From positions 4,278,001 to 4,342,000 of the forward strand of contig CP098528.1 of the NCBI GenBank assembly GCA_030440445.1: a stretch of 64,000 nt of DNA, read 5' to 3'. Shown here in pieces: positions 1 through 64,000 of the stretch. The translations under genes and the position numbers were made by a program. Below the pieces are notes generated by a model. That model saw only the letters and a program-made list of their open reading frames with translations. It made no database searches and was not told where the DNA came from. The first letter of the stretch is position 1. Every line of letters begins with the position of its first letter. The DNA comes from Halomonas sp. KG2. GTDB taxonomy: Bacteria > Pseudomonadota > Gammaproteobacteria > Pseudomonadales > Halomonadaceae.

Positions 1-563
1 ATGAAGCCACAGGTAAACGCCTGCCAGCTTACTGGATCTCATTTTTACTGATTTTTGGCTTACCGCTATTAGTGCTCGTTGCTACTGGCGTGCCGGTTAC
101 CTGGGAAATGCCGGAACTGCGCGGCTTTAATTTCCGTGGCGGTATTACGGTAATCCCTGAGTTCCTCGCGCTTTGGCTGGCACTGTCGATTTATACCGCC
201 TCGTTTATTGCTGAAATTGTCCGCTCTGGCATTCAGGCAATTTCGCACGGGCAAACGGAAGCTGCCCAGGCACTAAGCCTGCCACGTAACCTGGTACTTC
301 GTCTGGTGGTTATCCCTCAGGCACTGCGCGTCATTATTCCGCCGCTAACCAGCCAGTACTTGAACTTGATTAAGAACTCGTCGCTGGCAACCGCCATCGG
401 CTATCCCGACCTTGTCTCGGTGTTTGCAGGTACCACGCTGAACCAGACCGGCCAAGCCATTGAGGTCATTGCAATGACCATGGCGGTCTACCTAACCATC
501 AGCCTGCTGGTGTCCATGTTTATGAACTGGTTCAACGCCCGAGTGGCACTGGTTGAACGCTAG
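1..563 (+). CDS. aapQ: Amino-acid ABC transporter permease AapQ, C-terminal part (gene starts before the window)
   Basis: Inner-membrane permease half of a general L-amino-acid importer. The frame is already open at position 3 (first residues EATGKRLPAYW) and runs to TAG at 561-563, so about 186 C-terminal residues are present. They include hydrophobic spans and the EAA cytoplasmic loop (EAAQALSLPRN...IPQALRVIIPP) that docks on the ATPase. It is followed after 21 nt by a second permease and then an ATPase, the gene order of aapQMP/bztBCD operons. The binding protein AapJ should lie upstream, outside the window. The family is clear; substrate breadth is inferred from homologues. Confidence 0.9.
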   Translation, partial: EATGKRLPAYWISFLLIFGLPLLVLVATGVPVTWEMPELRGFNFRGGITVIPEFLALWLALSIYTASFIAEIVRSGIQAISHGQTEAAQALSLPRNLVLRLVVIPQALRVIIPPLTSQYLNLIKNSSLATAIGYPDLVSVFAGTTLNQTGQAIEVIAMTMAVYLTISLLVSMFMNWFNARVALVER

Positions 564-584
564 GCCGACGGTGAGGATATTTAC

Positions 585-1685
585 ATGATCCATAATCAAA
601 CAATTATTAAAGAGCGGCCAGCCCCCAGTAGTTCTGTCGGGGCGGTTGCCTGGCTACGTGCCAATCTGTTCAACGGCCCGATCAATACTATCTTTACCCT
701 AATCGGGCTTTACATACTCTATTTGCTGGTCGTTCCCACCGTTCAGTGGGCGTTTTTGAATGCCGATTGGATAGGTACCACACGGGATGACTGCTCTCGG
801 GAAGGGGCTTGCTGGGTTTTCATCAATGCACGCTTTACCCAATTCATCTACGGCCTGTATCCCCGTGAGGAAATCTGGCGAGCCAACATCGTCTTTGCTG
901 GTTTCTTTACGCTGATAGCTTGGCTGGCCATTCCCCGCCTGCCCCTCAAACGTTGGGTGGCGATATTTGCTCTTGTTGGCTTCCCCATCGTTGCCTATGT
1001 GCTGCTGCACGGCGGCTACTTTGACATGCCTCGCGTGCCTACGCATCGCTGGGGTGGCTTGCTGCTAACCCTGCTGCTGGCTACCGTCGGTATGGTGGGC
1101 GCACTGCCTATCGGCATTGTGCTGGCGCTGGGGCGGCGCTCCAATATGCCCATCGTGAAAAGTTTCTGCGTCGTATTTATCGAGTTTTGGCGCGGAGTAC
1201 CGCTGATTACGGTGCTATTCATGGCCTCGGTAATGCTGCCGCTGTTCCTTCCCTCTGAGATGAATGTAGACCGTTTAGTACGGGCACTGAGCGGCCTAAC
1301 GCTATTCCAAAGCGCCTACATGGCCGAGGTGATTCGTGGTGGCCTGCAAGCCATTCCAAAAGGCCAGGAAGAGGCTGCTGCTGCGCTCGGCATGACCTAC
1401 TGGAAGCGGATGGGGCTGATTGTGCTTCCCCAGGCGCTGAAAATGATGATTCCCGGTATCGTGAATACCTTCATTTCGCTGTTTAAAGACACCACCCTGG
1501 TCATGATCATCGGACTATTTGACCTATTGGGGATCGTGCAAGCGGCGCTGGCCGACTCACGCTGGCTGGGCTTCTCGCTGGAAGGCTATGTCTTTGCCGC
1601 CTTCATGTTCTGGGTCTTCTGTTTCAGCATGTCGCGCTATAGCCAGTATTTAGAACGCAAGCTGCACACCGGCCATAAGCGCTAA
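585..1685 (+). CDS. aapM: Amino-acid ABC transporter permease AapM
   Basis: Second permease of the AapJQMP-type polar amino-acid importer, 366 aa, close to the usual length. The N-terminal third holds membrane spans and a periplasmic loop with a Cys pair (residues C-SREGAC). The C-terminal half is the binding-protein-dependent transport domain with an EAA loop (EEAAAALGMTYWKRMGLIVLP). The PVVVP-like segment LLVVPTVQWAFLNADW near residue 45 is typical of AapM/BztC. The ATG start at 585 lies just after a GAGGAT ribosome site. It is co-directional and tightly spaced with aapQ and aapP, so one transcript is likely. Confidence 0.92.
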   Translation: MIHNQTIIKERPAPSSSVGAVAWLRANLFNGPINTIFTLIGLYILYLLVVPTVQWAFLNADWIGTTRDDCSREGACWVFINARFTQFIYGLYPREEIWRANIVFAGFFTLIAWLAIPRLPLKRWVAIFALVGFPIVAYVLLHGGYFDMPRVPTHRWGGLLLTLLLATVGMVGALPIGIVLALGRRSNMPIVKSFCVVFIEFWRGVPLITVLFMASVMLPLFLPSEMNVDRLVRALSGLTLFQSAYMAEVIRGGLQAIPKGQEEAAAALGMTYWKRMGLIVLPQALKMMIPGIVNTFISLFKDTTLVMIIGLFDLLGIVQAALADSRWLGFSLEGYVFAAFMFWVFCFSMSRYSQYLERKLHTGHKR

Positions 1686-1723
1686 CGCCGCTTTTATTAA
1701 CGATTTTTTAGCAGGATAAAGAC

Positions 1724-2500
1724 ATGACTCAAGCAGCCACCAACATCTCTGGTACCCCTACTTCTGACCTGATGGTTGAAATGCGCGGCGTTAATAAATG
1801 GTACGGCGATTTTCACGTGCTGCGCGATATCGACCTGGAAGTAAAGCGCGGCGAGCGTATCGTTATTTGCGGGCCGTCAGGCTCAGGCAAGTCAACCTTG
1901 ATTCGCTGCATTAACCATCTGGAAGAGCACCAGCAAGGCGATATCGTGGTAGGCGGCGTACCGCTTACCCAAGACGTTAAGCGTATCGAGCAAATCCGCC
2001 GTAGCGTGGGCATGGTATTCCAGCACTTCAACCTCTTCCCTCACTTAACCGTGCTGGAAAACTGCTGTATCGCGCCCATGTGGGTGCAAAAAAAGCCGCG
2101 CCGCGAGGCGGAAGAAATGGCCATGCAGTACTTAGAACGGGTGCGTATTGCGGAACAGGCGCTTAAGTACCCCGGTCAGCTTTCCGGCGGCCAGCAGCAG
2201 CGGGTCGCCATTGCCCGCTCACTGTGCATGCACCCTGACGTCATGCTCTTCGACGAACCAACGTCGGCCCTTGACCCAGAAATGATCAAGGAAGTGCTAG
2301 ACGTCATGGTCGAACTTGCCAATGAAGGCATGACCATGCTGTGTGTGACCCACGAAATGGGCTTTGCCAAAACCGTCGCCGACCGGGTGATTTTTATGGA
2401 CCAAGGGCAAATCATCGAAGAAAACGCACCTGAACCGTTCTTCAATAACCCGCAGTCAGAACGTACCCAGCTATTCTTAAGCCAGATTCTGGGGCACTAA
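1724..2500 (+). CDS. aapP: Amino-acid ABC transporter ATP-binding protein AapP
   Basis: Cytoplasmic ATPase that powers the AapQM permease pair. The 258 aa carry Walker [10 protein letters not shown] (residues 50-58), the Q-loop in [11 protein letters not shown], the signature LSGGQ (153-157), Walker B with DEPTSALDP (177-185) and the switch His in CVTHEMGF. Length and motifs match the PAAT (polar amino acid) ATPase subfamily. The start at 1724 follows an AGCAGGATAAAG ribosome site 38 nt after aapM, and the gene is followed by a strong hairpin that closes the operon. Confidence 0.94.
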
Positions 2501-2530
2501 GTAACGCAATTGGTAAAGCAGTTGATAAAG

Positions 2531-2556
2531 CAATGGGCCTCAGCGAAGGCCCATTG
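2531..2556 (+). terminator. Terminator of the aap operon
   Basis: A perfect 10-bp stem (CAATGGGCCT / AGGCCCATTG) with a 6-nt loop lies 30 nt after the aapP stop. It is followed only by a short T-containing stretch (TTATCT), so termination is likely but may be partial. Confidence 0.7.
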
Positions 2557-2624
2557 TTATCTCAAACGATGCCGATTCATTGCCCGCTCTCCCGCAACCA
2601 CTGCCAGTCCGCACCAGAAACCGA

Positions 2625-3218
2625 CTAACTCCCCAGTGGGGTAATACTGGCAGGCTGCAGGGCAGGTTGCTCGCGGTGTTGCGTCAGCGGTTTATTGGCG
2701 AGTGCTGTGAGCAATATCTGTAGTGGATCGCCATGGCTCACCACCAGCACCGTTTCGCCTTCACAGCGGCGCTCTAGCTCCTCAATCACTGCACACATAC
2801 GCTTGGCAACGTGACTTACCGCCTCCACCTGATGCTGTTGATGGTCAGCATCTTGGGCATCTAACGCCCAGACGTCAGGGTAATGCCGATCCGATTGGCC
2901 ATCGAGCTCACCGAAGTAGCGCTCACGAAGGCGCTCCTCTTTCTCCAGCGTTAAGCCAAACGCTGTAGCGACTCGATCAGCGGTTTGTGTTGTCCGCAAA
3001 AAGTCTGAGTGCACAACTTTGGTGGGCGTCGGCCAACACCATTGTGCAACGGCTGTTGAAAGCTGCTCTTCACCCAAAGATGACAAGCCGAAGTCGCAAA
3101 GCCCACGCCCAGGCGAACTAATAATGAGGCCTTGTTTGTTCGCTTGGCTATGGCCATGGCGCATCAACAGATAGCGATTTCGCCAATGGTAGAAGGCGGC
3201 TGTGAAAGTGTTTGACAT
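2625..3218 (-). CDS. Histidine phosphatase (phosphoglycerate mutase-like) family protein
   Basis: The 197-aa protein has the family's catalytic RHG motif at residues 20-22 (LLMRHGHSQANKQG), a second Arg in DFLRTTQTA, the acid residue in the RERYFGELDG segment and the second catalytic His in VVSHGDPLQ. It probably dephosphorylates a small phosphorylated molecule; the substrate cannot be read from sequence. The frame stays open upstream to 3569, but that extension runs antisense through phnD. I chose the ATG at 3218, about 19 residues before RHG, as in relatives. It is divergent from the phnDCE transporter, so a phosphate-related role is conceivable but unproven. Confidence 0.85.
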   Translation of the reverse strand: MSNTFTAAFYHWRNRYLLMRHGHSQANKQGLIISSPGRGLCDFGLSSLGEEQLSTAVAQWCWPTPTKVVHSDFLRTTQTADRVATAFGLTLEKEERLRERYFGELDGQSDRHYPDVWALDAQDADHQQHQVEAVSHVAKRMCAVIEELERRCEGETVLVVSHGDPLQILLTALANKPLTQHREQPALQPASITPLGS

Positions 3219-3375
3219 ATCTTCGTAATAAACCCTAGATTGAAAGAGATCGTTTTCGAAAAATAAACATCTAGCGCTACAAATGTCCACTTGCGAAACG
3301 TACGCGCAGTAAAAGAAGCGCTGAATTCGATAGTGGATAGCACAACACAAAAATAACGCACATAAGAGGCTAACT

Positions 3376-4365
3376 ATGGAAACATCACGTTTCTGCAAGC
3401 GTCCGCTTGCCATGCTAGCGGCTGCATCACTGCTCCCCTTCGCACTCCTCTCTACCCATGCCTTGGCAGAGTGCGAGCGCGGTGACCTGGATTCACTGTA
3501 CTGCGATGAAAACGGCGACATGGTGGCTGATCGGCCAAGCGACGAGTCTGGATGGGCAAACCCGGACACCCTTATTTTTGCTTATACCCCGGTAGAAGAT
3601 CCGGCCATTTATTCGGATATCTGGCAGCCCTTTATTGATCATCTATCCGAGGTTACCGAACGCGATGTGCGCTTCTTTGCGGTCCAATCTAACGCCGCAC
3701 AAGTCGAAGCCATGCGCAGCGGGCGCTTACACATTGCTGGCTTCTCGACCGGCCCGACTCCTTTTGCCGTTAACTTAGCAGGCGCGGTGCCCTTCGCACT
3801 GATGGGGTCAGATGATGGTCAGTTCGGCTACACCCTGCAGCTATTTACCCATGTAGACTCAGATATTGAGAGCCTGGAAGACCTCAAGGGCAAGCGTGTT
3901 GCCCACACCTCGCCAACGTCCAACTCCGGTAATCTAGCGCCGCGTGCCTTACTGCCAGAGCTTGGCATCACTCCCGAAGAGGATTACGACATCGTTTACT
4001 CGGGCAGCCACGATCAATCGATGTTAGGCGTCGTCGCTCGGGATTACGATGCCGCGCCGGTGGCTTCTGAAGTAGTCGAGCGTATGGCAGCACGTGGTCT
4101 TTACGATGAGGAAGATGTGCGTCTGATCTACGAATCTGACCGTTTCCCCACGACCTCCTATAACTACGCCCATAACTTACACCCGGATCTTGTAGAAAAA
4201 ATCGAGGAAGCCTTCTTTACCTTCGATTTCGTCGGCACCGAGCTTGGCGAGGAGTTTGAAGGCGTCGAAAAGTTTATTCCGATTAATTACAAAGATAACT
4301 GGCAAGTGATTCGTACCATCCAGGCGGCTAATGACGTGAGCTATACACGAGAAAACCTGGAGTAA
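3376..4365 (+). CDS. phnD: Phosphonate/phosphite-type ABC transporter substrate-binding protein
   Basis: Periplasmic binding protein of 329 aa with a Sec signal peptide (residues 1-31, ending in THALA). The mature part shows the PhnD/PtxB fold features: an IFAYTPVEDP segment near residue 57, SGRLHIAGFSTGP, LEDLKGKRVAHTSPTSNSGNLAPRALL (the conserved SPxSxSG ligand-site loop) and a long C-terminal helix region. An AGAGGC ribosome site precedes the ATG. It heads phnC-phnE1-phnE2, from which it is separated by a hairpin, as is common for abundant binding proteins. No C-P lyase, phosphonatase or ptxD genes are in view, so whether it binds phosphonate, phosphite or another anion is unknown. Confidence 0.88.
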   Translation: METSRFCKRPLAMLAAASLLPFALLSTHALAECERGDLDSLYCDENGDMVADRPSDESGWANPDTLIFAYTPVEDPAIYSDIWQPFIDHLSEVTERDVRFFAVQSNAAQVEAMRSGRLHIAGFSTGPTPFAVNLAGAVPFALMGSDDGQFGYTLQLFTHVDSDIESLEDLKGKRVAHTSPTSNSGNLAPRALLPELGITPEEDYDIVYSGSHDQSMLGVVARDYDAAPVASEVVERMAARGLYDEEDVRLIYESDRFPTTSYNYAHNLHPDLVEKIEEAFFTFDFVGTELGEEFEGVEKFIPINYKDNWQVIRTIQAANDVSYTRENLE

Positions 4366-4370
4366 CAACG

Positions 4371-4394
4371 ATTGCGCCGCCCCAGCGGCGCAAT
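4371..4394 (+). terminator. Intercistronic hairpin between phnD and phnC
   Basis: A perfect 10-bp stem (ATTGCGCCGC / GCGGCGCAAT) with a CCCA loop begins 5 nt after the phnD stop. The following T-run is weak. It probably acts as a leaky terminator or 3' stabiliser, so that the binding protein is made in excess of the membrane subunits. Confidence 0.6.
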
Positions 4395-4421
4395 TATTCG
4401 CCTTTCGATGGAAACAATCAC

Positions 4422-5228
4422 ATGCTGGAAATTACCAATCTGGTCAAACGTTATGGCCACAACGAGGCGGTGCTGAAAGGACTCGATCTTAAGGTAGAGG
4501 ACAACAGCGTTGTTTCTATTGTTGGCGCGTCTGGTGCTGGTAAAAGCACCATGCTTCGCTGTATCAATCGCTTAGTAGAACCTACATCGGGCTCTATCAA
4601 ACTCAACGGCACCGAACTGGTGAATGTGAAAGGCGCTGAGTTACGCCGTGCCCGGCGCAAAATTGGCATGGTCTTCCAGGGATTTAACTTACTTGATCGC
4701 CTCACCGTCATGGAGAACGTACTGGCTGGGCGGCTTGGCTACGTTAATCTCTATCAAGCAATCTCGCGTCGCTACCCTCAAGCCGATATAGAGCGCGCAT
4801 TTACCCTTATGGAGCGCGTAGGGATTGCTCATTACGCCAATAAACGTGCCGATGAGCTTTCCGGCGGTGAGCGCCAGCGTGTCGGGGTGGTGCGGGCATT
4901 AATGCAAGAACCCGACCTGTTGCTGGCCGACGAACCAACGGCATCGCTCGACCCACGCACGTCCGAGCAAATAATGATACTGCTGCAGAGCCTTGCCAGT
5001 GAGCTTTCGCTACCGGTATTAATCAATATTCATAACGTTGCGCAAGCAAAAACCTACACTGAGCGCATTGTCGGCTTACGCCACGGCAAAATGATTTTTG
5101 ATGGCGTGCCTGCAGACTTCAACAAAGACGCTCTTGATGCCATTTATGGTGGTATTGAAGCGCCTGATGACGCTATTACCGAGCAGCCCGGTGCCCATGC
5201 TGAGGAGCCACGACATGACGCCGTCTGA
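4422..5228 (+). CDS. phnC: Phosphonate-type ABC transporter ATP-binding protein
   Basis: ATPase of the PhnCDE importer, 268 aa. Walker A GASGAGKST is at residues 35-43, the Q-loop in MVFQGFNLLDRL, signature LSGGE at 146-150, and Walker B plus D-loop DEPTASLDP at 170-178. The PhnC-typical INIHNVAQAKTYTERIVGLRHGKMIFDG follows, with the switch His in NIHN. The C-terminus overlaps the start of phnE1 by 14 nt, implying translational coupling. Family assignment is firm; the transported compound is not known. Confidence 0.92.
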   Translation: MLEITNLVKRYGHNEAVLKGLDLKVEDNSVVSIVGASGAGKSTMLRCINRLVEPTSGSIKLNGTELVNVKGAELRRARRKIGMVFQGFNLLDRLTVMENVLAGRLGYVNLYQAISRRYPQADIERAFTLMERVGIAHYANKRADELSGGERQRVGVVRALMQEPDLLLADEPTASLDPRTSEQIMILLQSLASELSLPVLINIHNVAQAKTYTERIVGLRHGKMIFDGVPADFNKDALDAIYGGIEAPDDAITEQPGAHAEEPRHDAV

Positions 5229-6024
5229 CTCCCCGTCTCCCCCACGCACCTGGAAAAAACCGCCATTCATTGCCAACCCCATCATCCGCTACGGTATTTT
5301 TATTGTCGCTGCGATTTATCTGGTGTGGGCTTTCGGTTCTTTGCCGTTTAACTGGGCGCGCATTTCAGAAGGCTTACCGCGAGCAGCACGCATTTTTAGC
5401 GGGGGTTTTCCACCCAGCCTGGAACGTTACGAGCTGCTACTAACAGGCTTTAAAGAGAGCTTCCAAATTGCCATTCTCGCCACGCTACTAGGCGTTTTTC
5501 TATCGATTCCTTTTGCGGTGATGGCCGCTCGTAACATCGCCCCGATGCCCATTTACGTGATTGGCCGCGCGGTCATTATTATCTCGCGCAGCTTTCACCC
5601 CGTTATCGTGGCTATTTTATTCGTGGCGGCCGTTGGCTTTGGGCCGCTGGCAGGTATTTTAACGCTGACGCTCTACTCCATCGGGTTTGTTGGAAAGCTG
5701 CTAGCAGAAGAGATCGAAGAGATTGACTGGGGGCAGGTAGAAGCCATGCGCGCGGCAGGAGCAGGCTACATTGCCACACTTTATTACGCCGTCTTTCCAC
5801 AAATATTGCCCCGTCAGGTCGGTCTATCGATGTACCAGCTTGATAGCAACCTACGCGCCTCTGCGGTGGTCGGCATCGTCGGCGCAGGCGGTATCGGTGG
5901 CACATTAATGAATGCCTTTGGTCGCTATGATTACGACTTCGCCTTTGCGATTTTACTGGTCATCATTGCGGTTATTTTACTGAGTGAAGGCATCAGCGGC
6001 TGGGTGAGGAAAAAAATATGGTAG
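5215..6024 (+). CDS. phnE: Phosphonate-type ABC transporter permease, first copy
   Basis: Inner-membrane permease of 269 aa. The frame is open from 5098, but the ATG at 5215 has a good GAGGAG ribosome site at 5202-5207 and overlaps phnC by only 14 nt, so I use it. The PhnE features include hydrophobic spans from residue ~25 and the coupling loop around EEIEEIDWGQVEAMRAAGAG...AVFPQILPRQV, followed by the family motif RASAVVGIVGAGGIGG. The downstream gene is a second PhnE-like permease, so the membrane part is probably an E1E2 heterodimer. Confidence 0.9.
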   Translation: MTPSDSPSPPRTWKKPPFIANPIIRYGIFIVAAIYLVWAFGSLPFNWARISEGLPRAARIFSGGFPPSLERYELLLTGFKESFQIAILATLLGVFLSIPFAVMAARNIAPMPIYVIGRAVIIISRSFHPVIVAILFVAAVGFGPLAGILTLTLYSIGFVGKLLAEEIEEIDWGQVEAMRAAGAGYIATLYYAVFPQILPRQVGLSMYQLDSNLRASAVVGIVGAGGIGGTLMNAFGRYDYDFAFAILLVIIAVILLSEGISGWVRKKIW

Positions 6025-6827
6025 ATCACGCTCAGCAACTTGCCGACCGTGTTTGGCATCGCTACGACCGTAAAGGACGCTTAATCCGCTACGCTGTACT
6101 GCTAGGCACACTGATGCTGGTGTTCTGGGCGGTTCGCGATATTGATATTTTCTGGCCCTGGGTATGGGACGCGCCCAACCAAATGTCTAATTTGGCTGCG
6201 CGCATGTGGCCGCCCAGCCCTGCCGGGTTAAGCAATATTCTGAACGCGCTGCTGGAAACGGTACATATCGCGACGTTGGCCACATTTCTGACTATTTTTC
6301 TCGCCTTGCCAGTCGCCTATATCGCCGCCCAGAACACCACCCCCAATCGTGCTTGCCTATGGCTGGGGCGCTTTATTCTAGTCTCCAGCCGCTCGGTTAA
6401 TACGATTATATGGGCGCTGTTATTCGTGGCTATTTTTGGCCCCGGCGTGTTAGCAGGGATTCTGGCGATTGTGTTTCGCTCGATAGGCTTTATTGGCAAA
6501 TTAATGGGTGAAGCCATTGAAGAAATCGACCGTCGCCCGGTGGAAGCGATGGAAGCCACCGGGGCTTCCAAGGCAAAAGTGGTCGCCTACGCCATTGTGC
6601 CCCAGGTAATGCCGGCCTTTTTTGCCATCGTGATTCTGCGCTGGGATATCAACATCCGGGAATCCACCGTGCTGGGACTCGTTGGCGCAGGTGGCATTGG
6701 CGTGATTCTGCAAGGCGCTATTGACACTTTTGCTTGGCCGACAGTCGCGACTATTTTGATCGCGATTATCATCTTAGTACTGATTGGCGAAGCCATTACT
6801 AGCCTACTGCGCAGCAAAGTGCTTTAA
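6018..6827 (+). CDS. phnE: Phosphonate-type ABC transporter permease, second copy
   Basis: Second PhnE-type permease, 269 aa, overlapping the first by 7 nt. It shows the coupling loop EEIDRRPVEAMEATGASKAKVVAYAIVPQVMP and the matching ESTVLGLVGAGGIGVILQ segment. N-terminal membrane spans start near residue 25. Two-permease phn transporters (phnDCE1E2) are common in marine and halophilic proteobacteria and in phosphite and phosphonate systems. No pathway genes follow, so the operon appears to be transport only. Confidence 0.9.
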   Translation: MVDHAQQLADRVWHRYDRKGRLIRYAVLLGTLMLVFWAVRDIDIFWPWVWDAPNQMSNLAARMWPPSPAGLSNILNALLETVHIATLATFLTIFLALPVAYIAAQNTTPNRACLWLGRFILVSSRSVNTIIWALLFVAIFGPGVLAGILAIVFRSIGFIGKLMGEAIEEIDRRPVEAMEATGASKAKVVAYAIVPQVMPAFFAIVILRWDINIRESTVLGLVGAGGIGVILQGAIDTFAWPTVATILIAIIILVLIGEAITSLLRSKVL

Positions 6828-6842
6828 CCCCTTTTTACCTTC

Positions 6843-6873
6843 GCAAGTGTTTGACCAAACGGCAAACGCTTGC
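6843..6873. repeat. Inverted repeat between phnE2 and the host-attachment gene
   Basis: Two 11-nt arms (GCAAGTGTTTG and CAAACGCTTGC) pair with one G-T wobble around a 9-nt loop, 15 nt after the phnE2 stop. There is no T-run after it on the plus strand. It could be a 3' stabiliser for the phn mRNA or an operator for the next gene; neither is proven. Confidence 0.5.
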
Positions 6874-6914
6874 CATGGTTAGAGGGTAACTAACGACAAG
6901 GAGGACGTACGACG

Positions 6915-7346
6915 ATGACCACCTATATCGTGGTAGCTGATGCCGCCCGCGCGCGTATTTTCACCCGTGATGCGTTGAATCTCACTGAGCATGAGAGCCT
7001 TGTACACGCAGCAGGCAGGCTGCACGAAGGTGACTTAATCACCGATCGCCGCGGTGCCGATGTCCATGAATCTACGTCAACCTCATCGCGCTCGTCTGGA
7101 GAAGAAGGCGCTGCCTCGCAGCATGAAAATGAGCTGTTTGCGAAAGAAGTCGCCAAGCGCTTATATGGTGCACGCGTCGATAACAGCATGGAAAAGCTTA
7201 TTATGGTCGCGCCACCGAAATTTCTTGGGCTACTGCGAGAAAAACTCGACAACACCACCCACAAACTGGTCATTCACACGCTTTCGAAAGATTTGAGTAA
7301 AGCTTCTCTGGCCGATATTCAAAATGCCGTTAGCGACTTACGCTAA
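6915..7346 (+). CDS. Host attachment (PF10116) family protein
   Basis: A soluble 143-aa protein of the family named after an Agrobacterium host-attachment factor. Visible family features are the N-terminal YIVVADAARARIF strand, the central polar segment rich in His, Glu and Ser (HESTSTSSRSSGEEG), a FAKEVAKRLYGAR helix and the C-terminal MVAPPKFLGLLREKL motif. An AAGGAGGAC ribosome site lies just before the ATG. The fold resembles release-factor/nuclease-like domains in some relatives, but the biochemical function is not established. There is no signal peptide, so direct surface attachment is doubtful. Confidence 0.8.
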   Translation: MTTYIVVADAARARIFTRDALNLTEHESLVHAAGRLHEGDLITDRRGADVHESTSTSSRSSGEEGAASQHENELFAKEVAKRLYGARVDNSMEKLIMVAPPKFLGLLREKLDNTTHKLVIHTLSKDLSKASLADIQNAVSDLR

Positions 7347-7392
7347 TGCTCTCTACGTCACCCTCGCTTTCCCACTAAGCACGCTTTTCTGC

Positions 7393-7419
7393 TAAAGAAG
7401 TGGTCGCTTTTGCCGATAG
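7393..7419 (+). promoter_or_regulatory. Sigma-28 (FliA) promoter of the first chemoreceptor gene
   Basis: TAAAGAAG, 11 nt, then GCCGATAG: a close match to the flagellar sigma-28 consensus TAAAGTTT-N11-GCCGATAA with exact spacing, 33 nt before the start codon at 7452. It ties this receptor to the motility regulon. Confidence 0.8.
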
Positions 7420-7451
7420 TCGTCTTACCCCTGACGATTTAGAGAGCGACC

Positions 7452-9323
7452 ATGTTTTCGTCCCTGCGAGCCCGCATCTTACTAGCCGCCCTCACGGCCA
7501 TTATTGTAGCCCTCATCATTAATGGCATAGCCAGCTACACCACCGTCAAGCATCACAACAATCAACAAGTAAGCCGTAATCTCAGTGCCGTCGTTAACGG
7601 CAACACCCAGGCAATTAATGAGTGGTTTAACGCTCGCTATACCATGCTGGCCAGCATGGATGATGCTGTTGGCAGCAGCGACCCGCTTGCCGCATTGCGT
7701 CAGTTGGCTGATTCTGGAAGCTTCATGACTGCCTATATGGCTTATCCCTCTACGTCTGATGCTGTTTTTTCTGATAACTGGCAGCCGCCTAGTGATTATG
7801 ACCCTCGCCAACGCCCCTGGTATCAGGATGCTGCCAACGCCAAAGACACCGTTATCACAACACCTTATGTCGATGCCCAAACAGGGGGGTTAATCGTTAC
7901 CTTTGCACGCCCCTTCTATCGTAACGGGCAGCTAGCTGCTGTCATTGGCGCAGACATCACAATTGAAGATGTCATTGATATTGTGGCCAGTATCGCCCCG
8001 ACACCTTCAAGCTTCGGTTTTTTGACGACGGAAGATGGCACGCTCGTGGCGCACCCTGACGCCGCGTTAACGCTTGAGCCGTCCTCAGTGTTGAGCAGCG
8101 ATCTAACCAACGACAGCTTGGCCAAGATTATCCAAGCCGAAGAGCCTCAAGCGCTTGAACTGCAAAACAGTGGCAAGCTGCTGATGGGCAGCACAGTAGG
8201 TGGCAGCAGTGGCTGGCAGTTAGTCGTGGCGCTTGATGAGCACGAAGCCACCGCAGGCCTGCGTGCCATTGCGACTACCTCGATTATCACTTTGCTGATT
8301 GTCGCGGCCATCACCGCCGTTATATTTGGAATCCTGCTTTCATTGATGCTTCGTAGACTGCTTGGCGTGCGCAACGCGATGGATAACATTGCCTCGGGAG
8401 ATGGCGATTTAACCCTACGTTTGCCAGAAGAAGGCAACGATGAAGTGACCCAAATTGCCAGCGCGTTCAACCGTTTTGTCGGCAAAATGGAAGCCGTATT
8501 GGTTGATGTCCGCACGAGCAGTGAAGCGGTTCATCACGCGGCCAACGAAATTGCCATGGGTGGTCAGGATTTATCACGCCGTACCGATAACGCGGCCGCA
8601 AGCCTGCAGCAAACATCTGCGTCGATCGAGGAAATCACCAGCACCGTTCAACACACTGCCGCGTCCGCCCAGCAAGCCAACCAGCTCTCCCATGCAGCAT
8701 CAAACGTTGCAAAGGAAGGCGGTCAAGTGGTGGCCAATGTCGTCACAACGATGGAAGACATTTCTCAAGCCTCTAATAAAATTGGTGAAATTGTCACGCT
8801 GATGAACAGCATTGCCTTCCAAACCAATCTGCTGGCACTCAACGCCTCAGTAGAAGCGGCCCGTGCCGGCGAACATGGCCGCGGCTTTGCCGTGGTGGCC
8901 GACGAGGTGCGCAAACTAGCAGGGCGCAGTAGCGAAGCTGCCAACGATATTCAAAAGCTAATCGAAGACTCACAAAGCAAAGTCAACAATGGCACCTCTC
9001 TGGTACAAAATGCGGGTGCGACGATGCAGGATATTGTTGCCCATATCACCCGTGTTACCGATGTGCTGGAGGAGATTAACGCAGCCACCAGCGAGCAGAG
9101 CGACGGCATTAATCAAGTCAATATTGCCGTTGCCGAGCTTGATCGCATGACCCAGGAAAACGCTGCCATGGTGGAAGAGTCCACTACTGCTGCTGAGCAA
9201 CTGAAAGAGCAAGCGGAGCATCTCGCGGGGACCATAAGCAGCTTTAAACTGTCCCACGCTGCCACGCCTGCTTTGCAAGTGCCCTACCAAACATCTGACA
9301 ACCAACGTCGCCATATCGCCTAG
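7452..9323 (+). CDS. Methyl-accepting chemotaxis protein with dCache sensor (first of three)
   Basis: Transmembrane chemoreceptor of 623 aa. Layout: TM1 at residues ~8-30, periplasmic double-Cache sensor ~35-270, TM2 ~274-300, HAMP ~300-352, and a methyl-accepting signalling coiled coil to ~600. The hairpin tip ([25 protein letters not shown]) contacts CheA/CheW. In the sensor, [11 protein letters not shown]...[11 protein letters not shown] resembles the ligand signature of amino-acid-binding dCache receptors, so an amino-acid ligand is plausible. There is no C-terminal CheR-tethering pentapeptide. The signalling domain is nearly identical to that of the third receptor (11800-13656). A sigma-28 promoter precedes it. 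Confidence 0.92.
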
Positions 9324-9333
9324 GGATTACACT

Positions 9334-11451
9334 ATGCATTTCCGCTCATTACGCTCTTTTGTCGTGGCACTAGCAGGCCCTTGCCTGTTAGCCATTGTGG
9401 CCGCCCTGGTGGTGTATAACCTGATCGCCGCCTCACACACCCAACAAACCGTGGATGACCACACCAGTGAGCTCATGGAAGACGCGCTGGATGCCCGCTT
9501 AAACGCCATTGCCGAAGCAGAAGGCCAGCGCATTCAGCGCGAGTTGGACAAAGCGATGACGCTGGCCAGCCAACTCGCCATGACCAATGCGTTAATGGGG
9601 ACGGAAGATGCAGAAGGCCAACGCGCGCTCTACCTAAGCCGCCGACAGCTATCAAACCTTGTACGCCAAACCGTCGCCGACAACCCTGACCTAGTGGATG
9701 CCTATATTGGCTGGGAGCCCAACGCCTTTGGAAATGACGCTCGCTACGCGGGCGACGAGCGCTACGGCCATGACGGCAGCGGCCGCTTTATGCCTTGGTG
9801 GTACCGCACTGATGATGGCGAGCTGGCGATACTGCCGCTAGGTGAGGATATCGAGAGCGAAACGCCCCTGGCAAGCGGCGTGCGCGAAGGTGAGTACTAC
9901 CTGTGTCCGAAGGAAACCTTAGCTCCTTGTATTATCGACCCCGCAGCTTACGACTTCGGCGGTGAAACCCAGCTAGTCACCTCGTTCAACGCGCCGATCT
10001 TGGTAGATGGCGAATTTCGTGGTGTGGCAGGGATTGATTTGGCGCTTAACTTTATCCAAACCCTGTTAAACGACGCCAACCAGGCGCTTTATAACGGCGC
10101 TGGCCGAATGACACTGGTGGCAGGGCGTGGCGGCTTGGTAGCGGATACCGCTGGCAAAGAAGCCTTGGGCTTGCCCGCTAGCGATTCGCTAAGTGACACG
10201 CTATTGGCAGGCATTGAGCAGGCAATAACGCAGGGCAGCCTACACAGCAGCATGGCCGATGGTATGTTCCAGCGTTATCAGCCTATCGCCCTTGGCAATA
10301 CGGATCAGCCCTGGGTGCTGGTACTGCAGCTCCCCGAGTCAGTGGTACTGGCCGAACTGAACGCTTTGCAAGACGTGCTCAGTGAGCAGCGCCAGCAAAA
10401 CACGTTCGGCATGACACTAGTGGGCTTATTGCTGGCCGCGATTGGTGTCGGCGCACTGTGGTGGATTGGTGGACGAATCGCACGCCCTCTTAAACGCCTG
10501 GCCAACCGGATGGAAGAGATCGCGACAGGACATGGCGACCTTACCCAACGCTTGCCTGTTCATGGCCGCGACGAGAGCGCAGCGGTAGCAGAACAGTTCA
10601 ATGCCTTCGCAGAGAAAATCCAAACCATTTTGCTGGATGTGCGGCGCAGCAGCGAAGCCGTAAACCATGCGGCCAATGAGATTACTCAAGGAGGGCAAGA
10701 CCTATCTCGGCGCACTGAGCAGGCCGCCGCCAGCCTGCAGCAGACCTCTTCAGCCATGGAAGAGATCAGCAGTACCGTTGGCCACACCACCCATGCCTCT
10801 CAGGAAGCCAGTGGGCTTTCCCAAACCGCCTCGGAGCTAGCATCTCGTACTGACAGTGCGTTTGAGCAGGTGGTCGCTACGATGACGGATATTCGCACTA
10901 ACTCTGATGAAATTCAGAGCATTGTCAGCGTCATTGATGGCATCGCTTTCCAAACTAACCTACTGGCGCTAAACGCATCTGTAGAGGCTGCCCGTGCAGG
11001 GGAGCATGGTCGTGGTTTTGCCGTCGTGGCTGATGAGGTACGCAAGCTCGCCTCGCGCAGCAGTGACGCCGCTAAAGATATTCGCCAACGCATCGATGCC
11101 TCGGCAGGCAAGGTAGAAAGCGGCACCCAAATGGTGCGTGATGCCGAAGCCGCTATGCATGAACTGGCTCAAAGCGTGACGCGCGTTACTCAAATGCTCG
11201 GCGATATCAGCACGGCCGCGCGTGAGCAAAACGATGGTATTAGTCAGGTAAGCATTGCCGTCACCGATCTAGACCAGATGACTCAGCAAAACGCAGCCCT
11301 AGTGGAGGAGTCCACCACCGCCGCCGAACAGCTAAAAGATCAGGCGGATCGGCTCGATGCACTGGTGGGTGGCTTCACCCTTGAAGCACATGACAGCCGC
11401 CACCCACAGAGCCAACACACACTGCCTGCGCCAACGCTGGCACAGTACTAA
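9334..11451 (+). CDS. Methyl-accepting chemotaxis protein with dCache sensor (second of three)
   Basis: Chemoreceptor of 705 aa starting 10 nt after the previous one, so probably co-transcribed. TM1 is at residues ~9-31. The periplasmic dCache domain is larger (~35-350) and contains a Cys pair (CPKETLAPC) that could form a disulfide. TM2 is at ~356-378, then HAMP and the signalling domain with the tip [25 protein letters not shown]. The sensor differs clearly from its two neighbours (it has [20 protein letters not shown]), so the ligand is likely different. Its signalling half is also more diverged than that of the other two. Confidence 0.92.
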
Positions 11452-11644
11452 ACGGCTATTAAATCAGGCCGCCAGGAGATCGGCAGTAGCGCAGGTTTAT
11501 CGCTACGCTGGGCTCCGGCGGTCATTATCCTGCCAGGCCTCATTGCGAGGCCCACCTCGTAATCCATCCTTCCTTAGCTCGGTTTACTCCAGGGCGTATT
11601 TCCCACCTTGCGAACCGATAACAACATGATCTTAAGCATACGCC
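11452..11644. other. Spacer between second and third chemoreceptor genes
   Basis: No coding frame with a credible start or motif. It holds a small hairpin at 11536-11552 (GGCCTC / GAGGCC) without a T-run, which may weakly terminate the two-receptor transcript. The sigma-28 promoter of the third receptor follows. Confidence 0.5.
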
Positions 11645-11671
11645 TAAAGTCGCACCCATTGGTGCCGATAG
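11645..11671 (+). promoter_or_regulatory. Sigma-28 (FliA) promoter of the third chemoreceptor gene
   Basis: TAAAGTCG, 11 nt, then GCCGATAG: near-consensus flagellar promoter with exact spacing, 128 nt before the start at 11800. The predicted start of transcription (~11680) coincides with the beginning of a tandem repeat array. Confidence 0.82.
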
Positions 11672-11680
11672 TAGGGCTGC

Positions 11681-11750
11681 AGATAGTACCTATCAGATAG
11701 TGCGTAACAGATAGTACGTAAAAGATAGTACGTAAAAGATAGTACCTAAA
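11681..11750. repeat. Five tandem 14-bp repeats in the leader of the third chemoreceptor gene
   Basis: Five head-to-tail 14-bp units of consensus AGATAGTACGTAAA (11681, 11695, 11709, 11723, 11737). The third and fourth units are identical and the others differ at one to three positions. The array begins about where the sigma-28 transcript should start, so it would be the 5' leader of the mRNA. Units of this kind can change copy number by slippage. Confidence 0.9.
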
Positions 11751-11799
11751 AAGTGGCCTGTTTTAGGCCTTAGCTTTCCTAACTAGCGAGACTATATTC

Positions 11800-13656
11800 A
11801 TGCTGTCGTCCCTACGCTTGCGTATTCTTATCATCACGTTAATGGTAATTACGCTAGCACTGACTATTAATGCCTCAGTCAGCTACCTGACCCTGCAAAC
11901 ACATAATGACCAGCAGGTAACTCAGCAGTTGGCCTCTATTGCACAGGGTAACGCCCTGGCCATTGAGGAGTGGGTTGATGCCCGAGCCGCCATACTAGAG
12001 GCAGCGCGCACGCCAGTGATCGATAATGACCCACTTGCGCCACTCATCCAGCTAGCAGAGTCAGGCGGTTTCCTAACGGCATTTTTCGGCCAAGCCGATG
12101 GTAGCCACCTTTCGTCCGATGGCTGGGTACCAGGCAGTGATTTTGATCCACGCCAGCGCGACTGGTACCAAGCAGCAACAAAGCAGGATCGTACGATCGT
12201 CTCGCTGCCTTACGTGGACGCTAATAGCAATCAGCTAGTGGTTAGCTTTGCTACGCCAGTCAAGCGTAATGGCCGTTTGTATGGGGTGATCGGCGGCGAT
12301 GTCGTCATCGACAACCTAGTCAGTCAGGTCAACGCTATTCGGCCAACGCCCTCGAGTTTTGCCTTTCTAAGTAGCGGCGGCGAAACAGTGATTGCTCACC
12401 CCGACGCGGCGCTGACGCTCAAACCGCTGAGTCGAATTAGCGACACTCTGTCCCCTGCGTCCATCGAACAGCTAAGTGCTGCGCAAGACGCGTGGGAGCC
12501 TATCGAAGTCGATGGCCTGGATAAGCGACTCTCAGTGACCCCCATCGCAGGAACCGACTGGGAACTCGGCGTGGCACTAGACGAGCATGAAGCCACGGCC
12601 GGGTTACGTGCCATTCTCAAGTCTTCATTGTTGACGCTAATCGCCATCATTGCTGTCACGGCGCTGCTGTTGAGCTTGTGGCTCAAGCGTACTTTCGCTG
12701 GCCTAGAACGGGCGCGTGATGCTCTGGATGACATTGCCAGCGGCGAAGGCGATCTAACCCGCCGACTTCCCGAGCAGGGCAGTGATGAAGTGGCTCAGAT
12801 CTGCGGTGCTTTCAACCGCTTTGTGGGCAAAATGGAAGCAGTATTGGTCGATGTACGCACCAGCAGTGACTCGGTGCACCATGCCGCGAATGAAATTGCC
12901 TTGGGCGGCCAGGATCTATCCCGCCGTACCGATAATGCGGCTTCTAGCCTGCAGCAGACCTCGGCTTCAATAGAACAGATCACCAGCACCGTGGAGCACA
13001 CCGCCGCATCGGCCCAAGAAGCCAATAAGCTATCTCAAACGGCCACGAACGTAGCTAAGGAAGGCGGGCAAGTGGTCGCCAATGTGGTTACCACGATGGA
13101 AGATATTTCCCAGGCCTCCCATAAAATTGGCGAAATCGTCACGCTAATGAACAGTATTGCCTTCCAAACCAACTTACTGGCCCTTAACGCCTCCGTAGAA
13201 GCCGCCCGGGCAGGGGAGCATGGCCGTGGTTTTGCGGTCGTTGCTGATGAAGTACGCAAATTAGCAGGACGCAGTAGTGAAGCCGCCAACGATATTCAAA
13301 AGCTCATTGAAGACTCACAAAGCAGAGTGAATAACGGCACTGTATTAGTGCAAAACGCAGGCGCAACCATGCAGGATATCGTTGCTCATATCACTCGCGT
13401 CACCGATGTGTTGGAGGAAATCAACTCCGCCACGAGTGAGCAGAGCGATGGCATCAAACAGATCAATATCGCCGTGTCTGAACTTGACCGTATGACTCAG
13501 GAGAATGCTGCCATGGTGGAAGAGTCCACCACTGCCGCTGAACAATTGAAAGAGCAAGCTGATCATCTTAAGGGCACCATCAGCAGCTTTAAGCTGTCTC
13601 AACACCCTTCGGCTCCTCTAACCATCAGCTCAACCAGCGCTTTGCCATCGTATTGA
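11800..13656 (+). CDS. Methyl-accepting chemotaxis protein with dCache sensor (third of three)
   Basis: Chemoreceptor of 618 aa, a close paralogue of the first receptor in this cluster. TM1 is at ~8-30, the dCache sensor ~35-265 (with [23 protein letters not shown] and [10 protein letters not shown]), TM2 ~273-296, then HAMP and the signalling domain. From [19 protein letters not shown] to AEQLKEQA the sequence is almost the same as in the first receptor, while the sensors differ much more. Shared adaptors with different ligands are the simple reading. It is expressed from its own sigma-28 promoter. Confidence 0.92.
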
Positions 13657-13678
13657 GTGACTATCGTATTGAGTGACT
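13647..13678. repeat. 16-bp direct tandem duplication at the receptor/LysR junction
   Basis: Two identical 16-bp units (ATCGTATTGAGTGACT) lie side by side. The first contains the stop codon of the third chemoreceptor and the second reaches the stop codon of the convergent LysR gene. It is a recent local duplication with no effect on either frame. Confidence 0.85.
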
Positions 13679-14603
13679 AAGGAATCGGCGGCAGTGAAAT
13701 ATCGTCGCTGCGCTTGGCACCCGCGGTCATCTCGCGGCAAAGTCGCAAGAACTCTCGCACCCCCGTGGTAAGGTACTTGTGGCGGTGCCAGATGAAAGTG
13801 AACTGACGTTTTAAGTCTAATTCCGGTGTTGGCAGAGGCACTAAGCTGCCGCGCCGGAAAGCATCGCGCAGTGCTAGCCTGGAAACGCAGCCAATCCCCA
13901 GGCCCGACTCTACTGCCCGCTTAATACCCTCGGTATGCTCAAGCTCCAACAGGGTATTAAACCGACTACGCCGATGCCGCGCGGCGTGCTCAAGAGTCAT
14001 GCGGGTGCCAGAGCCCTCCTCACGCATAATCCAGTCTTCACGCAGCAGTTGTTCCAGCTCAAGATGCTCACGCCCCGCCAACGGGTGTCGCGGTGAGCAG
14101 AAGACGCACAGCTCATCCTCTACCCATGGCTGGCTAATAATCATATCGTCGTCGCACTGCCCTTCAATCAGCCCTAAATCAAGCGAGTGCTGGCGTACAC
14201 TCTCAATAATGTGACGCGTGTTACGCACCGCTAGCCGCACCCGACTGCCGGGATAGCGCTGCATGAAATCGCTGATCAACAGAGTGGCTAGATAGTTGCC
14301 AATGGTTAGCGTTGCGCCCACATCCAATGCGCCTACGCCCTGCTGGCCGCGCAACAGTTCCTCTACCTCTTCGGCCCTGTCCAGCAGGGCCACCGCTTTT
14401 GGCAACAGTTGAAAGCCCAACGCATTAAGCTTCAGTCGTTTTCCCATGCGGTCGAGAAGCTGGCAGTCAAATTGACGCTCAAGCTCCGCGAGCGACGTAC
14501 TGGTAGCAGATTGGGACATAGCGAGGGCACGCGCCGCCTGAGAAACACTTTCGTGCTGGGCGACGGCCACAAAGACTTCCAACTGGCGCAGGGTGTAATG
14601 CAT
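13677..14603 (-). CDS. LysR-family transcriptional regulator (FinR-like)
   Basis: DNA-binding regulator of 308 aa. The winged helix-turn-helix is at residues 1-60 (LRQLEVFVAVAQHESVSQAARALAMSQSATS), followed by a LysR substrate-binding domain from ~90 to 295. It is divergent from a ferredoxin-NADP reductase gene, and the shared spacer holds an ATC-N9-GAT LysR-type site. In Pseudomonas the LysR regulator FinR sits next to and activates fprA, so the same role is likely here. The specific co-inducer is unknown. The start at 14603 is the usual one, just before HYTLRQLEVF. Confidence 0.85.
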   Translation of the reverse strand: MHYTLRQLEVFVAVAQHESVSQAARALAMSQSATSTSLAELERQFDCQLLDRMGKRLKLNALGFQLLPKAVALLDRAEEVEELLRGQQGVGALDVGATLTIGNYLATLLISDFMQRYPGSRVRLAVRNTRHIIESVRQHSLDLGLIEGQCDDDMIISQPWVEDELCVFCSPRHPLAGREHLELEQLLREDWIMREEGSGTRMTLEHAARHRRSRFNTLLELEHTEGIKRAVESGLGIGCVSRLALRDAFRRGSLVPLPTPELDLKRQFTFIWHRHKYLTTGVREFLRLCREMTAGAKRSDDISLPPIP

Positions 14604-14631
14604 AGCGACAACCTATCTTGTTTCGGCGGCA

Positions 14632-14648
14632 TATCTATTTTTTAGATA
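14632..14648. promoter_or_regulatory. Candidate LysR-regulator operator
   Basis: A perfect inverted repeat TATCTA-N5-TAGATA, containing ATC-N9-GAT, lies 29 nt upstream of the LysR start in the AT-rich spacer shared with the reductase gene. This is the usual shape and position of an autoregulatory LysR-type recognition site. A second short palindrome (AGATATATCT) is at 14675-14684. Confidence 0.55.
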
Positions 14649-14786
14649 AGTGTTATCAGTATAATTTGCTTAACAGATATATCTCTCTTTATTTAGAATT
14701 AGCAGCAACATATTTAGCCATTTTTTATGCTTTTTTAGAATATGGCAGACGAGGCTTAGGCCACTCTGCCCATTGGAGGAGTTAGC

Positions 14787-15563
14787 ATGAGCAAGTTTGC
14801 CCTGGAAGAAGTCCTCAGCGTTCACCACTGGAACGACACCCTGTTCAGCTTCCGCACCACTCGCGAGCGTAGCCTACGCTTCAAAAATGGTCAGTTTGTG
14901 ATGATTGGCCTGGAAGTGAACGGCAAACCGCTGATGCGTGCTTACTCCATCGCCAGCCCCAACTACGAAGACCATCTAGAATTTTTCAGCATCAAAGTAC
15001 CCGATGGCCCGCTCACCTCGCGCTTGCAGCACCTTCAAGTTGGCGACCAACTTATGGTCAGCCGCAAGCCTACGGGCACGCTGGTATGCGATGACCTGCT
15101 TCCCGGCCGCAACCTTTACATGCTTTCCACCGGAACAGGCCTTGCACCGTTTATGAGCCTGATCCAAGACCCTGAAGTATACGAGCGCTTTGAAAAAGTG
15201 GTGCTGATACATGGCGTGCGCGAAGTATCTGAACTTGCCTATGCCGACTTTATTACCAAAGAGCTGCCTGCTCACGAATATTTAGGCGAAGAGATTGCCG
15301 AGAAACTGGTGTACTACCCCACGGTTACCCGTGAAGAATTCCACACCATGGGACGCCTGACCGATCACATTCGCAACGGCAAGCTGTTTGAAGATACCGG
15401 TCTTCCGCCGATTGATCCGCGCCAAGACCGCGCGATGATTTGCGGCAGCCCCGCCATGCTCGACGACACTAGCGCACTGCTAGACGAATTGGGCCTGAAT
15501 ATTTCCCCGCGAATGGGCGAGCCGGGTGATTACGTGATTGAGCGTGCCTTTGTTGAGAAGTGA
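14787..15563 (+). CDS. fpr: Ferredoxin-NADP+ reductase
   Basis: FAD enzyme of 258 aa that moves electrons between NADPH and ferredoxin/flavodoxin. Seen: the FAD-binding RAYSIASPNYEDHLEFFSIKVPDGPLTSRL segment (RxYS motif near residue 52), the NADP-site STGTGLAPFMSLIQDP, a CGSPAMLDD motif near the C-terminus and the terminal YVIERAFVEK typical of the bacterial subclass I (Azotobacter/Pseudomonas FprA) enzymes. A GGAGGA site (14775-14780) precedes the ATG. It is probably induced by oxidative or sulfur stress through the divergent LysR gene. An IS3 element begins 27 nt after its stop codon. Confidence 0.93.
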   Translation: MSKFALEEVLSVHHWNDTLFSFRTTRERSLRFKNGQFVMIGLEVNGKPLMRAYSIASPNYEDHLEFFSIKVPDGPLTSRLQHLQVGDQLMVSRKPTGTLVCDDLLPGRNLYMLSTGTGLAPFMSLIQDPEVYERFEKVVLIHGVREVSELAYADFITKELPAHEYLGEEIAEKLVYYPTVTREEFHTMGRLTDHIRNGKLFEDTGLPPIDPRQDRAMICGSPAMLDDTSALLDELGLNISPRMGEPGDYVIERAFVEK

Positions 15564-15587
15564 GTAGTGAGTAGTGAGGAGTGAGGA
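15560..15587. repeat. Tandem 7-bp repeats interrupted by the IS3 element
   Basis: Four 7-bp units (GTGAGTA twice, GTGAGGA twice) start at the stop codon of fpr. Two more GTGAGTA units occur at 16848-16861 on the other side of the IS element. Removing the element and one AGT target copy gives an uninterrupted run of six units. Confidence 0.85.
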
Positions 15588-15621
15588 GTTGGTATGCCCC
15601 CATTTTTGTAGACACTTGGGC

Positions 15622-16452
15622 TTAACTGTTCGCAGCATAGGCGCTGGGAGTGAGACCTCCTAGCGCCATGTGCCTTCTCATTTTTGGATAGAACTCATCA
15701 ATATAGTATCGGACCTCATCGCCCATATCGCTTCGTTCTATAGTGCCTAGCGGCTTTGTCCATTCCTTCTTGAGCAAGGCAAAAAAGCTTTCTGCACAGG
15801 CATTATCCCAACAATTTCCTCGGCGAGACATGCTTATTGTGACCTCACGGCCGTTAAGCCACGCCATCACCTCTTCGCTGCGATACTGTGTGCCTTGGTC
15901 AGAATGAAAAAGCAATTCCTTTCCGACCGGCTGAGAATGCTTCCAGGCTGACTCCAGCGCGTTTAACACCAGCTGTGAACTGTTGACTGCCCCCTGCGCA
16001 TAACCAACGATTTGACGGGTACCAAGGTCCATGACCGCCACCAGATAGAGCCATCCTTCCTTACAGCGAATCTGGGTAATATCCGAGACCCAAACCTTGT
16101 TCGGCTCGCCAACTGAAAATCGCCGATTCAGTAAGTTAGGCAAAACGGGTAATGTCGACACAGCGCGCCGATACCCGGGTTTCAAGGCGGTACAGGAACG
16201 ATAGCCTGCTTCTTGAAGGAGGCGTTGAACCTGATTCTTCCCGCAGCGGTACCCTTCATCTTGAGCTTCAATCCATAGCTTCCGATAACCGGGCACACTG
16301 TTCATTTTCTTGGCACGCTCTAGCAAAAAAGACGTGATGCTTTGATGGCGCTTTTGCATTTTTCCAGGACACCGTTGGCGACCTTTCCATCGGTAGTAAC
16401 CTGAGCGAGAGACACCGAGTACTTCACAAGTTATTGAGAGCGGCCACCGCAA
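15622..16452 (-). CDS. IS3-family transposase OrfB (catalytic part)
   Basis: Integrase-core transposase with the DDE triad: D in VWVSDITQIRCKEGW, D in FHSDQGTQYRSEEV, and E in NCWDNACAESFFALLKKE. The N-terminal HTH_21 region (GVSRSGYYRWKGR) is present. The first usable start is a TTG at 16452, but the frame is open further upstream (residues GGRVLYQARQVKFAFIEIH), which shows that it is normally made as an OrfAB fusion by -1 frameshifting. As OrfB alone it has 276 aa. Confidence 0.9.
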   Translation of the reverse strand: MRWPLSITCEVLGVSRSGYYRWKGRQRCPGKMQKRHQSITSFLLERAKKMNSVPGYRKLWIEAQDEGYRCGKNQVQRLLQEAGYRSCTALKPGYRRAVSTLPVLPNLLNRRFSVGEPNKVWVSDITQIRCKEGWLYLVAVMDLGTRQIVGYAQGAVNSSQLVLNALESAWKHSQPVGKELLFHSDQGTQYRSEEVMAWLNGREVTISMSRRGNCWDNACAESFFALLKKEWTKPLGTIERSDMGDEVRYYIDEFYPKMRRHMALGGLTPSAYAANS

Positions 16453-16481
16453 CTGGCGATGGATCTCAATAAAAGCAAATT

Positions 16482-16799
16482 TTACTTGCCGTGCTTGATA
16501 AAGTACTCGTCCGCCTTTTTTAAAATTTCAGTCTCCAGCTGGGATCTTCTTAGCTGCTTTTTTAATCTCTTGATTTCATTTTCAAGCTCCTGAACGCTTT
16601 TTTCAGGGCCATCATTGGCAATTTTCTTGTCAGACGATGTGTGATCCATGGTCAACTCCTTGCGCCAACGACTTAATGTATTTGGATGTATACATAGTTT
16701 GGCAGCAAGCGTTGTCTGCGTCTGCGGTGAAGAGAGTGACGTTTGCACGGCTTCACGTTTAAACTCATCGGAATACCTGGGGCTACGCTTATATTTCAT
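16482..16799 (-). CDS. IS3-family transposase OrfA (DNA-binding part)
   Basis: Protein of 105 aa with an N-terminal helix-turn-helix (YSDEFKREAVQTSL...LCIHPNTLSRWRKEL) that recognises the IS ends, followed by a leucine-zipper-like coiled coil (VQELENEIKRLKKQLRRSQLETEILKKADEYF). The last third overlaps the extended OrfB frame in the -1 register, so OrfA and the OrfAB fusion share their N-terminus. Confidence 0.9.
   Translation of the reverse strand: MKYKRSPRYSDEFKREAVQTSLSSPQTQTTLAAKLCIHPNTLSRWRKELTMDHTSSDKKIANDGPEKSVQELENEIKRLKKQLRRSQLETEILKKADEYFIKHGK
16515..16521 (-). promoter_or_regulatory. Programmed -1 frameshift heptamer of the IS3 element
   Basis: On the minus strand the sequence is A AAA AAG in the orfA frame, the classic IS3 slippery heptamer. 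Slipping one base back continues as GGC GGA CGA, entering the orfB frame with no stop codon. This would give the active OrfAB transposase. Confidence 0.8.
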
Positions 16800-16898
16800 A
16801 ACACCTTCTCTCTGAAAAAGGTGTCTACTTTTTCAGGGGCATTCCAAGTGAGTAGTGAGTAGAAAAACTCTAGTCGCTTTAATGGCTACATCACTAAT

Positions 16899-16936
16899 AC
16901 AAAGCCCCTGCTGGAGATGATCCACAGGGGCTTTGT
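16899..16936. terminator. Bidirectional terminator-like hairpin between fpr and glnK
   Basis: A perfect 12-bp stem (ACAAAGCCCCTG / CAGGGGCTTTGT) with a 14-nt loop. It probably closed fpr on the plus strand and glnK on the minus strand. The IS3 insertion has moved it about 1.3 kb away from fpr. T-runs are short on both sides. Confidence 0.6.
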
Positions 16937-17013
16937 GCTGCCTACTACCTACAGTTCAACAATTTACTGCTTTTTACTTACCATTCACCACTCACCATTC
17001 ACAGTTAACAAGC

Positions 17014-17379
<366 letters not shown>

Positions 17380-17494
17380 TTATTAAAGGTTGGCGGGACA
17401 CTGCTGTTAGCCAAGCCCGTTAGCGTTAAGCATACACCGCTACAGGCAGAGAATAAAAAATCAGCGCCAATGGATTGTAACAATGCACTAAGGC

Positions 17495-17525
17495 AAAAAG
17501 GCCTCCCGCTAGGGGAGGCCAAAAG
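17495..17525 (-). terminator. Terminator of the glnK-amtB operon
   Basis: On the minus strand an 8-bp GC-rich stem (GGCCTCCC / GGGAGGCC, at 17500-17520) is followed by TTTTTG, 36 nt after the amtB stop. The 5' side also has a short A-run, so it could work in both directions. Confidence 0.8.
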
Positions 17526-17555
17526 AGCACGCCAGCTCACTTTATTAGCGTAAGC

Positions 17556-18803
17556 TTATTTCTTAACGCTAAATTCGGGATAGGCTTCAAGACCGCACTC
17601 GGCAATATCGACGCCTTCATACTCTTCTTCTTCGCTAACTCGGATACCCATGATCGCTTTCAGCACCAACCACACCACCAGGCTCGCAACGAATACCCAG
17701 CCAAAGATACCAACGATACCGATCAGCTGTGCGCCGAAAGAAGCGTCGCCATTGGTCAGCGGAACCGCCAGCACGCCCCAGATACCCACCACACCGTGTA
17801 CTGAGATCGCGCCGACCGGATCATCAAGCTTCAGCTTGTCCAGCGTGACGATCGCAGCGACAACGATCAAGCCACCCACCGCCCCAATCACCGCAGCGCC
17901 TAGCGCAGAGGGTGACAGAGGATCCGCAGTAATCGCGACAAGACCAGCCAATGCACCGTTAAGCGCCATGGTAAGGTCCGCTTTACGGAACCACAGCTTG
18001 GCAAGAATCAGTGCGGCAAGCACGCCACCGGCAGCGGCCGCATTGGTGTTAACAAACACCTGAGCAACGTTGTTGGCAGAGCTGATGTCAGACATTTTCA
18101 GTTCAGAGCCGCCGTTGAAGCCGAACCAACCCATCCAAAGGATAAAGGTACCCAGTGTGGCCAGCGGCATATTGGCGCCTGGAATCGCGTGGATAGAGCC
18201 ATCTTTACCGTATTTACCTTTACGTGGGCCAAGCACCAATACACCCGCTAAGGCAGCCGCGGCACCTGCTAAGTGAACAATGCCGGAACCCGCGTAATCG
18301 GAATAACCGACTTCAGACAACCAGCCGCCGCCCCACGTCCAGTAGCCAGACACCGGATAAATAAAGGCTGTCATCACCACCGCGAAGGCCAGGAAAGCCC
18401 ACAGCTTCATGCGCTCAGCAACCGCACCAGACACAATCGACATGGCAGTGGCCACAAACACTACCTGGAAGAAAAAGTCAGAGCGCATTGAGTAGTAAGG
18501 CGCATCATCACCGCCTGCGGTCACTGCATCCACGCTGTTTTCAGCGCCAATCAAGAAACCAAGGTTGGGTAGGAAGCCACCCGCGCTGCTGGAATACATA
18601 ATGTAGTAACCCACCAGCAAGTACATGGTGCAGGCAATCGCGAATAGCGCGATATTTTTGGTCAGAATCTCGGCGGTGTTTTTTGAACGTACCAAACCAG
18701 CTTCAAGCATTGAGAAGCCAGCGGCCATCCACATAACGAGCACGCCGCAAATTAGGAAGTAAAACGTGTCGAGCGCGTAGCTCAGATCAGTCAACTCATT
18801 CAT
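17556..18803 (-). CDS. amtB: Ammonium transporter AmtB
   Basis: Inner-membrane ammonium channel of 415 aa with eleven predicted spans. The paired pore histidines are visible at residues 177 (GSGIVHLAGAAAAL) and 336 (GAISVHGVVGIWG), and the outer aromatic/Ser site is in the first spans (GFSMLEAGLVRSKN). The C-terminal tail (EEEEYEGVDIAECGLEAYPEF) is the conserved segment that contacts GlnK. It has no long signal peptide, as in many Amt proteins of Halomonas and Pseudomonas. It lies 45 nt after glnK and shares its sigma-54 promoter. Confidence 0.95.
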   Translation of the reverse strand: MNELTDLSYALDTFYFLICGVLVMWMAAGFSMLEAGLVRSKNTAEILTKNIALFAIACTMYLLVGYYIMYSSSAGGFLPNLGFLIGAENSVDAVTAGGDDAPYYSMRSDFFFQVVFVATAMSIVSGAVAERMKLWAFLAFAVVMTAFIYPVSGYWTWGGGWLSEVGYSDYAGSGIVHLAGAAAALAGVLVLGPRKGKYGKDGSIHAIPGANMPLATLGTFILWMGWFGFNGGSELKMSDISSANNVAQVFVNTNAAAAGGVLAALILAKLWFRKADLTMALNGALAGLVAITADPLSPSALGAAVIGAVGGLIVVAAIVTLDKLKLDDPVGAISVHGVVGIWGVLAVPLTNGDASFGAQLIGIVGIFGWVFVASLVVWLVLKAIMGIRVSEEEEYEGVDIAECGLEAYPEFSVKK

Positions 18804-18848
18804 TTTAAGTTCCCCGTTGAACTATAGAAATGATCCGAAAAAACAGCT

Positions 18849-19232
<384 letters not shown>

Positions 19233-19253
19233 TTAACTGCTTACCTCGTTAAT

Positions 19254-19268
19254 GCGCATACCGTGCCA
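19254..19268 (-). promoter_or_regulatory. Candidate sigma-54 promoter of glnK-amtB
   Basis: On the minus strand the sequence reads TGGCAC-GGTAT-GCGC, with the essential -24 GG and -12 GC at the right distance; the consensus is TGGCAC-N5-TTGC. It lies 67 nt before the glnK start. A TGCACCA half site like those bound by NtrC is at 19365-19371. The rest of the 19269-19534 spacer shows no gene. Confidence 0.65.
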
Positions 19269-19534
19269 CCCAACTTTTTTTTCTTATAAGTCAGCAGTTT
19301 GTTTTGTAAAAACCAAGATTATTCGGTGGCAAGGAAGACTTAGCAGCAGCCGCCACCGTCTGCTTGCACCATAAAAGAACATTAATAAAAACGCGGCGCT
19401 TCATTTAGATGCACTGCGACGATAAAGAGAGACCAGAGGCTAATTTGCAAACGATGCATGCGTATCGGCAGCGGGTTGCGTATCCTTATTAATAAGCAGT
19501 GAACATTTATGCGTGGTCATTTAAGGAGAGAGCG

Positions 19535-19876
19535 ATGGCGCCTCAAGATCGCATTAGCCGTTTAGCCCAGCAAATTGGGGATCGTTTACAGAACGCGTCC
19601 CAAGCCCCTGAAGATATTCAAAAAGGCGTACAGCAAGTAGTACGCGGTGCCTTTGACAGGCTGGAGCTGGTGTCACGGGAAGACTTTGATATTTTGATGG
19701 ATGTATTGCAGCGCACCCGCTCACGCGTTGAAGCCTTAGAGCGCCAAGTGGCCAGCCTTGAGGCCGCCGTGGAAGCCTCTACCTCAACGCCCCCATCCCC
19801 CATCGAAGCAGAAGCACCACCCGCCCCCACGCCAGAACCGAGCAGCGATGGTTCAGAGGATAGCAAGCCCGCCTAA
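19535..19876 (+). CDS. ubiK: Ubiquinone biosynthesis accessory factor UbiK
   Basis: Small protein of 113 aa (formerly YqiC) that helps the soluble Ubi complex work with UbiJ and lipids in aerobic ubiquinone synthesis. Seen: an N-terminal amphipathic part (ISRLAQQIGDRLQN), the conserved LVSREDFDILMDVLQRTRSRVEALERQVASLEA coiled coil, and an added Pro/Glu/Ser-rich tail of about 35 residues that E. coli lacks. The frame begins at 19499, but the ATG at 19535 has an AAGGAGAG site 5 nt before it and matches relatives. Confidence 0.88.
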   Translation: MAPQDRISRLAQQIGDRLQNASQAPEDIQKGVQQVVRGAFDRLELVSREDFDILMDVLQRTRSRVEALERQVASLEAAVEASTSTPPSPIEAEAPPAPTPEPSSDGSEDSKPA

Positions 19877-19977
19877 ATCCACAACGGACGGCAATAGGTT
19901 GACGACGCCTATTGCCGACTACAGGGTGGCTTAATAGGTTGATGCTGATGACGTAATGAGCGTCCTGCCCAATCAAC

Positions 19978-20005
19978 AAACACGAATCAATAAACACGAA
20001 TCAAT
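19978..20005. repeat. 14-bp tandem duplication upstream of the aerobactin-type receptor gene
   Basis: Two identical adjacent units AAACACGAATCAAT. The second overlaps a weak Fur-box-like stretch (19996-20014, 11 of 19 matches to the palindromic consensus) about 60 nt before the chosen start of iutA. Confidence 0.75.
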
Positions 20006-20075
20006 ATCATTGACTTTGACTGTTGTGGTGATACTCTCCGCCTCTTATTCCCTAACTGCTCGCGGATTGTTCACC

Positions 20076-22211
20076 ATGTCTGACTGGTCTTCTTCAACGG
20101 CTACACTCATTGGCACGGGTCTATTACTAGGCTTTTCCGGCGCTGTTTTCGCCCAAAACACAACGTCTGGATCCACGCTAAACGCAAACGCTGAAGATAC
20201 CCTGGTGGTGGTCGGCTCCCGCACTCCGACCCAGATCAGTCAGATACCTGGCGCGGTATGGGTGATTGACAAAGAGATGCTGCAACAGCAGACCCGCAAT
20301 GGTGCAGACCTAAAGACGGCATTGGGTCAGCTTGTGCCAGGACTGGATCTGGCACCGCAAGGGCGCACCAATTATGGGCAAAACATGCGTGGCCGGGGCG
20401 TACAGGTGCTTATCGATGGCGTATCTCTGAACAGTTCGCGTGGGCTTTCCCGTCAGTTCGATGCCATCGATCCCTTCAATATTGAGCGTGTAGAAGTGCT
20501 TTCCGGCGCCAGCAGCCTGTATGGCGGCGGTGCTACGGGAGGCTTGATCAATATCATTACGCGCAAAGGCGAAGAAGGCCTGAACTGGCGCACCGAAGCT
20601 GGCATTACTACAGGCTTCAACAACAGCGATGATATGGATCGACGTCTGTCGCAATCAATCAGCGGCGGCAATGAGCGGGTTCAGGGCTACCTGGGCACCT
20701 CCATTGTGGACAACGGCCGTCACTACGATGGCGGCGGCCAAGAGATCTTTCCCGATATTGCCCAGACCGACCTTCAGGACAATCGCAGCATTGATGTATT
20801 GGGCAACCTCTCGTTCCGTTTAACCGACGAACAGAGCCTGGAACTGGGCGCCCAGCTGTATCGTTCCGGCTACGAAGGTAACCGGGGGGTTTACTTTCCC
20901 AACCTCGACGCTGCCACGCCCAACTTGAACGATGCCGAGATTCGCGACGGCTACCGTTCACAGCGCGATCCGGAAACCGACCGCAAGCTGGTCAATGTCA
21001 ACTATCACCACGCTAATCTGTGGGGGCAAAACTTCTATCTACAGGCCTTCCACCGAGAAGAGGAATCCAGCTTCCAGGCCTTTCCTTACCCTGTCTCGGA
21101 TGGCCTGCAGTTTCGTGCATCGCAACAAAATACTGACTTAAGCGGTATTAAAGCGCTGTTTGAGTCGCGCCTGGGTGATGACATCTCATTGACCTATGGG
21201 CTCGACCTGGATCGCGAAAAATTCGATGCCAGCCAGATGCTGTTCGATACCGATGTATCAGATACTACCGGAGGGCTGGTGCAGCAGGCTTCGGGCGTTG
21301 AGCCCCGCTATCCAGGCTATCAAGTGGACGGGCTTTCCGGCTTCGTTCAAGGTGACTGGCAAGCTACCGAGGCGCTTAAGCTCTCCGCAGGGTTGCGGCA
21401 GCAGCATATGGATGTCGAAGTGGGTGATTTCAAGGGTATTCCCGGCGGTCAGAACGATTACGAAGCCACGCTATTGAATGCCAGCGCCCTCTACGATTAC
21501 GGCAACGGTCACCAGAACTGGCTGCAGTTTAGCCAGGGCTTCGAGCTGCCAGACCCGGCCAAATACTACGGCAAGAGCCCCGAGGTGAGTGTCGATAGCA
21601 ACCCTCTATCTGCCATCGAGACAGATCAAGTGGAGCTAGGCTGGCGCTACCAGGGGGGCAACTGGATGGCTCAAACGGCACTCTACTACGCTTGGTCGGA
21701 CAAGGCGGTAGAGAACGCCCAGGATCTGAGCGTCAGCGTAGTGGATGAAAAGAAGCGCGACTTTGGCCTAGAGAGCGCGGTAACCCGTTACTTCGACAAT
21801 GGCCTGGAAGTCGGCGGTACCCTACACTTGGTGCGTTCCGAGCAGGAGAATGACCAAGGGGAGTGGGAGAAGCGTGACGCCCGCTATGCTTCGCTCTCCT
21901 CTTCCACGGCCTTTATCGGCTGGACCGACTACGTGCGTTCGGCGCGTTTGCAAGCCAGCCATACTTTCGACCTGAAAGACGACGCGGATCGTGAGATCGA
22001 CGGCAACACGACCCTCGATCTATCGCTCAGCCAGGAGACCGATTTTGGCACCGTGAGTCTGGGCATACAGAACCTACTCGACGATCAGTACTCCACCGTC
22101 TGGGGCCAGCGGGCCGCTATGTTCTATTCGCCCTACTACGGACCAGAATACCTCTACGACTATCAAGGGCGCGGACGCACCTACACCCTGAACTGGTCGA
22201 TGGCGTATTAA
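20076..22211 (+). CDS. iutA: TonB-dependent ferric aerobactin-type receptor IutA
   Basis: Outer-membrane siderophore receptor of 711 aa. The plug domain shows GAVWVIDKEMLQQQTRNG, GLDLAPQGRTNYGQNMRGRG, VLIDGVSLNSSRG and ERVEVLSGASSLYGGGATGG. The barrel ends with TVWGQRAAMFYSPYYGPEYL and DYQGRGRTYTLNWSMAY. These closely follow E. coli IutA, so a hydroxamate-citrate siderophore such as aerobactin is the likely ligand. The frame opens at 19956, but the ATG at 20076 begins a normal signal peptide (ending in SGAVFA), so I use that. No siderophore synthesis genes are present, suggesting uptake of foreign siderophores. Confidence 0.88.
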   Translation: MSDWSSSTATLIGTGLLLGFSGAVFAQNTTSGSTLNANAEDTLVVVGSRTPTQISQIPGAVWVIDKEMLQQQTRNGADLKTALGQLVPGLDLAPQGRTNYGQNMRGRGVQVLIDGVSLNSSRGLSRQFDAIDPFNIERVEVLSGASSLYGGGATGGLINIITRKGEEGLNWRTEAGITTGFNNSDDMDRRLSQSISGGNERVQGYLGTSIVDNGRHYDGGGQEIFPDIAQTDLQDNRSIDVLGNLSFRLTDEQSLELGAQLYRSGYEGNRGVYFPNLDAATPNLNDAEIRDGYRSQRDPETDRKLVNVNYHHANLWGQNFYLQAFHREEESSFQAFPYPVSDGLQFRASQQNTDLSGIKALFESRLGDDISLTYGLDLDREKFDASQMLFDTDVSDTTGGLVQQASGVEPRYPGYQVDGLSGFVQGDWQATEALKLSAGLRQQHMDVEVGDFKGIPGGQNDYEATLLNASALYDYGNGHQNWLQFSQGFELPDPAKYYGKSPEVSVDSNPLSAIETDQVELGWRYQGGNWMAQTALYYAWSDKAVENAQDLSVSVVDEKKRDFGLESAVTRYFDNGLEVGGTLHLVRSEQENDQGEWEKRDARYASLSSSTAFIGWTDYVRSARLQASHTFDLKDDADREIDGNTTLDLSLSQETDFGTVSLGIQNLLDDQYSTVWGQRAAMFYSPYYGPEYLYDYQGRGRTYTLNWSMAY

Positions 22212-22254
22212 GCACCGCCCCGCTACTCGCAGGCAGCCGCTCAAAAGCGAGGTA

Positions 22255-23229
22255 ATGGGAATGGCGACACTCGACACACTCGCGCCACTCACCACCCATG
22301 ACCTGCTGGCTCTTGGTCAGCGCTTCGGGATCGATTACCGCTTTCCCGAAGCGCCTGACCACTCCCCATCGCCTTACGTGGCTCGCGGGCGTGTGATGGA
22401 TTTCGAGATCACCCCTACCCTACGCGTAACGCACTCGGATCTTGACGTCCTGCACGCTTATGCCTCTACCTCCCGCCGTACCGCTCCGTGGTTTCTCAGT
22501 GTGATACTTGAGGGCTGCATTCACGTGGGGCTCGGCCACCAGTCATTTCAATTACAGGCTGGCGACGCCTTCAGTGCGCACTTCAATCAGCAGACCGGGC
22601 TTGAGGTCTTCCAGCCGGCACCACAACGTTTACGCACTCTCAATGTGTCGATTCTAGATGGCCTCGAGTCTCTTTCTTCCTCGCCTATCAACGTTGCCCC
22701 TCCAGCCACCCCAGTGCTACACACTTGGCAAGTACCGCCGCTCCTTCGCCACAGCCTAGAAACAGCACTGACGTCGAACTGGCCAGCAGAACGGCAGTGC
22801 CTATTATGGCAAGGCCTCGCGTTCCAGTTGCTCGCTCATGGCCTGCCTGCCGCTTGCCTGGAAACCGGCGACAAAAACACACAAGATGGCCCCCCTCCGG
22901 ACCTTTCTCATCGCGATCACCAACGTCTGGAGCGCTTGCGCCAGCAGCTCGAACATTATCCCAACCAGCATTACCGGCTGGAGCAGTTGGCCCGAAATGC
23001 CGCCATGAGCCCTAGTAGCCTACGCACCAAATTCCAGCGCTGTTACGGCTGCTCGATATTCGACTACCTACGGCGTTGTCGCCTGACCCAAGCTCAGACG
23101 TACTTACGCAAAGGTTATAGCGTGCAGCAAACTGCCCACGCCTGCGGCTACCGCCACGCCAGCAACTTTGCTACGGCATATAAGCGGGCCTTTGGTGTCA
23201 CGCCGCATGAGGCCTTCAAGTGTCGCTAA
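22255..23229 (+). CDS. AraC-family transcriptional regulator
   Basis: Regulator of 324 aa with two helix-turn-helix motifs at the C-terminus (YRLEQLARNAAMSPSSLRTKFQRCYG and QQTAHACGYRHASNFATAYKRAFGVTPHEAF, residues ~240-322). The N-terminal part has the strand pattern of PchR-like regulators of siderophore receptors (a cupin-like FSVILEGCIHVGLGHQSFQLQAGD). It lies between two receptor genes and probably activates one or both in response to the ferric siderophore. Starts at 22255 and 22261 are both possible. Confidence 0.85.
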   Translation: MGMATLDTLAPLTTHDLLALGQRFGIDYRFPEAPDHSPSPYVARGRVMDFEITPTLRVTHSDLDVLHAYASTSRRTAPWFLSVILEGCIHVGLGHQSFQLQAGDAFSAHFNQQTGLEVFQPAPQRLRTLNVSILDGLESLSSSPINVAPPATPVLHTWQVPPLLRHSLETALTSNWPAERQCLLWQGLAFQLLAHGLPAACLETGDKNTQDGPPPDLSHRDHQRLERLRQQLEHYPNQHYRLEQLARNAAMSPSSLRTKFQRCYGCSIFDYLRRCRLTQAQTYLRKGYSVQQTAHACGYRHASNFATAYKRAFGVTPHEAFKCR

Positions 23230-23345
23230 CGTACTGTCCATAACGTACTACCCACTACTGCTTGCCGTAAGTTCCCCTGCTCTGCATTTTTTGGCAGCGC
23301 GCATAACCTCTTTGTCATAGCGCATACCTTTTCAAAGCAATTAAA

Positions 23346-23364
23346 CGCAATAATTCTCATTAAC
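23346..23364 (+). promoter_or_regulatory. Fur-box-like site before the FhuA-like receptor gene
   Basis: A 19-bp stretch (CGCAATAATTCTCATTAAC) matches 12 of 19 positions of the palindromic Fur consensus. It lies 38 nt before the receptor start codon, where repression by Fe-Fur would be expected. Confidence 0.5.
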
Positions 23365-23401
23365 ACATTGGTTAATTGCTTCTCATTGCAGGTACACCCC
23401 C

Positions 23402-25528
23402 ATGTCTTTTATGCCTCGCCGTTTGTTACGCTCTCCACTCAGTGCCGCTGTTATCGCGGCGCTCGCGGCACCATCGGTTCACGCTCAGGCAAGTACGCAG
23501 GAAAGTACTCTGGCAAGTACAGCGCTAGGCACTGTGACGGTAACCGCCCAGCAGGCGGCCACTAAAGTCACCACCCCTTTTATTGAAACGCCGCAAAGCG
23601 TTTCTACCATTACCCGTGAACAAATGGATCACCGTGGGGTAGACACCGTTCAGCGCGCCACCGATTACACGCCTGGTGTTTACAGCAACCAGGTGGGTGC
23701 CTCCAACCGCTTCGACTACCTAGTACTACGGGGCTTTTCTGACGGCAGCTTGAGCAACACTTTCTTAGATGGCCTTAAAGTGATGGGCGATGCCAACTCC
23801 CATAGCACGATGCGCATCGATCCGTGGTTTTTAGATAGCATTGAAGTAGTACGCGGGCCTGCCTCGGTGCTCTATGGCCGTGCCTCACCCGGCGGCGTGG
23901 TGGCGCTAAACAGTAAGCGCCCTGAATTTGAACAAGGCGGTGAGCTACGTTTTCGGGTAGGCAATAATAACCAGCGCAGTGCCGCCTTTGACCTCACTGG
24001 TCCGATTGGCGCAGAGCAGCGAGTAGCGTTTCGCCTGACCGGCATTGCCAGCACCGCCGACACCCAGTTCGGCCCCGCCGAAGAGGAGCGCTATGCCATT
24101 GCACCGCGGCTAACCTGGGATATCACCGACGACACCAGCTTAACGGTTGAGGCCTATCTACAGGATGAACCCGAAGGCGGCTACCACTCCGGCGTGCCCT
24201 ATGAAGGAGCGGTAGTACCCAGAAACGGCAAGAAGATCAGTAACAACTTCTTTGATGGCGAAGCCGACTACAACGCCTACGAGCGTACTCAGCGCATGGC
24301 TGGCTATACCCTGGAACATCGCTTTAATGACGACGTAACGGGCCGCCAGCTACTGCGTTATCTCAATTCCGATGTGGTGCTTAACCAAGTCTATGGCTAT
24401 GGCTGGACGTCACCCACCTCTGACGAATTAACCCGCTACTATTCTGGCAGCGATGAATCTCTAGAAGCTTGGACTATCGACAATCAGCTTGAAGCCACCG
24501 TCAGCAGCGGCTTTATGGATCACACACTGCTTGTCGGGGTTGATTACCAGCAGCGGGAAAATGACGTCTCATGGCCTTCTGGGTATTTCCATCCCATCAA
24601 TGCCTTTAATCCTGTCTATGGCAGCGGGCCGATTGAATTTTACGCACCTACCCGTGAACGCCACGAGATTGATCAAACCGGTGTTTATCTACAGGATCAA
24701 ATCGCCGTCGATAACTGGCGCTTCACCCTAGGCGGCCGCTACGACTGGGTAAACATCGACAATACCAACCGCGATAGCGGTGACACCAGCTCACTTAGCG
24801 ATACCCAGTTCAGCGGCCGCGCCGGTGTGGTCTACCTGTTTGATAACGGCGTAGCGCCCTACCTGAGTTACTCCACTGCCTTCACCCCCACTAGTTTTGT
24901 GGATGAAAGTGGCGACCTGCTTCAACCAATGGAAGGCGAACAGTGGGAGGCCGGCCTAAAGTTCCAGCCTAACGGCAGCGCCAGCCAATTCAGCGCGGCG
25001 CTGTTCCATATCAGCCAAGAGAACGTCGCGACCAAGGTGCAGCCGTCCGATCCTTATCGCGCGGTGGGTGAAATTGAGTCCCAAGGACTGGAGCTGGAAG
25101 CACAAACCCAGCTAACGGATACCCTTTCGGTTCAGGCAGGCTATAGCTTCACCGACATCACCTACGCCAAAAGCGATGATGGCAACCAAGGTAACAACGC
25201 AATTTACTCCCCACGCCACCAAGTACAGCTGTGGGGCCACTTTGAGGCCAATAAGGGCTGGCTAAACGGCGTGGATGTCGGTGTTGGCGTACGCCACTAT
25301 GCGGATATTGCCGCTGATCGAGCCAACACTGAAACCGTCCCTGACTACACCCTGGTGGATGCCACCATTGGCTACGATCTAAGCCAACTAGGCGTTGAAG
25401 GAGTGGAAACGCGCCTCAATGTGAACAACCTGCTGGATAAGGAGTACGTAGCCTCCTGCAACTCGCTGGAGTACTGCTACTTCGGCGCCGAGCGCGGTGT
25501 GACCGCCAGCGTTCACTATCGCTTCTAA
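23402..25528 (+). CDS. TonB-dependent siderophore receptor (FhuA/ferrioxamine-type)
   Basis: Outer-membrane receptor of 708 aa with a signal peptide (to VHAQA, ~residue 30). The plug includes TPQSVSTITREQMDHRGVDTV, DYLVLRGFSDGS, FLDGLKVMGD, and SIEVVRGPASVLYGRASPGGVV. The barrel has WRFTLGGRYDWVNIDN and ends with RGVTASVHYRF. This is the TIGR01783 family; the closest types take up hydroxamates such as ferrichrome and ferrioxamine. A Cys pair (ASCNSLEYCYFGAERG) near the C-terminus is typical. The neighbouring fhuD supports a hydroxamate ligand; the exact one is not known. Confidence 0.9.
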   Translation: MSFMPRRLLRSPLSAAVIAALAAPSVHAQASTQESTLASTALGTVTVTAQQAATKVTTPFIETPQSVSTITREQMDHRGVDTVQRATDYTPGVYSNQVGASNRFDYLVLRGFSDGSLSNTFLDGLKVMGDANSHSTMRIDPWFLDSIEVVRGPASVLYGRASPGGVVALNSKRPEFEQGGELRFRVGNNNQRSAAFDLTGPIGAEQRVAFRLTGIASTADTQFGPAEEERYAIAPRLTWDITDDTSLTVEAYLQDEPEGGYHSGVPYEGAVVPRNGKKISNNFFDGEADYNAYERTQRMAGYTLEHRFNDDVTGRQLLRYLNSDVVLNQVYGYGWTSPTSDELTRYYSGSDESLEAWTIDNQLEATVSSGFMDHTLLVGVDYQQRENDVSWPSGYFHPINAFNPVYGSGPIEFYAPTRERHEIDQTGVYLQDQIAVDNWRFTLGGRYDWVNIDNTNRDSGDTSSLSDTQFSGRAGVVYLFDNGVAPYLSYSTAFTPTSFVDESGDLLQPMEGEQWEAGLKFQPNGSASQFSAALFHISQENVATKVQPSDPYRAVGEIESQGLELEAQTQLTDTLSVQAGYSFTDITYAKSDDGNQGNNAIYSPRHQVQLWGHFEANKGWLNGVDVGVGVRHYADIAADRANTETVPDYTLVDATIGYDLSQLGVEGVETRLNVNNLLDKEYVASCNSLEYCYFGAERGVTASVHYRF

Positions 25529-25591
25529 ACGCTTGTACTAAGTAACGTTCCAAGCACTTATCTAAGCGTCATTAGTTATTGTAGCCCCACC

Positions 25592-25621
25592 TGCCCAGGC
25601 CACTGTGCCTGGGCATTTTTC
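25592..25621 (+). terminator. Terminator after the FhuA-like receptor gene
   Basis: A 9-bp stem (TGCCCAGGC / GCCTGGGCA) with a CACTGT loop and a TTTTT tail, 63 nt after the stop codon. It is a good intrinsic terminator and means fhuD has its own promoter. Confidence 0.88.
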
Positions 25622-25636
25622 CTTGAACACAAGTTT

Positions 25637-25655
25637 GCAAACAATAAATATTATC
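25637..25655 (+). promoter_or_regulatory. Fur-box-like site before fhuD
   Basis: The 19-bp stretch GCAAACAATAAATATTATC matches 13 of 19 consensus Fur positions and lies 43 nt before the fhuD start, downstream of the terminator of the preceding gene. Confidence 0.5.
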
Positions 25656-25697
25656 GTTTAAATACAGTTCTTATTTTCTGGATAGCCACTCACCACC

Positions 25698-26603
25698 ATG
25701 CGCCACACTAACCTGTTCTCTTTGCTCTCGCGCTGCGGGCTATTGGCCGTTTGTATGCTGAGCGTTTCTACTGCCCAGGCGCAGTGGGCAACCGTCGACT
25801 GGACCATCGCTGAAACACTACTGGCCATTGATGCGCCGGTTAGCAGCGTTGCTCAACAGAGCGATTATCACCAGTGGGTGGGCGAGCCACAGATACCCGA
25901 CAGTGCCGCCGATATGGGACTACGCACCCAGCCTAATTTAGAACTGCTGGCCCAAGTGCCTCCGGAACAGACGCTTATTTCGCCCATGTTTGCAGGTTTA
26001 ACGCCACGCTTGGAGAAAATCGCGCCAGTCACTTTGTTCTCGCTCTACTCCCCCGGCACCAATACCTGGCAGGAGATGCAAAAACTAACCCGCCAGCTGG
26101 GCGAGTTAACCGAGCACCAGCCCCAGGCCGAGCAGCTGATTGAAGAGACCCAAATATTGATGACCACGCTGCGCGAATCCCGCTTCCTCTCTCAGTCAGA
26201 AATTGCGCCGCTGCTGATGGTACAGTTTATGGATGCCCGCCACGTGCGGGTGTTTGGGGAAAACAGCTTATACAACGCCGTGCTGGAGCAGCTCGATCTC
26301 CCCAATGCCTGGGATCAACCCACCAACTCCTGGGGGTTTGCACTAGCGGGGATTGAAACGCTGGCGCGCTACCCAGAAGCAACGCTGGTGATCATCGACC
26401 CACTGCCCATCGGAGCCGAAGAGCAGCTCGCAAACAGCGGCCTGTGGCAGCAACTCCCCAGCGTCAGGCATGACAGGATAGTTCGCCTGCCGCCGGTATG
26501 GAGCTTCGGCGCACTGCCCTCCGCTCAGCGTTTCGCGAGGGAATTGTTTGCTGCACTATCGGCAGACAGCCCAGCTCAAGTAACCGAGCCAACCGTTAAC
26601 TAA
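25698..26603 (+). CDS. fhuD: Ferric-hydroxamate ABC transporter substrate-binding protein FhuD
   Basis: Periplasmic binding protein of 301 aa with a Sec signal (residues 1-30, ending AQAQ). E. coli FhuD features are easy to see: VDWTIAETLLAIDAPV, YHQWVGEPQIPDS, MGLRTQPNLELLAQ, PLLMVQFMDARHVRVFGENSL, LPNAWDQPTNSWG, and VRLPPVWSFGALPSAQRFARELF. It should hand ferric hydroxamates, delivered by the upstream receptor, to an FhuBC permease. No fhuB or fhuC is nearby, so the inner-membrane partner must be encoded elsewhere. Confidence 0.88.
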   Translation: MRHTNLFSLLSRCGLLAVCMLSVSTAQAQWATVDWTIAETLLAIDAPVSSVAQQSDYHQWVGEPQIPDSAADMGLRTQPNLELLAQVPPEQTLISPMFAGLTPRLEKIAPVTLFSLYSPGTNTWQEMQKLTRQLGELTEHQPQAEQLIEETQILMTTLRESRFLSQSEIAPLLMVQFMDARHVRVFGENSLYNAVLEQLDLPNAWDQPTNSWGFALAGIETLARYPEATLVIIDPLPIGAEEQLANSGLWQQLPSVRHDRIVRLPPVWSFGALPSAQRFARELFAALSADSPAQVTEPTVN

Positions 26604-26689
26604 AATTACTTTTCCAGGTGCACGCTATTTTTAAACGTTCCGATTAACGTAGGGTTACGTTAGGAATAAAAAACTAGCGAGGGAGCGCC

Positions 26690-28198
26690 ATGACACTAGC
26701 CATTGTGGCCACGCGCGCAGGGGTTGGACTGGAAGCCCCCGCCGTGCATGTCGAGGTACATCTAGCCAACGGCTTGCCGGGGCTAACGCTGGTGGGTCTG
26801 CCGGAAACCGCCGTCAAAGAGAGCCGCGAGCGGGTGCGCAGCGCGCTCATCAATGCCGGGTTTGATTTTCCCAACACCAAGCGCATTACCCTCAACCTTG
26901 CCCCTGCCGACCTACCTAAAGAGGGCGGCCGCTTTGATTTGCCGATTGCACTCGGCATTCTGGCCGCCTCTGGCCAGATTCCAGTAGATGCGCTAGAAGG
27001 CATGGAGTGCGCAGGCGAACTGGCATTGGATGGCAAACTACGTGCCGTACCCGGCGTATTACCCTTTGCTCTCGCCACACGACGCGTCAACAAAGCACTG
27101 ATTATTCCCCGCGCCTGTGCCGACGAAGCTGCGTTAGCGGGCGACTTATCGGTTTTACCTGCCGACACCCTATGGCAGGTCGTTGCTCACTTGCTGGGAC
27201 AAGAGAAAATACCGCCCCACCAACTGTCTGCCTCGGTGAGATCCACGGCCCCCATTGCCGACTTAGCCGACGTTCGCGGCCAGCAGCAGGCACGCCGCGC
27301 ACTAGAAGTGGCGGCCGCGGGTGGCCATAACTTGCTGCTAGCAGGGCCTCCTGGCACCGGAAAAACCATGCTCGCTAGCCGCTTACCAGGCATTTTGCCG
27401 CCGCTTTGCGAAGACGATGCGCTGCAAGTGGCCGCTGTACGTTCGGTCTGTGGGCTACCGCTTGAAGCAGACTGGGGCCAGCGACCCTTTCGCCAGCCCC
27501 ACCACAGCGCCAGCGCCGCCGCGTTAGTGGGGGGAGGCTCAAAACCCAAACCTGGGGAAATCTCGCTTGCTCACCACGGCGTGCTGTTTTTAGACGAGCT
27601 GCCGGAGTTTTCCCGCAACGTCTTAGAAGTGTTAAGGCAGCCACTGGAAACGGGGGAAATTCACCTCTCACGCGCCAGCCATGAACGTCGTTATCCGGCG
27701 CAGTTTCAACTCGTTGCCGCCATGAACCCCTGCCCCTGTGGCCACTTGGGCGATCCGCGTCAGCGCTGCCAGTGCAGTTCCAGCCAGATTCAGCGCTATC
27801 AGGCACGGCTTTCTGGCCCGCTGCTAGACCGCATTGACCTGCAAGTGGAAGTGCCCGCCCTGCCGCCCGAGCAGCTCACCGCCCAAACTCAAGGCGAACC
27901 TTCCAGCGCCGTGCGCAAGCGGGTGATGGCCGCCCGAGAGCGCCAGATGGCGCGAGGCGCACTCAACAGCCAGCTAAGCGGCAAAGCCTTAGAAGCCGCC
28001 TGCGCGCTGAACGATGAAGAGCGCGCTTGGTTGGCAGGCGTGCTGGAAAAGCTCAAGCTCTCTGCCCGCGCTTACCACCGCGTTCTGCGGGTCGCGCTTA
28101 CCCTGGCCGATCTGCAAGGCGAACCCAAGCCCACCCAGCCACACTTTATCGAGGCTATCGGCTACCGGCAGTTGGATAGGCTGTTGAAAGGTGCCTAG
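26690..28198 (+). CDS. yifB: YifB/ComM-family AAA+ ATPase (magnesium-chelatase-like)
   Basis: Protein of 502 aa with an N-terminal ChlI/Lon-like domain (LVGLPETAVKESRERVRSALINAGF), a central AAA+ module with Walker A GPPGTGKTM near residue 220, Walker B VLFLDELPEF, and a Cys cluster CPCGHLGDPRQRCQC, then a Mg_chelatase_C domain. ComM homologues are hexameric helicases that extend branch migration during natural transformation. Its usual neighbour in relatives is ubiK; here the iron-uptake genes separate them. The stop codon overlaps that of the convergent reductase gene by 4 nt. Confidence 0.93.
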   Translation: MTLAIVATRAGVGLEAPAVHVEVHLANGLPGLTLVGLPETAVKESRERVRSALINAGFDFPNTKRITLNLAPADLPKEGGRFDLPIALGILAASGQIPVDALEGMECAGELALDGKLRAVPGVLPFALATRRVNKALIIPRACADEAALAGDLSVLPADTLWQVVAHLLGQEKIPPHQLSASVRSTAPIADLADVRGQQQARRALEVAAAGGHNLLLAGPPGTGKTMLASRLPGILPPLCEDDALQVAAVRSVCGLPLEADWGQRPFRQPHHSASAAALVGGGSKPKPGEISLAHHGVLFLDELPEFSRNVLEVLRQPLETGEIHLSRASHERRYPAQFQLVAAMNPCPCGHLGDPRQRCQCSSSQIQRYQARLSGPLLDRIDLQVEVPALPPEQLTAQTQGEPSSAVRKRVMAARERQMARGALNSQLSGKALEAACALNDEERAWLAGVLEKLKLSARAYHRVLRVALTLADLQGEPKPTQPHFIEAIGYRQLDRLLKGA

Positions 28199-28773
28199 CG
28201 ATGGTGATTGGCCATTACATCGACAAGTCGTTGGCATAAGGCGTCGAGCTTTCCACCCGTCGCTTCATCCTTGAGCGCGCCTGACTCGTTAAACGCACTG
28301 CCTGCCTTCGGCAATGATAGTGGCTGCGGCAGTACGGTCAAACTCAGATTGGCCAACAACTGCTGTCCAAGGGGCAATGCTCGAATACCGCCCAGCCCAC
28401 CTGGTGACGCCGCCACCAGCGCAGCCCACTTACCGGCAAATAACTTGAGTCCTGGCGTATCGTTGTAAGGCCTGGAGAGCCAATCTAACGTGTTTTTCAG
28501 CAGCGGCGTAATAAAACCGTTGTACTCCGGCGAGGCGATCAATAGCGCTTGGTGCTCTGCCAGTATGTCGCGCAGTTTCAGTACATTATCAGGCATGCCC
28601 TGGGCTTCAATGTCTTCATCGAACAGCGGGCAAGGGTAGTCTTTTAAATCGATAAAGGTCGCCTTTCCACCCAAGGCCTCAATACGCTTGGCGGCAAGCT
28701 TCGCGAGCTGTTTGTTAAGCGAGCCTTCACGGGCACTGCCCGCTAAGACGAGAACTTTTGCTACTGATGCCAT
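28195..28773 (-). CDS. NADPH-dependent FMN reductase (ChrR/azoreductase-like)
   Basis: Flavodoxin-fold quinone/FMN reductase of 192 aa. The FMN-binding loop is in VLVLAGSAREGSLNKQLAKLA, and the family signature SPEYNGFITPLLKNTLDWLSRP lies near residue 80. Such enzymes reduce quinones, chromate or azo dyes with NAD(P)H and lower oxidative stress. It converges with yifB. The spacer to the next gene contains no ORF apart from the phytase remnant at 28991. Confidence 0.88.
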   Translation of the reverse strand: MASVAKVLVLAGSAREGSLNKQLAKLAAKRIEALGGKATFIDLKDYPCPLFDEDIEAQGMPDNVLKLRDILAEHQALLIASPEYNGFITPLLKNTLDWLSRPYNDTPGLKLFAGKWAALVAASPGGLGGIRALPLGQQLLANLSLTVLPQPLSLPKAGSAFNESGALKDEATGGKLDALCQRLVDVMANHHR

Positions 28774-28990
28774 ACCACTTCCTCTTTAGAAGAATGTCTT
28801 TGAAAGCCTCACCATTTAGCATTTGTGCCTTTTGAGCAAGGCGTTTTTGGCTGATTAGCGGCTAAGCTCGATATGCAAGCTTGCCGCCATTAAAACGTCT
28901 GCACTCTGTCATTCAACTATCACTATTACGGGTGAAAATTAGCAAATTCTGAAGCTGCTCTACTTTCTCTTCCTAAATAGTGAAACCGTG
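28774..28990. other. Spacer between FMN reductase and interrupted phytase gene
   Basis: No gene seen. A small hairpin GCCTT-TTGAGC-AAGGC followed by GTTTTT at about 28827-28848 could be a weak plus-strand terminator. The stretch should hold the divergent promoters of the reductase and of the phytase-like gene. Confidence 0.4.
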
Positions 28991-29035
28991 ATGACCAAGC
29001 CGTTACTAGCAACTGCTCTATTCGCCTTTGTATTT
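28991..29035 (+). pseudogene. 5' fragment of the esterase-like phytase gene, cut off by IS30
   Basis: ATG at 28991 followed by exactly 15 codons (MTKPLLATALFAFVF) before the IS30 element. These form the n- and h-regions of a Sec signal peptide. Joined to 30141, after removal of the element and one TTT copy, they continue in frame as TSAAHA-QQDFSATLSG, with an AxA cleavage site. In the present sequence the frame runs only a few codons into the IS before a stop. Confidence 0.88.
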
Positions 29036-30137
29036 CCTGGATTCATAGAATAACCGCAGCACTTTGGACACCACGGTGGAGGCAGGAGGGTCAGCGCCGG
29101 TACCCTTCTCGGCTCACCGACCAAAGTGAAGCAGAGCATGGGATACCGACAGCTGACCCAGACCCAACGATACCAGATCCACGCCCGCTATGACTTGGGC
29201 GTGAGCCAGCGTCAAATCGGCAGAGAGCTAGGAATCCACAGCAGCACGGTCAGCCGTGAGCTGCGTCGTAACGCCACTTCTGGTGGCTACGACCCCGAGC
29301 AGGCCCAGTCCCTCAGTGATCACCGCCGCCGCACCGCCTGGAAGTGGACGAAGCGCTTGCCCAGCCTGATCACCGCCGTTGCCGACCGGCTGCGAGAGGA
29401 GTGGAGTCCGGAGCAGATCAGCGGCTTCATGGCACCGTTGGCCGGCATAGGCGTCAGTCACCAGTGGATCTACTCCTTGATCTGGGATGACAGAGCGCAA
29501 GGTGGCGATCTATGGCGGCACCTCCGCCAACCGAAGCGTCGCAGCAAGCATCGGGCTCAGGCCAAGAGCGCTGGGCTTGGCAAGATCCCCAGCCGCGTGG
29601 GCATTGAGCATCGCCCGGCAGAGGTCGATGCCAGGCTCGTCATCGGGCACTGGGAAGGCGACACCGTCATTCAGGGGCATAAGCAATCGGGGCTGGTGAC
29701 GCTGGTAGAGCGCCGTAGCGGCTATCTGCTGGCGGCGAGGTTGCCCAGGGTCTCAGCGGAGCTGACGCAAGCGGCCATGATCCGGCTGTTGAAGCCTCGC
29801 CGGGGTGCTGTGAAGACCATCACCCTAGACAACGGCTCGGAGTTCGCCGGCCACATAGCCGTAGGCAAGGCGGTGACCGCAAAGACCTACTTTTGCGATC
29901 CCTACTGCTCTGGCCAGCGTGGGAGCAACGAGAATACCAATGGCTTGATACGGCAGTACTTCCCCAAGGGAACAGACTTCCGCCAGGTCACCGATGCCGA
30001 GCTGCGCAAGGTGGTCGAGAAACTAAACGACCGCCCTCGAAAGCGACTCGGTTACCGGACACCGGCACAGGTGTTTCTGGGGGAGTACTCAGGAGCCCTG
30101 GACACAGCAGGTGCTGCACTTATTGCTTGAATTCAGG
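29036..30137 (+). mobile_element. IS30-family insertion sequence with TTT target duplication
   Basis: The element is 1102 bp. Inverted ends start CCTGGATTCA on the left and CCTGAATTCA on the right (read inward), then share AATAA and GCAGCAC blocks. Copies of TTT flank it at 29033-29035 and 30138-30140. The boundaries are confirmed independently because excision restores an in-frame signal peptide in the host gene. It contains a single intact transposase gene. Confidence 0.88.
29138..30130 (+). CDS. IS30-family transposase
   Basis: DDE transposase of 330 aa. The N-terminal HTH_38 region (YRQLTQTQRYQIHARYDLGVSQRQIGRELGIHSSTVSREL) binds the IS ends. The catalytic residues are D in VIGHWEGDTVIQG, D in ITLDNGSEFAGH and E in GSNENTNGLIRQYFPKGTDF, with the IS30 C-terminal motif NDRPRKRLGYRTPAQVF. 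A GTG at 29126 in the same frame is an alternative start; the ATG at 29138 matches the usual MGYRQL beginning. No frameshift is seen, so it is probably functional. Confidence 0.92.
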   Translation: MGYRQLTQTQRYQIHARYDLGVSQRQIGRELGIHSSTVSRELRRNATSGGYDPEQAQSLSDHRRRTAWKWTKRLPSLITAVADRLREEWSPEQISGFMAPLAGIGVSHQWIYSLIWDDRAQGGDLWRHLRQPKRRSKHRAQAKSAGLGKIPSRVGIEHRPAEVDARLVIGHWEGDTVIQGHKQSGLVTLVERRSGYLLAARLPRVSAELTQAAMIRLLKPRRGAVKTITLDNGSEFAGHIAVGKAVTAKTYFCDPYCSGQRGSNENTNGLIRQYFPKGTDFRQVTDAELRKVVEKLNDRPRKRLGYRTPAQVFLGEYSGALDTAGAALIA

Positions 30138-31406
30138 TTTACCAGTGCCGCGCACGCCCAGCAGGATTTTAGCGCCACATTGTCCGGCCATGCCCAGCTA
30201 CCCGGCAGCACCTTTGTGGCGGCTCCTTCAGGCGCCGCTGAGCACTACAACGTCTCAGGCCGTTTTACTGGCCCAGAGGGCCGGGCTGAGCAGCTATATA
30301 CCAACATGCAGGCCACCGGCTTAGCGCTCCCTTTCCCTAGCCAGCCATTACAGGGGTTTTCAGGTATTCGCTCACTGGGCGATGACCGTTTCTTGGTATT
30401 AACCGATAACGGCTTTGGTTCCAAAGCCAACTCCTCTGACGTCATTCTGATGTTTAACATTATAAAGACTGACTGGGACACCGGGCGTGTCATCATTGAG
30501 GAGACCGTTCAACTATCGGACCCAAACCGCAAGGTGCCCTTCCCGATTATGAATGAAGCCACGCCTGGTCGCTTTCTAACCGGCGCTGATTTCGATATTG
30601 AATCGATACAGCCAGTGGGCGATAACTACTGGATTGGCGATGAGTTCGGCCCCTGGATTCTCCAGGTCGATCATCAGGGCGAAGTGCTGCAAGTGCTGGC
30701 CACTAACCCTAGTGGAACGCTGATGCGCTCACCTGACAATGCTTTTGCCCTCACCCCGAACCCTGGTGCATCTCTCGCAGATGAGGTGGTGGTATTTCGC
30801 TCCGGCGGTTATGAAGGCATGGCGCTCTCCGAAGACCAAACAACGCTCTATCCCTTGCTAGAAAAACCGATCTGGGACAGCAGCGCCAACGCCCCAGAAA
30901 CGATTGACGGCACCGCCGTGTTAAGAATGTTCGAGCTCGATACTGAAACCGGAGAATGGGGCGACACAACCCGCTATTACCCCTTGGAGTCAGCGGATCA
31001 TGCGATTGGCGATTTCAATCTTATTGGCGGAACTCGTGGCCTGATTATCGAACGTGATAGTCGCCAGGGCGACCCGCGAGAAGCGTGGGCAGACAACCCC
31101 GCTGAGTTCAAACGTATCTATCTCATCGACCTCGACCGTACAGACGAGCAGGGAGTGCTTGATAAAATCGCCTATATAGACCTGATGAACATCCAGGACC
31201 CAGATGGCATTGCACCCCGCGGCACGATCAACGGCACCTTTAACTTTCCCTTTGTGACCATTGAGAACGTCGACCGTGTTGATGAGAGCACTATCGTGGT
31301 CGCCAATGACAATAACTACCCTTTCTCGATTGGCCGTCAGCAAGGACGCGCTGATGATAATGAGCTGATACTGCTCAATGTGGAGGACTTCCTGAACGCT
31401 CAGTAG
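30138..31406 (+). pseudogene. Esterase-like activity of phytase family protein, separated from its signal peptide by IS30
   Basis: About 420 residues of a secreted beta-propeller protein of the esterase-like phytase family (PF13449). Seen: LPFPSQPLQGFSGIRSLGDDRFLVLTDNGFGSKANSSD near the start and NYWIGDEFGPWILQVD mid-protein, with the DEFGP motif. Many Asp residues suggest Ca binding. The native signal peptide start lies at 28991, beyond the IS30 element. A GTG at 30111 inside the IS end is in frame and adds VLHLLLEFRF before TSAAHA, so a chimeric, possibly still exported protein could be made. The catalytic part itself is intact. Confidence 0.82.
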
Positions 31407-31424
31407 CGAAAGTAGGCGTGAGGC

Positions 31425-31444
31425 AGGGCGCGCGCTAGCGCCCT
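31425..31444. terminator. Hairpin between phytase-like and lysophospholipase genes
   Basis: A 7-bp GC-rich stem (AGGGCGC / GCGCCCT) with a 6-nt loop in the convergent spacer, 18 nt after the plus-strand stop. There is no clear T-run, so the terminator call is tentative. Confidence 0.4.
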
Positions 31445-31480
31445 AGCCTCGGGTTGCCCCCTGGGCTTGCAATATTTACG

Positions 31481-32461
31481 TTATTGCCCACGCTCAACAA
31501 CGTTATCTACGAAGCCATCCAGAGCTTCAAACAACACTTCACGAATGGGGTCGGCCTCGTTAACTAAGTGGTGTCGCGCTTCTGGGTGGCGGTAGATCTC
31601 AGCATTGGGAAACTTCTCCTCCAACACCGCTAAGTTCCACTCCCAATCGACGGTAAGGTCTTGCTCACCCTGCAAAATAAGCGTCGGCAGCGGATTAGGT
31701 GCCAACGCTAGCAAGCGCGGCATCCAACGTCGCATGGCAGTTATCCACGAAACGCTTAACCGTTCGGGCTGAAGCGGGTCTTGGTCGCGTAGGAACGCCG
31801 TAAACTGCTCATCCGTGGAGTTGGGGCGATACTTACGTGGTAGCTCCTTTAAAAAAGGGCTGGCAATCAGGTGCAGCCAGCTAGACTGACTCCAGCGCCA
31901 GGGGCGTACCAATGGCGCTAGCAGCACAATACCTGCCCAGCCTGCCATTTCACGGCGAGTGAGCGCGTCGGTCGCCAAGATGGCCGCCCCCGTACTCTGC
32001 CCAACACCTAGCCACGGCGTAGGGGCCATGCCTTGGCGTTGCAATGTCGCCTGTAAATGCGCAAGACAGTGCTGATAGTCGTCAAAATCTTCTATGTCGG
32101 CGCGTGGGCCGCTGGAAAGACCGTGACCAGGAAGGTCCCACAACACCACTCGCCACCCTTTGGCCAGCAGGCAGCCGAGCAAATGGCGGTAAAGGCCTAA
32201 ATGGTCAAAGTAACCATGAATCACAAACGCGGTGCCCGTAGGAACAGGCGGGCTCCATACTTGGCACCAAAGGGCAAAGCGTCCAGTATCAATAAATCCC
32301 GCGTGCACTTCGCTGGTATCGTTTAGTAGCGTTTCTAAACCGTAGTGGCGAAAATAGTCATGCACAGCGTCCGTTAGCGTGTCGCCCGGCCTAAGCTGAG
32401 AGAGCGATGACTCGCCTGCTGCTTGCCTAAACAAGCCTTCCAGGTGTTGGAAATTATGCAT
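31481..32461 (-). CDS. Alpha/beta hydrolase, lysophospholipase (PldB-like)
   Basis: Cytoplasmic serine hydrolase of 326 aa (serine aminopeptidase S33 / Hydrolase_4 domain). The oxyanion-hole region is FVIHGYFDHLGLYRHLLGCLL, followed by LWDLPGHGLSSGPRADIEDFDDY. The nucleophile elbow is GVGQSTGA (Ser), the acid probably in LQGEQDLTVDWEWN, and the catalytic His in ARHHLVNEAD. These are the features of monoacylglycerol/lysophospholipid hydrolases. It is divergent from malate synthase with a 206-nt spacer. Confidence 0.88.
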   Translation of the reverse strand: MHNFQHLEGLFRQAAGESSLSQLRPGDTLTDAVHDYFRHYGLETLLNDTSEVHAGFIDTGRFALWCQVWSPPVPTGTAFVIHGYFDHLGLYRHLLGCLLAKGWRVVLWDLPGHGLSSGPRADIEDFDDYQHCLAHLQATLQRQGMAPTPWLGVGQSTGAAILATDALTRREMAGWAGIVLLAPLVRPWRWSQSSWLHLIASPFLKELPRKYRPNSTDEQFTAFLRDQDPLQPERLSVSWITAMRRWMPRLLALAPNPLPTLILQGEQDLTVDWEWNLAVLEEKFPNAEIYRHPEARHHLVNEADPIREVLFEALDGFVDNVVERGQ

Positions 32462-32587
32462 TAACGTCTCTCCGTGAACGCCACCTATCCATTGGCTGAA
32501 TGATAGCGGAGACCACTACCGCTCTCATCATTTGGTCGAGCATTTTGCTGCTTTACGGCATCGACTGTTTACATGCCCGCGCAGTTG

Positions 32588-32602
32588 TGGAAGTATTTTC
32601 CA
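32588..32602. promoter_or_regulatory. IclR-like operator upstream of malate synthase
   Basis: TGGAA-GTATT-TTCCA is the core of a longer perfect 8-5-8 inverted repeat (32585-32605, arms TTGTGGAA / TTCCACAA). It differs at only two informative positions from the E. coli IclR consensus TGGAAATNATTTCCA, and sits 63 nt before glcB. Repression of glyoxylate-cycle genes is what IclR does. Confidence 0.6.
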
Positions 32603-32667
32603 CAAATATACATTTACCCTGACCGTGGCACGATAATATCCCACGGGCACCTTTACAGGAGAACCCC

Positions 32668-34842
32668 ATGAGCGAGCGTATCACGCGTCACCGTTTACAG
32701 GTGTCAGCAGACCTGGACCGCTTCATCAATGAGCAGGCTTTACCGGGCACTGGTGTCGATGAAAACACCTTTTGGGCTGGCGTTGACGCCCTGTTCCATG
32801 ATTTGACACCGAAAAATCGCCAACTGCTTGAAGAGCGCGACACGCTCCAAGAAAAACTGGATGTCTGGCACCGTGAAAATCCGGGCCCGGTTAGCGATAT
32901 GCCAGCTTACCGCAGCTTCTTGAAAGAAGCGGGCTACCTAGTGGATGCGCCAAACAGCGTTAAAACCACCACGGCCAATGTCGATCGCGAAGTGGCTGTT
33001 CAAGCAGGCCCGCAGTTGGTGGTGCCTGTGAGCAACGCCCGCTATGCGTTGAATGCCGCTAACGCCCGCTGGGGCAGCTTGTACGATGCTCTATACGGCA
33101 CCGATGCGATTTCAGAACAAGATGGCGCTGAAAAAGGCACCAGTTTCAACCCGAAGCGTGGCCAAAAAGTTATCGCTTATGCCCGTGGTGTGCTTGATCG
33201 TGCTGCCCCACTGGCCACCGGCTCTCACCGCGATGCGGTGAAATACGCTATTCGTGATGGCCACTTGGTCGTTAGCCTGGAAGGCGGTCGTGAAACCGGC
33301 CTAAAAGATTCCGGCAAGCTGATCGGCTTTAACGGCGATGCATCCGCGCCTGAAGCCATCCTGCTCACCAACAACGGCCTGCACCTGGAAATCCAGATCG
33401 ACGACAGCCACCCGATCGGTAAAACCGACCCCGCTCACGTGAAAGACGTGGTGGTGGAAGCGGCACTGACCGCGATTATGGATTGTGAAGACTCCGTTGC
33501 TGCTGTCGACTCTGAAGATAAAGTCGGTGTTTACAGCAACTGGCTTGGCCTGATGAAGGGCGACCTGGAAGAGAGCATCGACAAAGGCGGCAAAACCTTC
33601 AAGCGGACGCTGCACGCCGATCGTACTTGGCAAACCACTGATGGCAGCACCGTGACCCTGCCAGGTCGTTCACTGATGTTCGTGCGCAACGTTGGCCATC
33701 TGATGACCACGCCTGCTGTTCTGGACGAAAATGGCAACGAACTGCCGGAAGGTATTCTGGACGCGGTAGTGACCTCGCTGCTGTCACTGCACGACCTGAA
33801 GAAAGACGCCGATCAGCCGCGTAACTCCCGCGCTGGCTCAGTGTATATCGTGAAGCCGAAAATGCACGGACCAAAAGAAGTGGCGTTCGCCAACGAACTG
33901 TTTGGTCGCGTTGAAGACATCCTGGGCATGAACCGTGACACCCTGAAAATGGGCATCATGGATGAAGAGCGCCGCACCACCGTCAACTTGAAGGCGTGTA
34001 TTGCTGAAGCGGCTTCTCGGGTTGTGTTCATCAACACCGGTTTCCTTGACCGCACCGGTGACGAAATGCACACCGCCATGGAAGCAGGCCCGATGGTTCG
34101 CAAAGGCGATATGAAGAGCGCTGCGTGGATCACCGCCTACGAGAAGAACAACGTGCAGGTAGGCTTAGCCTGTGGCCTGCGTGGTCGTGCTCAAATCGGT
34201 AAAGGCATGTGGGCGATGCCTGATCTGATGCATAGCATGCTAGAGCAAAAAATTGGCCACCCGAAAGCGGGTGCTAACACGGCATGGGTGCCTTCTCCAA
34301 CAGCGGCTACGCTACATGCGCTTCACTACCACCAAGTCAACGTAGCGGACGTACAGCGTGAACTGGAAGCCCAAGGCGAACCCGACTTTTTAGATGACCT
34401 GCTCACCGTGCCAGTAGCCGAAAACGCCAACTGGTCGGATGAGGAGATTCAACAAGAGTTGGATAACAACTGTCAGGGCATTCTGGGCTACGTAGTACGC
34501 TGGGTTGAACATGGCGTGGGCTGCTCAAAAGTGCCGGACATTCATAACGTTGGCCTAATGGAAGACCGCGCTACGCTGCGTATTTCCAGCCAACATATCG
34601 CCAACTGGCTGCACCACGGCATTGTCGATGCGCCGCGGGTGGAAGAAACGCTTAAGCGTATGGCTAAAGTGGTTGATAAGCAGAACGCTGGCGACCCCAC
34701 CTACACGGCCATGAGCGCTGACTTCGAAGGCTCAACTGCCTTTAAAGCAGCCTCTGACTTGGTGTTCAAAGGCCGCGTACAGCCTTCTGGCTACACCGAA
34801 CCGCTACTTCACGCGTGGCGTCAGGTACATAAGGCGAAGTAA
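32668..34842 (+). CDS. glcB: Malate synthase G
   Basis: Monomeric cytoplasmic enzyme of 724 aa, the usual isoform G length, that condenses glyoxylate with acetyl-CoA to malate in the glyoxylate shunt and glycolate use. Seen: [43 protein letters not shown] (acid and Arg region), [45 protein letters not shown] and the catalytic-loop [11 protein letters not shown]. An AGGAGA ribosome site precedes the ATG. It stands alone, with an IclR-like operator upstream and a terminator downstream. Confidence 0.96.
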
Positions 34843-34863
34843 ACGCGCTTTGCGGTATCATCA

Positions 34864-34893
34864 GCCTCGAGGCGCATGCCTCGGGGCTTTTTT
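34864..34893 (+). terminator. Terminator of glcB
   Basis: A 10-bp stem (GCCTCGAGGC / GCCTCGGGGC, with one wobble pair) and a 4-nt loop are followed by six T, 21 nt after the stop. It also lies just upstream of the thioesterase start, separating the two units. Confidence 0.85.
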
Positions 34894-34909
34894 ATAAAGG
34901 ACAATAATA

Positions 34910-35332
34910 ATGACCGTAATGACTGCCGAGCAGATTGAGCACTTTCTTGATGAGGTGTTTCCCCAGCGGATGGGCAGAATTGAAAGCGTTGGTGCGATGA
35001 GTGCCACCCTGCGATTAACCATCGGTGAGCAACACCTTCGCCCTGGCCCCAGGGTGTCTGGTCCGACCATGATGGGCTTTGCCGATGTGGCGTTGTATGT
35101 GGCCATTTTGGCGCAAATAGGCCCCGAAGCCATGGCGGTCACCAGTGACTTGAACTGCCATTTCTTACGCGCCGCTTCCGGCGAGCACGATATTGTTGCT
35201 CACGCCAAACTCATCAAGCTAGGCCGCCGTTTAGCGGTAGGCGAAGTGCAGATTTTCTCTGCCAGCGATGACACTAAGCCAGTTGCGCATATTACCGCCA
35301 GCTATGCGCTGCCAGACAGCCCAACTGGCTAA
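34910..35332 (+). CDS. PaaI-type acyl-CoA thioesterase
   Basis: Hotdog-fold thioesterase of 140 aa. The family segment RPGPRVSGPTMMGFADVALYVAILAQIGPEAMAVTSDLNCHFLRAA contains the Asp of the active-site helix (FAD) and the strand that follows. The C-terminal strands are LGRRLAVGEVQIFSA and AHITASYALP. It would hydrolyse aryl- or acyl-CoA esters; the natural substrate is not evident. An AAAGGA site lies before the ATG. Confidence 0.85.
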   Translation: MTVMTAEQIEHFLDEVFPQRMGRIESVGAMSATLRLTIGEQHLRPGPRVSGPTMMGFADVALYVAILAQIGPEAMAVTSDLNCHFLRAASGEHDIVAHAKLIKLGRRLAVGEVQIFSASDDTKPVAHITASYALPDSPTG

Positions 35333-35340
35333 CCACCACG

Positions 35341-35718
35341 CTAACGGCTGAGCAGCGCAGTGACGGCTACTCCTAACCAGCCTGCCATCAGCAGCAAACC
35401 ACCGATGGGCGTTACAATACCAACGCTTAGCCCTACCAGGGCCATTAGGTAAAGCGAGCCCGAAAAGGCGGTAATACCCAACGCCCATAGCGCTAACACG
35501 ATGCGCTGCCCTGGCTGAGGGCACTGGCTGCGCCAAGCCAGCACCGCTAACATGGCCAACGTATGCCACGCTTGATAACGCACGCCAGTTTCAACGATGT
35601 CGACCATGGCAGCACTGGTACGCGATGCCAATCCGTGAGCCGCATAGGCCCCGAGTATCACCATTAGTGCTCCAGAGAGTGCGACTAGGCACCACCAGGG
35701 TTTGTCTGCTCGCTGCAT
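35341..35718 (-). CDS. DUF423 family membrane protein
   Basis: Inner-membrane protein of 125 aa with four predicted spans: LVALSGALMVILGAYAAHG, YQAWHTLAMLAVLAWR, RIVLALWALGITAFSGSLYL and VTPIGGLLLMAGWLGVAV. The GAYAAHGL and FSGSLYLMAL motifs are those of DUF423 (YwdK/YgdD). The function is unknown. It converges with the thioesterase gene with only 8 nt between stop codons. Confidence 0.88.
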   Translation of the reverse strand: MQRADKPWWCLVALSGALMVILGAYAAHGLASRTSAAMVDIVETGVRYQAWHTLAMLAVLAWRSQCPQPGQRIVLALWALGITAFSGSLYLMALVGLSVGIVTPIGGLLLMAGWLGVAVTALLSR

Positions 35719-35735
35719 GGATTACTCCTGTTTAT

Positions 35736-35826
35736 AAATACTCGTTACAAGTACTTGAGATAAGCTCTTGAGATAAGTACGTAAGATAACTACCTGGGAT
35801 AAATACTCGACATACGCACTCGATAT
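35736..35826. repeat. Seven tandem 13-bp repeats upstream of thiS
   Basis: Seven consecutive 13-bp units, from 35736 (AAATACTCGTTAC) through AAGTACTTGAGAT, AAGCTCTTGAGAT, AAGTACGTAAGAT, AACTACCTGGGAT, AAATACTCGACAT to 35826. The pattern is degenerate, with conserved positions AA..(A/C)C......AT. It fills most of the spacer between DUF423 and thiS. The unit AAGTACGTAAGAT resembles the 14-bp unit of the array at 11681-11750. Confidence 0.85.
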
Positions 35827-35921
35827 TTCACCGAGATGATTGTCGTTGTCACATACCTTGAGCGGTGCGAAACCGCTACAATAGACAATGTTTTGCCTCA
35901 CCGAATGGGACACTTACCGTT

Positions 35922-36143
35922 ATGCCTACTCCTAATGAGTCGATACAACTGACGCTCAATGGCGAATCGCATACGCTGGCAGCTGGCCTTAGCGCCGCTG
36001 ATCTAATTGAGCAATTAGGCCTGACCGGGCGCCGTATCGCTGTGGAAATTAACGAACAGATCGTGCCCAAAAGCCAGCTTGCTCAAACGCATTTAGCCAA
36101 TGGCGACCAGATAGAAGTCGTTCACGCCATCGGCGGCGGCTAG
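35922..36143 (+). CDS. thiS: Sulfur carrier protein ThiS
   Basis: Ubiquitin-fold carrier of 73 aa that delivers sulfur as a C-terminal thiocarboxylate for the thiazole ring of thiamine. The terminal Gly-Gly (VVHAIGGG) is present, with an extra Gly, and the core LAAGLSAADLIEQLGLTGRRIAVEINEQIVPKSQ is typical. The frame opens at 35865; the ATG at 35922 gives the normal length. Next come thiG and trmB, a common order in gammaproteobacteria. No TPP riboswitch was recognised upstream. Confidence 0.92.
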   Translation: MPTPNESIQLTLNGESHTLAAGLSAADLIEQLGLTGRRIAVEINEQIVPKSQLAQTHLANGDQIEVVHAIGGG

Positions 36144-36182
36144 CGTAGCCCATCACCGTTTTTGCTTTCAAAAGGAACCGCT

Positions 36183-36977
36183 ATGACGCCACTGATTGAT
36201 ACACCGTTTACCGTTGCTGGGCGCGAGTTCAGCTCCCGCCTACTGGTGGGTACTGGCAAATACAAAGACTTTACCGAGACCGGCGCGGCCATTGCCCAAA
36301 GCGGCGCGGAAATTGTCACCTTTGCTGTGCGCCGCACCAACTTAGGCCAGGATGCCGACGCGCCTAACCTTCTCGATGTCATTTCCCCCCAGCGCTACAC
36401 CTTGTTGCCCAACACCGCTGGCTGCTACAACGCCAAAGACGCTGTGCGCACCTGCCGCTTGGCGCGTGAGCTGCTAGACGGCCATAACCTGGTCAAGCTG
36501 GAAGTGCTCGGCGACGATCACACCCTCTATCCCAATGTGGTCGAGACGCTAAAAGCCGCTGAGACACTGCTGGCTGATGGCTTTGACGTCATGGTGTACA
36601 CCAGTGATGACCCCATTGTGGCACGTGAACTAGAAGCCATGGGCTGCTGCGCCATCATGCCGCTAGGTTCGCTGATTGGCTCGGGGCATGGCATTCAAAA
36701 CCCGCATAATGTACGCCTGATTGTTGAGCAAAGCAGTGTACCCGTGCTGGTCGATGCGGGCATCGGCACCGCTTCTGACGCCGCCATGGCAATGGAGCTC
36801 GGGTGTGACGGTGTGCTGCTCAACACGGCGATCGCTCACGCCCGCGACCCGCTGCGTATGGCTAACGCCATGAAGCTGGCCGTAGAAGCTGGCCGCGATG
36901 CCTTCCTAGCAGGCCGTATGCCACGTCGCCAGAGCGCCGATCCCTCTTCGCCTTTTGCAGGCCGAATTAACGGCTGA
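36183..36977 (+). CDS. thiG: Thiazole synthase ThiG
   Basis: TIM-barrel enzyme of 264 aa that forms the thiazole phosphate of thiamine from deoxyxylulose 5-phosphate, dehydroglycine and ThiS thiocarboxylate. The Schiff-base Lys is in [17 protein letters not shown] (near residue 99). The phosphate-binding regions are [18 protein letters not shown] and [29 protein letters not shown]. The frame is open from 36162, but the ATG at 36183 with AAAGGAA before it is preferred. Confidence 0.95.
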
Positions 36978-36989
36978 TACAGAGACACC

Positions 36990-37760
36990 ATGACCGATAC
37001 GAACGACACCACGCCTGAAAGCAATACTGCTGGCGCTGAGAGCAACACTACAGGCCCTGAAAATGCTGATGCCCCGCTACACCGGCGGGGGATTAAGAGC
37101 TACGTGATTCGCGCAGGGCGCATGACCCCAGCGCAAAGCCGCGGTTTAGAAGATGTTTGGCCACGTTTAGGCCTAACGATTGCCGATGGGCGTCAGGATC
37201 TGGACACCCTGTTTGGCCGCCAAGCACCGCGCGTGGTGGAAATTGGCTTTGGTATGGGCAACTCACTCATCGAGCAAGCCGAACGCCACCCAGATACTGA
37301 CTTTATCGGTATCGAGGTTCACGCGCCGGGTGTGGGCAAGCTGCTAGATGAGGTAGATAAACGCGGCCTAACCAACCTGCGCGTTTACCGCGAAGATGCC
37401 TTGGCGGTGCTGGAGCAGTGTCTGCCTGAAGACTCATTAACCACGCTACAGCTCTTTTTCCCCGATCCATGGCCGAAAAAGAAGCACCACAAGCGACGTA
37501 TTGTGCAACCTGCGTTTGTTGAGCTGATTCGTACGCGCTTAAAACCTGGTGGCACCTTCCACATGGCAACCGACTGGGAAGCCTATGCCGAGTGGATGGC
37601 CGAGGTCATGGACGCCGCACCCGGCTACGCGAATACCGCCAGCGCTGACACAGCGCCCTACGTTCCACGCCCAGACTTTCGCCCGCTAACTAAGTTTGAA
37701 GCCCGCGGCGAGAAACTTGGCCACGGCGTATGGGATTTGATTTACCGCCGTGACGTTTAA
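36990..37760 (+). CDS. trmB: tRNA (guanine-N7-)-methyltransferase TrmB
   Basis: Methylates G46 in the variable loop of tRNAs. The 256 aa include a low-complexity N-terminal tail ([16 protein letters not shown]) followed by the SAM-binding motif [31 protein letters not shown], and the TrmB signature [17 protein letters not shown], ending with [19 protein letters not shown]. It starts 12 nt after thiG, so all three genes (thiS-thiG-trmB) probably form one transcript. Confidence 0.95.
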
Positions 37761-37790
37761 ACACAGCGACTAAAGATAGCTCAGCGTCGT

Positions 37791-38792
37791 TTACGTTCGC
37801 TTATCGTAAACGACGCGATGCAGCGTACCGCTACCACTTTCAAAGGCATCAATATTCGCCAGTGTAGTCTCGGCAATATTGGTTAGCGCCTCGGTAGTGA
37901 AGAAAGCCTGATGACCGGTAATCAGCACATTGTGAAAGGTCGTCAGGCGCATGAACTGGTCATCATCGATCACTTTGTGCGATAGATCCTCGAAGAACAG
38001 TTGCTCCTCCTCTTCGTAAACATCTAGCCCTAAGCGGCCAATTTTGCCGCTTTTCAGACCAGCGATCACCGCTTGGGTATCGACCACTCGACCGCGGCCA
38101 GTGTTGATCAGCATGACACCCTGCTTCATTTGCGCGATGGCATCGGCGTTAACCAGATGATCAGTATCGGGTGTTAACGGGCAGTGCAGCGAAATAATAT
38201 CTGCTTGAGCATAAAGCGACGCCAGCGGCACGTACTCCACAAACGGCTCGGCATTCGGGTTTGGAAAAGGATCGCTGGCAACTACTCGGCAGCCAAAGCC
38301 ATGCATGATATTGGCAAAGATCAAGCCAATCTGCCCAGTGCCAATCACGCCCACGGTTTTGCCATGCAGATCGAACCCCAGCAGTCCGTCTAGGGCAAAG
38401 TTGCCCTCGCGCACTCGGTTGTAAGCGCGATAGGTCATGCGGTTCAGGCTTAACACTAAGGCCACCGCGTGCTCTGCTACGGCATAAGGCGAATAAGCGG
38501 GCACCCGCACCACGGTAATTCCCAACCGTTCGGCTGCCGCCAAGTCAACATGGTTAAATCCAGCCGAGCGCAGTGCTACCAATCGTATGCCGCTAGTGTG
38601 TAGCTGCTCTAAAACATCCGCATACAGATGGTCATTTACAAAAGCGCATACCACTTCAAACCCTTTCGCGAGAGGCGCCGTATCGACGGTCAAGCGCGCA
38701 TCAAAAAAGCTTAATTCGTGTCGATTCGAGGCATTAGCACGAGTAAGGAAGGTTTCGTCATAAGGCTTAGCGCTAAAAACGGCAACGCGCAT
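37791..38792 (-). CDS. ldhA: D-lactate dehydrogenase / 2-hydroxyacid dehydrogenase (LdhA type)
   Basis: NAD-dependent enzyme of 333 aa that interconverts pyruvate and D-lactate in fermentation. Seen: [11 protein letters not shown], the nucleotide-binding [21 protein letters not shown], catalytic Arg region [15 protein letters not shown], Glu in [16 protein letters not shown] and His in [15 protein letters not shown], which is the LdhA pattern. The frame is open to 38882; the ATG at 38792 with AGGAGA before it is the likely start. An ANR/FNR-like half site lies upstream (38869-38882). Confidence 0.9.
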
Positions 38793-38868
38793 GGCATTTC
38801 TCCTGGCTCTGGATAGATGATCAGCATAGGCAATTCGTCTATTGTCTGCCCAAACGTCACAAGAGGTA

Positions 38869-38882
38869 TTCACCGAGATCAA
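38869..38882 (-). promoter_or_regulatory. Weak ANR/FNR-like site upstream of ldhA
   Basis: On the minus strand TTGAT-CTCG-GTGAA keeps one perfect half of the FNR/ANR box TTGAT-N4-ATCAA and 3 of 5 bases of the other, 77 nt before the ldhA start. Oxygen control would suit a fermentative dehydrogenase. The site is a guess. Confidence 0.3.
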
Positions 38883-38898
38883 AGAAAGATGCCACTAG

Positions 38899-39027
38899 AA
38901 AAAAAGAAAGCCGCTCCAAGGGAGCGGCAAAAGACCGTGACTAGCAAGGAAAGAGGAACCATGACAGGAAACTGGCGCTGATCTTTGCAATAGCGTCGTG
39001 GTTGCCAATGTTTCAGCAAACACGGCC
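38899..39027 (-). ncRNA. Second unit of a tandem small-RNA-like pair
   Basis: This ~125-nt stretch repeats the body of the first unit (39033-39154) at a distance of 134 bp. Shared blocks, read on the minus strand, are TTGGCAACCACGAC, CGCCAGTTTCCTGTCATGGTT and GCTAGTCACGGTCTTTTG. It ends with its own intrinsic terminator: stem GCCGCTCC / GGAGCGGC (38910-38928) followed by a T-rich tail. I see no separate promoter, so it would be made by read-through of the first unit, giving a double-length RNA. Confidence 0.55.
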
Positions 39028-39032
39028 ACTAG

Positions 39033-39154
39033 AAAAAAAAGAAGCCGCTCCAAGCGGGAGCGGCAAAAGACCGTGACTAGCAATGAGAGGGAGAAACCAT
39101 GACAGGAAACTGGCGGTTTCTGTCGTGGTTGCCAACGTCTCATTAAACGCTGAC
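39033..39154 (-). ncRNA. Putative Fur-controlled small RNA (first unit, PrrF-like layout)
   Basis: About 122 nt from a predicted start near 39154 to the T-run ending at 39033. A strong intrinsic terminator closes it: 8-bp stem GCCGCTCC / GGAGCGGC at 39044-39064, then TTC and eight T. It is driven by a near-consensus sigma-70 promoter overlapped by a Fur box. No protein longer than a few residues is plausible. Tandem, nearly duplicated, Fur-repressed sRNAs are the hallmark of Pseudomonas PrrF1/PrrF2, functional counterparts of RyhB. Sequence homology to those was not established. Confidence 0.65.
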
Positions 39155-39160
39155 AATCAC

Positions 39161-39189
39161 AATATAATCATTCTCATTTACAACGTCAA
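39161..39189 (-). promoter_or_regulatory. Sigma-70 promoter with overlapping Fur box
   Basis: On the minus strand TTGACG (39189-39184), a 17-nt spacer, then TATATT (39166-39161): an almost ideal promoter. The spacer and -10 lie inside a 19-bp Fur-like site (39163-39181) that matches 14 of 19 positions of the consensus palindrome. Fe-Fur binding here would block RNA polymerase. Confidence 0.75.
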
Positions 39190-39236
39190 CCTAAATGCGA
39201 ATACTTTTTATTTATTTTTAAGACGGTTTCTTTACA

Positions 39237-40151
39237 CTAGCCCACCAGTTGCAACCAAACGGGCAACGTCAGCATCGCTAACAGCGTCTGGCCGGTAATA
39301 ATTGCCGCCATAAGTTCTGCATCACCTCCCAGCTGCCGAGCAAGAATGTAAGCAGATGTGGCGGTAGGCAGCGCTGCAAACAGCAGCGCCACATCACGAC
39401 TGATAGGGTCCAGCCCCACCAGCCACGCTAATAACAGCACCACCGCAGGCATTAACAGCAGCTTGATGCTATTCGTCGCTATCACGCCACGATCAAGCCG
39501 CAGCAGTGCTGCAGGGCGCAGCGCCACGCCCACGGCAATGAGCCCTAACGGCAGCGCCGCGCCACCCAACAACCCGACGGTATCCTCGCTCCAACCGGGC
39601 AAGCCAACCCCCGAAAGATTGAGTCCGATACCTGCCAGACAGGACAAAATCAGCGGATTTTTAGCCAGTGCGAGGGCACTTTGGCCAAGACTTCCACTGC
39701 CCAGCGTCCCTGCCGCGACAAAGCTTGCGACGCACATGACGTTCACCACCGGTACCATGAGTGCCACCGCCACAGCGGCAGTAGTCGCCCCCATGCTGCC
39801 ATGCAATGCCGCGGCCCCTGCGACACCCACGTAGGTGTTAAAACGCACGGCGCCTTGGAATACCGACGTGAACGCCGCAGGCGTTAAGCCAAGGTAACCA
39901 CGACAGCGCCATAGCAACAGACCCAAAACCCCCATCGTGCCGAGCAATACCAACGCGATGCGCCCAACCGGTACTTGGCTGACATCAGCAGTGGCCAGCG
40001 TACCTATCAGCATTGCTGGAAATAGCACAAAGTAGATCAGACGCTCCATTTGCGGCCAGAACGTAGCACTTGGCCAACGGCCATAGCCAATGGCAGCGCC
40101 CAGTAAAATCAATAAAAACAGTGGCCCAAGTGCGCCAGTAATACTCTCCAT
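39237..40151 (-). CDS. AEC family transporter (auxin efflux carrier-like)
   Basis: Inner-membrane protein of 304 aa with about ten predicted spans in two halves. The N-terminus ALGPLFLLILLGAAIGYGRW and the conserved FNTYVGVAGAAALHG (an AEC pore motif with N-x-Y) are seen, and the second half repeats the topology (PLGLIAVGVALRPAALLR). Bacterial AEC proteins export or import malate, malonate and other carboxylates. The substrate here is unknown. The stop codon lies 48 nt beyond the -35 box of the sRNA promoter. Confidence 0.85.
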   Translation of the reverse strand: MESITGALGPLFLLILLGAAIGYGRWPSATFWPQMERLIYFVLFPAMLIGTLATADVSQVPVGRIALVLLGTMGVLGLLLWRCRGYLGLTPAAFTSVFQGAVRFNTYVGVAGAAALHGSMGATTAAVAVALMVPVVNVMCVASFVAAGTLGSGSLGQSALALAKNPLILSCLAGIGLNLSGVGLPGWSEDTVGLLGGAALPLGLIAVGVALRPAALLRLDRGVIATNSIKLLLMPAVVLLLAWLVGLDPISRDVALLFAALPTATSAYILARQLGGDAELMAAIITGQTLLAMLTLPVWLQLVG

Positions 40152-40257
40152 TGTTATTCCTTGTTAACTGCGACATCCCAGCACAGCGACATCCGTGCGA
40201 TTACTGTTACCATGAAACTAACTTCCATCTTACGGCCTGCGTAGTGACCATTCTGCC

Positions 40258-40761
40258 ATGAAGAACTTGCCTAAACCTGGCTACTTTACGGGTTTTCCAG
40301 CACTGAAAGTGCTTATCCTCATCACGGGCATCTCACTGGCCGCCTGCACGTGGTACGTGTTTGCCAACTGGCTGCGCGATGATGGCGATATTGCCTGGTT
40401 TACACCGGATGCCAACTGCAACCTACACACCAGTACGTGCTCGGCAATTCTGGGCGATAAAGGCCGCCTAACACTCACCGTTGATGCCGATGGCCGTATC
40501 GATGCGCTGGATATTCTGCCACTGGGTGTAGAAGTCGAGGGCCTCAACCCAAGCCATGTGACAGTCGACTTTATCGGGCGTGATATGGATATGGGCTTAC
40601 ACCGTTTTGGATTAACCGCCTCTGCGCCCGGGCACTTTCATGGCCAAGGGCAAGTCGGTATCTGCACGCAAGACGTGATGCCCTGGCGAGCACGGGTTAT
40701 CCTGGAAACACCAGAAGGCAAGTTGGGCAGTTGGTTCGACTTTGACGTGATTAGGAGTTAG
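40258..40761 (+). CDS. Membrane-anchored protein of unknown function paired with SCO
   Basis: Unrecognised protein of 167 aa. One membrane span (residues ~17-38, VLILITGISLAACTWYVFANWL) anchors a periplasmic domain with a Cys pair (CNLHTSTC), a FIGRDMDMGLHRFGLTA motif and HFHGQGQVGICTQDVMPWRARVIL, ending FDFDV. The Met/His-containing and Cys segments could bind copper. Its stop is 5 nt before the SCO gene, so the two are coupled. A role as helper in copper delivery to cytochrome oxidase is an inference from context only. Confidence 0.7.
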   Translation: MKNLPKPGYFTGFPALKVLILITGISLAACTWYVFANWLRDDGDIAWFTPDANCNLHTSTCSAILGDKGRLTLTVDADGRIDALDILPLGVEVEGLNPSHVTVDFIGRDMDMGLHRFGLTASAPGHFHGQGQVGICTQDVMPWRARVILETPEGKLGSWFDFDVIRS

Positions 40762-40766
40762 TACGT

Positions 40767-41375
40767 ATGGCCGCTAAACCAAACAATCGTAAAGCACTCT
40801 GGCTGGGATTAGTGCTAATACTTGTCTTGCTGACTATTTCGGCTATCGGCCTTTACCAGTTTGCTTTCCAGCCTGACAGCGATGACGTGACGGGGGGGCC
40901 AATAGAAATGCCGTCTACCCAAGGTGATTTCTCTCTCTCCCAGTTAGATGAAGACGACATTGCGATTGTTTCCTTTGGCTACACCTACTGCCCAGATGTT
41001 TGCCCAATGAATCAGGCCGTTAAACGTCAGGCATTGGCCCAGCTAAGCGATGCACAGCGCGAACGCGTGGTGCCGATAATGATAACGGTTGACCCTGAAC
41101 GCGATACGCTGCCGCGTATGGAAGAGTATATGCAGTTCTTTGGTGATACGTTTATCGGCTTGGTGGGTAGTCAAGAGCAGCTTGCAGATGTAGCGGCACG
41201 CTATGGCGTGATTTGGCGGCGAGTAGAGGCTCCCGATTCTGCAATGGCCTACACCATTGACCATAGCGCTTCGCTTTTCTTGGTTAACCGCAACGGTGAG
41301 ATTTTACAGAGAGTACTCTACTCCCCAGCACCACACGGCTTAGTGTCAGCGCTGGAGAATGAGTTAGGTAGCTAG
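40767..41375 (+). CDS. SCO1/SenC family copper chaperone
   Basis: Thioredoxin-fold protein of 202 aa with an N-terminal membrane anchor (residues ~11-32). The copper-binding CxxxC is in YTYCPDVCPMN and the conserved His in YTIDHSASLFLVNRNG. ITVDPERDTLPRMEEYMQFFG is the standard SCO segment. These proteins deliver copper or reducing power to the CuA site of cytochrome c oxidase. It shares a transcript with the preceding unknown protein. Confidence 0.92.
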   Translation: MAAKPNNRKALWLGLVLILVLLTISAIGLYQFAFQPDSDDVTGGPIEMPSTQGDFSLSQLDEDDIAIVSFGYTYCPDVCPMNQAVKRQALAQLSDAQRERVVPIMITVDPERDTLPRMEEYMQFFGDTFIGLVGSQEQLADVAARYGVIWRRVEAPDSAMAYTIDHSASLFLVNRNGEILQRVLYSPAPHGLVSALENELGS

Positions 41376-41417
41376 CCGGAATACAACGAAGTGTCTGGAT
41401 TTAGGGTGTACTTGGAA

Positions 41418-42467
41418 CTAAGGCGTGCTTTGTAGGTGTTCAAGCATCGCCATTAGCGCTCTAGCTTGAGTGCCATCACGTGTGTCGTGCAGCGGGTTGA
41501 GCTGCCAAGTACTTTCGGCAAAGCCCCACCAATCCCAGCACCCCTGAGGATTAGCCATACTGCTTTCCGCCTGCGGGTATAGCACCACTTGGCCATGGTC
41601 TGCTGCCCAACGGTTCAAACCACTGTGGCGTACAAACGTATCGCCAATGGCATCAACGCTCATTTGACAACCATGCAACGCGATTGTGACAGGGCAGCCT
41701 CCCGTTTCACACGCCTCAGGAATAAATAGATACCCCACATCAGCCAAGCCTTTAACCGCGAACTCCGACTGATCAAAGGCCATCACTTCGCCCTCGCTAG
41801 CATTAGCCTCACGCTCAGGGTAAAGCCATGAGAGCATATCGCTAGCCACGTTCTCATCACAGGCAAGCACATAGCTACCACCGCCCTGGCGACAGTCGCC
41901 AAGTGCTTGGGGGCTAGCGTTGGTTTGCTTCGGCAATTTGATGGGCCAACCATGGCCTGTGTGCTCACTGCGCACGAAACGCAGCTGTTCTGAAGATGCC
42001 AGCCAGCGCTGCCACTGTTCTGCTAACAAACTCCCCAGCTCTGGAGAAACCGTGTCATCTTCATCACCGTGCCATACATAGGCACGCAGCTGGCTTAATG
42101 CGTCGCGCTCCCCCACCTGCTCAAGCGACTCGTAACGCTCGCGCCGACGGTCCAGCTCATCCAAGGAAGGCAACCCACGGCGGGTGCTCATGCACTGGTT
42201 AAGCGCCAAACTGAGCGCGCCTTGGGCACAGCTCCAAGGGCCCGCCGCTAATACACCTACACCACTAAAGCGCTCAGGCCAAGCAACCGCCAACTGTGCG
42301 GCCATGTAACCGCCAGAAGAGACACCGACCACGCTCGCGTGATCGCTCGCTGCGCTTAGTGCAGGTAAATCACCAGGCACGGTATCTGCTTCAGCGTGAA
42401 CAGCCGTGCTGCCCAGCAGTAACAGCGCACCCAAAAAACAAGATGTAGCAGCGGCGGGACGTATCAT
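41418..42467 (-). CDS. Extracellular PHA-depolymerase-like esterase (catalytic domain type 2)
   Basis: Secreted serine esterase of 349 aa with a signal peptide (to TAVHA, ~residue 25). The lipase box is VGVSSGGYMAAQLA, followed by GVGVLAAGPWSCAQG. Eight Cys and HGCQMSVDAIGDTFVRHSGLNRWAADHGQVVLYPQAE recall short-chain PHB depolymerases, with CWDWWGF near the end. The Asp (HGDEDDTVSP) and His (HTGHGWPI) of the triad are visible. Substrate may be PHB oligomers or another ester. Its ATG directly follows the TAA of the FKBP gene. Confidence 0.85.
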   Translation of the reverse strand: MIRPAAATSCFLGALLLLGSTAVHAEADTVPGDLPALSAASDHASVVGVSSGGYMAAQLAVAWPERFSGVGVLAAGPWSCAQGALSLALNQCMSTRRGLPSLDELDRRRERYESLEQVGERDALSQLRAYVWHGDEDDTVSPELGSLLAEQWQRWLASSEQLRFVRSEHTGHGWPIKLPKQTNASPQALGDCRQGGGSYVLACDENVASDMLSWLYPEREANASEGEVMAFDQSEFAVKGLADVGYLFIPEACETGGCPVTIALHGCQMSVDAIGDTFVRHSGLNRWAADHGQVVLYPQAESSMANPQGCWDWWGFAESTWQLNPLHDTRDGTQARALMAMLEHLQSTP

Positions 42468-43148
42468 TTACTCAACGCCTAGCAGTTCAACACGGAACGT
42501 CAGCATTTCATTTGGGCCAATAGGGCCTTGGCCGCCTTCACCATAAGCCAGCTCAGCAGGGATATATAGCATCCAGCTGTCGCCAACGCTCATCAGTTGG
42601 AGCGCCTCCTGCCAACCTTCAATGACTTGATTTACCTGGAAACTCACCGGCTGACCACGCTCAAAGGAACTGTCAAATACGGTGCCGTCCAGCAGCATGC
42701 CTTCATAGTTCACTTCAACGGTGTCTTCAGCGCCAGGCGTTGCGCCGTCACCGGACTCAAGCACTTCATACTGCAAGCCAGACTCCGTCACTTCAACTTC
42801 TTCACGCTCAGCGTTTTCCGCTAGGTAAGCTTGACCTTCCTCTAGATTAAGCTGGGCGATTTCAGCGGCCTCTTGCTCGCGCTCCGCCATGGAACGCTCC
42901 TGGAAAGCGACCAGCGCCTCCATCATTTCTTCCTCGCTTAACGCCAACTCTTTACCATCAAAGACATCGCGCATGCCGTCCGTAAATGCATCAAGGTCGA
43001 GATCTTCAATATCGACCTGCATGCTCTCACCTAGGGTAACGCCTAAGCTATAAGCAAGGCGCTGTTCGTCGGTTTCGGGAGCCGCTGCCGCGAAAGGAGC
43101 AACCAGTAACAAACTCGCCAAAGCGGTGGAAGAAAACAATGCTTTCAT
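42468..43148 (-). CDS. FKBP-type peptidyl-prolyl isomerase (periplasmic)
   Basis: Foldase of 226 aa. It has a signal peptide (MKALFSSTALASLLLVAPFAAAA), an N-terminal helical dimerisation domain (to ~residue 110, Glu-rich), and an FKBP domain with VEVNYEGMLLDGTVFDSSFERGQPVSFQVNQVIEGWQEALQLM and IPAELAYGEGG. This is the FkpA/FklB layout. The frame extends to 43199, but the ATG at 43148 gives a clean signal. The stop codon is immediately followed by the start of the esterase gene (TAA-ATG). Confidence 0.92.
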   Translation of the reverse strand: MKALFSSTALASLLLVAPFAAAAPETDEQRLAYSLGVTLGESMQVDIEDLDLDAFTDGMRDVFDGKELALSEEEMMEALVAFQERSMAEREQEAAEIAQLNLEEGQAYLAENAEREEVEVTESGLQYEVLESGDGATPGAEDTVEVNYEGMLLDGTVFDSSFERGQPVSFQVNQVIEGWQEALQLMSVGDSWMLYIPAELAYGEGGQGPIGPNEMLTFRVELLGVE

Positions 43149-43202
43149 GTAAAGAACCTTATCCAACGGCGCAACGCGCCAAATGTTTGAGTACCTCAAA
43201 GA

Positions 43203-43250
43203 CTAACACCCGCCATCTCAGGCTGCATTACCTGAGATGGCGGGTGTTAG
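43203..43250. terminator. Perfect 20-bp hairpin after teaD
   Basis: A 20-bp stem without mismatch (arms 43203-43222 and 43231-43250) and an 8-nt loop in the spacer between teaD and the FKBP gene. It probably ends the tea operon, though the T-run is poor, or protects its 3' end. It is unusually long and perfect for this genome segment. Confidence 0.65.
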
Positions 43251-43283
43251 TAAGACCGCTATTAAGTTCAGTAGTTTGGTGTC

Positions 43284-43727
43284 TTAAACGACCAATGTGG
43301 GACAGTGTGCCGCACCCGCCACACGCTGAGAGACACTACCCAACAGCAGGTTTTTCTCGCCGTTGGTTCCTTGAGCACCAATCACGATTAAATCGCACTC
43401 CCTCTTTCGGGCAAAGCGCACGATAGTTCGCGAGGGGCGGCCGCCTTTCACAAACGCCCTTACTCGCGTACTGTCTGCGCCCATCTCTATGGCGTAGGCT
43501 TTAGCGTGTACCGCAATTTCCGTGGCGTACTCTTTAAGCGCGTCATCAGGCAGATCCAGTTTATTTGGCCGCACCATAGAAAGCGATGCCTCCAATAAAC
43601 TATGGTGCTTAAATACGCACAGCAAATAAAGCTCGGCACCGGTGAGCATATGCAGGCCAACCGCTTTCTCCAGTGCGTTAATCGCCCCTTTCGAGCCATC
43701 TACGGGAATTAAAATGCGATTAAACAT
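43284..43727 (-). CDS. teaD: TeaD, universal stress protein that regulates the ectoine importer
   Basis: UspA-fold ATP-binding protein of 147 aa. Seen: N-terminal [19 protein letters not shown] and the nucleotide-binding [31 protein letters not shown] (GxxGx9GSV motif). In H. elongata the equivalent TeaD is the last gene of teaABCD; deleting it raises ectoine uptake, so it acts as a negative regulator with ATP. The start lies 21 nt after teaC. Confidence 0.93.
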
Positions 43728-43748
43728 CCGCGTTCTCCTTGTGACTGC

Positions 43749-45032
43749 TTAGCGGAAGGCAACATCACGCAAGAACAGCGCAATTTGCGGGAACATGATC
43801 AGCAGCGCCGCCGCTAAAATCAGCATAAAGATAAAGGGCGGTGTGCCTTTGATGACTTCCCAGTAAGGCCGCTTAAAGATCGCAATCGCGGTAAATATAT
43901 CGCAGCCAAAGGGTGGGGTCGCCGAGCCTATGGCTACCTGCAGGGTAATCAAAATACCTACCAGAACAGGGTCCAGACCGGTCGCCGCAATCGCCGGAGC
44001 GAAAATGGGCGTAAGCACCAGAATGACCACAATCGGATCAACAAACATGCAAGCGACAAAGAAAGAGATACAGATTGCAATCAGTACCCCTGTAGGCCCA
44101 GCTTCATTGACACCTACCGCTTCCAAAATCATTTGTGGAATCTGCGCGAACGAAATTATCCAGGAGAACCCATTACCAACAGCGACCAATATAAACACCA
44201 CTGCGGTAATTAAGCCGGTGGATTTAGCAATCGCATAAATATCGTTCATTTTGAGCGAACGGAATACCACAAACTCAAGCAATACGGCATATAGCACACA
44301 GGCTGCAGCGGCTTCTGTCGGGCTAAAAATACCTCCGTAGATACCGCCAACGATAATGACCGGAAAGCCTAGCGGCCACAGTGCTTTTTGCACCGCTACA
44401 GCACGCTCTTTCCAGCTAGCGCGGGGTTCGGTAGGCACGCCTTTTACCACAGCGTAAACGATGCAATAAACTGAGAACATAAACAGAATCAGAAGCCCTG
44501 GCCCAATACCCGCAATAAACAGCTCGCCAATAGATGTTCCTGAAATAACCCCGTAGATGATCATGCCAATACTTGGGGGTATCAAAAAGGCAATATCACT
44601 CGCGTTGATAATCAGCGCCAGTGTAAATGGGTCAGAGTAGCCCGCTTTTAGCATCTTGGGCCGCAGCGGAGAGCCCACCGCGACTACGGTTGCCTGGGTA
44701 GAACCAGAAACTGCGCCAAACAGCGTACAGGAGGCTGCCGTACTGACCGCAAGACCGCCTTTGATATGACCGATAAAGGACATCACCATATCAATTAAGC
44801 GATTAGCCGACTGGCCACGCGTCATAATATCTGCCGCCAGAATAAACATCGGCACCGCAATCAGCGAAGCAGGCCGGATACCCGCCATCATCTGTTGAAT
44901 AAGCGTATCCATTTGGCCGAAGCCGTTAAACATCATATAAAAGCCGATCACCGCTGCTGTAATCAGCGGGATCATCATAGGAAAGCCCAGCAGCAGCAGG
45001 GCAATCATGGTGACTACCATTATCGTCGTCAT
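43749..45032 (-). CDS. teaC: Ectoine TRAP transporter large permease TeaC
   Basis: DctM-type inner-membrane permease of 427 aa with about 12 predicted spans. It couples substrate uptake to Na+. Seen: TASCTLFGAVSGSTQATVVAVGSPLRPKMLKAGY (family signature), and FNSPTEAAA-type IFSPTEAAAACVLYA. The gene lies between teaB and teaD. A TRAP transporter with this operon order and TeaA binding protein is known as the osmoregulated ectoine/hydroxyectoine importer. Confidence 0.95.
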   Translation of the reverse strand: MTTIMVVTMIALLLLGFPMMIPLITAAVIGFYMMFNGFGQMDTLIQQMMAGIRPASLIAVPMFILAADIMTRGQSANRLIDMVMSFIGHIKGGLAVSTAASCTLFGAVSGSTQATVVAVGSPLRPKMLKAGYSDPFTLALIINASDIAFLIPPSIGMIIYGVISGTSIGELFIAGIGPGLLILFMFSVYCIVYAVVKGVPTEPRASWKERAVAVQKALWPLGFPVIIVGGIYGGIFSPTEAAAACVLYAVLLEFVVFRSLKMNDIYAIAKSTGLITAVVFILVAVGNGFSWIISFAQIPQMILEAVGVNEAGPTGVLIAICISFFVACMFVDPIVVILVLTPIFAPAIAATGLDPVLVGILITLQVAIGSATPPFGCDIFTAIAIFKRPYWEVIKGTPPFIFMLILAAALLIMFPQIALFLRDVAFR

Positions 45033-45060
45033 AGCGTTCCCCTAGAGTGCAAGCCCTGCT

Positions 45061-45639
45061 TTACACTTCTGTTTCGGTGTCTTTGTAACCGTCAACTACC
45101 CCTGTCGAGAGATATACATCCCGAGAGGTAAGGTTTTTAATTGCCGTTAACAGGTACTGAATGCCCGTAATGAGAAAACCTATAGGTACCCAGATATAAA
45201 TGATCCAAATAGGTAGCCCGAGTGACGGCAACACGCGCCCCTTGCTTTGAAGGTCGAGGATATACACCACGGAGTAGTACAGCAGGAAAAACATAACGAG
45301 GGAGGTAAAGAAAGAAATACCTATCATCAGCACCTTACGTCCCCCGACGGGCAAAGCATCGTAGATGGCTGACATACGAATATGGCGCCCATGTCGAGCA
45401 GCGTAGCCGATACCCGCAAAGGTAATCATAATGATCAAAATACGGTTTAATTCTCCTGAAAACATAATGCTATTGCCAAATACAAAGCGGGCAATAACAT
45501 TAGTGACCGTATTCAGCGCCATTAGCAAAACCCCCATTGCCAGTATGACTGACTCGATTTTGCTAATTGCAGTGTCGATCACGCCTAGTATGCCGGGCAA
45601 ACCAGAGCTGTAATTCTTTTCGGATTCTTCTTCGGTCAT
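45061..45639 (-). CDS. teaB: Ectoine TRAP transporter small permease TeaB
   Basis: DctQ-type protein of 192 aa with four spans. Seen: [45 protein letters not shown] (conserved DctQ motif) and [23 protein letters not shown]. It pairs with TeaC. An AGGAGA ribosome site precedes the ATG. A terminator lies between teaA and teaB. Confidence 0.95.
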
Positions 45640-45860
45640 GGCCGATCTCCTCTTATGCAGCGTGGCAGCTAACGATTAAAAACCTAGCGCCTCTTCTTTC
45701 ACTGACCACCGAACGGAGCGTGTCCAGCCTTACTCATTTTGTAGCGTAACGGTTAATAACTCTTTCCGCTTCAACGCTGGATGTACGTAAGTTTTTCTGT
45801 GTTTTACGCAAGGTAACGCGCTTTTTTTTGTTAAGTGGCTGTCAGCACCGGGCAGCGTAT

Positions 45861-45893
45861 AAAAATAAAAAAGGGGCAGCGCTGGCTACCCCC
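45861..45893 (-). terminator. Terminator/attenuator between teaA and teaB
   Basis: On the minus strand an 8-bp stem (GGGGTAGC / GCTGCCCC, 45873-45892) is followed by TTTTTTATTTTTAT. It begins about 40 nt after the teaA stop. It should end most teaA transcripts, so teaA is made in excess, and teaBCD either come from read-through or a further promoter in the 45640-45860 spacer. Confidence 0.82.
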
Positions 45894-45934
45894 TAGGTGA
45901 TTTACCGTTAAAGACGAGCGTACTAAACGGTGAG

Positions 45935-46981
45935 TTACTCGTTCGTTACAGCTTCGAGATCTGCTTTAAACTGTTCCAGCAGCTCAGCACCTTTATCACC
46001 CGTCATTTCTAAGAAGGCTTCTTCAACTTGCGGAGCACGGTCACGGAAAGCCTGGATTTGTTCTTCATCCAAACGTGTCACAGTAACTTCATCCGAAGCT
46101 TCCTGGATTTTAGCTAATGCCTCATCGGCGAGCCCTTTAATGTGCTCGATTGTGTGATCATAGGCAGCATCAGACGCTTCCTGCACGAGCTCCTTATCCT
46201 CATCAGACAAACCATCATAGAAGTCTTGGTTCGCCATCATCGCGGTAGTAAACCAGCCATGGCCTGTGAAGGTAAGGTGCGGCGACACTTCATATAAACC
46301 GCCAGACTCGATCCAGAAAATCGGATTTTCTTGACCATCGATAATGCCGGTTTGCAGACCACCATATACTTCGCCCCACGGCAGCGGCGTCGGGGTTGCA
46401 CCAAAGGCATCATAAGTTTCTGAAAGCAATGGATTCGTCATGGTACGAATTTTCTTGTTATTCATATCTTCCGGCGAGCTGATCGGCTCGTCGGTGGTAA
46501 CGACCATTTCACCTTCAGGGTACATCTTCAGGAGCTCAAGGCCTTGCTCGGCGTAGAGCTCAGGGAACATCTCGTTGATGGCCTTACTCTCATCGAAGAA
46601 AGTCAGGACGGTTTCTTCATCTGTTGGTAACAGGTAAGGGATAAAGAAGATTTGCGCTTCTGGAATAAGAGAACCCGTGAAACCAGGTGACTGGTTTACG
46701 AACTGAAGAATGCCGTTTTGGGTCTGCTCCATGATGTCGTCAGATTCACCTAACTCACCAAAGCGGTAAACCTGGACGCTGTGATCGGAATTCTCTTCAA
46801 TATAGTCTTTGAACGCGTGAGCGAATACATCCTGGACATCGCCTTCGTACTCTTCGTGGGCGTAACGCCAGTTATCTGCTTGAGCGGCTGCGCTGAGACC
46901 AAATAGTAGTGCACCAATGCTCGCCGTCGTCATTAACTTAGTCGTTACTGAACGAGTCGAAATTAACTTGCTTGCCTTCAT
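45935..46981 (-). CDS. teaA: Ectoine/hydroxyectoine-binding periplasmic protein TeaA
   Basis: TRAP solute-binding protein of 348 aa. The signal peptide ends AAAQA-DNWRYAHEEYEGD, and the mature part follows H. elongata TeaA closely through the whole length. Mature positions Glu9, Phe66, Trp167, Trp188 and Phe209, which as I recall line the ectoine site in the TeaA structure, are all kept. It recovers leaked ectoine and takes up external osmolyte under salt stress. A -10-like TATACA lies at 47044-47039. The 46982-47208 spacer shows no gene. Confidence 0.96.
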   Translation of the reverse strand: MKASKLISTRSVTTKLMTTASIGALLFGLSAAAQADNWRYAHEEYEGDVQDVFAHAFKDYIEENSDHSVQVYRFGELGESDDIMEQTQNGILQFVNQSPGFTGSLIPEAQIFFIPYLLPTDEETVLTFFDESKAINEMFPELYAEQGLELLKMYPEGEMVVTTDEPISSPEDMNNKKIRTMTNPLLSETYDAFGATPTPLPWGEVYGGLQTGIIDGQENPIFWIESGGLYEVSPHLTFTGHGWFTTAMMANQDFYDGLSDEDKELVQEASDAAYDHTIEHIKGLADEALAKIQEASDEVTVTRLDEEQIQAFRDRAPQVEEAFLEMTGDKGAELLEQFKADLEAVTNE

Positions 46982-47208
46982 GCAGAGTTCCCCTAGCAGT
47001 GGTAAGCGCGCTATGCGAGTGCGCCAATATTTAATTTTTGTATAATGCGTGCCGCTCTTAAACGCTCTGTTAGTTGTCAGTGGCTTTAGAGTAACTATTC
47101 ATAAAATCATCATTCATAATGCCTATCTTTTTGAATACGTTTAGAAACAGTTACACAAGCAATAACAACCTTAAAACACGCGTTATTCAAAAATAGCTTA
47201 ATTTCAGG

Positions 47209-47781
47209 CTAGCGCGGTCGCTCGTAGCGGTCAAGCCGTGTCGCAAGTATGGTAATCGCCTCTCTAACGTTCTCGCGCTCGGGTGACACAACTACTTGAT
47301 CAAACGCAAGGCCATCAGAAAACAGCTTACTTTGCAGCCATTGTGCAACATCTTGCTTACTTATAGCGCAGTTTGTTAACCGCTGGTTAAGTTCAGACGT
47401 TTGCAATATCCAGTGCTGCCAGCGTTGAAGGTTCTCACGCTCAGCTTGAAGTTCGGCCTGCTGAAGCGTCTTTCGCAACTGGGCAATGCCCTCACTTTCT
47501 GCTGCTTGTGGCTTAAGATCACGACGCAACTGCCGCAAAACAGCGGTGACCGATTGCTGCCAACACTCCCGCGCTTTGCGCTCCATTGACAGCGCACTAG
47601 GCGTTACCTGAAGACCGTAGTGGTAGAGCCAGCTATGCACTAGCAGCTCACACACATCCACCCCTGCACTGTCTTGCAGAACAAGGCATGCTTGCTCGAC
47701 CCCGGGCTGGGCATAAAATGTCAGCGCAAAATCCCATAGTGGAGCCTGCTGTAAGCGCTGGAATCGGTTAGAATCGAACAT
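47209..47781 (-). CDS. TIGR02444 family protein
   Basis: Protein of 190 aa of unknown function (DUF2390/TIGR02444). Seen: LWDFALTFYAQPGVEQACLVLQDSAGVDVCELLVHSWLY and the helical ARECWQQSVTAVLRQLRRDLK. In Pseudomonas and relatives this gene is next to the YheS-type ABC-F gene, as here (divergent, 28 nt). The frame is open to 48048, but the start at 47781 avoids overlap with the ABC-F gene and gives the family's usual N-terminus. Confidence 0.85.
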   Translation of the reverse strand: MFDSNRFQRLQQAPLWDFALTFYAQPGVEQACLVLQDSAGVDVCELLVHSWLYHYGLQVTPSALSMERKARECWQQSVTAVLRQLRRDLKPQAAESEGIAQLRKTLQQAELQAERENLQRWQHWILQTSELNQRLTNCAISKQDVAQWLQSKLFSDGLAFDQVVVSPERENVREAITILATRLDRYERPR

Positions 47782-47809
47782 TGATTTACCCACTTTTTCG
47801 GGAGAATGC

Positions 47810-49756
47810 ATGATCGCACTGCGCCAAGTCGCCCTGCAACGGGGTACACAAACGCTACTCGATAACGCTGACCTTACGCTCCACAGCGGTATAAAGGCAG
47901 GCATTATCGGGGCAAACGGCGCCGGTAAGTCGAGCTTATTCAAACTTCTGCTAGGCGAGCTCGGCCCCGACCAGGGCGACGTTGAGATGAGCGGCGGCCA
48001 GCGGATAGCCCACATGGCCCAGGAAGTTGAAGCGCTGGATCGCCCCATTGTGGAGTACGTGCTGGATGGCGATTACGCGCTGCGGCAAGCGGAAGCTGAT
48101 CTACTCGCCGCACGCAAAGCAGACGATGCACATCGGGAAGCCGAGTTGCATGGGCTTATCGAAACCCTGGATGGCTACACGGCAGAATCGCGGGCATCGC
48201 AGTTGCTGGTAGGGCTCGGATTTGTGCAAACGGATCTTAAGCGGCCTTTGTCAGACTTCTCCGGGGGCTGGCGTATGCGGGTGAACCTAGCCCGCACGCT
48301 GTTTATGCCTTCCGACTTACTACTGCTTGATGAGCCGACCAACCACCTGGATCTCGATGCCCTGCTTTGGCTAGAACAGTGGCTAACCCGCTACCCAGGC
48401 ACATTACTGCTGATTTCTCATGACCGCGACTTTCTCGATGCCGTGTGTGATCACATTGTGCATATGCATCACCAAACACTCGAGCTTTACCGCGGCAACT
48501 ACTCTCGCTTTGAGCGCACGCGGGCTGAAAAACTCGCTCTACAGCAAGCAGAAGCAGCCAAACAGCAGGCTCGCCGCGAAGAAATTGAGCGCTTTATAGC
48601 GCGTTTTCGCGCCCAGGCGACAAAAGCAAAGCAAGCGCAAAGTCGTGTAAAAATGCTGGAGCGTATGGGGGATATCGCTGTTGCTCATACAGATTCGCCT
48701 TTTCACTTCACGCTGCCTGCCGCAGATAAGACCTCACACCCCCTACTCGTGCTTGACCAAGCTACCCTTGGCTATCGCAGCGAAGCAGGCGATGTCGCGC
48801 AGTTAGAGAAGGTCAACATTACGTTATTACCTGGTAGCCGCATCGGCCTGTTAGGCCCCAACGGCGCGGGCAAGTCGACATTGATCAAATCACTGACCGG
48901 CGAACTGGCGCTGCTAGAGGGCAAGCGCGTGCCAGGCGAGCATTTAGCCATTGGCTATTTTGCCCAGCACCAGCTGGAAAGCTTGGACGTGACGACGACG
49001 CCATTTGTACATGTGCAACGGCTCTCTCCCACGGCGAGTGACCAGGAAATTCGCAATTTCCTAGGTGGCTTTGGCTTTAAAGGCGATGACGCCTTTGGCG
49101 AAGTTGGTACTTACTCTGGCGGTGAAAAAGCGCGCTTAGCGCTCGCGCTGGTCGCCTGGCAGAAGCCCAACCTACTGCTGCTCGATGAGCCAACCAACCA
49201 CTTGGACTTGGAAATGCGCGAGGCGCTCACCGAGGCGCTGGCAAGTTTTGAGGGCACGGTTATTCTGGTGTCGCACGACCGACATCTATTACGCGCCACG
49301 GTTGATGAATTCTGGCGGGTGGCTGACCATCGTGTTGAGCCCTTTGATGGCGATCTCGATGATTACCGGGCATGGTTAAAGGCGCGTTTGGAAGAGGGCC
49401 GCCGCGATGCGCGTAGCGAAAAAAGTGAACGCCAAAGCCAGCAGCCTAGCGGTGATCGAAAAGCCGCTCGCAAAGCAGCGGCGGAGCTGCGCGAGAAGCT
49501 GCGGCCGCTGAAAAAAGCGCGCGATCAAGCTGAAAAAGCCATGGAGAAAACTCAGCAAGCACTTGAAGAAGTAGAAGCTATTCTGGCTGACCCGACGCTT
49601 TATACCGACAGCGCTCGTAAAGCGGAGCTGACCGAAGCACTTGCCCAACAGGCGAAAATCAAAAGCTGCTTGGACACCAGCGAGCAGCAGTGGCTCGCCG
49701 CCGAGGAAGCGCTGGAAACAATGGAAGCAGAGTTATTAGCCAGCGAAGATGCCTAA
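47810..49756 (+). CDS. yheS: ABC-F family ATPase (YheS-like)
   Basis: Soluble ribosome-associated ATPase of 648 aa with two ABC domains and no membrane span. First site: GANGAGKSSL, signature DFSGGWRMRVNLAR, Walker B LLLLDEPTNHLDL. Second: GPNGAGKSTL, YSGGEKARLALAL, LLLLDEPTNHLDL. The linker (ERFIARFRAQATKAKQAQSRVKMLERM) and a C-terminal charged coiled coil (EKSERQSQQPSGDRKAARKAA to end) are typical of YheS. Likely role: relief of certain stalled translation complexes. Confidence 0.9.
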   Translation: MIALRQVALQRGTQTLLDNADLTLHSGIKAGIIGANGAGKSSLFKLLLGELGPDQGDVEMSGGQRIAHMAQEVEALDRPIVEYVLDGDYALRQAEADLLAARKADDAHREAELHGLIETLDGYTAESRASQLLVGLGFVQTDLKRPLSDFSGGWRMRVNLARTLFMPSDLLLLDEPTNHLDLDALLWLEQWLTRYPGTLLLISHDRDFLDAVCDHIVHMHHQTLELYRGNYSRFERTRAEKLALQQAEAAKQQARREEIERFIARFRAQATKAKQAQSRVKMLERMGDIAVAHTDSPFHFTLPAADKTSHPLLVLDQATLGYRSEAGDVAQLEKVNITLLPGSRIGLLGPNGAGKSTLIKSLTGELALLEGKRVPGEHLAIGYFAQHQLESLDVTTTPFVHVQRLSPTASDQEIRNFLGGFGFKGDDAFGEVGTYSGGEKARLALALVAWQKPNLLLLDEPTNHLDLEMREALTEALASFEGTVILVSHDRHLLRATVDEFWRVADHRVEPFDGDLDDYRAWLKARLEEGRRDARSEKSERQSQQPSGDRKAARKAAAELREKLRPLKKARDQAEKAMEKTQQALEEVEAILADPTLYTDSARKAELTEALAQQAKIKSCLDTSEQQWLAAEEALETMEAELLASEDA

Positions 49757-49806
49757 TCCTAGACTAACCAATTCGGGCTGCTTTGAATCTAGTCGAATTA
49801 AGTCGC

Positions 49807-50244
49807 TTAGCTCTCAAGCATGAACGTTACCGGCCCATCGTTAACTAACGCCACTTGCATATCAGCGCCAAATTGGCCGGTTGCAACGTTGGGCCAGGCC
49901 GCGCATGCCTTAGTCACCAAAGAGTCAAACAGGCGCTCGCCTTCATCAGGCGGTGCCGCGCTCGAAAAGCTGGGGCGCAAACCTTTGCGAGTATCAGCGG
50001 CCAACGTAAACTGTGATACCAGCAGTAAGCCCCCGTTAGCCTGCTGAAGGTTATGGTTCATTTTGCCTGCTTGGTCACTGAATACGCGGTAGTGCAGCAG
50101 TTTATGCAGTAGTTTTTCAGCATCGGCCTCAGTGTCGCCCTTTTCAACGCCCACTAACGCCAGTAGGCCATGATCAATGGCCCCGACCATCTTACCTTCA
50201 ACCGTAACGCTGGCGTTTTTTACCCGCTGAATCAGTGCTTTCAC
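49807..50244 (-). CDS. dtd: D-aminoacyl-tRNA deacylase
   Basis: Enzyme of 145 aa that frees D-amino acids and glycine from mischarged tRNA. Seen: start [42 protein letters not shown], and C-terminal [12 protein letters not shown] (Gly-Pro motif). The frame extends to 50295, but the GTG at 50244 gives the normal start, preceded by GGGGCGA. Confidence 0.92.
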
Positions 50245-50375
50245 TCTCGCCCCTTGCAATATCATTCCAACAAGAAGCAGTGTAATCGCTGGCATAGGCT
50301 AGAGACAAAGCTTTGTTTGGATTTAGCCCAGCAACGTATCGCAAAAAACGCCTCAACAAAGGGTCCCTACGACAG

Positions 50376-51221
50376 CTACCAGGAGCGGCACAGCATGAGG
50401 TCGCAGTGAGGTTCACCTAACAACATTTCAGTCACCTGGCTGGTGTGTTGTGGCTGGCCACGGCTACCAATAATCACCAAATCGGGAGTGTGTCGCTTCA
50501 TATAATCTTGAAGTACGTCACAGGGTTGCCCTGGTTCGAGCACCAGCTCGATATCGGGGACACCGTCAAGATCTCGCATCAAGCTCTCAATCTCGTTATC
50601 CAGCGTTCTGCGTAAACGTTCTACTTCGTGATCTCGCCAGTGCGCAAAATTAGCCTGGGAGCCAAGCTCACGCTCACCAGGTAAGCTCCAGGCATGCAGT
50701 AGCGTCAACGTCGCTTCTGGAAAGCGAATGAGTGCCTCCCTGAGTGTTTGCCGAGCAGTCAGCGAAAAATCGATCGGCACCAGGATATGTTGCCAAGGCT
50801 GCGTCGGTAGATAAGAGGCAACCACCACCGGACAAGGCGCACTTCTCATCACGCGCATCACAGTGGTACCCAAAAGAAGATCTTTCTGACCGCGCTTACG
50901 GTGCATGCCCATAATAATTAACGAGGCATTGCGTTCGTGGGCTTCTCGCACAATTTCAACATGAGGCTCCCCCACAACGGTTTGAATAAGCAGCGAAGGC
51001 GCTTCCAGCGCGTAATCTTCGCGCAGGTCGGTCAATGTGGCACTGATATCTTCGTTAACCGCGCTTTCAACGTCGTGAAGAACACGGTGGGGTAAGTAAG
51101 GGTCAAGGACGTGAAGAATGTCGAGCTGCGCCCCTTGGGTATAGGCCAGCCGAAGAGCGCGAGCAAACGCAGCGCGGTTATCCTGAGAAAGGTCCGTGGC
51201 AAACAGCAGCGTGCGAGACAT
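50376..51221 (-). CDS. Universal stress protein with two Usp domains
   Basis: Protein of 281 aa containing two UspA folds in tandem. First: TLLFATDLSQDNRAAFARALRL to GMHRKRGQKDLLLGTTVMRVMRSAPCPVVVA. Second: ILVPIDFSLTARQTLREALIRFP to GSRGQPQHTSQVTEMLLGEPHCDLML. Only the first domain has a clear ATP-type GxxGx9G motif; the second is degenerate at that point. UspE-like double proteins respond to stress and stationary phase. Confidence 0.88.
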   Translation of the reverse strand: MSRTLLFATDLSQDNRAAFARALRLAYTQGAQLDILHVLDPYLPHRVLHDVESAVNEDISATLTDLREDYALEAPSLLIQTVVGEPHVEIVREAHERNASLIIMGMHRKRGQKDLLLGTTVMRVMRSAPCPVVVASYLPTQPWQHILVPIDFSLTARQTLREALIRFPEATLTLLHAWSLPGERELGSQANFAHWRDHEVERLRRTLDNEIESLMRDLDGVPDIELVLEPGQPCDVLQDYMKRHTPDLVIIGSRGQPQHTSQVTEMLLGEPHCDLMLCRSW

Positions 51222-51378
51222 GGCACAACTCCCTGGCCGATCAAGTCGGCACCGTCAGTAGACACGTGAGATAGCCAAACAGGCAATGTTCAGCATGGTG
51301 TCCGTTGGCGCATACTGCAAGGTGTGTGTTGCTTTTTCCACTGCTGCTCTGCACCTTTATGGCGCTAGGTCATTGACA

Positions 51379-52209
51379 TCACCACCACGCATGAAAGTGG
51401 TGCACCGGCCCACGCCCATGACCGACACTTAGCCGAGTGCTCGCTTCTAATGCAGCATGCAGCCACAACTTGGCTTCACCAATCGCTTGCTTAGGTGCGT
51501 TTGGCGCCGCATCGGCGGGTAGTTTTGCTAGACACGCAGTGATCGCAGACGAGAGAGCACAGCCCGTGCCGTGCAGGTTGTCAGTGTCAATACGCGAGGC
51601 AGGAAGCCATGTGTGGCCGTCCGGGGTTGCCAGTAAGTCAGGACAGGTATCTCCACGGAGGTGCCCACCTTTCAGCACCACATACGGCGCGCCCAACTCA
51701 ACCAACGCTGGCAGCATCGCCTCCATGTCATCCAGCGAATCCGGTGATTCGGCATCTAAGAGCACAGCAGCTTCAGGCAAATTGGGCGTAATTACGTCCG
51801 CCAACGGTACCAATATATCGCGCACGGCACGAATGCCTGCGTCATCGACCAGAATATCACCGCTTTTGGCCACCATTACCGGGTCCAGCACGATCCAGCG
51901 GGGGCGGTTTTGCCGCAATACTTCAGCGATTACTTCGGCAACCTCGCGGCTGGCGACCATGCCAATTTTAACGGCATCTAATGCCACATCATTTGTCAGG
52001 TTTTCTAACTGCTCGCGAATAGCGTGAGGCGAAACTGGATACACGGAAGCCACACCACAAGTATTTTGAGCGATGACAGCAGTGATGACATTGGTGCCGT
52101 AGACACCCAGCGCCGAAAAAGTTTTCAGATCACCCTGCAAGCCAGCACCACCAGAGGGGTCAGATCCTGCGATGGTCAGTACATTGCGAAGGCGGGAATC
52201 GTTGGACAT
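51379..52209 (-). CDS. thiD: Hydroxymethylpyrimidine/phosphomethylpyrimidine kinase
   Basis: Thiamine pyrimidine-branch kinase of 276 aa. Seen: LTIAGSDPSGGAGLQGDLKTFSALGVYGTNVITAVIAQNT (substrate site), WIVLDPVMVAKSGDILVD, TPNLPEAAVLL and GTGCALSSAITACLA (anion-hole GTG motif). It makes HMP-PP, which is joined with the thiazole made by ThiS/ThiG encoded 15 kb away. It stands alone. Confidence 0.94.
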   Translation of the reverse strand: MSNDSRLRNVLTIAGSDPSGGAGLQGDLKTFSALGVYGTNVITAVIAQNTCGVASVYPVSPHAIREQLENLTNDVALDAVKIGMVASREVAEVIAEVLRQNRPRWIVLDPVMVAKSGDILVDDAGIRAVRDILVPLADVITPNLPEAAVLLDAESPDSLDDMEAMLPALVELGAPYVVLKGGHLRGDTCPDLLATPDGHTWLPASRIDTDNLHGTGCALSSAITACLAKLPADAAPNAPKQAIGEAKLWLHAALEASTRLSVGHGRGPVHHFHAWW

Positions 52210-52285
52210 GGTGCTCCTTAATTAACGGTTCAGTCGTGTTCTAAAATACCCAAATACAACGCCAAACAGGGCTTCTTAACCAAAA

Positions 52286-52312
52286 CAATGGCCGCCTAAG
52301 AGGCAGCCATTG
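52286..52312 (-). terminator. Terminator after the second TRAP system
   Basis: An 11-bp stem with one mismatch (CAATGGC-GCCT pairing with AGGC-GCCATTG) lies about 55 nt after the stop of the binding-protein gene. On the minus strand it is followed by TTTTGG. Confidence 0.65.
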
Positions 52313-52365
52313 CGTGTTCAACGAGAGCAGAATGCTAATAGTATAGCTACATCGCTATTGAGCCG

Positions 52366-53475
52366 TTACTGCGTTGTGTCACCCTCTGGATTACGTGCGT
52401 TGTAGTATGCCTGTTCAGAAATCGCATGATAGTTTCCGACCTTATCCTGGAAGGTACGGTATGACTCATAAATCCGTGTGCCCAGCTCGCTTGATTCAGC
52501 CAATTCAGCAATAACGTCTTGTGAATGCTCACGGGCCTGAGCCAGCACGTCGTCAGGAATACGGCGCAGTTCAACCTCATGCTCGTTGACCAACGTCTCC
52601 AACGCATCGTTATTACGCGCGGTGTATTCATCAAGCACGTTGGCATTAATATCGCGCACTGCGGTCGTCAAAATAGCCTGCAAATCAGCGGGCAATTCGG
52701 CTAAGGCTTCTTCGTTGACGATGGTTTCAAACATCACCGTCGGCTCGTGCCAGCCAGGATAGTAGTAATAATCGGCAGCCTGATGCAGACCGAACGCTAA
52801 ATCATTATAGGGGCCAATCCATTCCGTCGCATCAATGGCACCTGACTGAAGTGATGTGAAGATTTCACCACCCGGCATGTTCACAATCGCGACGCCCATA
52901 CGGCTCATCACTTCACCACCTAAGCCTGGCATACGCATTTTCAGGCCATCAAGGTCCTCAATCGAATTGATTTCCTTGTTATACCAGCCACCCATTTGAA
53001 CGCCAGAAGCACCCGCCACCATGACATCCACACCAAAAGGTTCATAAACCTCGTTCCACAACTCCATGCCACCGCCAAAATGCAGCCAGGCATTCATTTC
53101 TTGTGCGTTCATGCCAAACGGCACGGCAGCGAAGAACTGAGCTTCAGGGGCTTTGCCCTTCCAGTAATAAGAAGCAGAGTGGCCAAGCTCAGCAGTGCCG
53201 TCAGACACAGCATCAAAGACCTCAAACCCAGGTACCAACTGGCCAGCGCCAAACACCTCAATGGTCAGGCGACCATCGGACATCTCTTCCACCAGTTGCG
53301 CGAGCCGCTCAGGCCCCTGCCCCACACCTGGGAAGTTCTTCGGCCAGGAAGTGACCATTTTCCAACGGAAATTTTCTTGTGCCTGAGCTTGATTATCAAA
53401 ACTTGAAACCACCAGCAAACTAGTGGATAGAGCGGTTGTCATCGCAATGGCGACAGGTAAAGCATTGGCTTTCAT
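52366..53475 (-). CDS. TRAP transporter solute-binding protein (TakP-like)
   Basis: Periplasmic binding protein of 369 aa with a signal peptide (to DNQAQAQ). Seen: FRWKMVTSWPKNFPGVGQGPERLAQLVEEMSDGRLTIEVFG, DLDGLKMRMPGLGGEVMSRMGVAIVNMPGGEIFTSLQSGAIDATEWIGPYNDLAFGL, where the Arg in KMRMPG binds the carboxylate, and WHEPTVMFETIVN. The TakP/DctP-6 subfamily binds 2-oxoacids such as pyruvate or lactate. It follows dctQ and dctM in the operon direction. Confidence 0.9.
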   Translation of the reverse strand: MKANALPVAIAMTTALSTSLLVVSSFDNQAQAQENFRWKMVTSWPKNFPGVGQGPERLAQLVEEMSDGRLTIEVFGAGQLVPGFEVFDAVSDGTAELGHSASYYWKGKAPEAQFFAAVPFGMNAQEMNAWLHFGGGMELWNEVYEPFGVDVMVAGASGVQMGGWYNKEINSIEDLDGLKMRMPGLGGEVMSRMGVAIVNMPGGEIFTSLQSGAIDATEWIGPYNDLAFGLHQAADYYYYPGWHEPTVMFETIVNEEALAELPADLQAILTTAVRDINANVLDEYTARNNDALETLVNEHEVELRRIPDDVLAQAREHSQDVIAELAESSELGTRIYESYRTFQDKVGNYHAISEQAYYNARNPEGDTTQ

Positions 53476-53522
53476 ACATTAACCCTCTTGCTTCTATTAT
53501 TACTGTTATAGGTAGGAGAAGG

Positions 53523-53547
53523 CCGCCTAGCCCAATTGGCTAGGCGG
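53523..53547 (-). terminator. Hairpin between dctM and the binding-protein gene
   Basis: A perfect 10-bp stem (CCGCCTAGCC / GGCTAGGCGG) with a CAATT loop lies in the 185-nt spacer. On the minus strand it is upstream of dctQ-dctM only by order of genes: the binding-protein gene comes first (53475 reads away from it), so this hairpin either ends dctQM transcripts or acts as a leader structure. T-run is weak. Confidence 0.45.
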
Positions 53548-53660
53548 TTTGTTACAAGCCGTTAGTTTATGCAGCTTGGCTGCTTTTGATTAAGGTTGCC
53601 ACTTAGTTGCGTTGATAGTCACGATAGCTTTCAACTCGCCACTAATCAAAATGACTTAGC

Positions 53661-55067
53661 CTAAAATTGAGTAGGTAGCCATGTGGCCAGCTGCGGGAAA
53701 AACGTTAGCATCAGCAACATGCCAAGCTGCATCAGGATAAACGGGATAACCCCACGGTAAATTGCCGAGGTCGGCACCGAGGGTGGCGCTACGCCGCGCA
53801 GATAAAACAGCGCAAAACCAAACGGCGGGGTTAAGAATGACGTTTGCAGGTTAATAGCGATCATGATGCCCAGCCAAATTGGGTCAAGTCCCATGGCCAG
53901 CAGAATCGGCCCAACGATGGGCACCACCACAAACGTGATTTCGATAAAGTCGAGAATAAAGCCAAGTAGGAAGATGACCAGCATTACGATAATGGTCGCC
54001 CCCACCACGCCACCAGGCATACCTTCGAACAGTTCGGTGACCATGTGTTCGCCGCCATAGGCCCGGAAGACCAGCGAAAACAGCGCCGCACCAATCAAAA
54101 TCATAAACACCATAGTCGTCACATGGGTGGTTGAACGCAGCACGTCCTTCAGCGTTGCCCAATCCAGTTGACGATAAGCAAGAGCCAGCACCAGGGCACC
54201 AAAGGCACCGACAGCCGACGCTTCGGTAGGCGTTGCAAAGCCGCTTAAAATCGAGCCAAGCACTGCCACAATTAGCACCACGGGCGGCACTAAGCCTTTC
54301 AACAGCAGCATCCCCAGGCCGGAAGTATGCCCAAGCTCTGCCATGAGCTCTTCACGGTCTGCGGCAGGCGCCATTTGCGGGCGCAACCACGCGACCAGGG
54401 CCACGTAAATCATGTACATAACGACCAGGAGTAACCCCGGCACCAGCGCGCCCATAAACAGATCGCCTACAGAGACCGTTTTAGGACTAAAAATACCCAT
54501 CGAGAGCTGTGCCTGCTGGTAAGCGGACGACAGCACATCGCCAAGCAGTACCAATGCAATGGAGGGCGGGATGATTTGGCCAAGCGTGCCGGTCGCACAA
54601 ATGGTGCCGGTCGCCAGCGAAGTGCTATAGCCGCGCTTTAGCATGGTAGGTAGCGACATAAGCCCCATGGTCACCACGGTGGCCCCCACAATGCCGGTAG
54701 ATGCTGCCATCAACATACCCACCAATGTCACTGAAATACCTAAACCGCCACGCATGGCACCAAACAGCAGCGCCATCGCATCCAGCAGTGTTTCAGCTAC
54801 TTTGGACTTCTCCAATAAAACGCCCATTAAGACAAATAATGGCACTGCCAATAACGTTTGATTGGTCATAATGCCGTAAAGCCGGTTGGGCAAAGCGGCG
54901 AGATAACCACTATCGAAATTGGCGTCTACGCCGATGGTCTCAAGGCCTAGGCCCATCCCTGCAAACAGTAGCGCGGTACCTGCTAATGAAAGCGCTACAG
55001 GAAAGCCAAACATCAGCACAATGCAAATGGTGGCAAATAAAACAAGCGGCATAAATTCCAGCATCAA
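53661..55067 (-). CDS. dctM: TRAP transporter large permease (DctM)
   Basis: Inner-membrane permease of 468 aa with about 13 spans. Seen: MTNQTLLAVPLFVLMGVLLEKSKVAETLLDAMALLFGAMRGGLGISVTLVGMLMAASTGIVGATVVTMGLMSLPTML, FATPTEASAVGAFGA and TSFLTPPFGFALFYLRGVAPPSV. This longer form is the FcbT3/mannitol-type DctM with an enlarged central loop. It overlaps dctQ by 4 nt. Confidence 0.93.
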   Translation of the reverse strand: MMLEFMPLVLFATICIVLMFGFPVALSLAGTALLFAGMGLGLETIGVDANFDSGYLAALPNRLYGIMTNQTLLAVPLFVLMGVLLEKSKVAETLLDAMALLFGAMRGGLGISVTLVGMLMAASTGIVGATVVTMGLMSLPTMLKRGYSTSLATGTICATGTLGQIIPPSIALVLLGDVLSSAYQQAQLSMGIFSPKTVSVGDLFMGALVPGLLLVVMYMIYVALVAWLRPQMAPAADREELMAELGHTSGLGMLLLKGLVPPVVLIVAVLGSILSGFATPTEASAVGAFGALVLALAYRQLDWATLKDVLRSTTHVTTMVFMILIGAALFSLVFRAYGGEHMVTELFEGMPGGVVGATIIVMLVIFLLGFILDFIEITFVVVPIVGPILLAMGLDPIWLGIMIAINLQTSFLTPPFGFALFYLRGVAPPSVPTSAIYRGVIPFILMQLGMLLMLTFFPQLATWLPTQF

Positions 55068-55624
55068 ACGCGCTCCTCAAGGTGGTTGTCATCACCAACA
55101 GATGGGGGTATCCGGCCAGTAAATACATAGCCATTGCGCACTACTTCAATGACACCTTGCAGTATCATTAGCATGGCAAAGAGCGGTATTAACGTTTTCA
55201 GTGCAAAGACGGCTGGAATGCCACCATAATCGGAGGAGGTTTCCATAATACGCCAGGAGTTAGCAACGTAGCCCAAGCTGGAAGCGATGACAAAAACCAT
55301 CACAGGCATCAACAACGTGATAATACCCACGATGTTAACCAGCGCTTGGCGACGGGGCGTCATTCCACGATAGAAGATATCGACACGCACATGGCCATCG
55401 TGGCGAAAGGTGTAGGCCGCAGCGAGCATAAAGACACTGGCGTGCATGTACATCACCAGCTCTTGCATAAAAATACTGTTAACGCTGAAAATATAACGAA
55501 GCAGTACAATCGCGAACTGAATCAACATCATAATGATGATCAGCCACGCAAGGCTACGTCCGAACCACTCCGAAGCGCGGTCCAGCGCAGCGATAAACGC
55601 AGGTAGTTGTGTTGTATCTGACAT
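55064..55624 (-). CDS. dctQ: TRAP transporter small permease (DctQ)
   Basis: Four-span inner-membrane protein of 186 aa. Seen: SLAWLIIIMMLIQFAIVLLRYIFSVNSIFMQELVMYMHASVFMLAAAYTFRHDGHVRVDIFYRGM, the standard DctQ core. The frame is open up to 55717; the ATG at 55624 gives a normal length. The stop/start overlap ATGA with dctM implies coupling. Confidence 0.9.
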   Translation of the reverse strand: MSDTTQLPAFIAALDRASEWFGRSLAWLIIIMMLIQFAIVLLRYIFSVNSIFMQELVMYMHASVFMLAAAYTFRHDGHVRVDIFYRGMTPRRQALVNIVGIITLLMPVMVFVIASSLGYVANSWRIMETSSDYGGIPAVFALKTLIPLFAMLMILQGVIEVVRNGYVFTGRIPPSVGDDNHLEERV

Positions 55625-55725
55625 GGAAGTGTCTCGCGTAAAACGACTAAGGGGGTCAGCGCCCCAGACAATAGCGCATATACGCAGACAATGCAGCGCC
55701 CATAAACCGCCTAGCAAGCTTATTA

Positions 55726-56556
55726 TTAAACGCTTTGGCGAATCGCCGCTAGGCAGGCTGGAGGTAACGGTAAATCGACAGCAATCGGTAAATGGTCAGA
55801 AAATAGATGGTCCAGTACATGGACATCTGCGACTTCAAGTGTCTGGGAAAGCAGGATGTGATCCAGGGCGCGCCGAGGCTGCCAGGATGGATAACTAAGC
55901 AGCGGCTTAACCGGGTGCAGTGGCAACGAGGTACTAAAACGTTCATGAGCATGAAGCTGGTCAGGCGTGCAATTTAAATCACCCATGACCACCACATGGC
56001 GCAGCGGCTCAATAATATTGCTTAAATAATTCAGCTGACGCACACGCCCGCGCTGGCTCAGCGCCAAGTGGGCGACAAAGATATGCAGTGCATCTGGTCC
56101 CTCACCATAGCGTGCGTGAATTGCACCACGCCCTGGCAACATCCCTGGCAGACGGTGCTCTTCGATGTGGCTAGGCACGATACGTGACAATAGCCCATTA
56201 CTGTGCTGAGCAAACTGCCCTAAATTACGATTTAGCTGCTGAAAGTAGTGGGGAAAGCGTGCTTTAGCGGCAAGGTATTCAACTTGGTTTACGCGACCGG
56301 AACGAAAACTACCGCCATCAACCTCTTGCAGGCCCACCACATCAAATGGCTCTAGCACATTACCCATTTGCGCCAAGCGTTCCAGACGCTGAGGGTGCGG
56401 CAAAACATGCTGCCAACTACGCGTGAGGTAGTGGTGATACGCCGACGTTTGAATACCTACCTGCAAATTAAATGTCAGTAAGCGGATATGGCCACGTTCA
56501 ACCAAAGACAACGCAGACGAGCCTACTTGCCCACCTGCGTGACCATGCTCTAACAC
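55726..56556 (-). CDS. Endonuclease/exonuclease/phosphatase family protein
   Basis: Metal-dependent phosphodiesterase-fold protein of 276 aa. Seen: LLTFNLQVGIQTS (Asn of site), DVVGLQEVDGG (Glu), FVAHLALSQRGRVRQLNYL, VVVMGDLNCTPDQ (Asp-x-Asn), and SDHLPIAVDLPL (Asp-His). It may cut nucleic acids or phosphoesters; no signal peptide. A GTG at 56556 starts 3 nt after the dsbA stop, so the operon is cytochrome c4-dsbA-this gene, as in Pseudomonas. Confidence 0.88.
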   Translation of the reverse strand: MLEHGHAGGQVGSSALSLVERGHIRLLTFNLQVGIQTSAYHHYLTRSWQHVLPHPQRLERLAQMGNVLEPFDVVGLQEVDGGSFRSGRVNQVEYLAAKARFPHYFQQLNRNLGQFAQHSNGLLSRIVPSHIEEHRLPGMLPGRGAIHARYGEGPDALHIFVAHLALSQRGRVRQLNYLSNIIEPLRHVVVMGDLNCTPDQLHAHERFSTSLPLHPVKPLLSYPSWQPRRALDHILLSQTLEVADVHVLDHLFSDHLPIAVDLPLPPACLAAIRQSV

Positions 56557-56558
56557 CG

Positions 56559-57191
56559 TTATTGTGCACGCTCATTACGCACGCGCTCGACAAGCGCATC
56601 CGCAATTTGCGGCATATTTTCCAAGCTACCTGCTGTGCTTGGCGACACAACGTAGCGGCCATCAACAATAAGCGCCGGCACGCCCATTAAGCGCATTTCA
56701 CGCATGCGGCTGTTGGCTTTATTGACTTCGCTACGAACGCCAAATGCCTTTAACGCCTGCTTAGCTTCTTCTTCACTTACACCGTAATTAGAGAAAAACT
56801 CGGCGATTTCATCCTCATCTGTCAGTGAGCGACCATCTTCATGAATGGCCTCAAAGAAATCAGCGTGAAGTTCATCTTCGATGCCCAGAGATTCTGCTGC
56901 ATAAAACGCCGTCGCGTGTGTGTTCCAAGCACCACCCATGGTAGCCGGCATATGAACAATGCTAACGTCGTCTTCAAGCGTTTCGTACCACTCATTTACG
57001 GGTGTTTGCAGCCGGTAGCAATGCGGGCAGCCAAACCAAAACGCTTCGGTCACTTCAATCTGCCCCTCGTCGACCTGTGTCTCCACTGGCGACTCAAGCA
57101 GTGTGTAGTGCTGGCCCTCGACCAACTCCTGAGCGCTTACTGCCGCAGATAAACCTAAGCCAGCAATCGCGACCATTAACGTTTTCAACAT
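56559..57191 (-). CDS. dsbA: Thiol:disulfide interchange protein DsbA
   Basis: Periplasmic disulfide-forming oxidoreductase of 210 aa with a signal peptide (to AVSAQ). The active-site CPHC is in EAFWFGCPHCYRLQTPV and the cis-Pro in LMGVPALIVDGRYVVSP. Length and motifs match the gammaproteobacterial DsbA. It lies between cytochrome c4 and the EEP protein. Confidence 0.95.
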   Translation of the reverse strand: MLKTLMVAIAGLGLSAAVSAQELVEGQHYTLLESPVETQVDEGQIEVTEAFWFGCPHCYRLQTPVNEWYETLEDDVSIVHMPATMGGAWNTHATAFYAAESLGIEDELHADFFEAIHEDGRSLTDEDEIAEFFSNYGVSEEEAKQALKAFGVRSEVNKANSRMREMRLMGVPALIVDGRYVVSPSTAGSLENMPQIADALVERVRNERAQ

Positions 57192-57300
57192 AGCGAGAAT
57201 TCTCCAAGAATGAGCGAGGCTATGACTGCAGGACGTGCATAGAGGTTCCCCATCTCTTTAATTACCAGTGAGATAGGGCACCTTTATTTATCATCAGCGA

Positions 57301-57930
57301 CTAGTTCAAGCCTAATAGATAATTCGCTACAGCTTCCATGTCGTTATCACTCATTTTGGAAGCAATATCGCCCATAATGTTATTCGGGCTGTTAGCACGC
57401 TCACCGGAAGCAAAGTCTTGCAATGTAGACACCATATACTCTGTGTGCTGACCTGAAAGCGCTGGATATACCGCGCTGCCAATACCAGCCCCCGTAGGTG
57501 TATGACAAGCACTGCAAGCAGGAATACCTTTGGACATATCACCCGCCCGGTACAGCTCTTCACCGCGCGCTAAAAACTCTGAGTCTTCATCGTTAGTTTG
57601 GCCAAGATTTGCGTTTTGGCCTGCAAAGTGAGCCGCAACATCCCAAGCGTCTTGATCAGAGAATGCATCGACTTGACCAGCCATGGTGGGAACCAAGCGG
57701 TTGCCGTCGCGAATATCCATGATTTGCTTGGCCAGATAGGACATCTGCTGCCCTGCCAGATTAGGGAAAGTACCCACTGCGCTGATACCTTGCTGACCAT
57801 GACAGGCCGCACAGGTTTGAGCCAGTTCACGACCTGCCGCCGCATCCGCGTCAGCTTGGTGGTCGGTTTGAGCGTGTACGGTGCCAACGGCACCCATGGT
57901 AATTGCCAGGCTTGCCAGTAACTTTCTCAT
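57301..57930 (-). CDS. Cytochrome c4
   Basis: Di-haem periplasmic cytochrome of 209 aa with signal (MRKLLASLAITMGAVGTVHA). Two CxxCH haem sites: TCAACHGQQG and ACSACHTPTG, each followed by a Met-containing axial ligand region (PTMAGQVD; NNIMGDIASKMSD). It passes electrons between the bc1 complex and terminal oxidases. The frame extends to 57996; the ATG at 57930 gives a proper signal peptide. Confidence 0.95.
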   Translation of the reverse strand: MRKLLASLAITMGAVGTVHAQTDHQADADAAAGRELAQTCAACHGQQGISAVGTFPNLAGQQMSYLAKQIMDIRDGNRLVPTMAGQVDAFSDQDAWDVAAHFAGQNANLGQTNDEDSEFLARGEELYRAGDMSKGIPACSACHTPTGAGIGSAVYPALSGQHTEYMVSTLQDFASGERANSPNNIMGDIASKMSDNDMEAVANYLLGLN

Positions 57931-58240
57931 TGCTATTCCACTATGCCGTTTGATTATTGACTGGTACGCATCCCGGGCGCTGCCCAGGTTCAGCACTTTA
58001 CCAGGGTCAGCTCCGCCAAAACGAACAACATGCCGTGTTGGTCGCTGCTGGCTAGAGCGCGATGGTACACTAGCGCCCCAGGTCGCAGTTATAAACCGCT
58101 TGCATTATAACGAATCACCCTAGCGGCGGGAATGCAAGTCCAGGTCTGCTTTTGGGGTAATTCGTCGCGGTACCGTCATTTACTCACGTTAACGTGGTGA
58201 AACGGGCCGTCTTATACGTCTGTTTTTCAGGATTAACACC
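57931..58240. other. Divergent promoter region between cytochrome c4 and engB
   Basis: No gene seen in these 310 nt. A mirror-image pair GTTATAA-N10-TTATAAC (58088-58111) gives candidate -10 elements pointing in opposite directions. A 12-bp perfect palindrome CACGTTAACGTG lies at 58185-58196, 44 nt before engB. In Pseudomonas a Spot 42-like sRNA sits near engB, but I could not find a terminator supporting one here. Confidence 0.45.
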
Positions 58241-58876
58241 ATGTCTACTGCTAATGATCACCCAGTCGTTCGACTGAACTACCCCACAGCGCGTTTTATG
58301 ATCAGCGCGCCAACGCTTGCTCTGTGTCCAGACGATACCGGCGCAGAAGTCGCGTTTGCTGGGCGCTCAAATGCGGGTAAATCAAGCGCGATTAACGCAC
58401 TTACTCAACAAAACGCCCTTGCCCGCACCTCGCGTACGCCAGGCCGCACTCAGTTGATCAACTTTTTCAGCGTCATGAACGACGAATCGCGCCGCTTAGT
58501 CGACTTGCCCGGCTACGGCTACGCCAAAGTGCCCGAAGCGGTAAAACTAGAGTGGCAGCAGCACCTGTCGGACTATCTGCGTGGCCGCTTCAGCCTACGT
58601 GGCCTTGTACTGCTAATGGACGTGCGCCACCCGCTAACCGAGTTTGACCAAATGATGCTCAACTATGCAGATAAGCGCGAAATGCCTGTGCACATTCTGC
58701 TTACTAAGTCCGATAAATTAAAAAAAGGCCCTGCGAGTGCCGCGCTGCAAAAAGTCCGTTCTCGTCTTAAAGAGTGGGAAGACTTAGTCTCCGTTCAGCT
58801 CTTCTCATCGCTCAAGCGCGACGGCGTAGATACGCTTTCTCAAAAGCTCGACCAGTGGCTGCATACTCCTGAGTAA
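58241..58876 (+). CDS. engB: Ribosome biogenesis GTP-binding protein EngB (YihA/YsxC)
   Basis: Essential GTPase of 211 aa for large-subunit assembly. Seen: G1 [17 protein letters not shown]2/G3 [11 protein letters not shown] and [14 protein letters not shown]4 [12 protein letters not shown] and G5 SSLKRDG. Length and motifs are typical. It is divergent from cytochrome c4. Confidence 0.96.
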
Positions 58877-58961
58877 ACCAAGGATCGCCGAACAAGCCAA
58901 GCTTTCACCATTAAACGGAATCTTGCCAAACAAACTCAGTCTTCTTAAACAAGCCGCTTTT

Positions 58962-59699
58962 TCACGAGCGTCGCTCCAACCACTCGATCAGCTCGGGCAA
59001 TTCTTTCACGTGGGCAATGCGGTGGGTGCGTGCTGGCAAGGTTTGGTCGCCTTGCGCGGCGATCCATACGGCGTGCATGCCCAGCAGCTGGGCAGGTAAT
59101 ATGTCCTCTTGCCAGGAATCACCTACATGCATGGCACGGTGCGGCACAACATTCAGACGCTCCAGGGCAGTGAGAAACGGCTTAGGGTCTGGTTTTGGTG
59201 CCAGTAATTCGCCTGCAGCAATAGCCACTGGAAAGTACGCCGCTAACGGCTGACGTTTAAGGTGAATATTGCCATTGGTAATAGCGGCTAGCTGGTAACG
59301 TTCGCTCAACGCAGATAATAGCCCCGCGGCTTCGGGGTGCGGCGTTACTTGTACCCGCAGACGATGAAACTCATTCATAGCAGCGGCAGCCCATAGCAAC
59401 GCACTACTGCGTGCTAAGCCTTGGGCTTCCAGCTGTGCTTCTAACGCCCGCAAACGCAGCCAGGTAAAATCGCCACGCCGTTCTGGCACCCGCTTGGCCC
59501 ACTCTTGGCGGCGCTCCAGATAATCAGCCAGTCCCTGCTGGTAACTTAGCGCTAATGGCGTTTCATGGCGTGCTTTGCGCCACGTCGCCAGCGCTTCAAT
59601 TAGCCAACGATAGTGGCCCTCTTCCGTTTTTAACATCACGCCTTGGTTGTCCCATAGCGTATCGTCAAGATCAAACGTAATCGCTTGCAGAGAAGCCAT
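58962..59699 (-). CDS. yigB: HAD-family hydrolase (YigB-like)
   Basis: Phosphatase of 245 aa with HAD motifs: I FDLDDTLWDN, II AAITNGNIHL, III KPDPKPFLTAL, IV HVGDSWQEDILPAQLLGM. E. coli YigB dephosphorylates FMN and the riboflavin precursor ARPP. Its place after xerC is conserved from E. coli to Halomonas. It begins 2 nt after the xerC stop. Confidence 0.9.
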   Translation of the reverse strand: MASLQAITFDLDDTLWDNQGVMLKTEEGHYRWLIEALATWRKARHETPLALSYQQGLADYLERRQEWAKRVPERRGDFTWLRLRALEAQLEAQGLARSSALLWAAAAMNEFHRLRVQVTPHPEAAGLLSALSERYQLAAITNGNIHLKRQPLAAYFPVAIAAGELLAPKPDPKPFLTALERLNVVPHRAMHVGDSWQEDILPAQLLGMHAVWIAAQGDQTLPARTHRIAHVKELPELIEWLERRS

Positions 59700-59701
59700 G
59701 G

Positions 59702-60610
59702 TTAACTCCGTGTCGTGCGGCGTTTTGCGCGGGGGTGAGCGGCATCATAGCTTTCGGCCAAGTGCTGCCAATCCAGGCGGGTGTAGACTTGAGTCGTCGA
59801 TAAATTAGCGTGGCCCAGCAATTCCTGCACCGCCCGCAGATCTTGGCTGGACTCCAACAAATGACTTGCAAACGAGTGACGCAGGCGATGGGGATGGAGG
59901 TGTTCAGGCAAACCACGCACAATAGAAAGTTGCGCCAAACGCTTTTGAATACCGCGGTGCCCCAGCCGCTGCCCACGCTGACCGACAAATAACGCCATTT
60001 CGCTCGTTGCCGCCAGCTCAGGCCGACACGACAACCACGCCTTAATCGCCTGATCTGCACGCTGACCAACGGGCACTTGGCGGGGCTTACTGCCTTTACC
60101 CATCACCCGCACATGCTGGGCATTTAAGTGATCCAAATCCAGCGCAGCAAGTTCCGCTAAGCGTAGGCCGCTGGAGTAAAACAACTCGAGCATGGCTTGG
60201 TCGCGTATTGCCAGCGGTGTGCCATCGTGCGGCGTGTCTAAAAAGCGCGAGAGTGCATCCACATCAAGCGGTCTGGGCAAGTGGCTTGGCTGCTTTGGCG
60301 TGCGTAGTAGTCCCACCGGATTGTCGGCAAGCACGTGATGTTGCACAAGATAGTCAGCAAAACGTGATAGCGCAGCGCGGCGGCGGGCTAAACTTCTCGG
60401 TGCAAGGCCGCGGCTGCGCTCCGCGCCTAAAAAGGCGCGCAGAAATGTAGTGTCTAACGTCGCCGCCTCGGTGACGCCACGTTGCTCAGAAAAACGCTGC
60501 AGGGCGGTTAAATCCTGACGATACGCAGCCACCGTGGCAGGGCTTGCGTGGGTAGCAAGCTTACGTAAATACGCCTCGACCTGCGTCGTCAATGAGCTCG
60601 GGCTATCCAT
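59702..60610 (-). CDS. xerC: Tyrosine recombinase XerC
   Basis: Site-specific recombinase of 302 aa that works with XerD at dif to resolve chromosome dimers. An N-terminal SAM-like domain (YLRKLATHASPATVAAYRQDL) is followed by the catalytic domain with Arg in FYSSGLRLAELAALDL, HxxR in HPHRLRHSFASHLL, the second His in ELLGHANLSTTQVYTRLD, with the Tyr nucleophile in VYT. It overlaps the DUF484 gene by 8 nt. Confidence 0.95.
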   Translation of the reverse strand: MDSPSSLTTQVEAYLRKLATHASPATVAAYRQDLTALQRFSEQRGVTEAATLDTTFLRAFLGAERSRGLAPRSLARRRAALSRFADYLVQHHVLADNPVGLLRTPKQPSHLPRPLDVDALSRFLDTPHDGTPLAIRDQAMLELFYSSGLRLAELAALDLDHLNAQHVRVMGKGSKPRQVPVGQRADQAIKAWLSCRPELAATSEMALFVGQRGQRLGHRGIQKRLAQLSIVRGLPEHLHPHRLRHSFASHLLESSQDLRAVQELLGHANLSTTQVYTRLDWQHLAESYDAAHPRAKRRTTRS

Positions 60611-61313
60611 GGTGTTCTAGGCGCAGCAGTAGCCGTGCCACGATATCGCTCAGATACTCTGTAAACAGCGTATCCATACTAGCGCGGTAACAGTCGGGGT
60701 CAGGACTTGCGAGCAGCAAATACCCCAGTTGCTCGCCCGCCGAAAGACGCGAAATGGCGCAGGAACCGGCGCGCCGGGGGGCCTTAGTATGCGGCAACAG
60801 ACATTTCCAGTCGCTAACGCTGAGCTTGGCACAACGGCTGGTGCGCCCATCTAGCAGCGCAGCCAAACGAGCACTGGCATGCTGGTCCAACACATGACGT
60901 GGCGGTTGAGGCGGCGTTGGCTCATCGTCACTCAATGAGGATGGGCACCAGAGCGCCATTGCAGGCGTTTGAAAGTGCTCGCTTAACTGAACAGCGAGCG
61001 CTTGGGCCAAGGCATCACGATCTTCTGCTCCCACCAGACTGAGTAGCGTCTCACGCAGTCGACGATATTGGGCTTCATTATGCCGTGCTGTTTCTAGAAG
61101 ATGCTCAAGCCGCCCCTCTGCTGTTTCAGCACGCTGACGTAAATCGATTACCAAGCGCTCTAGCAGCGATACCGCCCCATCAATGTGAGGGTGCGGTACC
61201 TTAAGTTGCTGCAGCAAGCCTTCACGACCAACAAAAAAATCGGGGTGACGGGCCAGCCAAAACGCCACTTGATCAGGGTCGAGCGTTTTGCGCGGCTCGG
61301 GGGCTTGAGACAT
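60603..61313 (-). CDS. DUF484 family protein
   Basis: GAF-like protein of 236 aa, always found between dapF and xerC. Seen: N-terminal LDPDQVAFWLARHPDFFVGREGLLQQLKVPHPHIDGAVSLLERLV and a C-terminal GEQLGYLLLASPDPD. The function is unknown. A GTG-started longer version (61346) would overlap dapF; the ATG at 61313 has GAGGAGA before it and is preferred. Confidence 0.88.
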   Translation of the reverse strand: MSQAPEPRKTLDPDQVAFWLARHPDFFVGREGLLQQLKVPHPHIDGAVSLLERLVIDLRQRAETAEGRLEHLLETARHNEAQYRRLRETLLSLVGAEDRDALAQALAVQLSEHFQTPAMALWCPSSLSDDEPTPPQPPRHVLDQHASARLAALLDGRTSRCAKLSVSDWKCLLPHTKAPRRAGSCAISRLSAGEQLGYLLLASPDPDCYRASMDTLFTEYLSDIVARLLLRLEHHG

Positions 61314-61329
61314 CGCCGTTCTCCTCGAA

Positions 61330-62163
61330 TTAGTTGAGTGTGACACGACCGTCGAAGACGCGTGTAGCAGGGCCCACCATCACCAACGGCGCTTCGGGAT
61401 CGGGCCACTCAATGCTTAACTGACCACCCGGCAAATGAACGGTGACCGGGCTTTTCAATAACCCCTGGCGAATACCACTAGCCACAGCAGCGCAGGCGCC
61501 GGTGCCACAAGCAAGCGTCTCGCCGCTGCCACGCTCATACACTCGCAGGCGAATTTCGCTGGGCGACACAACCTGCATAAATCCCACATTCACCCGCTTC
61601 GGAAAGCGAGGGTGAGACTCAAGCAATGGACCAAGATGCTCAACCGGTGCACTATCAACACTTTCCACCTGCAGCACGGCATGGGGATTGCCCATCGAGA
61701 CAACTCCCAACTCCAGCGTATCACCGTCGACCTCGACAGTGTGTAAGGGTTGGTCCCCCGGTGCCTCAAACGGCAACGTGGCGGGATTAAAACGCGGCCT
61801 CCCCATGTCAACACGCACCATACCGTCGTGCTGAACATTAAGTACCAGTGGCCCACCGGCAGTTTCCACATGAATTTCATGCTTATGTGTCAGGCGCTGG
61901 TCGCGAACAAAACGTGCAAAGCAGCGCGCGCCATTGCCGCAATTTTCAACTTCGCTGCCATCCGCATTAAAAATACGGTAGCGAAAGTCCATCTCTGGGT
62001 CACGGGGCGGCTCAACCACCAATAATTGGTCGAAGCCAATACCAAAGCGCCGGTCTGCTAGCTGACGAATCTGCTCATCACGCAAACGCGCTCGCTGAGT
62101 CACCAGATCCACCACCATAAAATCATTACCCAGACCATGCATTTTGGTGAAGTGCAACAGCAT
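61330..62163 (-). CDS. dapF: Diaminopimelate epimerase
   Basis: Converts LL- to meso-diaminopimelate for lysine and peptidoglycan. The 277 aa contain the two catalytic cysteines: [13 protein letters not shown] (near residue 76) and [14 protein letters not shown] (near 220). N-terminus [15 protein letters not shown] is standard. Its start overlaps the lysA stop (TGATG). Confidence 0.96.
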
Positions 62164-63434
62164 CAGTGCTCCCCTTCCGGCAGCAGAGCTTCACCGGCCC
62201 ACAGGCTTTCCAGGCTTTCCCGAGCGCGAACCACATAATAGCGGCTGCCATCGACCATTACTTCCGGGGGCCGCGGGCGGCTGTTGTAGTTCGATGCCAT
62301 CACAAAGCCGTAAGCACCGGCTGAGCGAACGGCCAGTAAATCGCCCTCAGCAATTGCCAGATCGCGCTCTTTACCGAGGAAATCGCCGGTTTCACAGACA
62401 GGACCTACCACATCATAGACTGCACGCTCACGCTGCTGGCGGGTATCCACCGGCACAATCGCCTGCCATGCCTGGTACAACGCAGGGCGGATCAGGTCAT
62501 TCATGGCGGCATCAACAATCGCGAAATTTTTGGTTTCGCCGGGCTTTAAGAACTCTACCCGGGTTAGCATTAAACCTGCGTTAGCGGCAATAGAGCGGCC
62601 CGGCTCAAATAGCAACGTAAGCGCTTCACCGCCCTCCCAGCGAGAAAGGCGTGCCAGCAATTGGCTCGCATAATCAAACGGCTGAGGTGGTTTTTCATCA
62701 CGATAAGGGACACCTAGCCCGCCACCTAAATCCAAATGGTCAATCTCGATGCCGCGCTCACGCAACCGCTCCATCAACATTAAGAGCCGCTCAAGAGCAT
62801 CTAAAAAGGGTGCCGTTTCAGTGAGCTGAGAGCCAATATGGCAGTCTAGTCCGGTGACGCGCAAGTTGGGTAAGCTGTCAGCCAGCGTGTAAACATCCAG
62901 CGCTTCGTCGACTGGAATACCGAACTTGTTGTCTTTCAGCCCAGTGGAAATATAGGGATGAGTGCCAGCATCCACATCCGGGTTTACCCGCAGCGATACC
63001 GGTGCCACCTTGCCCAGCTCCGCCGCAACAGCGTTCAATCGCTCAAGCTCGGGACGGGATTCAACATTGAAGCACTTAATGCCAACGTCTAGCGCACGGG
63101 CCATTTCATGAGGCTGCTTGGCAACGCCTGAAAACACGACTTTTCGCGGATCACCACCCGCTTTCAGCACGCGTTCAAGCTCACCAATCGAAACAATATC
63201 AAACCCAGCGCCCAATCGAGCAAGCAGACCCAATACGGCCAAATTAGAGTTAGCCTTCACCGCATAACAAATTAAATGGGGATGACCACCCAAGGCTTCG
63301 GTATAAGCACGAAAATGGCGTTCTAACGTCGCTTTCGAATAAACATAACAGGGCGTGCCCAGTTCAGCGGCGACCTGGGTAAGCGGGACGTCTTCGGCAT
63401 AAAGCACGCCATCGCGGTAGTTAAAGTGATCCAT
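62163..63434 (-). CDS. lysA: Diaminopimelate decarboxylase
   Basis: PLP enzyme of 423 aa that makes lysine from meso-diaminopimelate. The PLP Lys is in [14 protein letters not shown]. Seen also: [45 protein letters not shown] and [16 protein letters not shown]. The order lptM-lysA-dapF is universal in gammaproteobacteria; lptM and lysA overlap by one nucleotide (TAATG). Confidence 0.96.
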
Positions 63435-63565
63435 TACCCCTCCTGCTCGGCAGCCGAACCATGGGTGTCTTCGTCAGGTAAATAGAGCGGCCCTTTCTGA
63501 CCGCAACCCACTAATAGCAGCGCGATCAGCAGCATCGCACTCAAGGTGGTAACACAACGTTTCAT
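63434..63565 (-). CDS. lptM: LPS translocon maturation chaperone LptM (YifL lipoprotein)
   Basis: Small outer-membrane lipoprotein of 43 aa. The lipobox LLVGC puts lipidated Cys at residue 21, followed by the family signature GQKGPLYLP. LptM helps LptD fold with correct disulfides. The ATG at 63565 overlaps the argH stop by 4 nt (ATGA), and its own stop overlaps the lysA start. Its context between argH and lysA and its size match the family. Confidence 0.93.
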
Positions 63566-64000
63566 GCATCACCTTTAAGCGCGGCTAACGCCTCGCGGGC
63601 ACGGCTAGCAGCGGCGCGCACTTGGTCAGGCGCGGTGCCACCGATATGGTTACGGGCGGCCACGGAGCCTTCTAACGTAAGCACCTCAAACACATCCTGC
63701 TCAATCGTGGCAGAGAACTGCTGCAACTCTTCAAGGGTCATTTCAGACAGATCTTTCTTAGTCTTCAAACCGTAAGCCACCGATTGACCGACAATTTCAT
63801 GAGCATCGCGGAAGGCGACACCCTTGCGAACCAAGTAATCAGCAAGGTCCGTGGCGGTTGAGAAGCCACGTCGTGCGGCTTCATACATGCTGTCTTTTTT
63901 CGGCTCAATAGCAGGCACCATGTCAGCAAAGGCTTTTAAGCAATCGCGCACGGTATCAACGGCATCAAACAGCGGCTCTTTATCTTCCTGGTTGTCTTTG
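63562..64000 (-). CDS. argH: Argininosuccinate lyase, C-terminal part (gene continues beyond the window)
   Basis: Last 145 residues or so of the enzyme that splits argininosuccinate to arginine and fumarate. The frame is open to the window end, beginning [19 protein letters not shown], which is the characteristic ArgH segment, then [48 protein letters not shown]. The rest lies past 64000. It overlaps lptM by 4 nt. Confidence 0.93.

Follow-up and report, generated by a model that had tools for sequence, protein, structure and literature searches.

A tandem small RNA locus in Halomonas sp. KG2, very probably a distant relative of PrrF behind a single iron-controlled promoter

What is encoded between the genes for an AEC-type transporter and a 2-hydroxyacid dehydrogenase in Halomonas sp. 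KG2? The intergenic stretch in question occupies the minus strand at 39189-38901 of the 64-kb window, by which we mean the whole stretch of DNA analysed. A preliminary description, made from the letters of the sequence, had seen here two units of about 120 nt with long blocks in common, each closed by an intrinsic terminator, and a near-ideal sigma-70 promoter at the first unit only. All of these features were recovered. A motif scan returned the promoter and detected no promoter-like site before unit 2 on its strand, a terminator stem of 8 pairs closes each unit, and the two units share four repeat blocks of 25-34 nt that are 79-96% identical and offset by 127-138 nt (Table 1). The spacing of 134 bp given earlier holds for the terminators but not for the cores, which are 136 nt apart. 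When the genome was searched with its own locus, this was the only one found. From the results presented below, the locus very probably specifies a small RNA for iron shortage, distantly related to PrrF and arranged in tandem behind one iron-controlled promoter.

Table 1. Features of the locus and of its neighbours, in window coordinates
Feature	Position	Strand	Remark
Sigma-70 promoter, TTGACG-17-TATATT	39161..39189	-	Motif scan; same promoter before unit 1 in six other array genomes
Predicted Fur-type site, across spacer and -10	39163..39181	-	14/19 to consensus
Unit 1, PrrF-type sRNA, ~120 nt	39036..39155	-	5' end inferred from position of -10
Unit 1 stem-loop 1	39130..39155	-	Compensatory changes in 4/8 pairs counted
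Unit 1 stem-loop 2	39096..39129	-	Compensatory change in 1/9 pairs counted
Unit 1 CCCUCUCAU, predicted seed for acnB ribosome-binding site	39083..39091	-	
Unit 1 UUGCUAGUCACGG, contains invariant PrrF core; predicted seed for sdhC start codon	39071..39083	-	
Unit 1 intrinsic terminator, 8 pairs and U-run	39044..39064	-	
Unit 2, related, promoterless; sdhC seed kept, acnB seed absent	38901..39031	-	
Unit 2 UUGCUAGUCACGG core	38935..38947	-	
Unit 2 intrinsic terminator, 8 pairs and U-run	38910..38928	-	
AEC-type transporter gene (Mem_trans), upstream neighbour	39237..40151	-	
D-isomer 2-hydroxyacid (lactate) dehydrogenase gene, downstream neighbour	37791..38792	-	ATG chosen by eye

Rfam searched at the gathering threshold gave no match in the window. 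At a permissive threshold the PrrF family (RF00444) matched unit 1 together with its promoter over all 150 positions, with 47.5 bits (E 4.3e-7), and the 13 matches at E<=10 included none to RyhB- or NrrF-type families. The gathering cut-off of RF00444 is 90 bits. Since this score was reached neither at the locus nor in any of 201 genomes of the family, we term the locus a PrrF homologue and not an Rfam member, and PrrF is likely to have gone unannotated in these genomes. The conserved core UCUCC...GCUARUCACGGU, which membership of PrrF requires, is present between hairpin 2 and the terminator, and the arrangement of two hairpins and an intrinsic terminator within about 110-120 nt is that of PrrF. 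In order to search in the opposite direction, we used a covariance model of 20 sequences, promoter excluded, of which 19 were units from the window genus (unit 1 of the window included, unit 2 left out) and one came from another genus. With this model unit 1 scored 140.2 bits and unit 2 scored 107.8 bits (E 1.5e-21), and the rest of the 64 kb contained just two other matches, at E 0.27 and 2.5. Although built without a Pseudomonas sequence, it recognized 13 of 13 sources supplied from other genera (E 5e-17 to 4e-3) as well as four of four from outside the family (L239, 3e-7; L230, 9e-5; L232, 3e-4; L231, 1e-3). The core pattern had been used to retrieve the latter four, for which the core itself is thus not independent evidence; RF00444 reports PrrF in three of them at 61-84 bits. 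The reciprocal matches support homology in both directions. Together with the full-length RF00444 match and the matches across the family, they turn what had been described as a PrrF-like architecture into homology, and we are highly confident that a gene for a PrrF-homologous sRNA is present at this locus.

Conservation across Halomonas and Vreelandella had been set beforehand as a test by which the proposal could fail. When 82 genomes of the genus (Vreelandella, formerly Halomonas) were searched by DNA, every one contained the locus. Using RF00444 at E<=0.01, matches were obtained in 138 of the 201 family genomes (best 75 bits, none above the cut-off) and in none of 14 control genomes, even though this search is insensitive and missed many genomes of the window genus that were positive by DNA. 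The range of PrrF is thereby extended to 23 of the 24 Halomonadaceae genera searched. A near-invariant core, TCTCCTCATCAAGCTAGTCACGGTC, runs throughout the aligned loci and takes the form TCTCCCTCTCATTGCTAGTCACGGTC in the window genus. The exact 13-mer GCTARTCACGGTC occurred in 216 of 236 family genomes, a count that is weak because a backwards control matches about as often; the pattern is too short, and it was rejected for counting copies. The 23-nt PrrF core, allowing at most 2 mismatches, was found in 28 of 293 genomes of the order (backwards control, 0), of which six belong to this family and 22 to five others; the window genus gave no match. Three of the 22, which are Pseudomonas-like by inference, carry core copies 213-223 nt apart, in contrast to the 136 nt seen here. 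The literature searched, which lay mostly outside subscription papers, yielded no account of a PrrF native to Halomonas. Within that literature the wide presence in Halomonadaceae, the predicted sdhC and acnB sites and the one-promoter arrays are new, the PrrF homologue itself being of a known kind.

Unit 1 is predicted to fold into two hairpins, an unpaired core of 31 nt and the terminator (z −3.86; 0/200 shuffles). To probe this structure, we placed it on the 20-sequence alignment. Pairing was preserved in 96.4% of cells compared with 92.5% after shuffling, pairs changed on both sides numbered 8 compared with 3.5, and covariation was 0.223 compared with 0.142, values that were reached in 0/500 shuffles each. 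The units thus show the compensatory changes that had been looked for. Sliding the partner by 1-3 columns lowered pairing to 31-50%. The count of further pair types was not above that in shuffles (464/500). This alignment, with the unit 1 structure, replaced an RNAalifold analysis of 45 family units that had yielded 4 pairs only, because terminators misalign in the underlying MAFFT alignment; the 45 units were left after 10 of 55 non-redundant ones had been removed for odd cuts or inserts (L128 twice, L129, L139, L140, L097, L108, L109, L110 and L112). In a separate observation, an insert of ~15-35 nt lies in the middle of the core in L108-L110 and L112 (genomes G071, G072, G019 and G034) and separates the acnB-type seed from the sdhC-type seed. 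Unit 2 is predicted to fold otherwise, with part of its core paired with inter-unit sequence (z −2.8; −1.5 for a shorter cut).

The promoter had been described as overlapped by a Fur box matching 14 of 19 consensus positions. The match is present, but a match of this quality is not rare by itself: the window contains five 14/19 Fur-like sites, where shuffles give 0.44 per strand. The 19-bp score alone is not significant and was dropped as evidence. The predicted site is made credible by its placement over the promoter and by its conservation. For the loci of the genus the search started from the cores, and each one that lies outside the seven arrays discussed below proved to have a Fur-like site 60-175 nt upstream. 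A Fur-like site is also found at the aligned family loci, which were chosen by such a site, so their promoters do not form an independent count. The genome has both a fur gene and an hfq gene. Elsewhere in the window, a 13/19 site (GTTAATGAGAATTATTGCG, at 23346 on the minus strand) closely precedes a frame of 708 aa (23402-25528, plus strand); by eye, this frame resembles a TonB-dependent siderophore receptor and its neighbour an AraC-type regulator (22255-23229). Perhaps 23330-23400 is another Fur-regulated locus; 13/19 matches are common by chance.

The preliminary description had suggested sodB, sdh and acn as targets. Conserved complementarity was found for sdh (at sdhC) and acn (at acnB), both of them TCA-cycle genes, but no convincing site was found for sodB, a classic target, which offers at most 5-7 contiguous pairs (27 of 30 loci read) and has free duplex energies that are mostly unremarkable compared with shuffles. 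The sdhC start was compared across the genus in the 30 best-scoring of 41 genomes; 29 of these loci have exactly GCCGTGAATAGCAAACGACCC, and one departs from it at a single base. In the window genome 12 of 13 positions form Watson-Crick pairs with UUGCUAGUCACGG over the GTG start codon; this number was reached in 1/3000 shuffles, and the best of 50 gene starts in the window reached 10. The energy of the duplex between core and sdhC start is better than that of about 93-94% of shuffles (as good in 69/1000 for unit 1 and 56/1000 for unit 2). Among 59 sdhC loci of the family, codons inside the pairing stretch are almost fixed (AAT in 55/55, AGC in 53/55), whereas later codons mostly vary, the second Asn being split 40/19. 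Nevertheless, two codons with third bases beyond the stretch vary almost as little (AAA 57/59 and, just downstream, GTA 56/59). The codon conservation is therefore suggestive only, and its extension past the pairing stretch slightly lowers our confidence in the two targets. The 11-nt motif CCGTGANTAGC is not enriched genome-wide, with 12 matches, two of them in the sRNA itself, compared with 15 for the backwards control. At the 10 places outside the sRNA, sdhC alone has the motif on the start of a recognized gene; at another, an unrecognized 132-aa frame begins 22 nt on.

For acnB, which could be read in 29 of the 30 genus loci, the ribosome-binding site AUGAGAGGG offers 9-10 contiguous pairs with CCCUCUCAU in 26/29. 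Nine pairs were reached in 24/5000 shuffles, and the best of 50 window starts reached 7. The site includes AGAGGG and is Shine-Dalgarno-like, and early codons are often A-rich in general; both target sites could therefore be conserved for other reasons. On balance, sdhC and acnB are likely direct targets, judged by complementarity. In one genome acnB was matched in two pieces that overlap, one of them interrupted by a TGA (G049:C1:1708770-1709227), as after a frameshift or an assembly error.

Homology, conservation, structure, the promoter and terminators, target complementarity and the promoterless state of unit 2 were read directly from sequence, and from them we infer a course of events in which Fur binding, transcription, Hfq dependence, repression and read-through would be the working steps. 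When iron is low, Fur would leave the promoter and unit 1 would be transcribed as an RNA of ~120 nt, comprising two hairpins, an unpaired core and an intrinsic terminator. The core would pair with the sdhC start codon via UUGCUAGUCACGG and with the acnB ribosome-binding site via CCCUCUCAU, probably with Hfq, and reduced synthesis of iron-using TCA enzymes would spare iron. Some polymerases may read past the first terminator, and the extended transcript would then carry the core of unit 2 as well. We regard this model as a whole, that is, a Fur-repressed iron-starvation sRNA that is homologous to Pseudomonas PrrF and acts on sdhC and acnB, as probable.

How common is the arrangement of several units behind one promoter? 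Loci were fetched from 81 of the 82 genus genomes (G053 was left out); that of G076 (L111) is truncated where its contig stops, and 80 genomes were classified. Single-promoter arrays are rare, being found in seven of the 80, with two units in G000, three in G078, G080 and G055, four in G002 and G043, and five in G048. In the other 73 genomes each core found in the stretch has its own Fur-like site at the distance given above, and 19 of the 73 carry two or three whole copies with such sites. Three further arrays were scanned, and each has one 10/12 promoter on the array strand and several terminators (three for 3 units in L116, four for 5 in L115, and three full ones for 4 in L113). No site of at least 10/12 was detected before downstream units in the four arrays scanned; L115 contains promoter-like 9/12 sites within units 2-5, which may be weak internal promoters. 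Misassembly is unlikely, as G048 and G043 are single-contig assemblies.

Units in the arrays are spaced by 133-140, 181-184 or 194-195 nt. Reading the inter-unit spacer by eye, we could recognize a decayed Fur promoter in G055, where unit 3 retains a Fur-like match at 4 mismatches, and a further decayed one in G002 and G043; the inner promoter is gone from the spacer in G000, G078, G048 and G080. A quick-search tree of the neighbouring AEC gene, with 75 rows, calls for 3 changes of array state, gains and losses being indistinguishable, and places G055 apart from the other six arrays. Outside the window genus, the closest tandem spacing among the family matches listed is 199 nt (L125), with two promoters. 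In G048 the units between the first and the last are almost identical to each other and are hybrids of these two. The arrays seem to be derived, by tandem duplication of the whole gene, then decay and later deletion of the inner promoter, and finally expansion by unequal crossing-over. The natural series from own promoters through decayed to deleted ones shows how copies of an sRNA gene may come to lie behind a single promoter. In L089, L090 and L094 (G018, G016 and G056), whole copies with their own promoters flank the dehydrogenase gene ~1.3 kb apart, as if the duplication had carried this gene along.

We put the chance that unit 2 is usefully transcribed at about even. Among the 24 units of the seven arrays, unit 1 carries both seeds in 7/7, and the 17 downstream units have the exact sdhC seed in 14 and the acnB seed in 10. 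The last units are often the most altered, and interior ones (G080 unit 2, G048 unit 3, G078 unit 2) are altered too. This pattern of seeds and terminators fits specialization and decay from weak transcription behind strong terminators about equally. Slightly short of an even chance is the reading that unit 1 is the working sRNA and that unit 2 and other distal units are decaying duplicates, hardly transcribed because unit 1 closes with a strong terminator. The missing promoters before downstream units are consistent with it, as are the loss of the acnB seed from the last unit in 5/7 arrays and the altered sdhC seed in 2/7, the weaker terminator stem or U-run in the last units of G002, G048, G055 and G078, the hybrid interior units of G048, which unequal crossing-over would be expected to produce, and the partly paired core in the fold of window unit 2. 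However, core and terminator of that unit are intact, most downstream units retain the exact sdhC seed, similar last units persist in several species, and the 9/12 sites of L115 would allow some internal transcription. A tentative and rather doubtful extension is that in one Vreelandella lineage, and separately in G055, tandem PrrF genes have become a polycistronic sRNA array, in which a single Fur promoter serves 2-5 units, leaky terminators give a graded ladder of RNAs with one to five cores, and position sets both dose and target choice; if so, unit 1 would serve sdhC and acnB, and distal units often sdhC only.

It is also conceivable, but improbable, that a signal such as heme governs read-through of terminator 1 and that the long RNA has targets of its own through the inter-unit sequence. 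PrrH of P. aeruginosa is a heme-regulated read-through product (PMC2851614), and a stable fold is predicted for the two-unit RNA (z −5.35), but the inter-unit sequence is unlike between array groups (periods of ~135, 183 and 194 nt) and 55 of the 90 genus loci read consist of a single unit. Less probable still is that the units act as attenuators in a Fur-controlled leader of the 2-hydroxyacid dehydrogenase gene downstream. The ATG of this gene follows the last terminator at about 110-120 nt on the same strand, yet the fetched flanks, mostly of 1.5 kb, showed no such gene in 46 of 90 loci of the genus, compared with 3/90 that showed no AEC gene. Finally, we give almost no credence to chance repeats or a small coding gene. 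An open frame of 82 aa does exist (38895-39143), but the units in close relatives lie 133, 135, 136 or 140 nt apart, which destroys a common frame, the changes follow base pairing and the core is invariant across genera.

In comparison with known systems, the PrrF homologue would act, as RyhB, NrrF, HrrF and ArrF do, as a Fur-repressed iron-sparing sRNA. The sdh genes are among the targets of RyhB and reportedly of NrrF. RyhB is without sequence homology to PrrF (PMC4211561). The closest likeness is to PrrF1, PrrF2 and PrrH of P. aeruginosa (RF00444), with which the locus shares the core GCUARUCACGGU, a Fur-type promoter, two hairpins and a terminator, a length of about 115-120 nt, tandem units and sdh and acnB as targets, here predicted; in P. 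aeruginosa sdhCDAB and acnB are among the PrrF-regulated genes (PMC2851614). The 5′ part of the core is CUCCCUCUCAUUG here and CUCCUCAUCARG in PrrF, and Vreelandella relatives have up to five units, unlike the P. aeruginosa prrF locus. The earlier comparison with PrrF/PrrH holds only in part, since prrF2 has its own Fur-regulated promoter (PMC2851614) and unit 2 of the window has none. A row of related sRNAs served by a single promoter is known in Rhodobacter sphaeroides as CcsR1-4 (PMC10253847), which belong to another family and have an RpoHI/RpoHII promoter, a terminator at the 3′ end and processing by RNase E with the CcaF1 protein; the window array has a terminator for each unit and no protein gene within it. 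P. aeruginosa PrrF1 serves as a synthetic sRNA scaffold in Halomonas bluephagenesis, and if this host has a native PrrF homologue the scaffold may not act independently of the host's own system.
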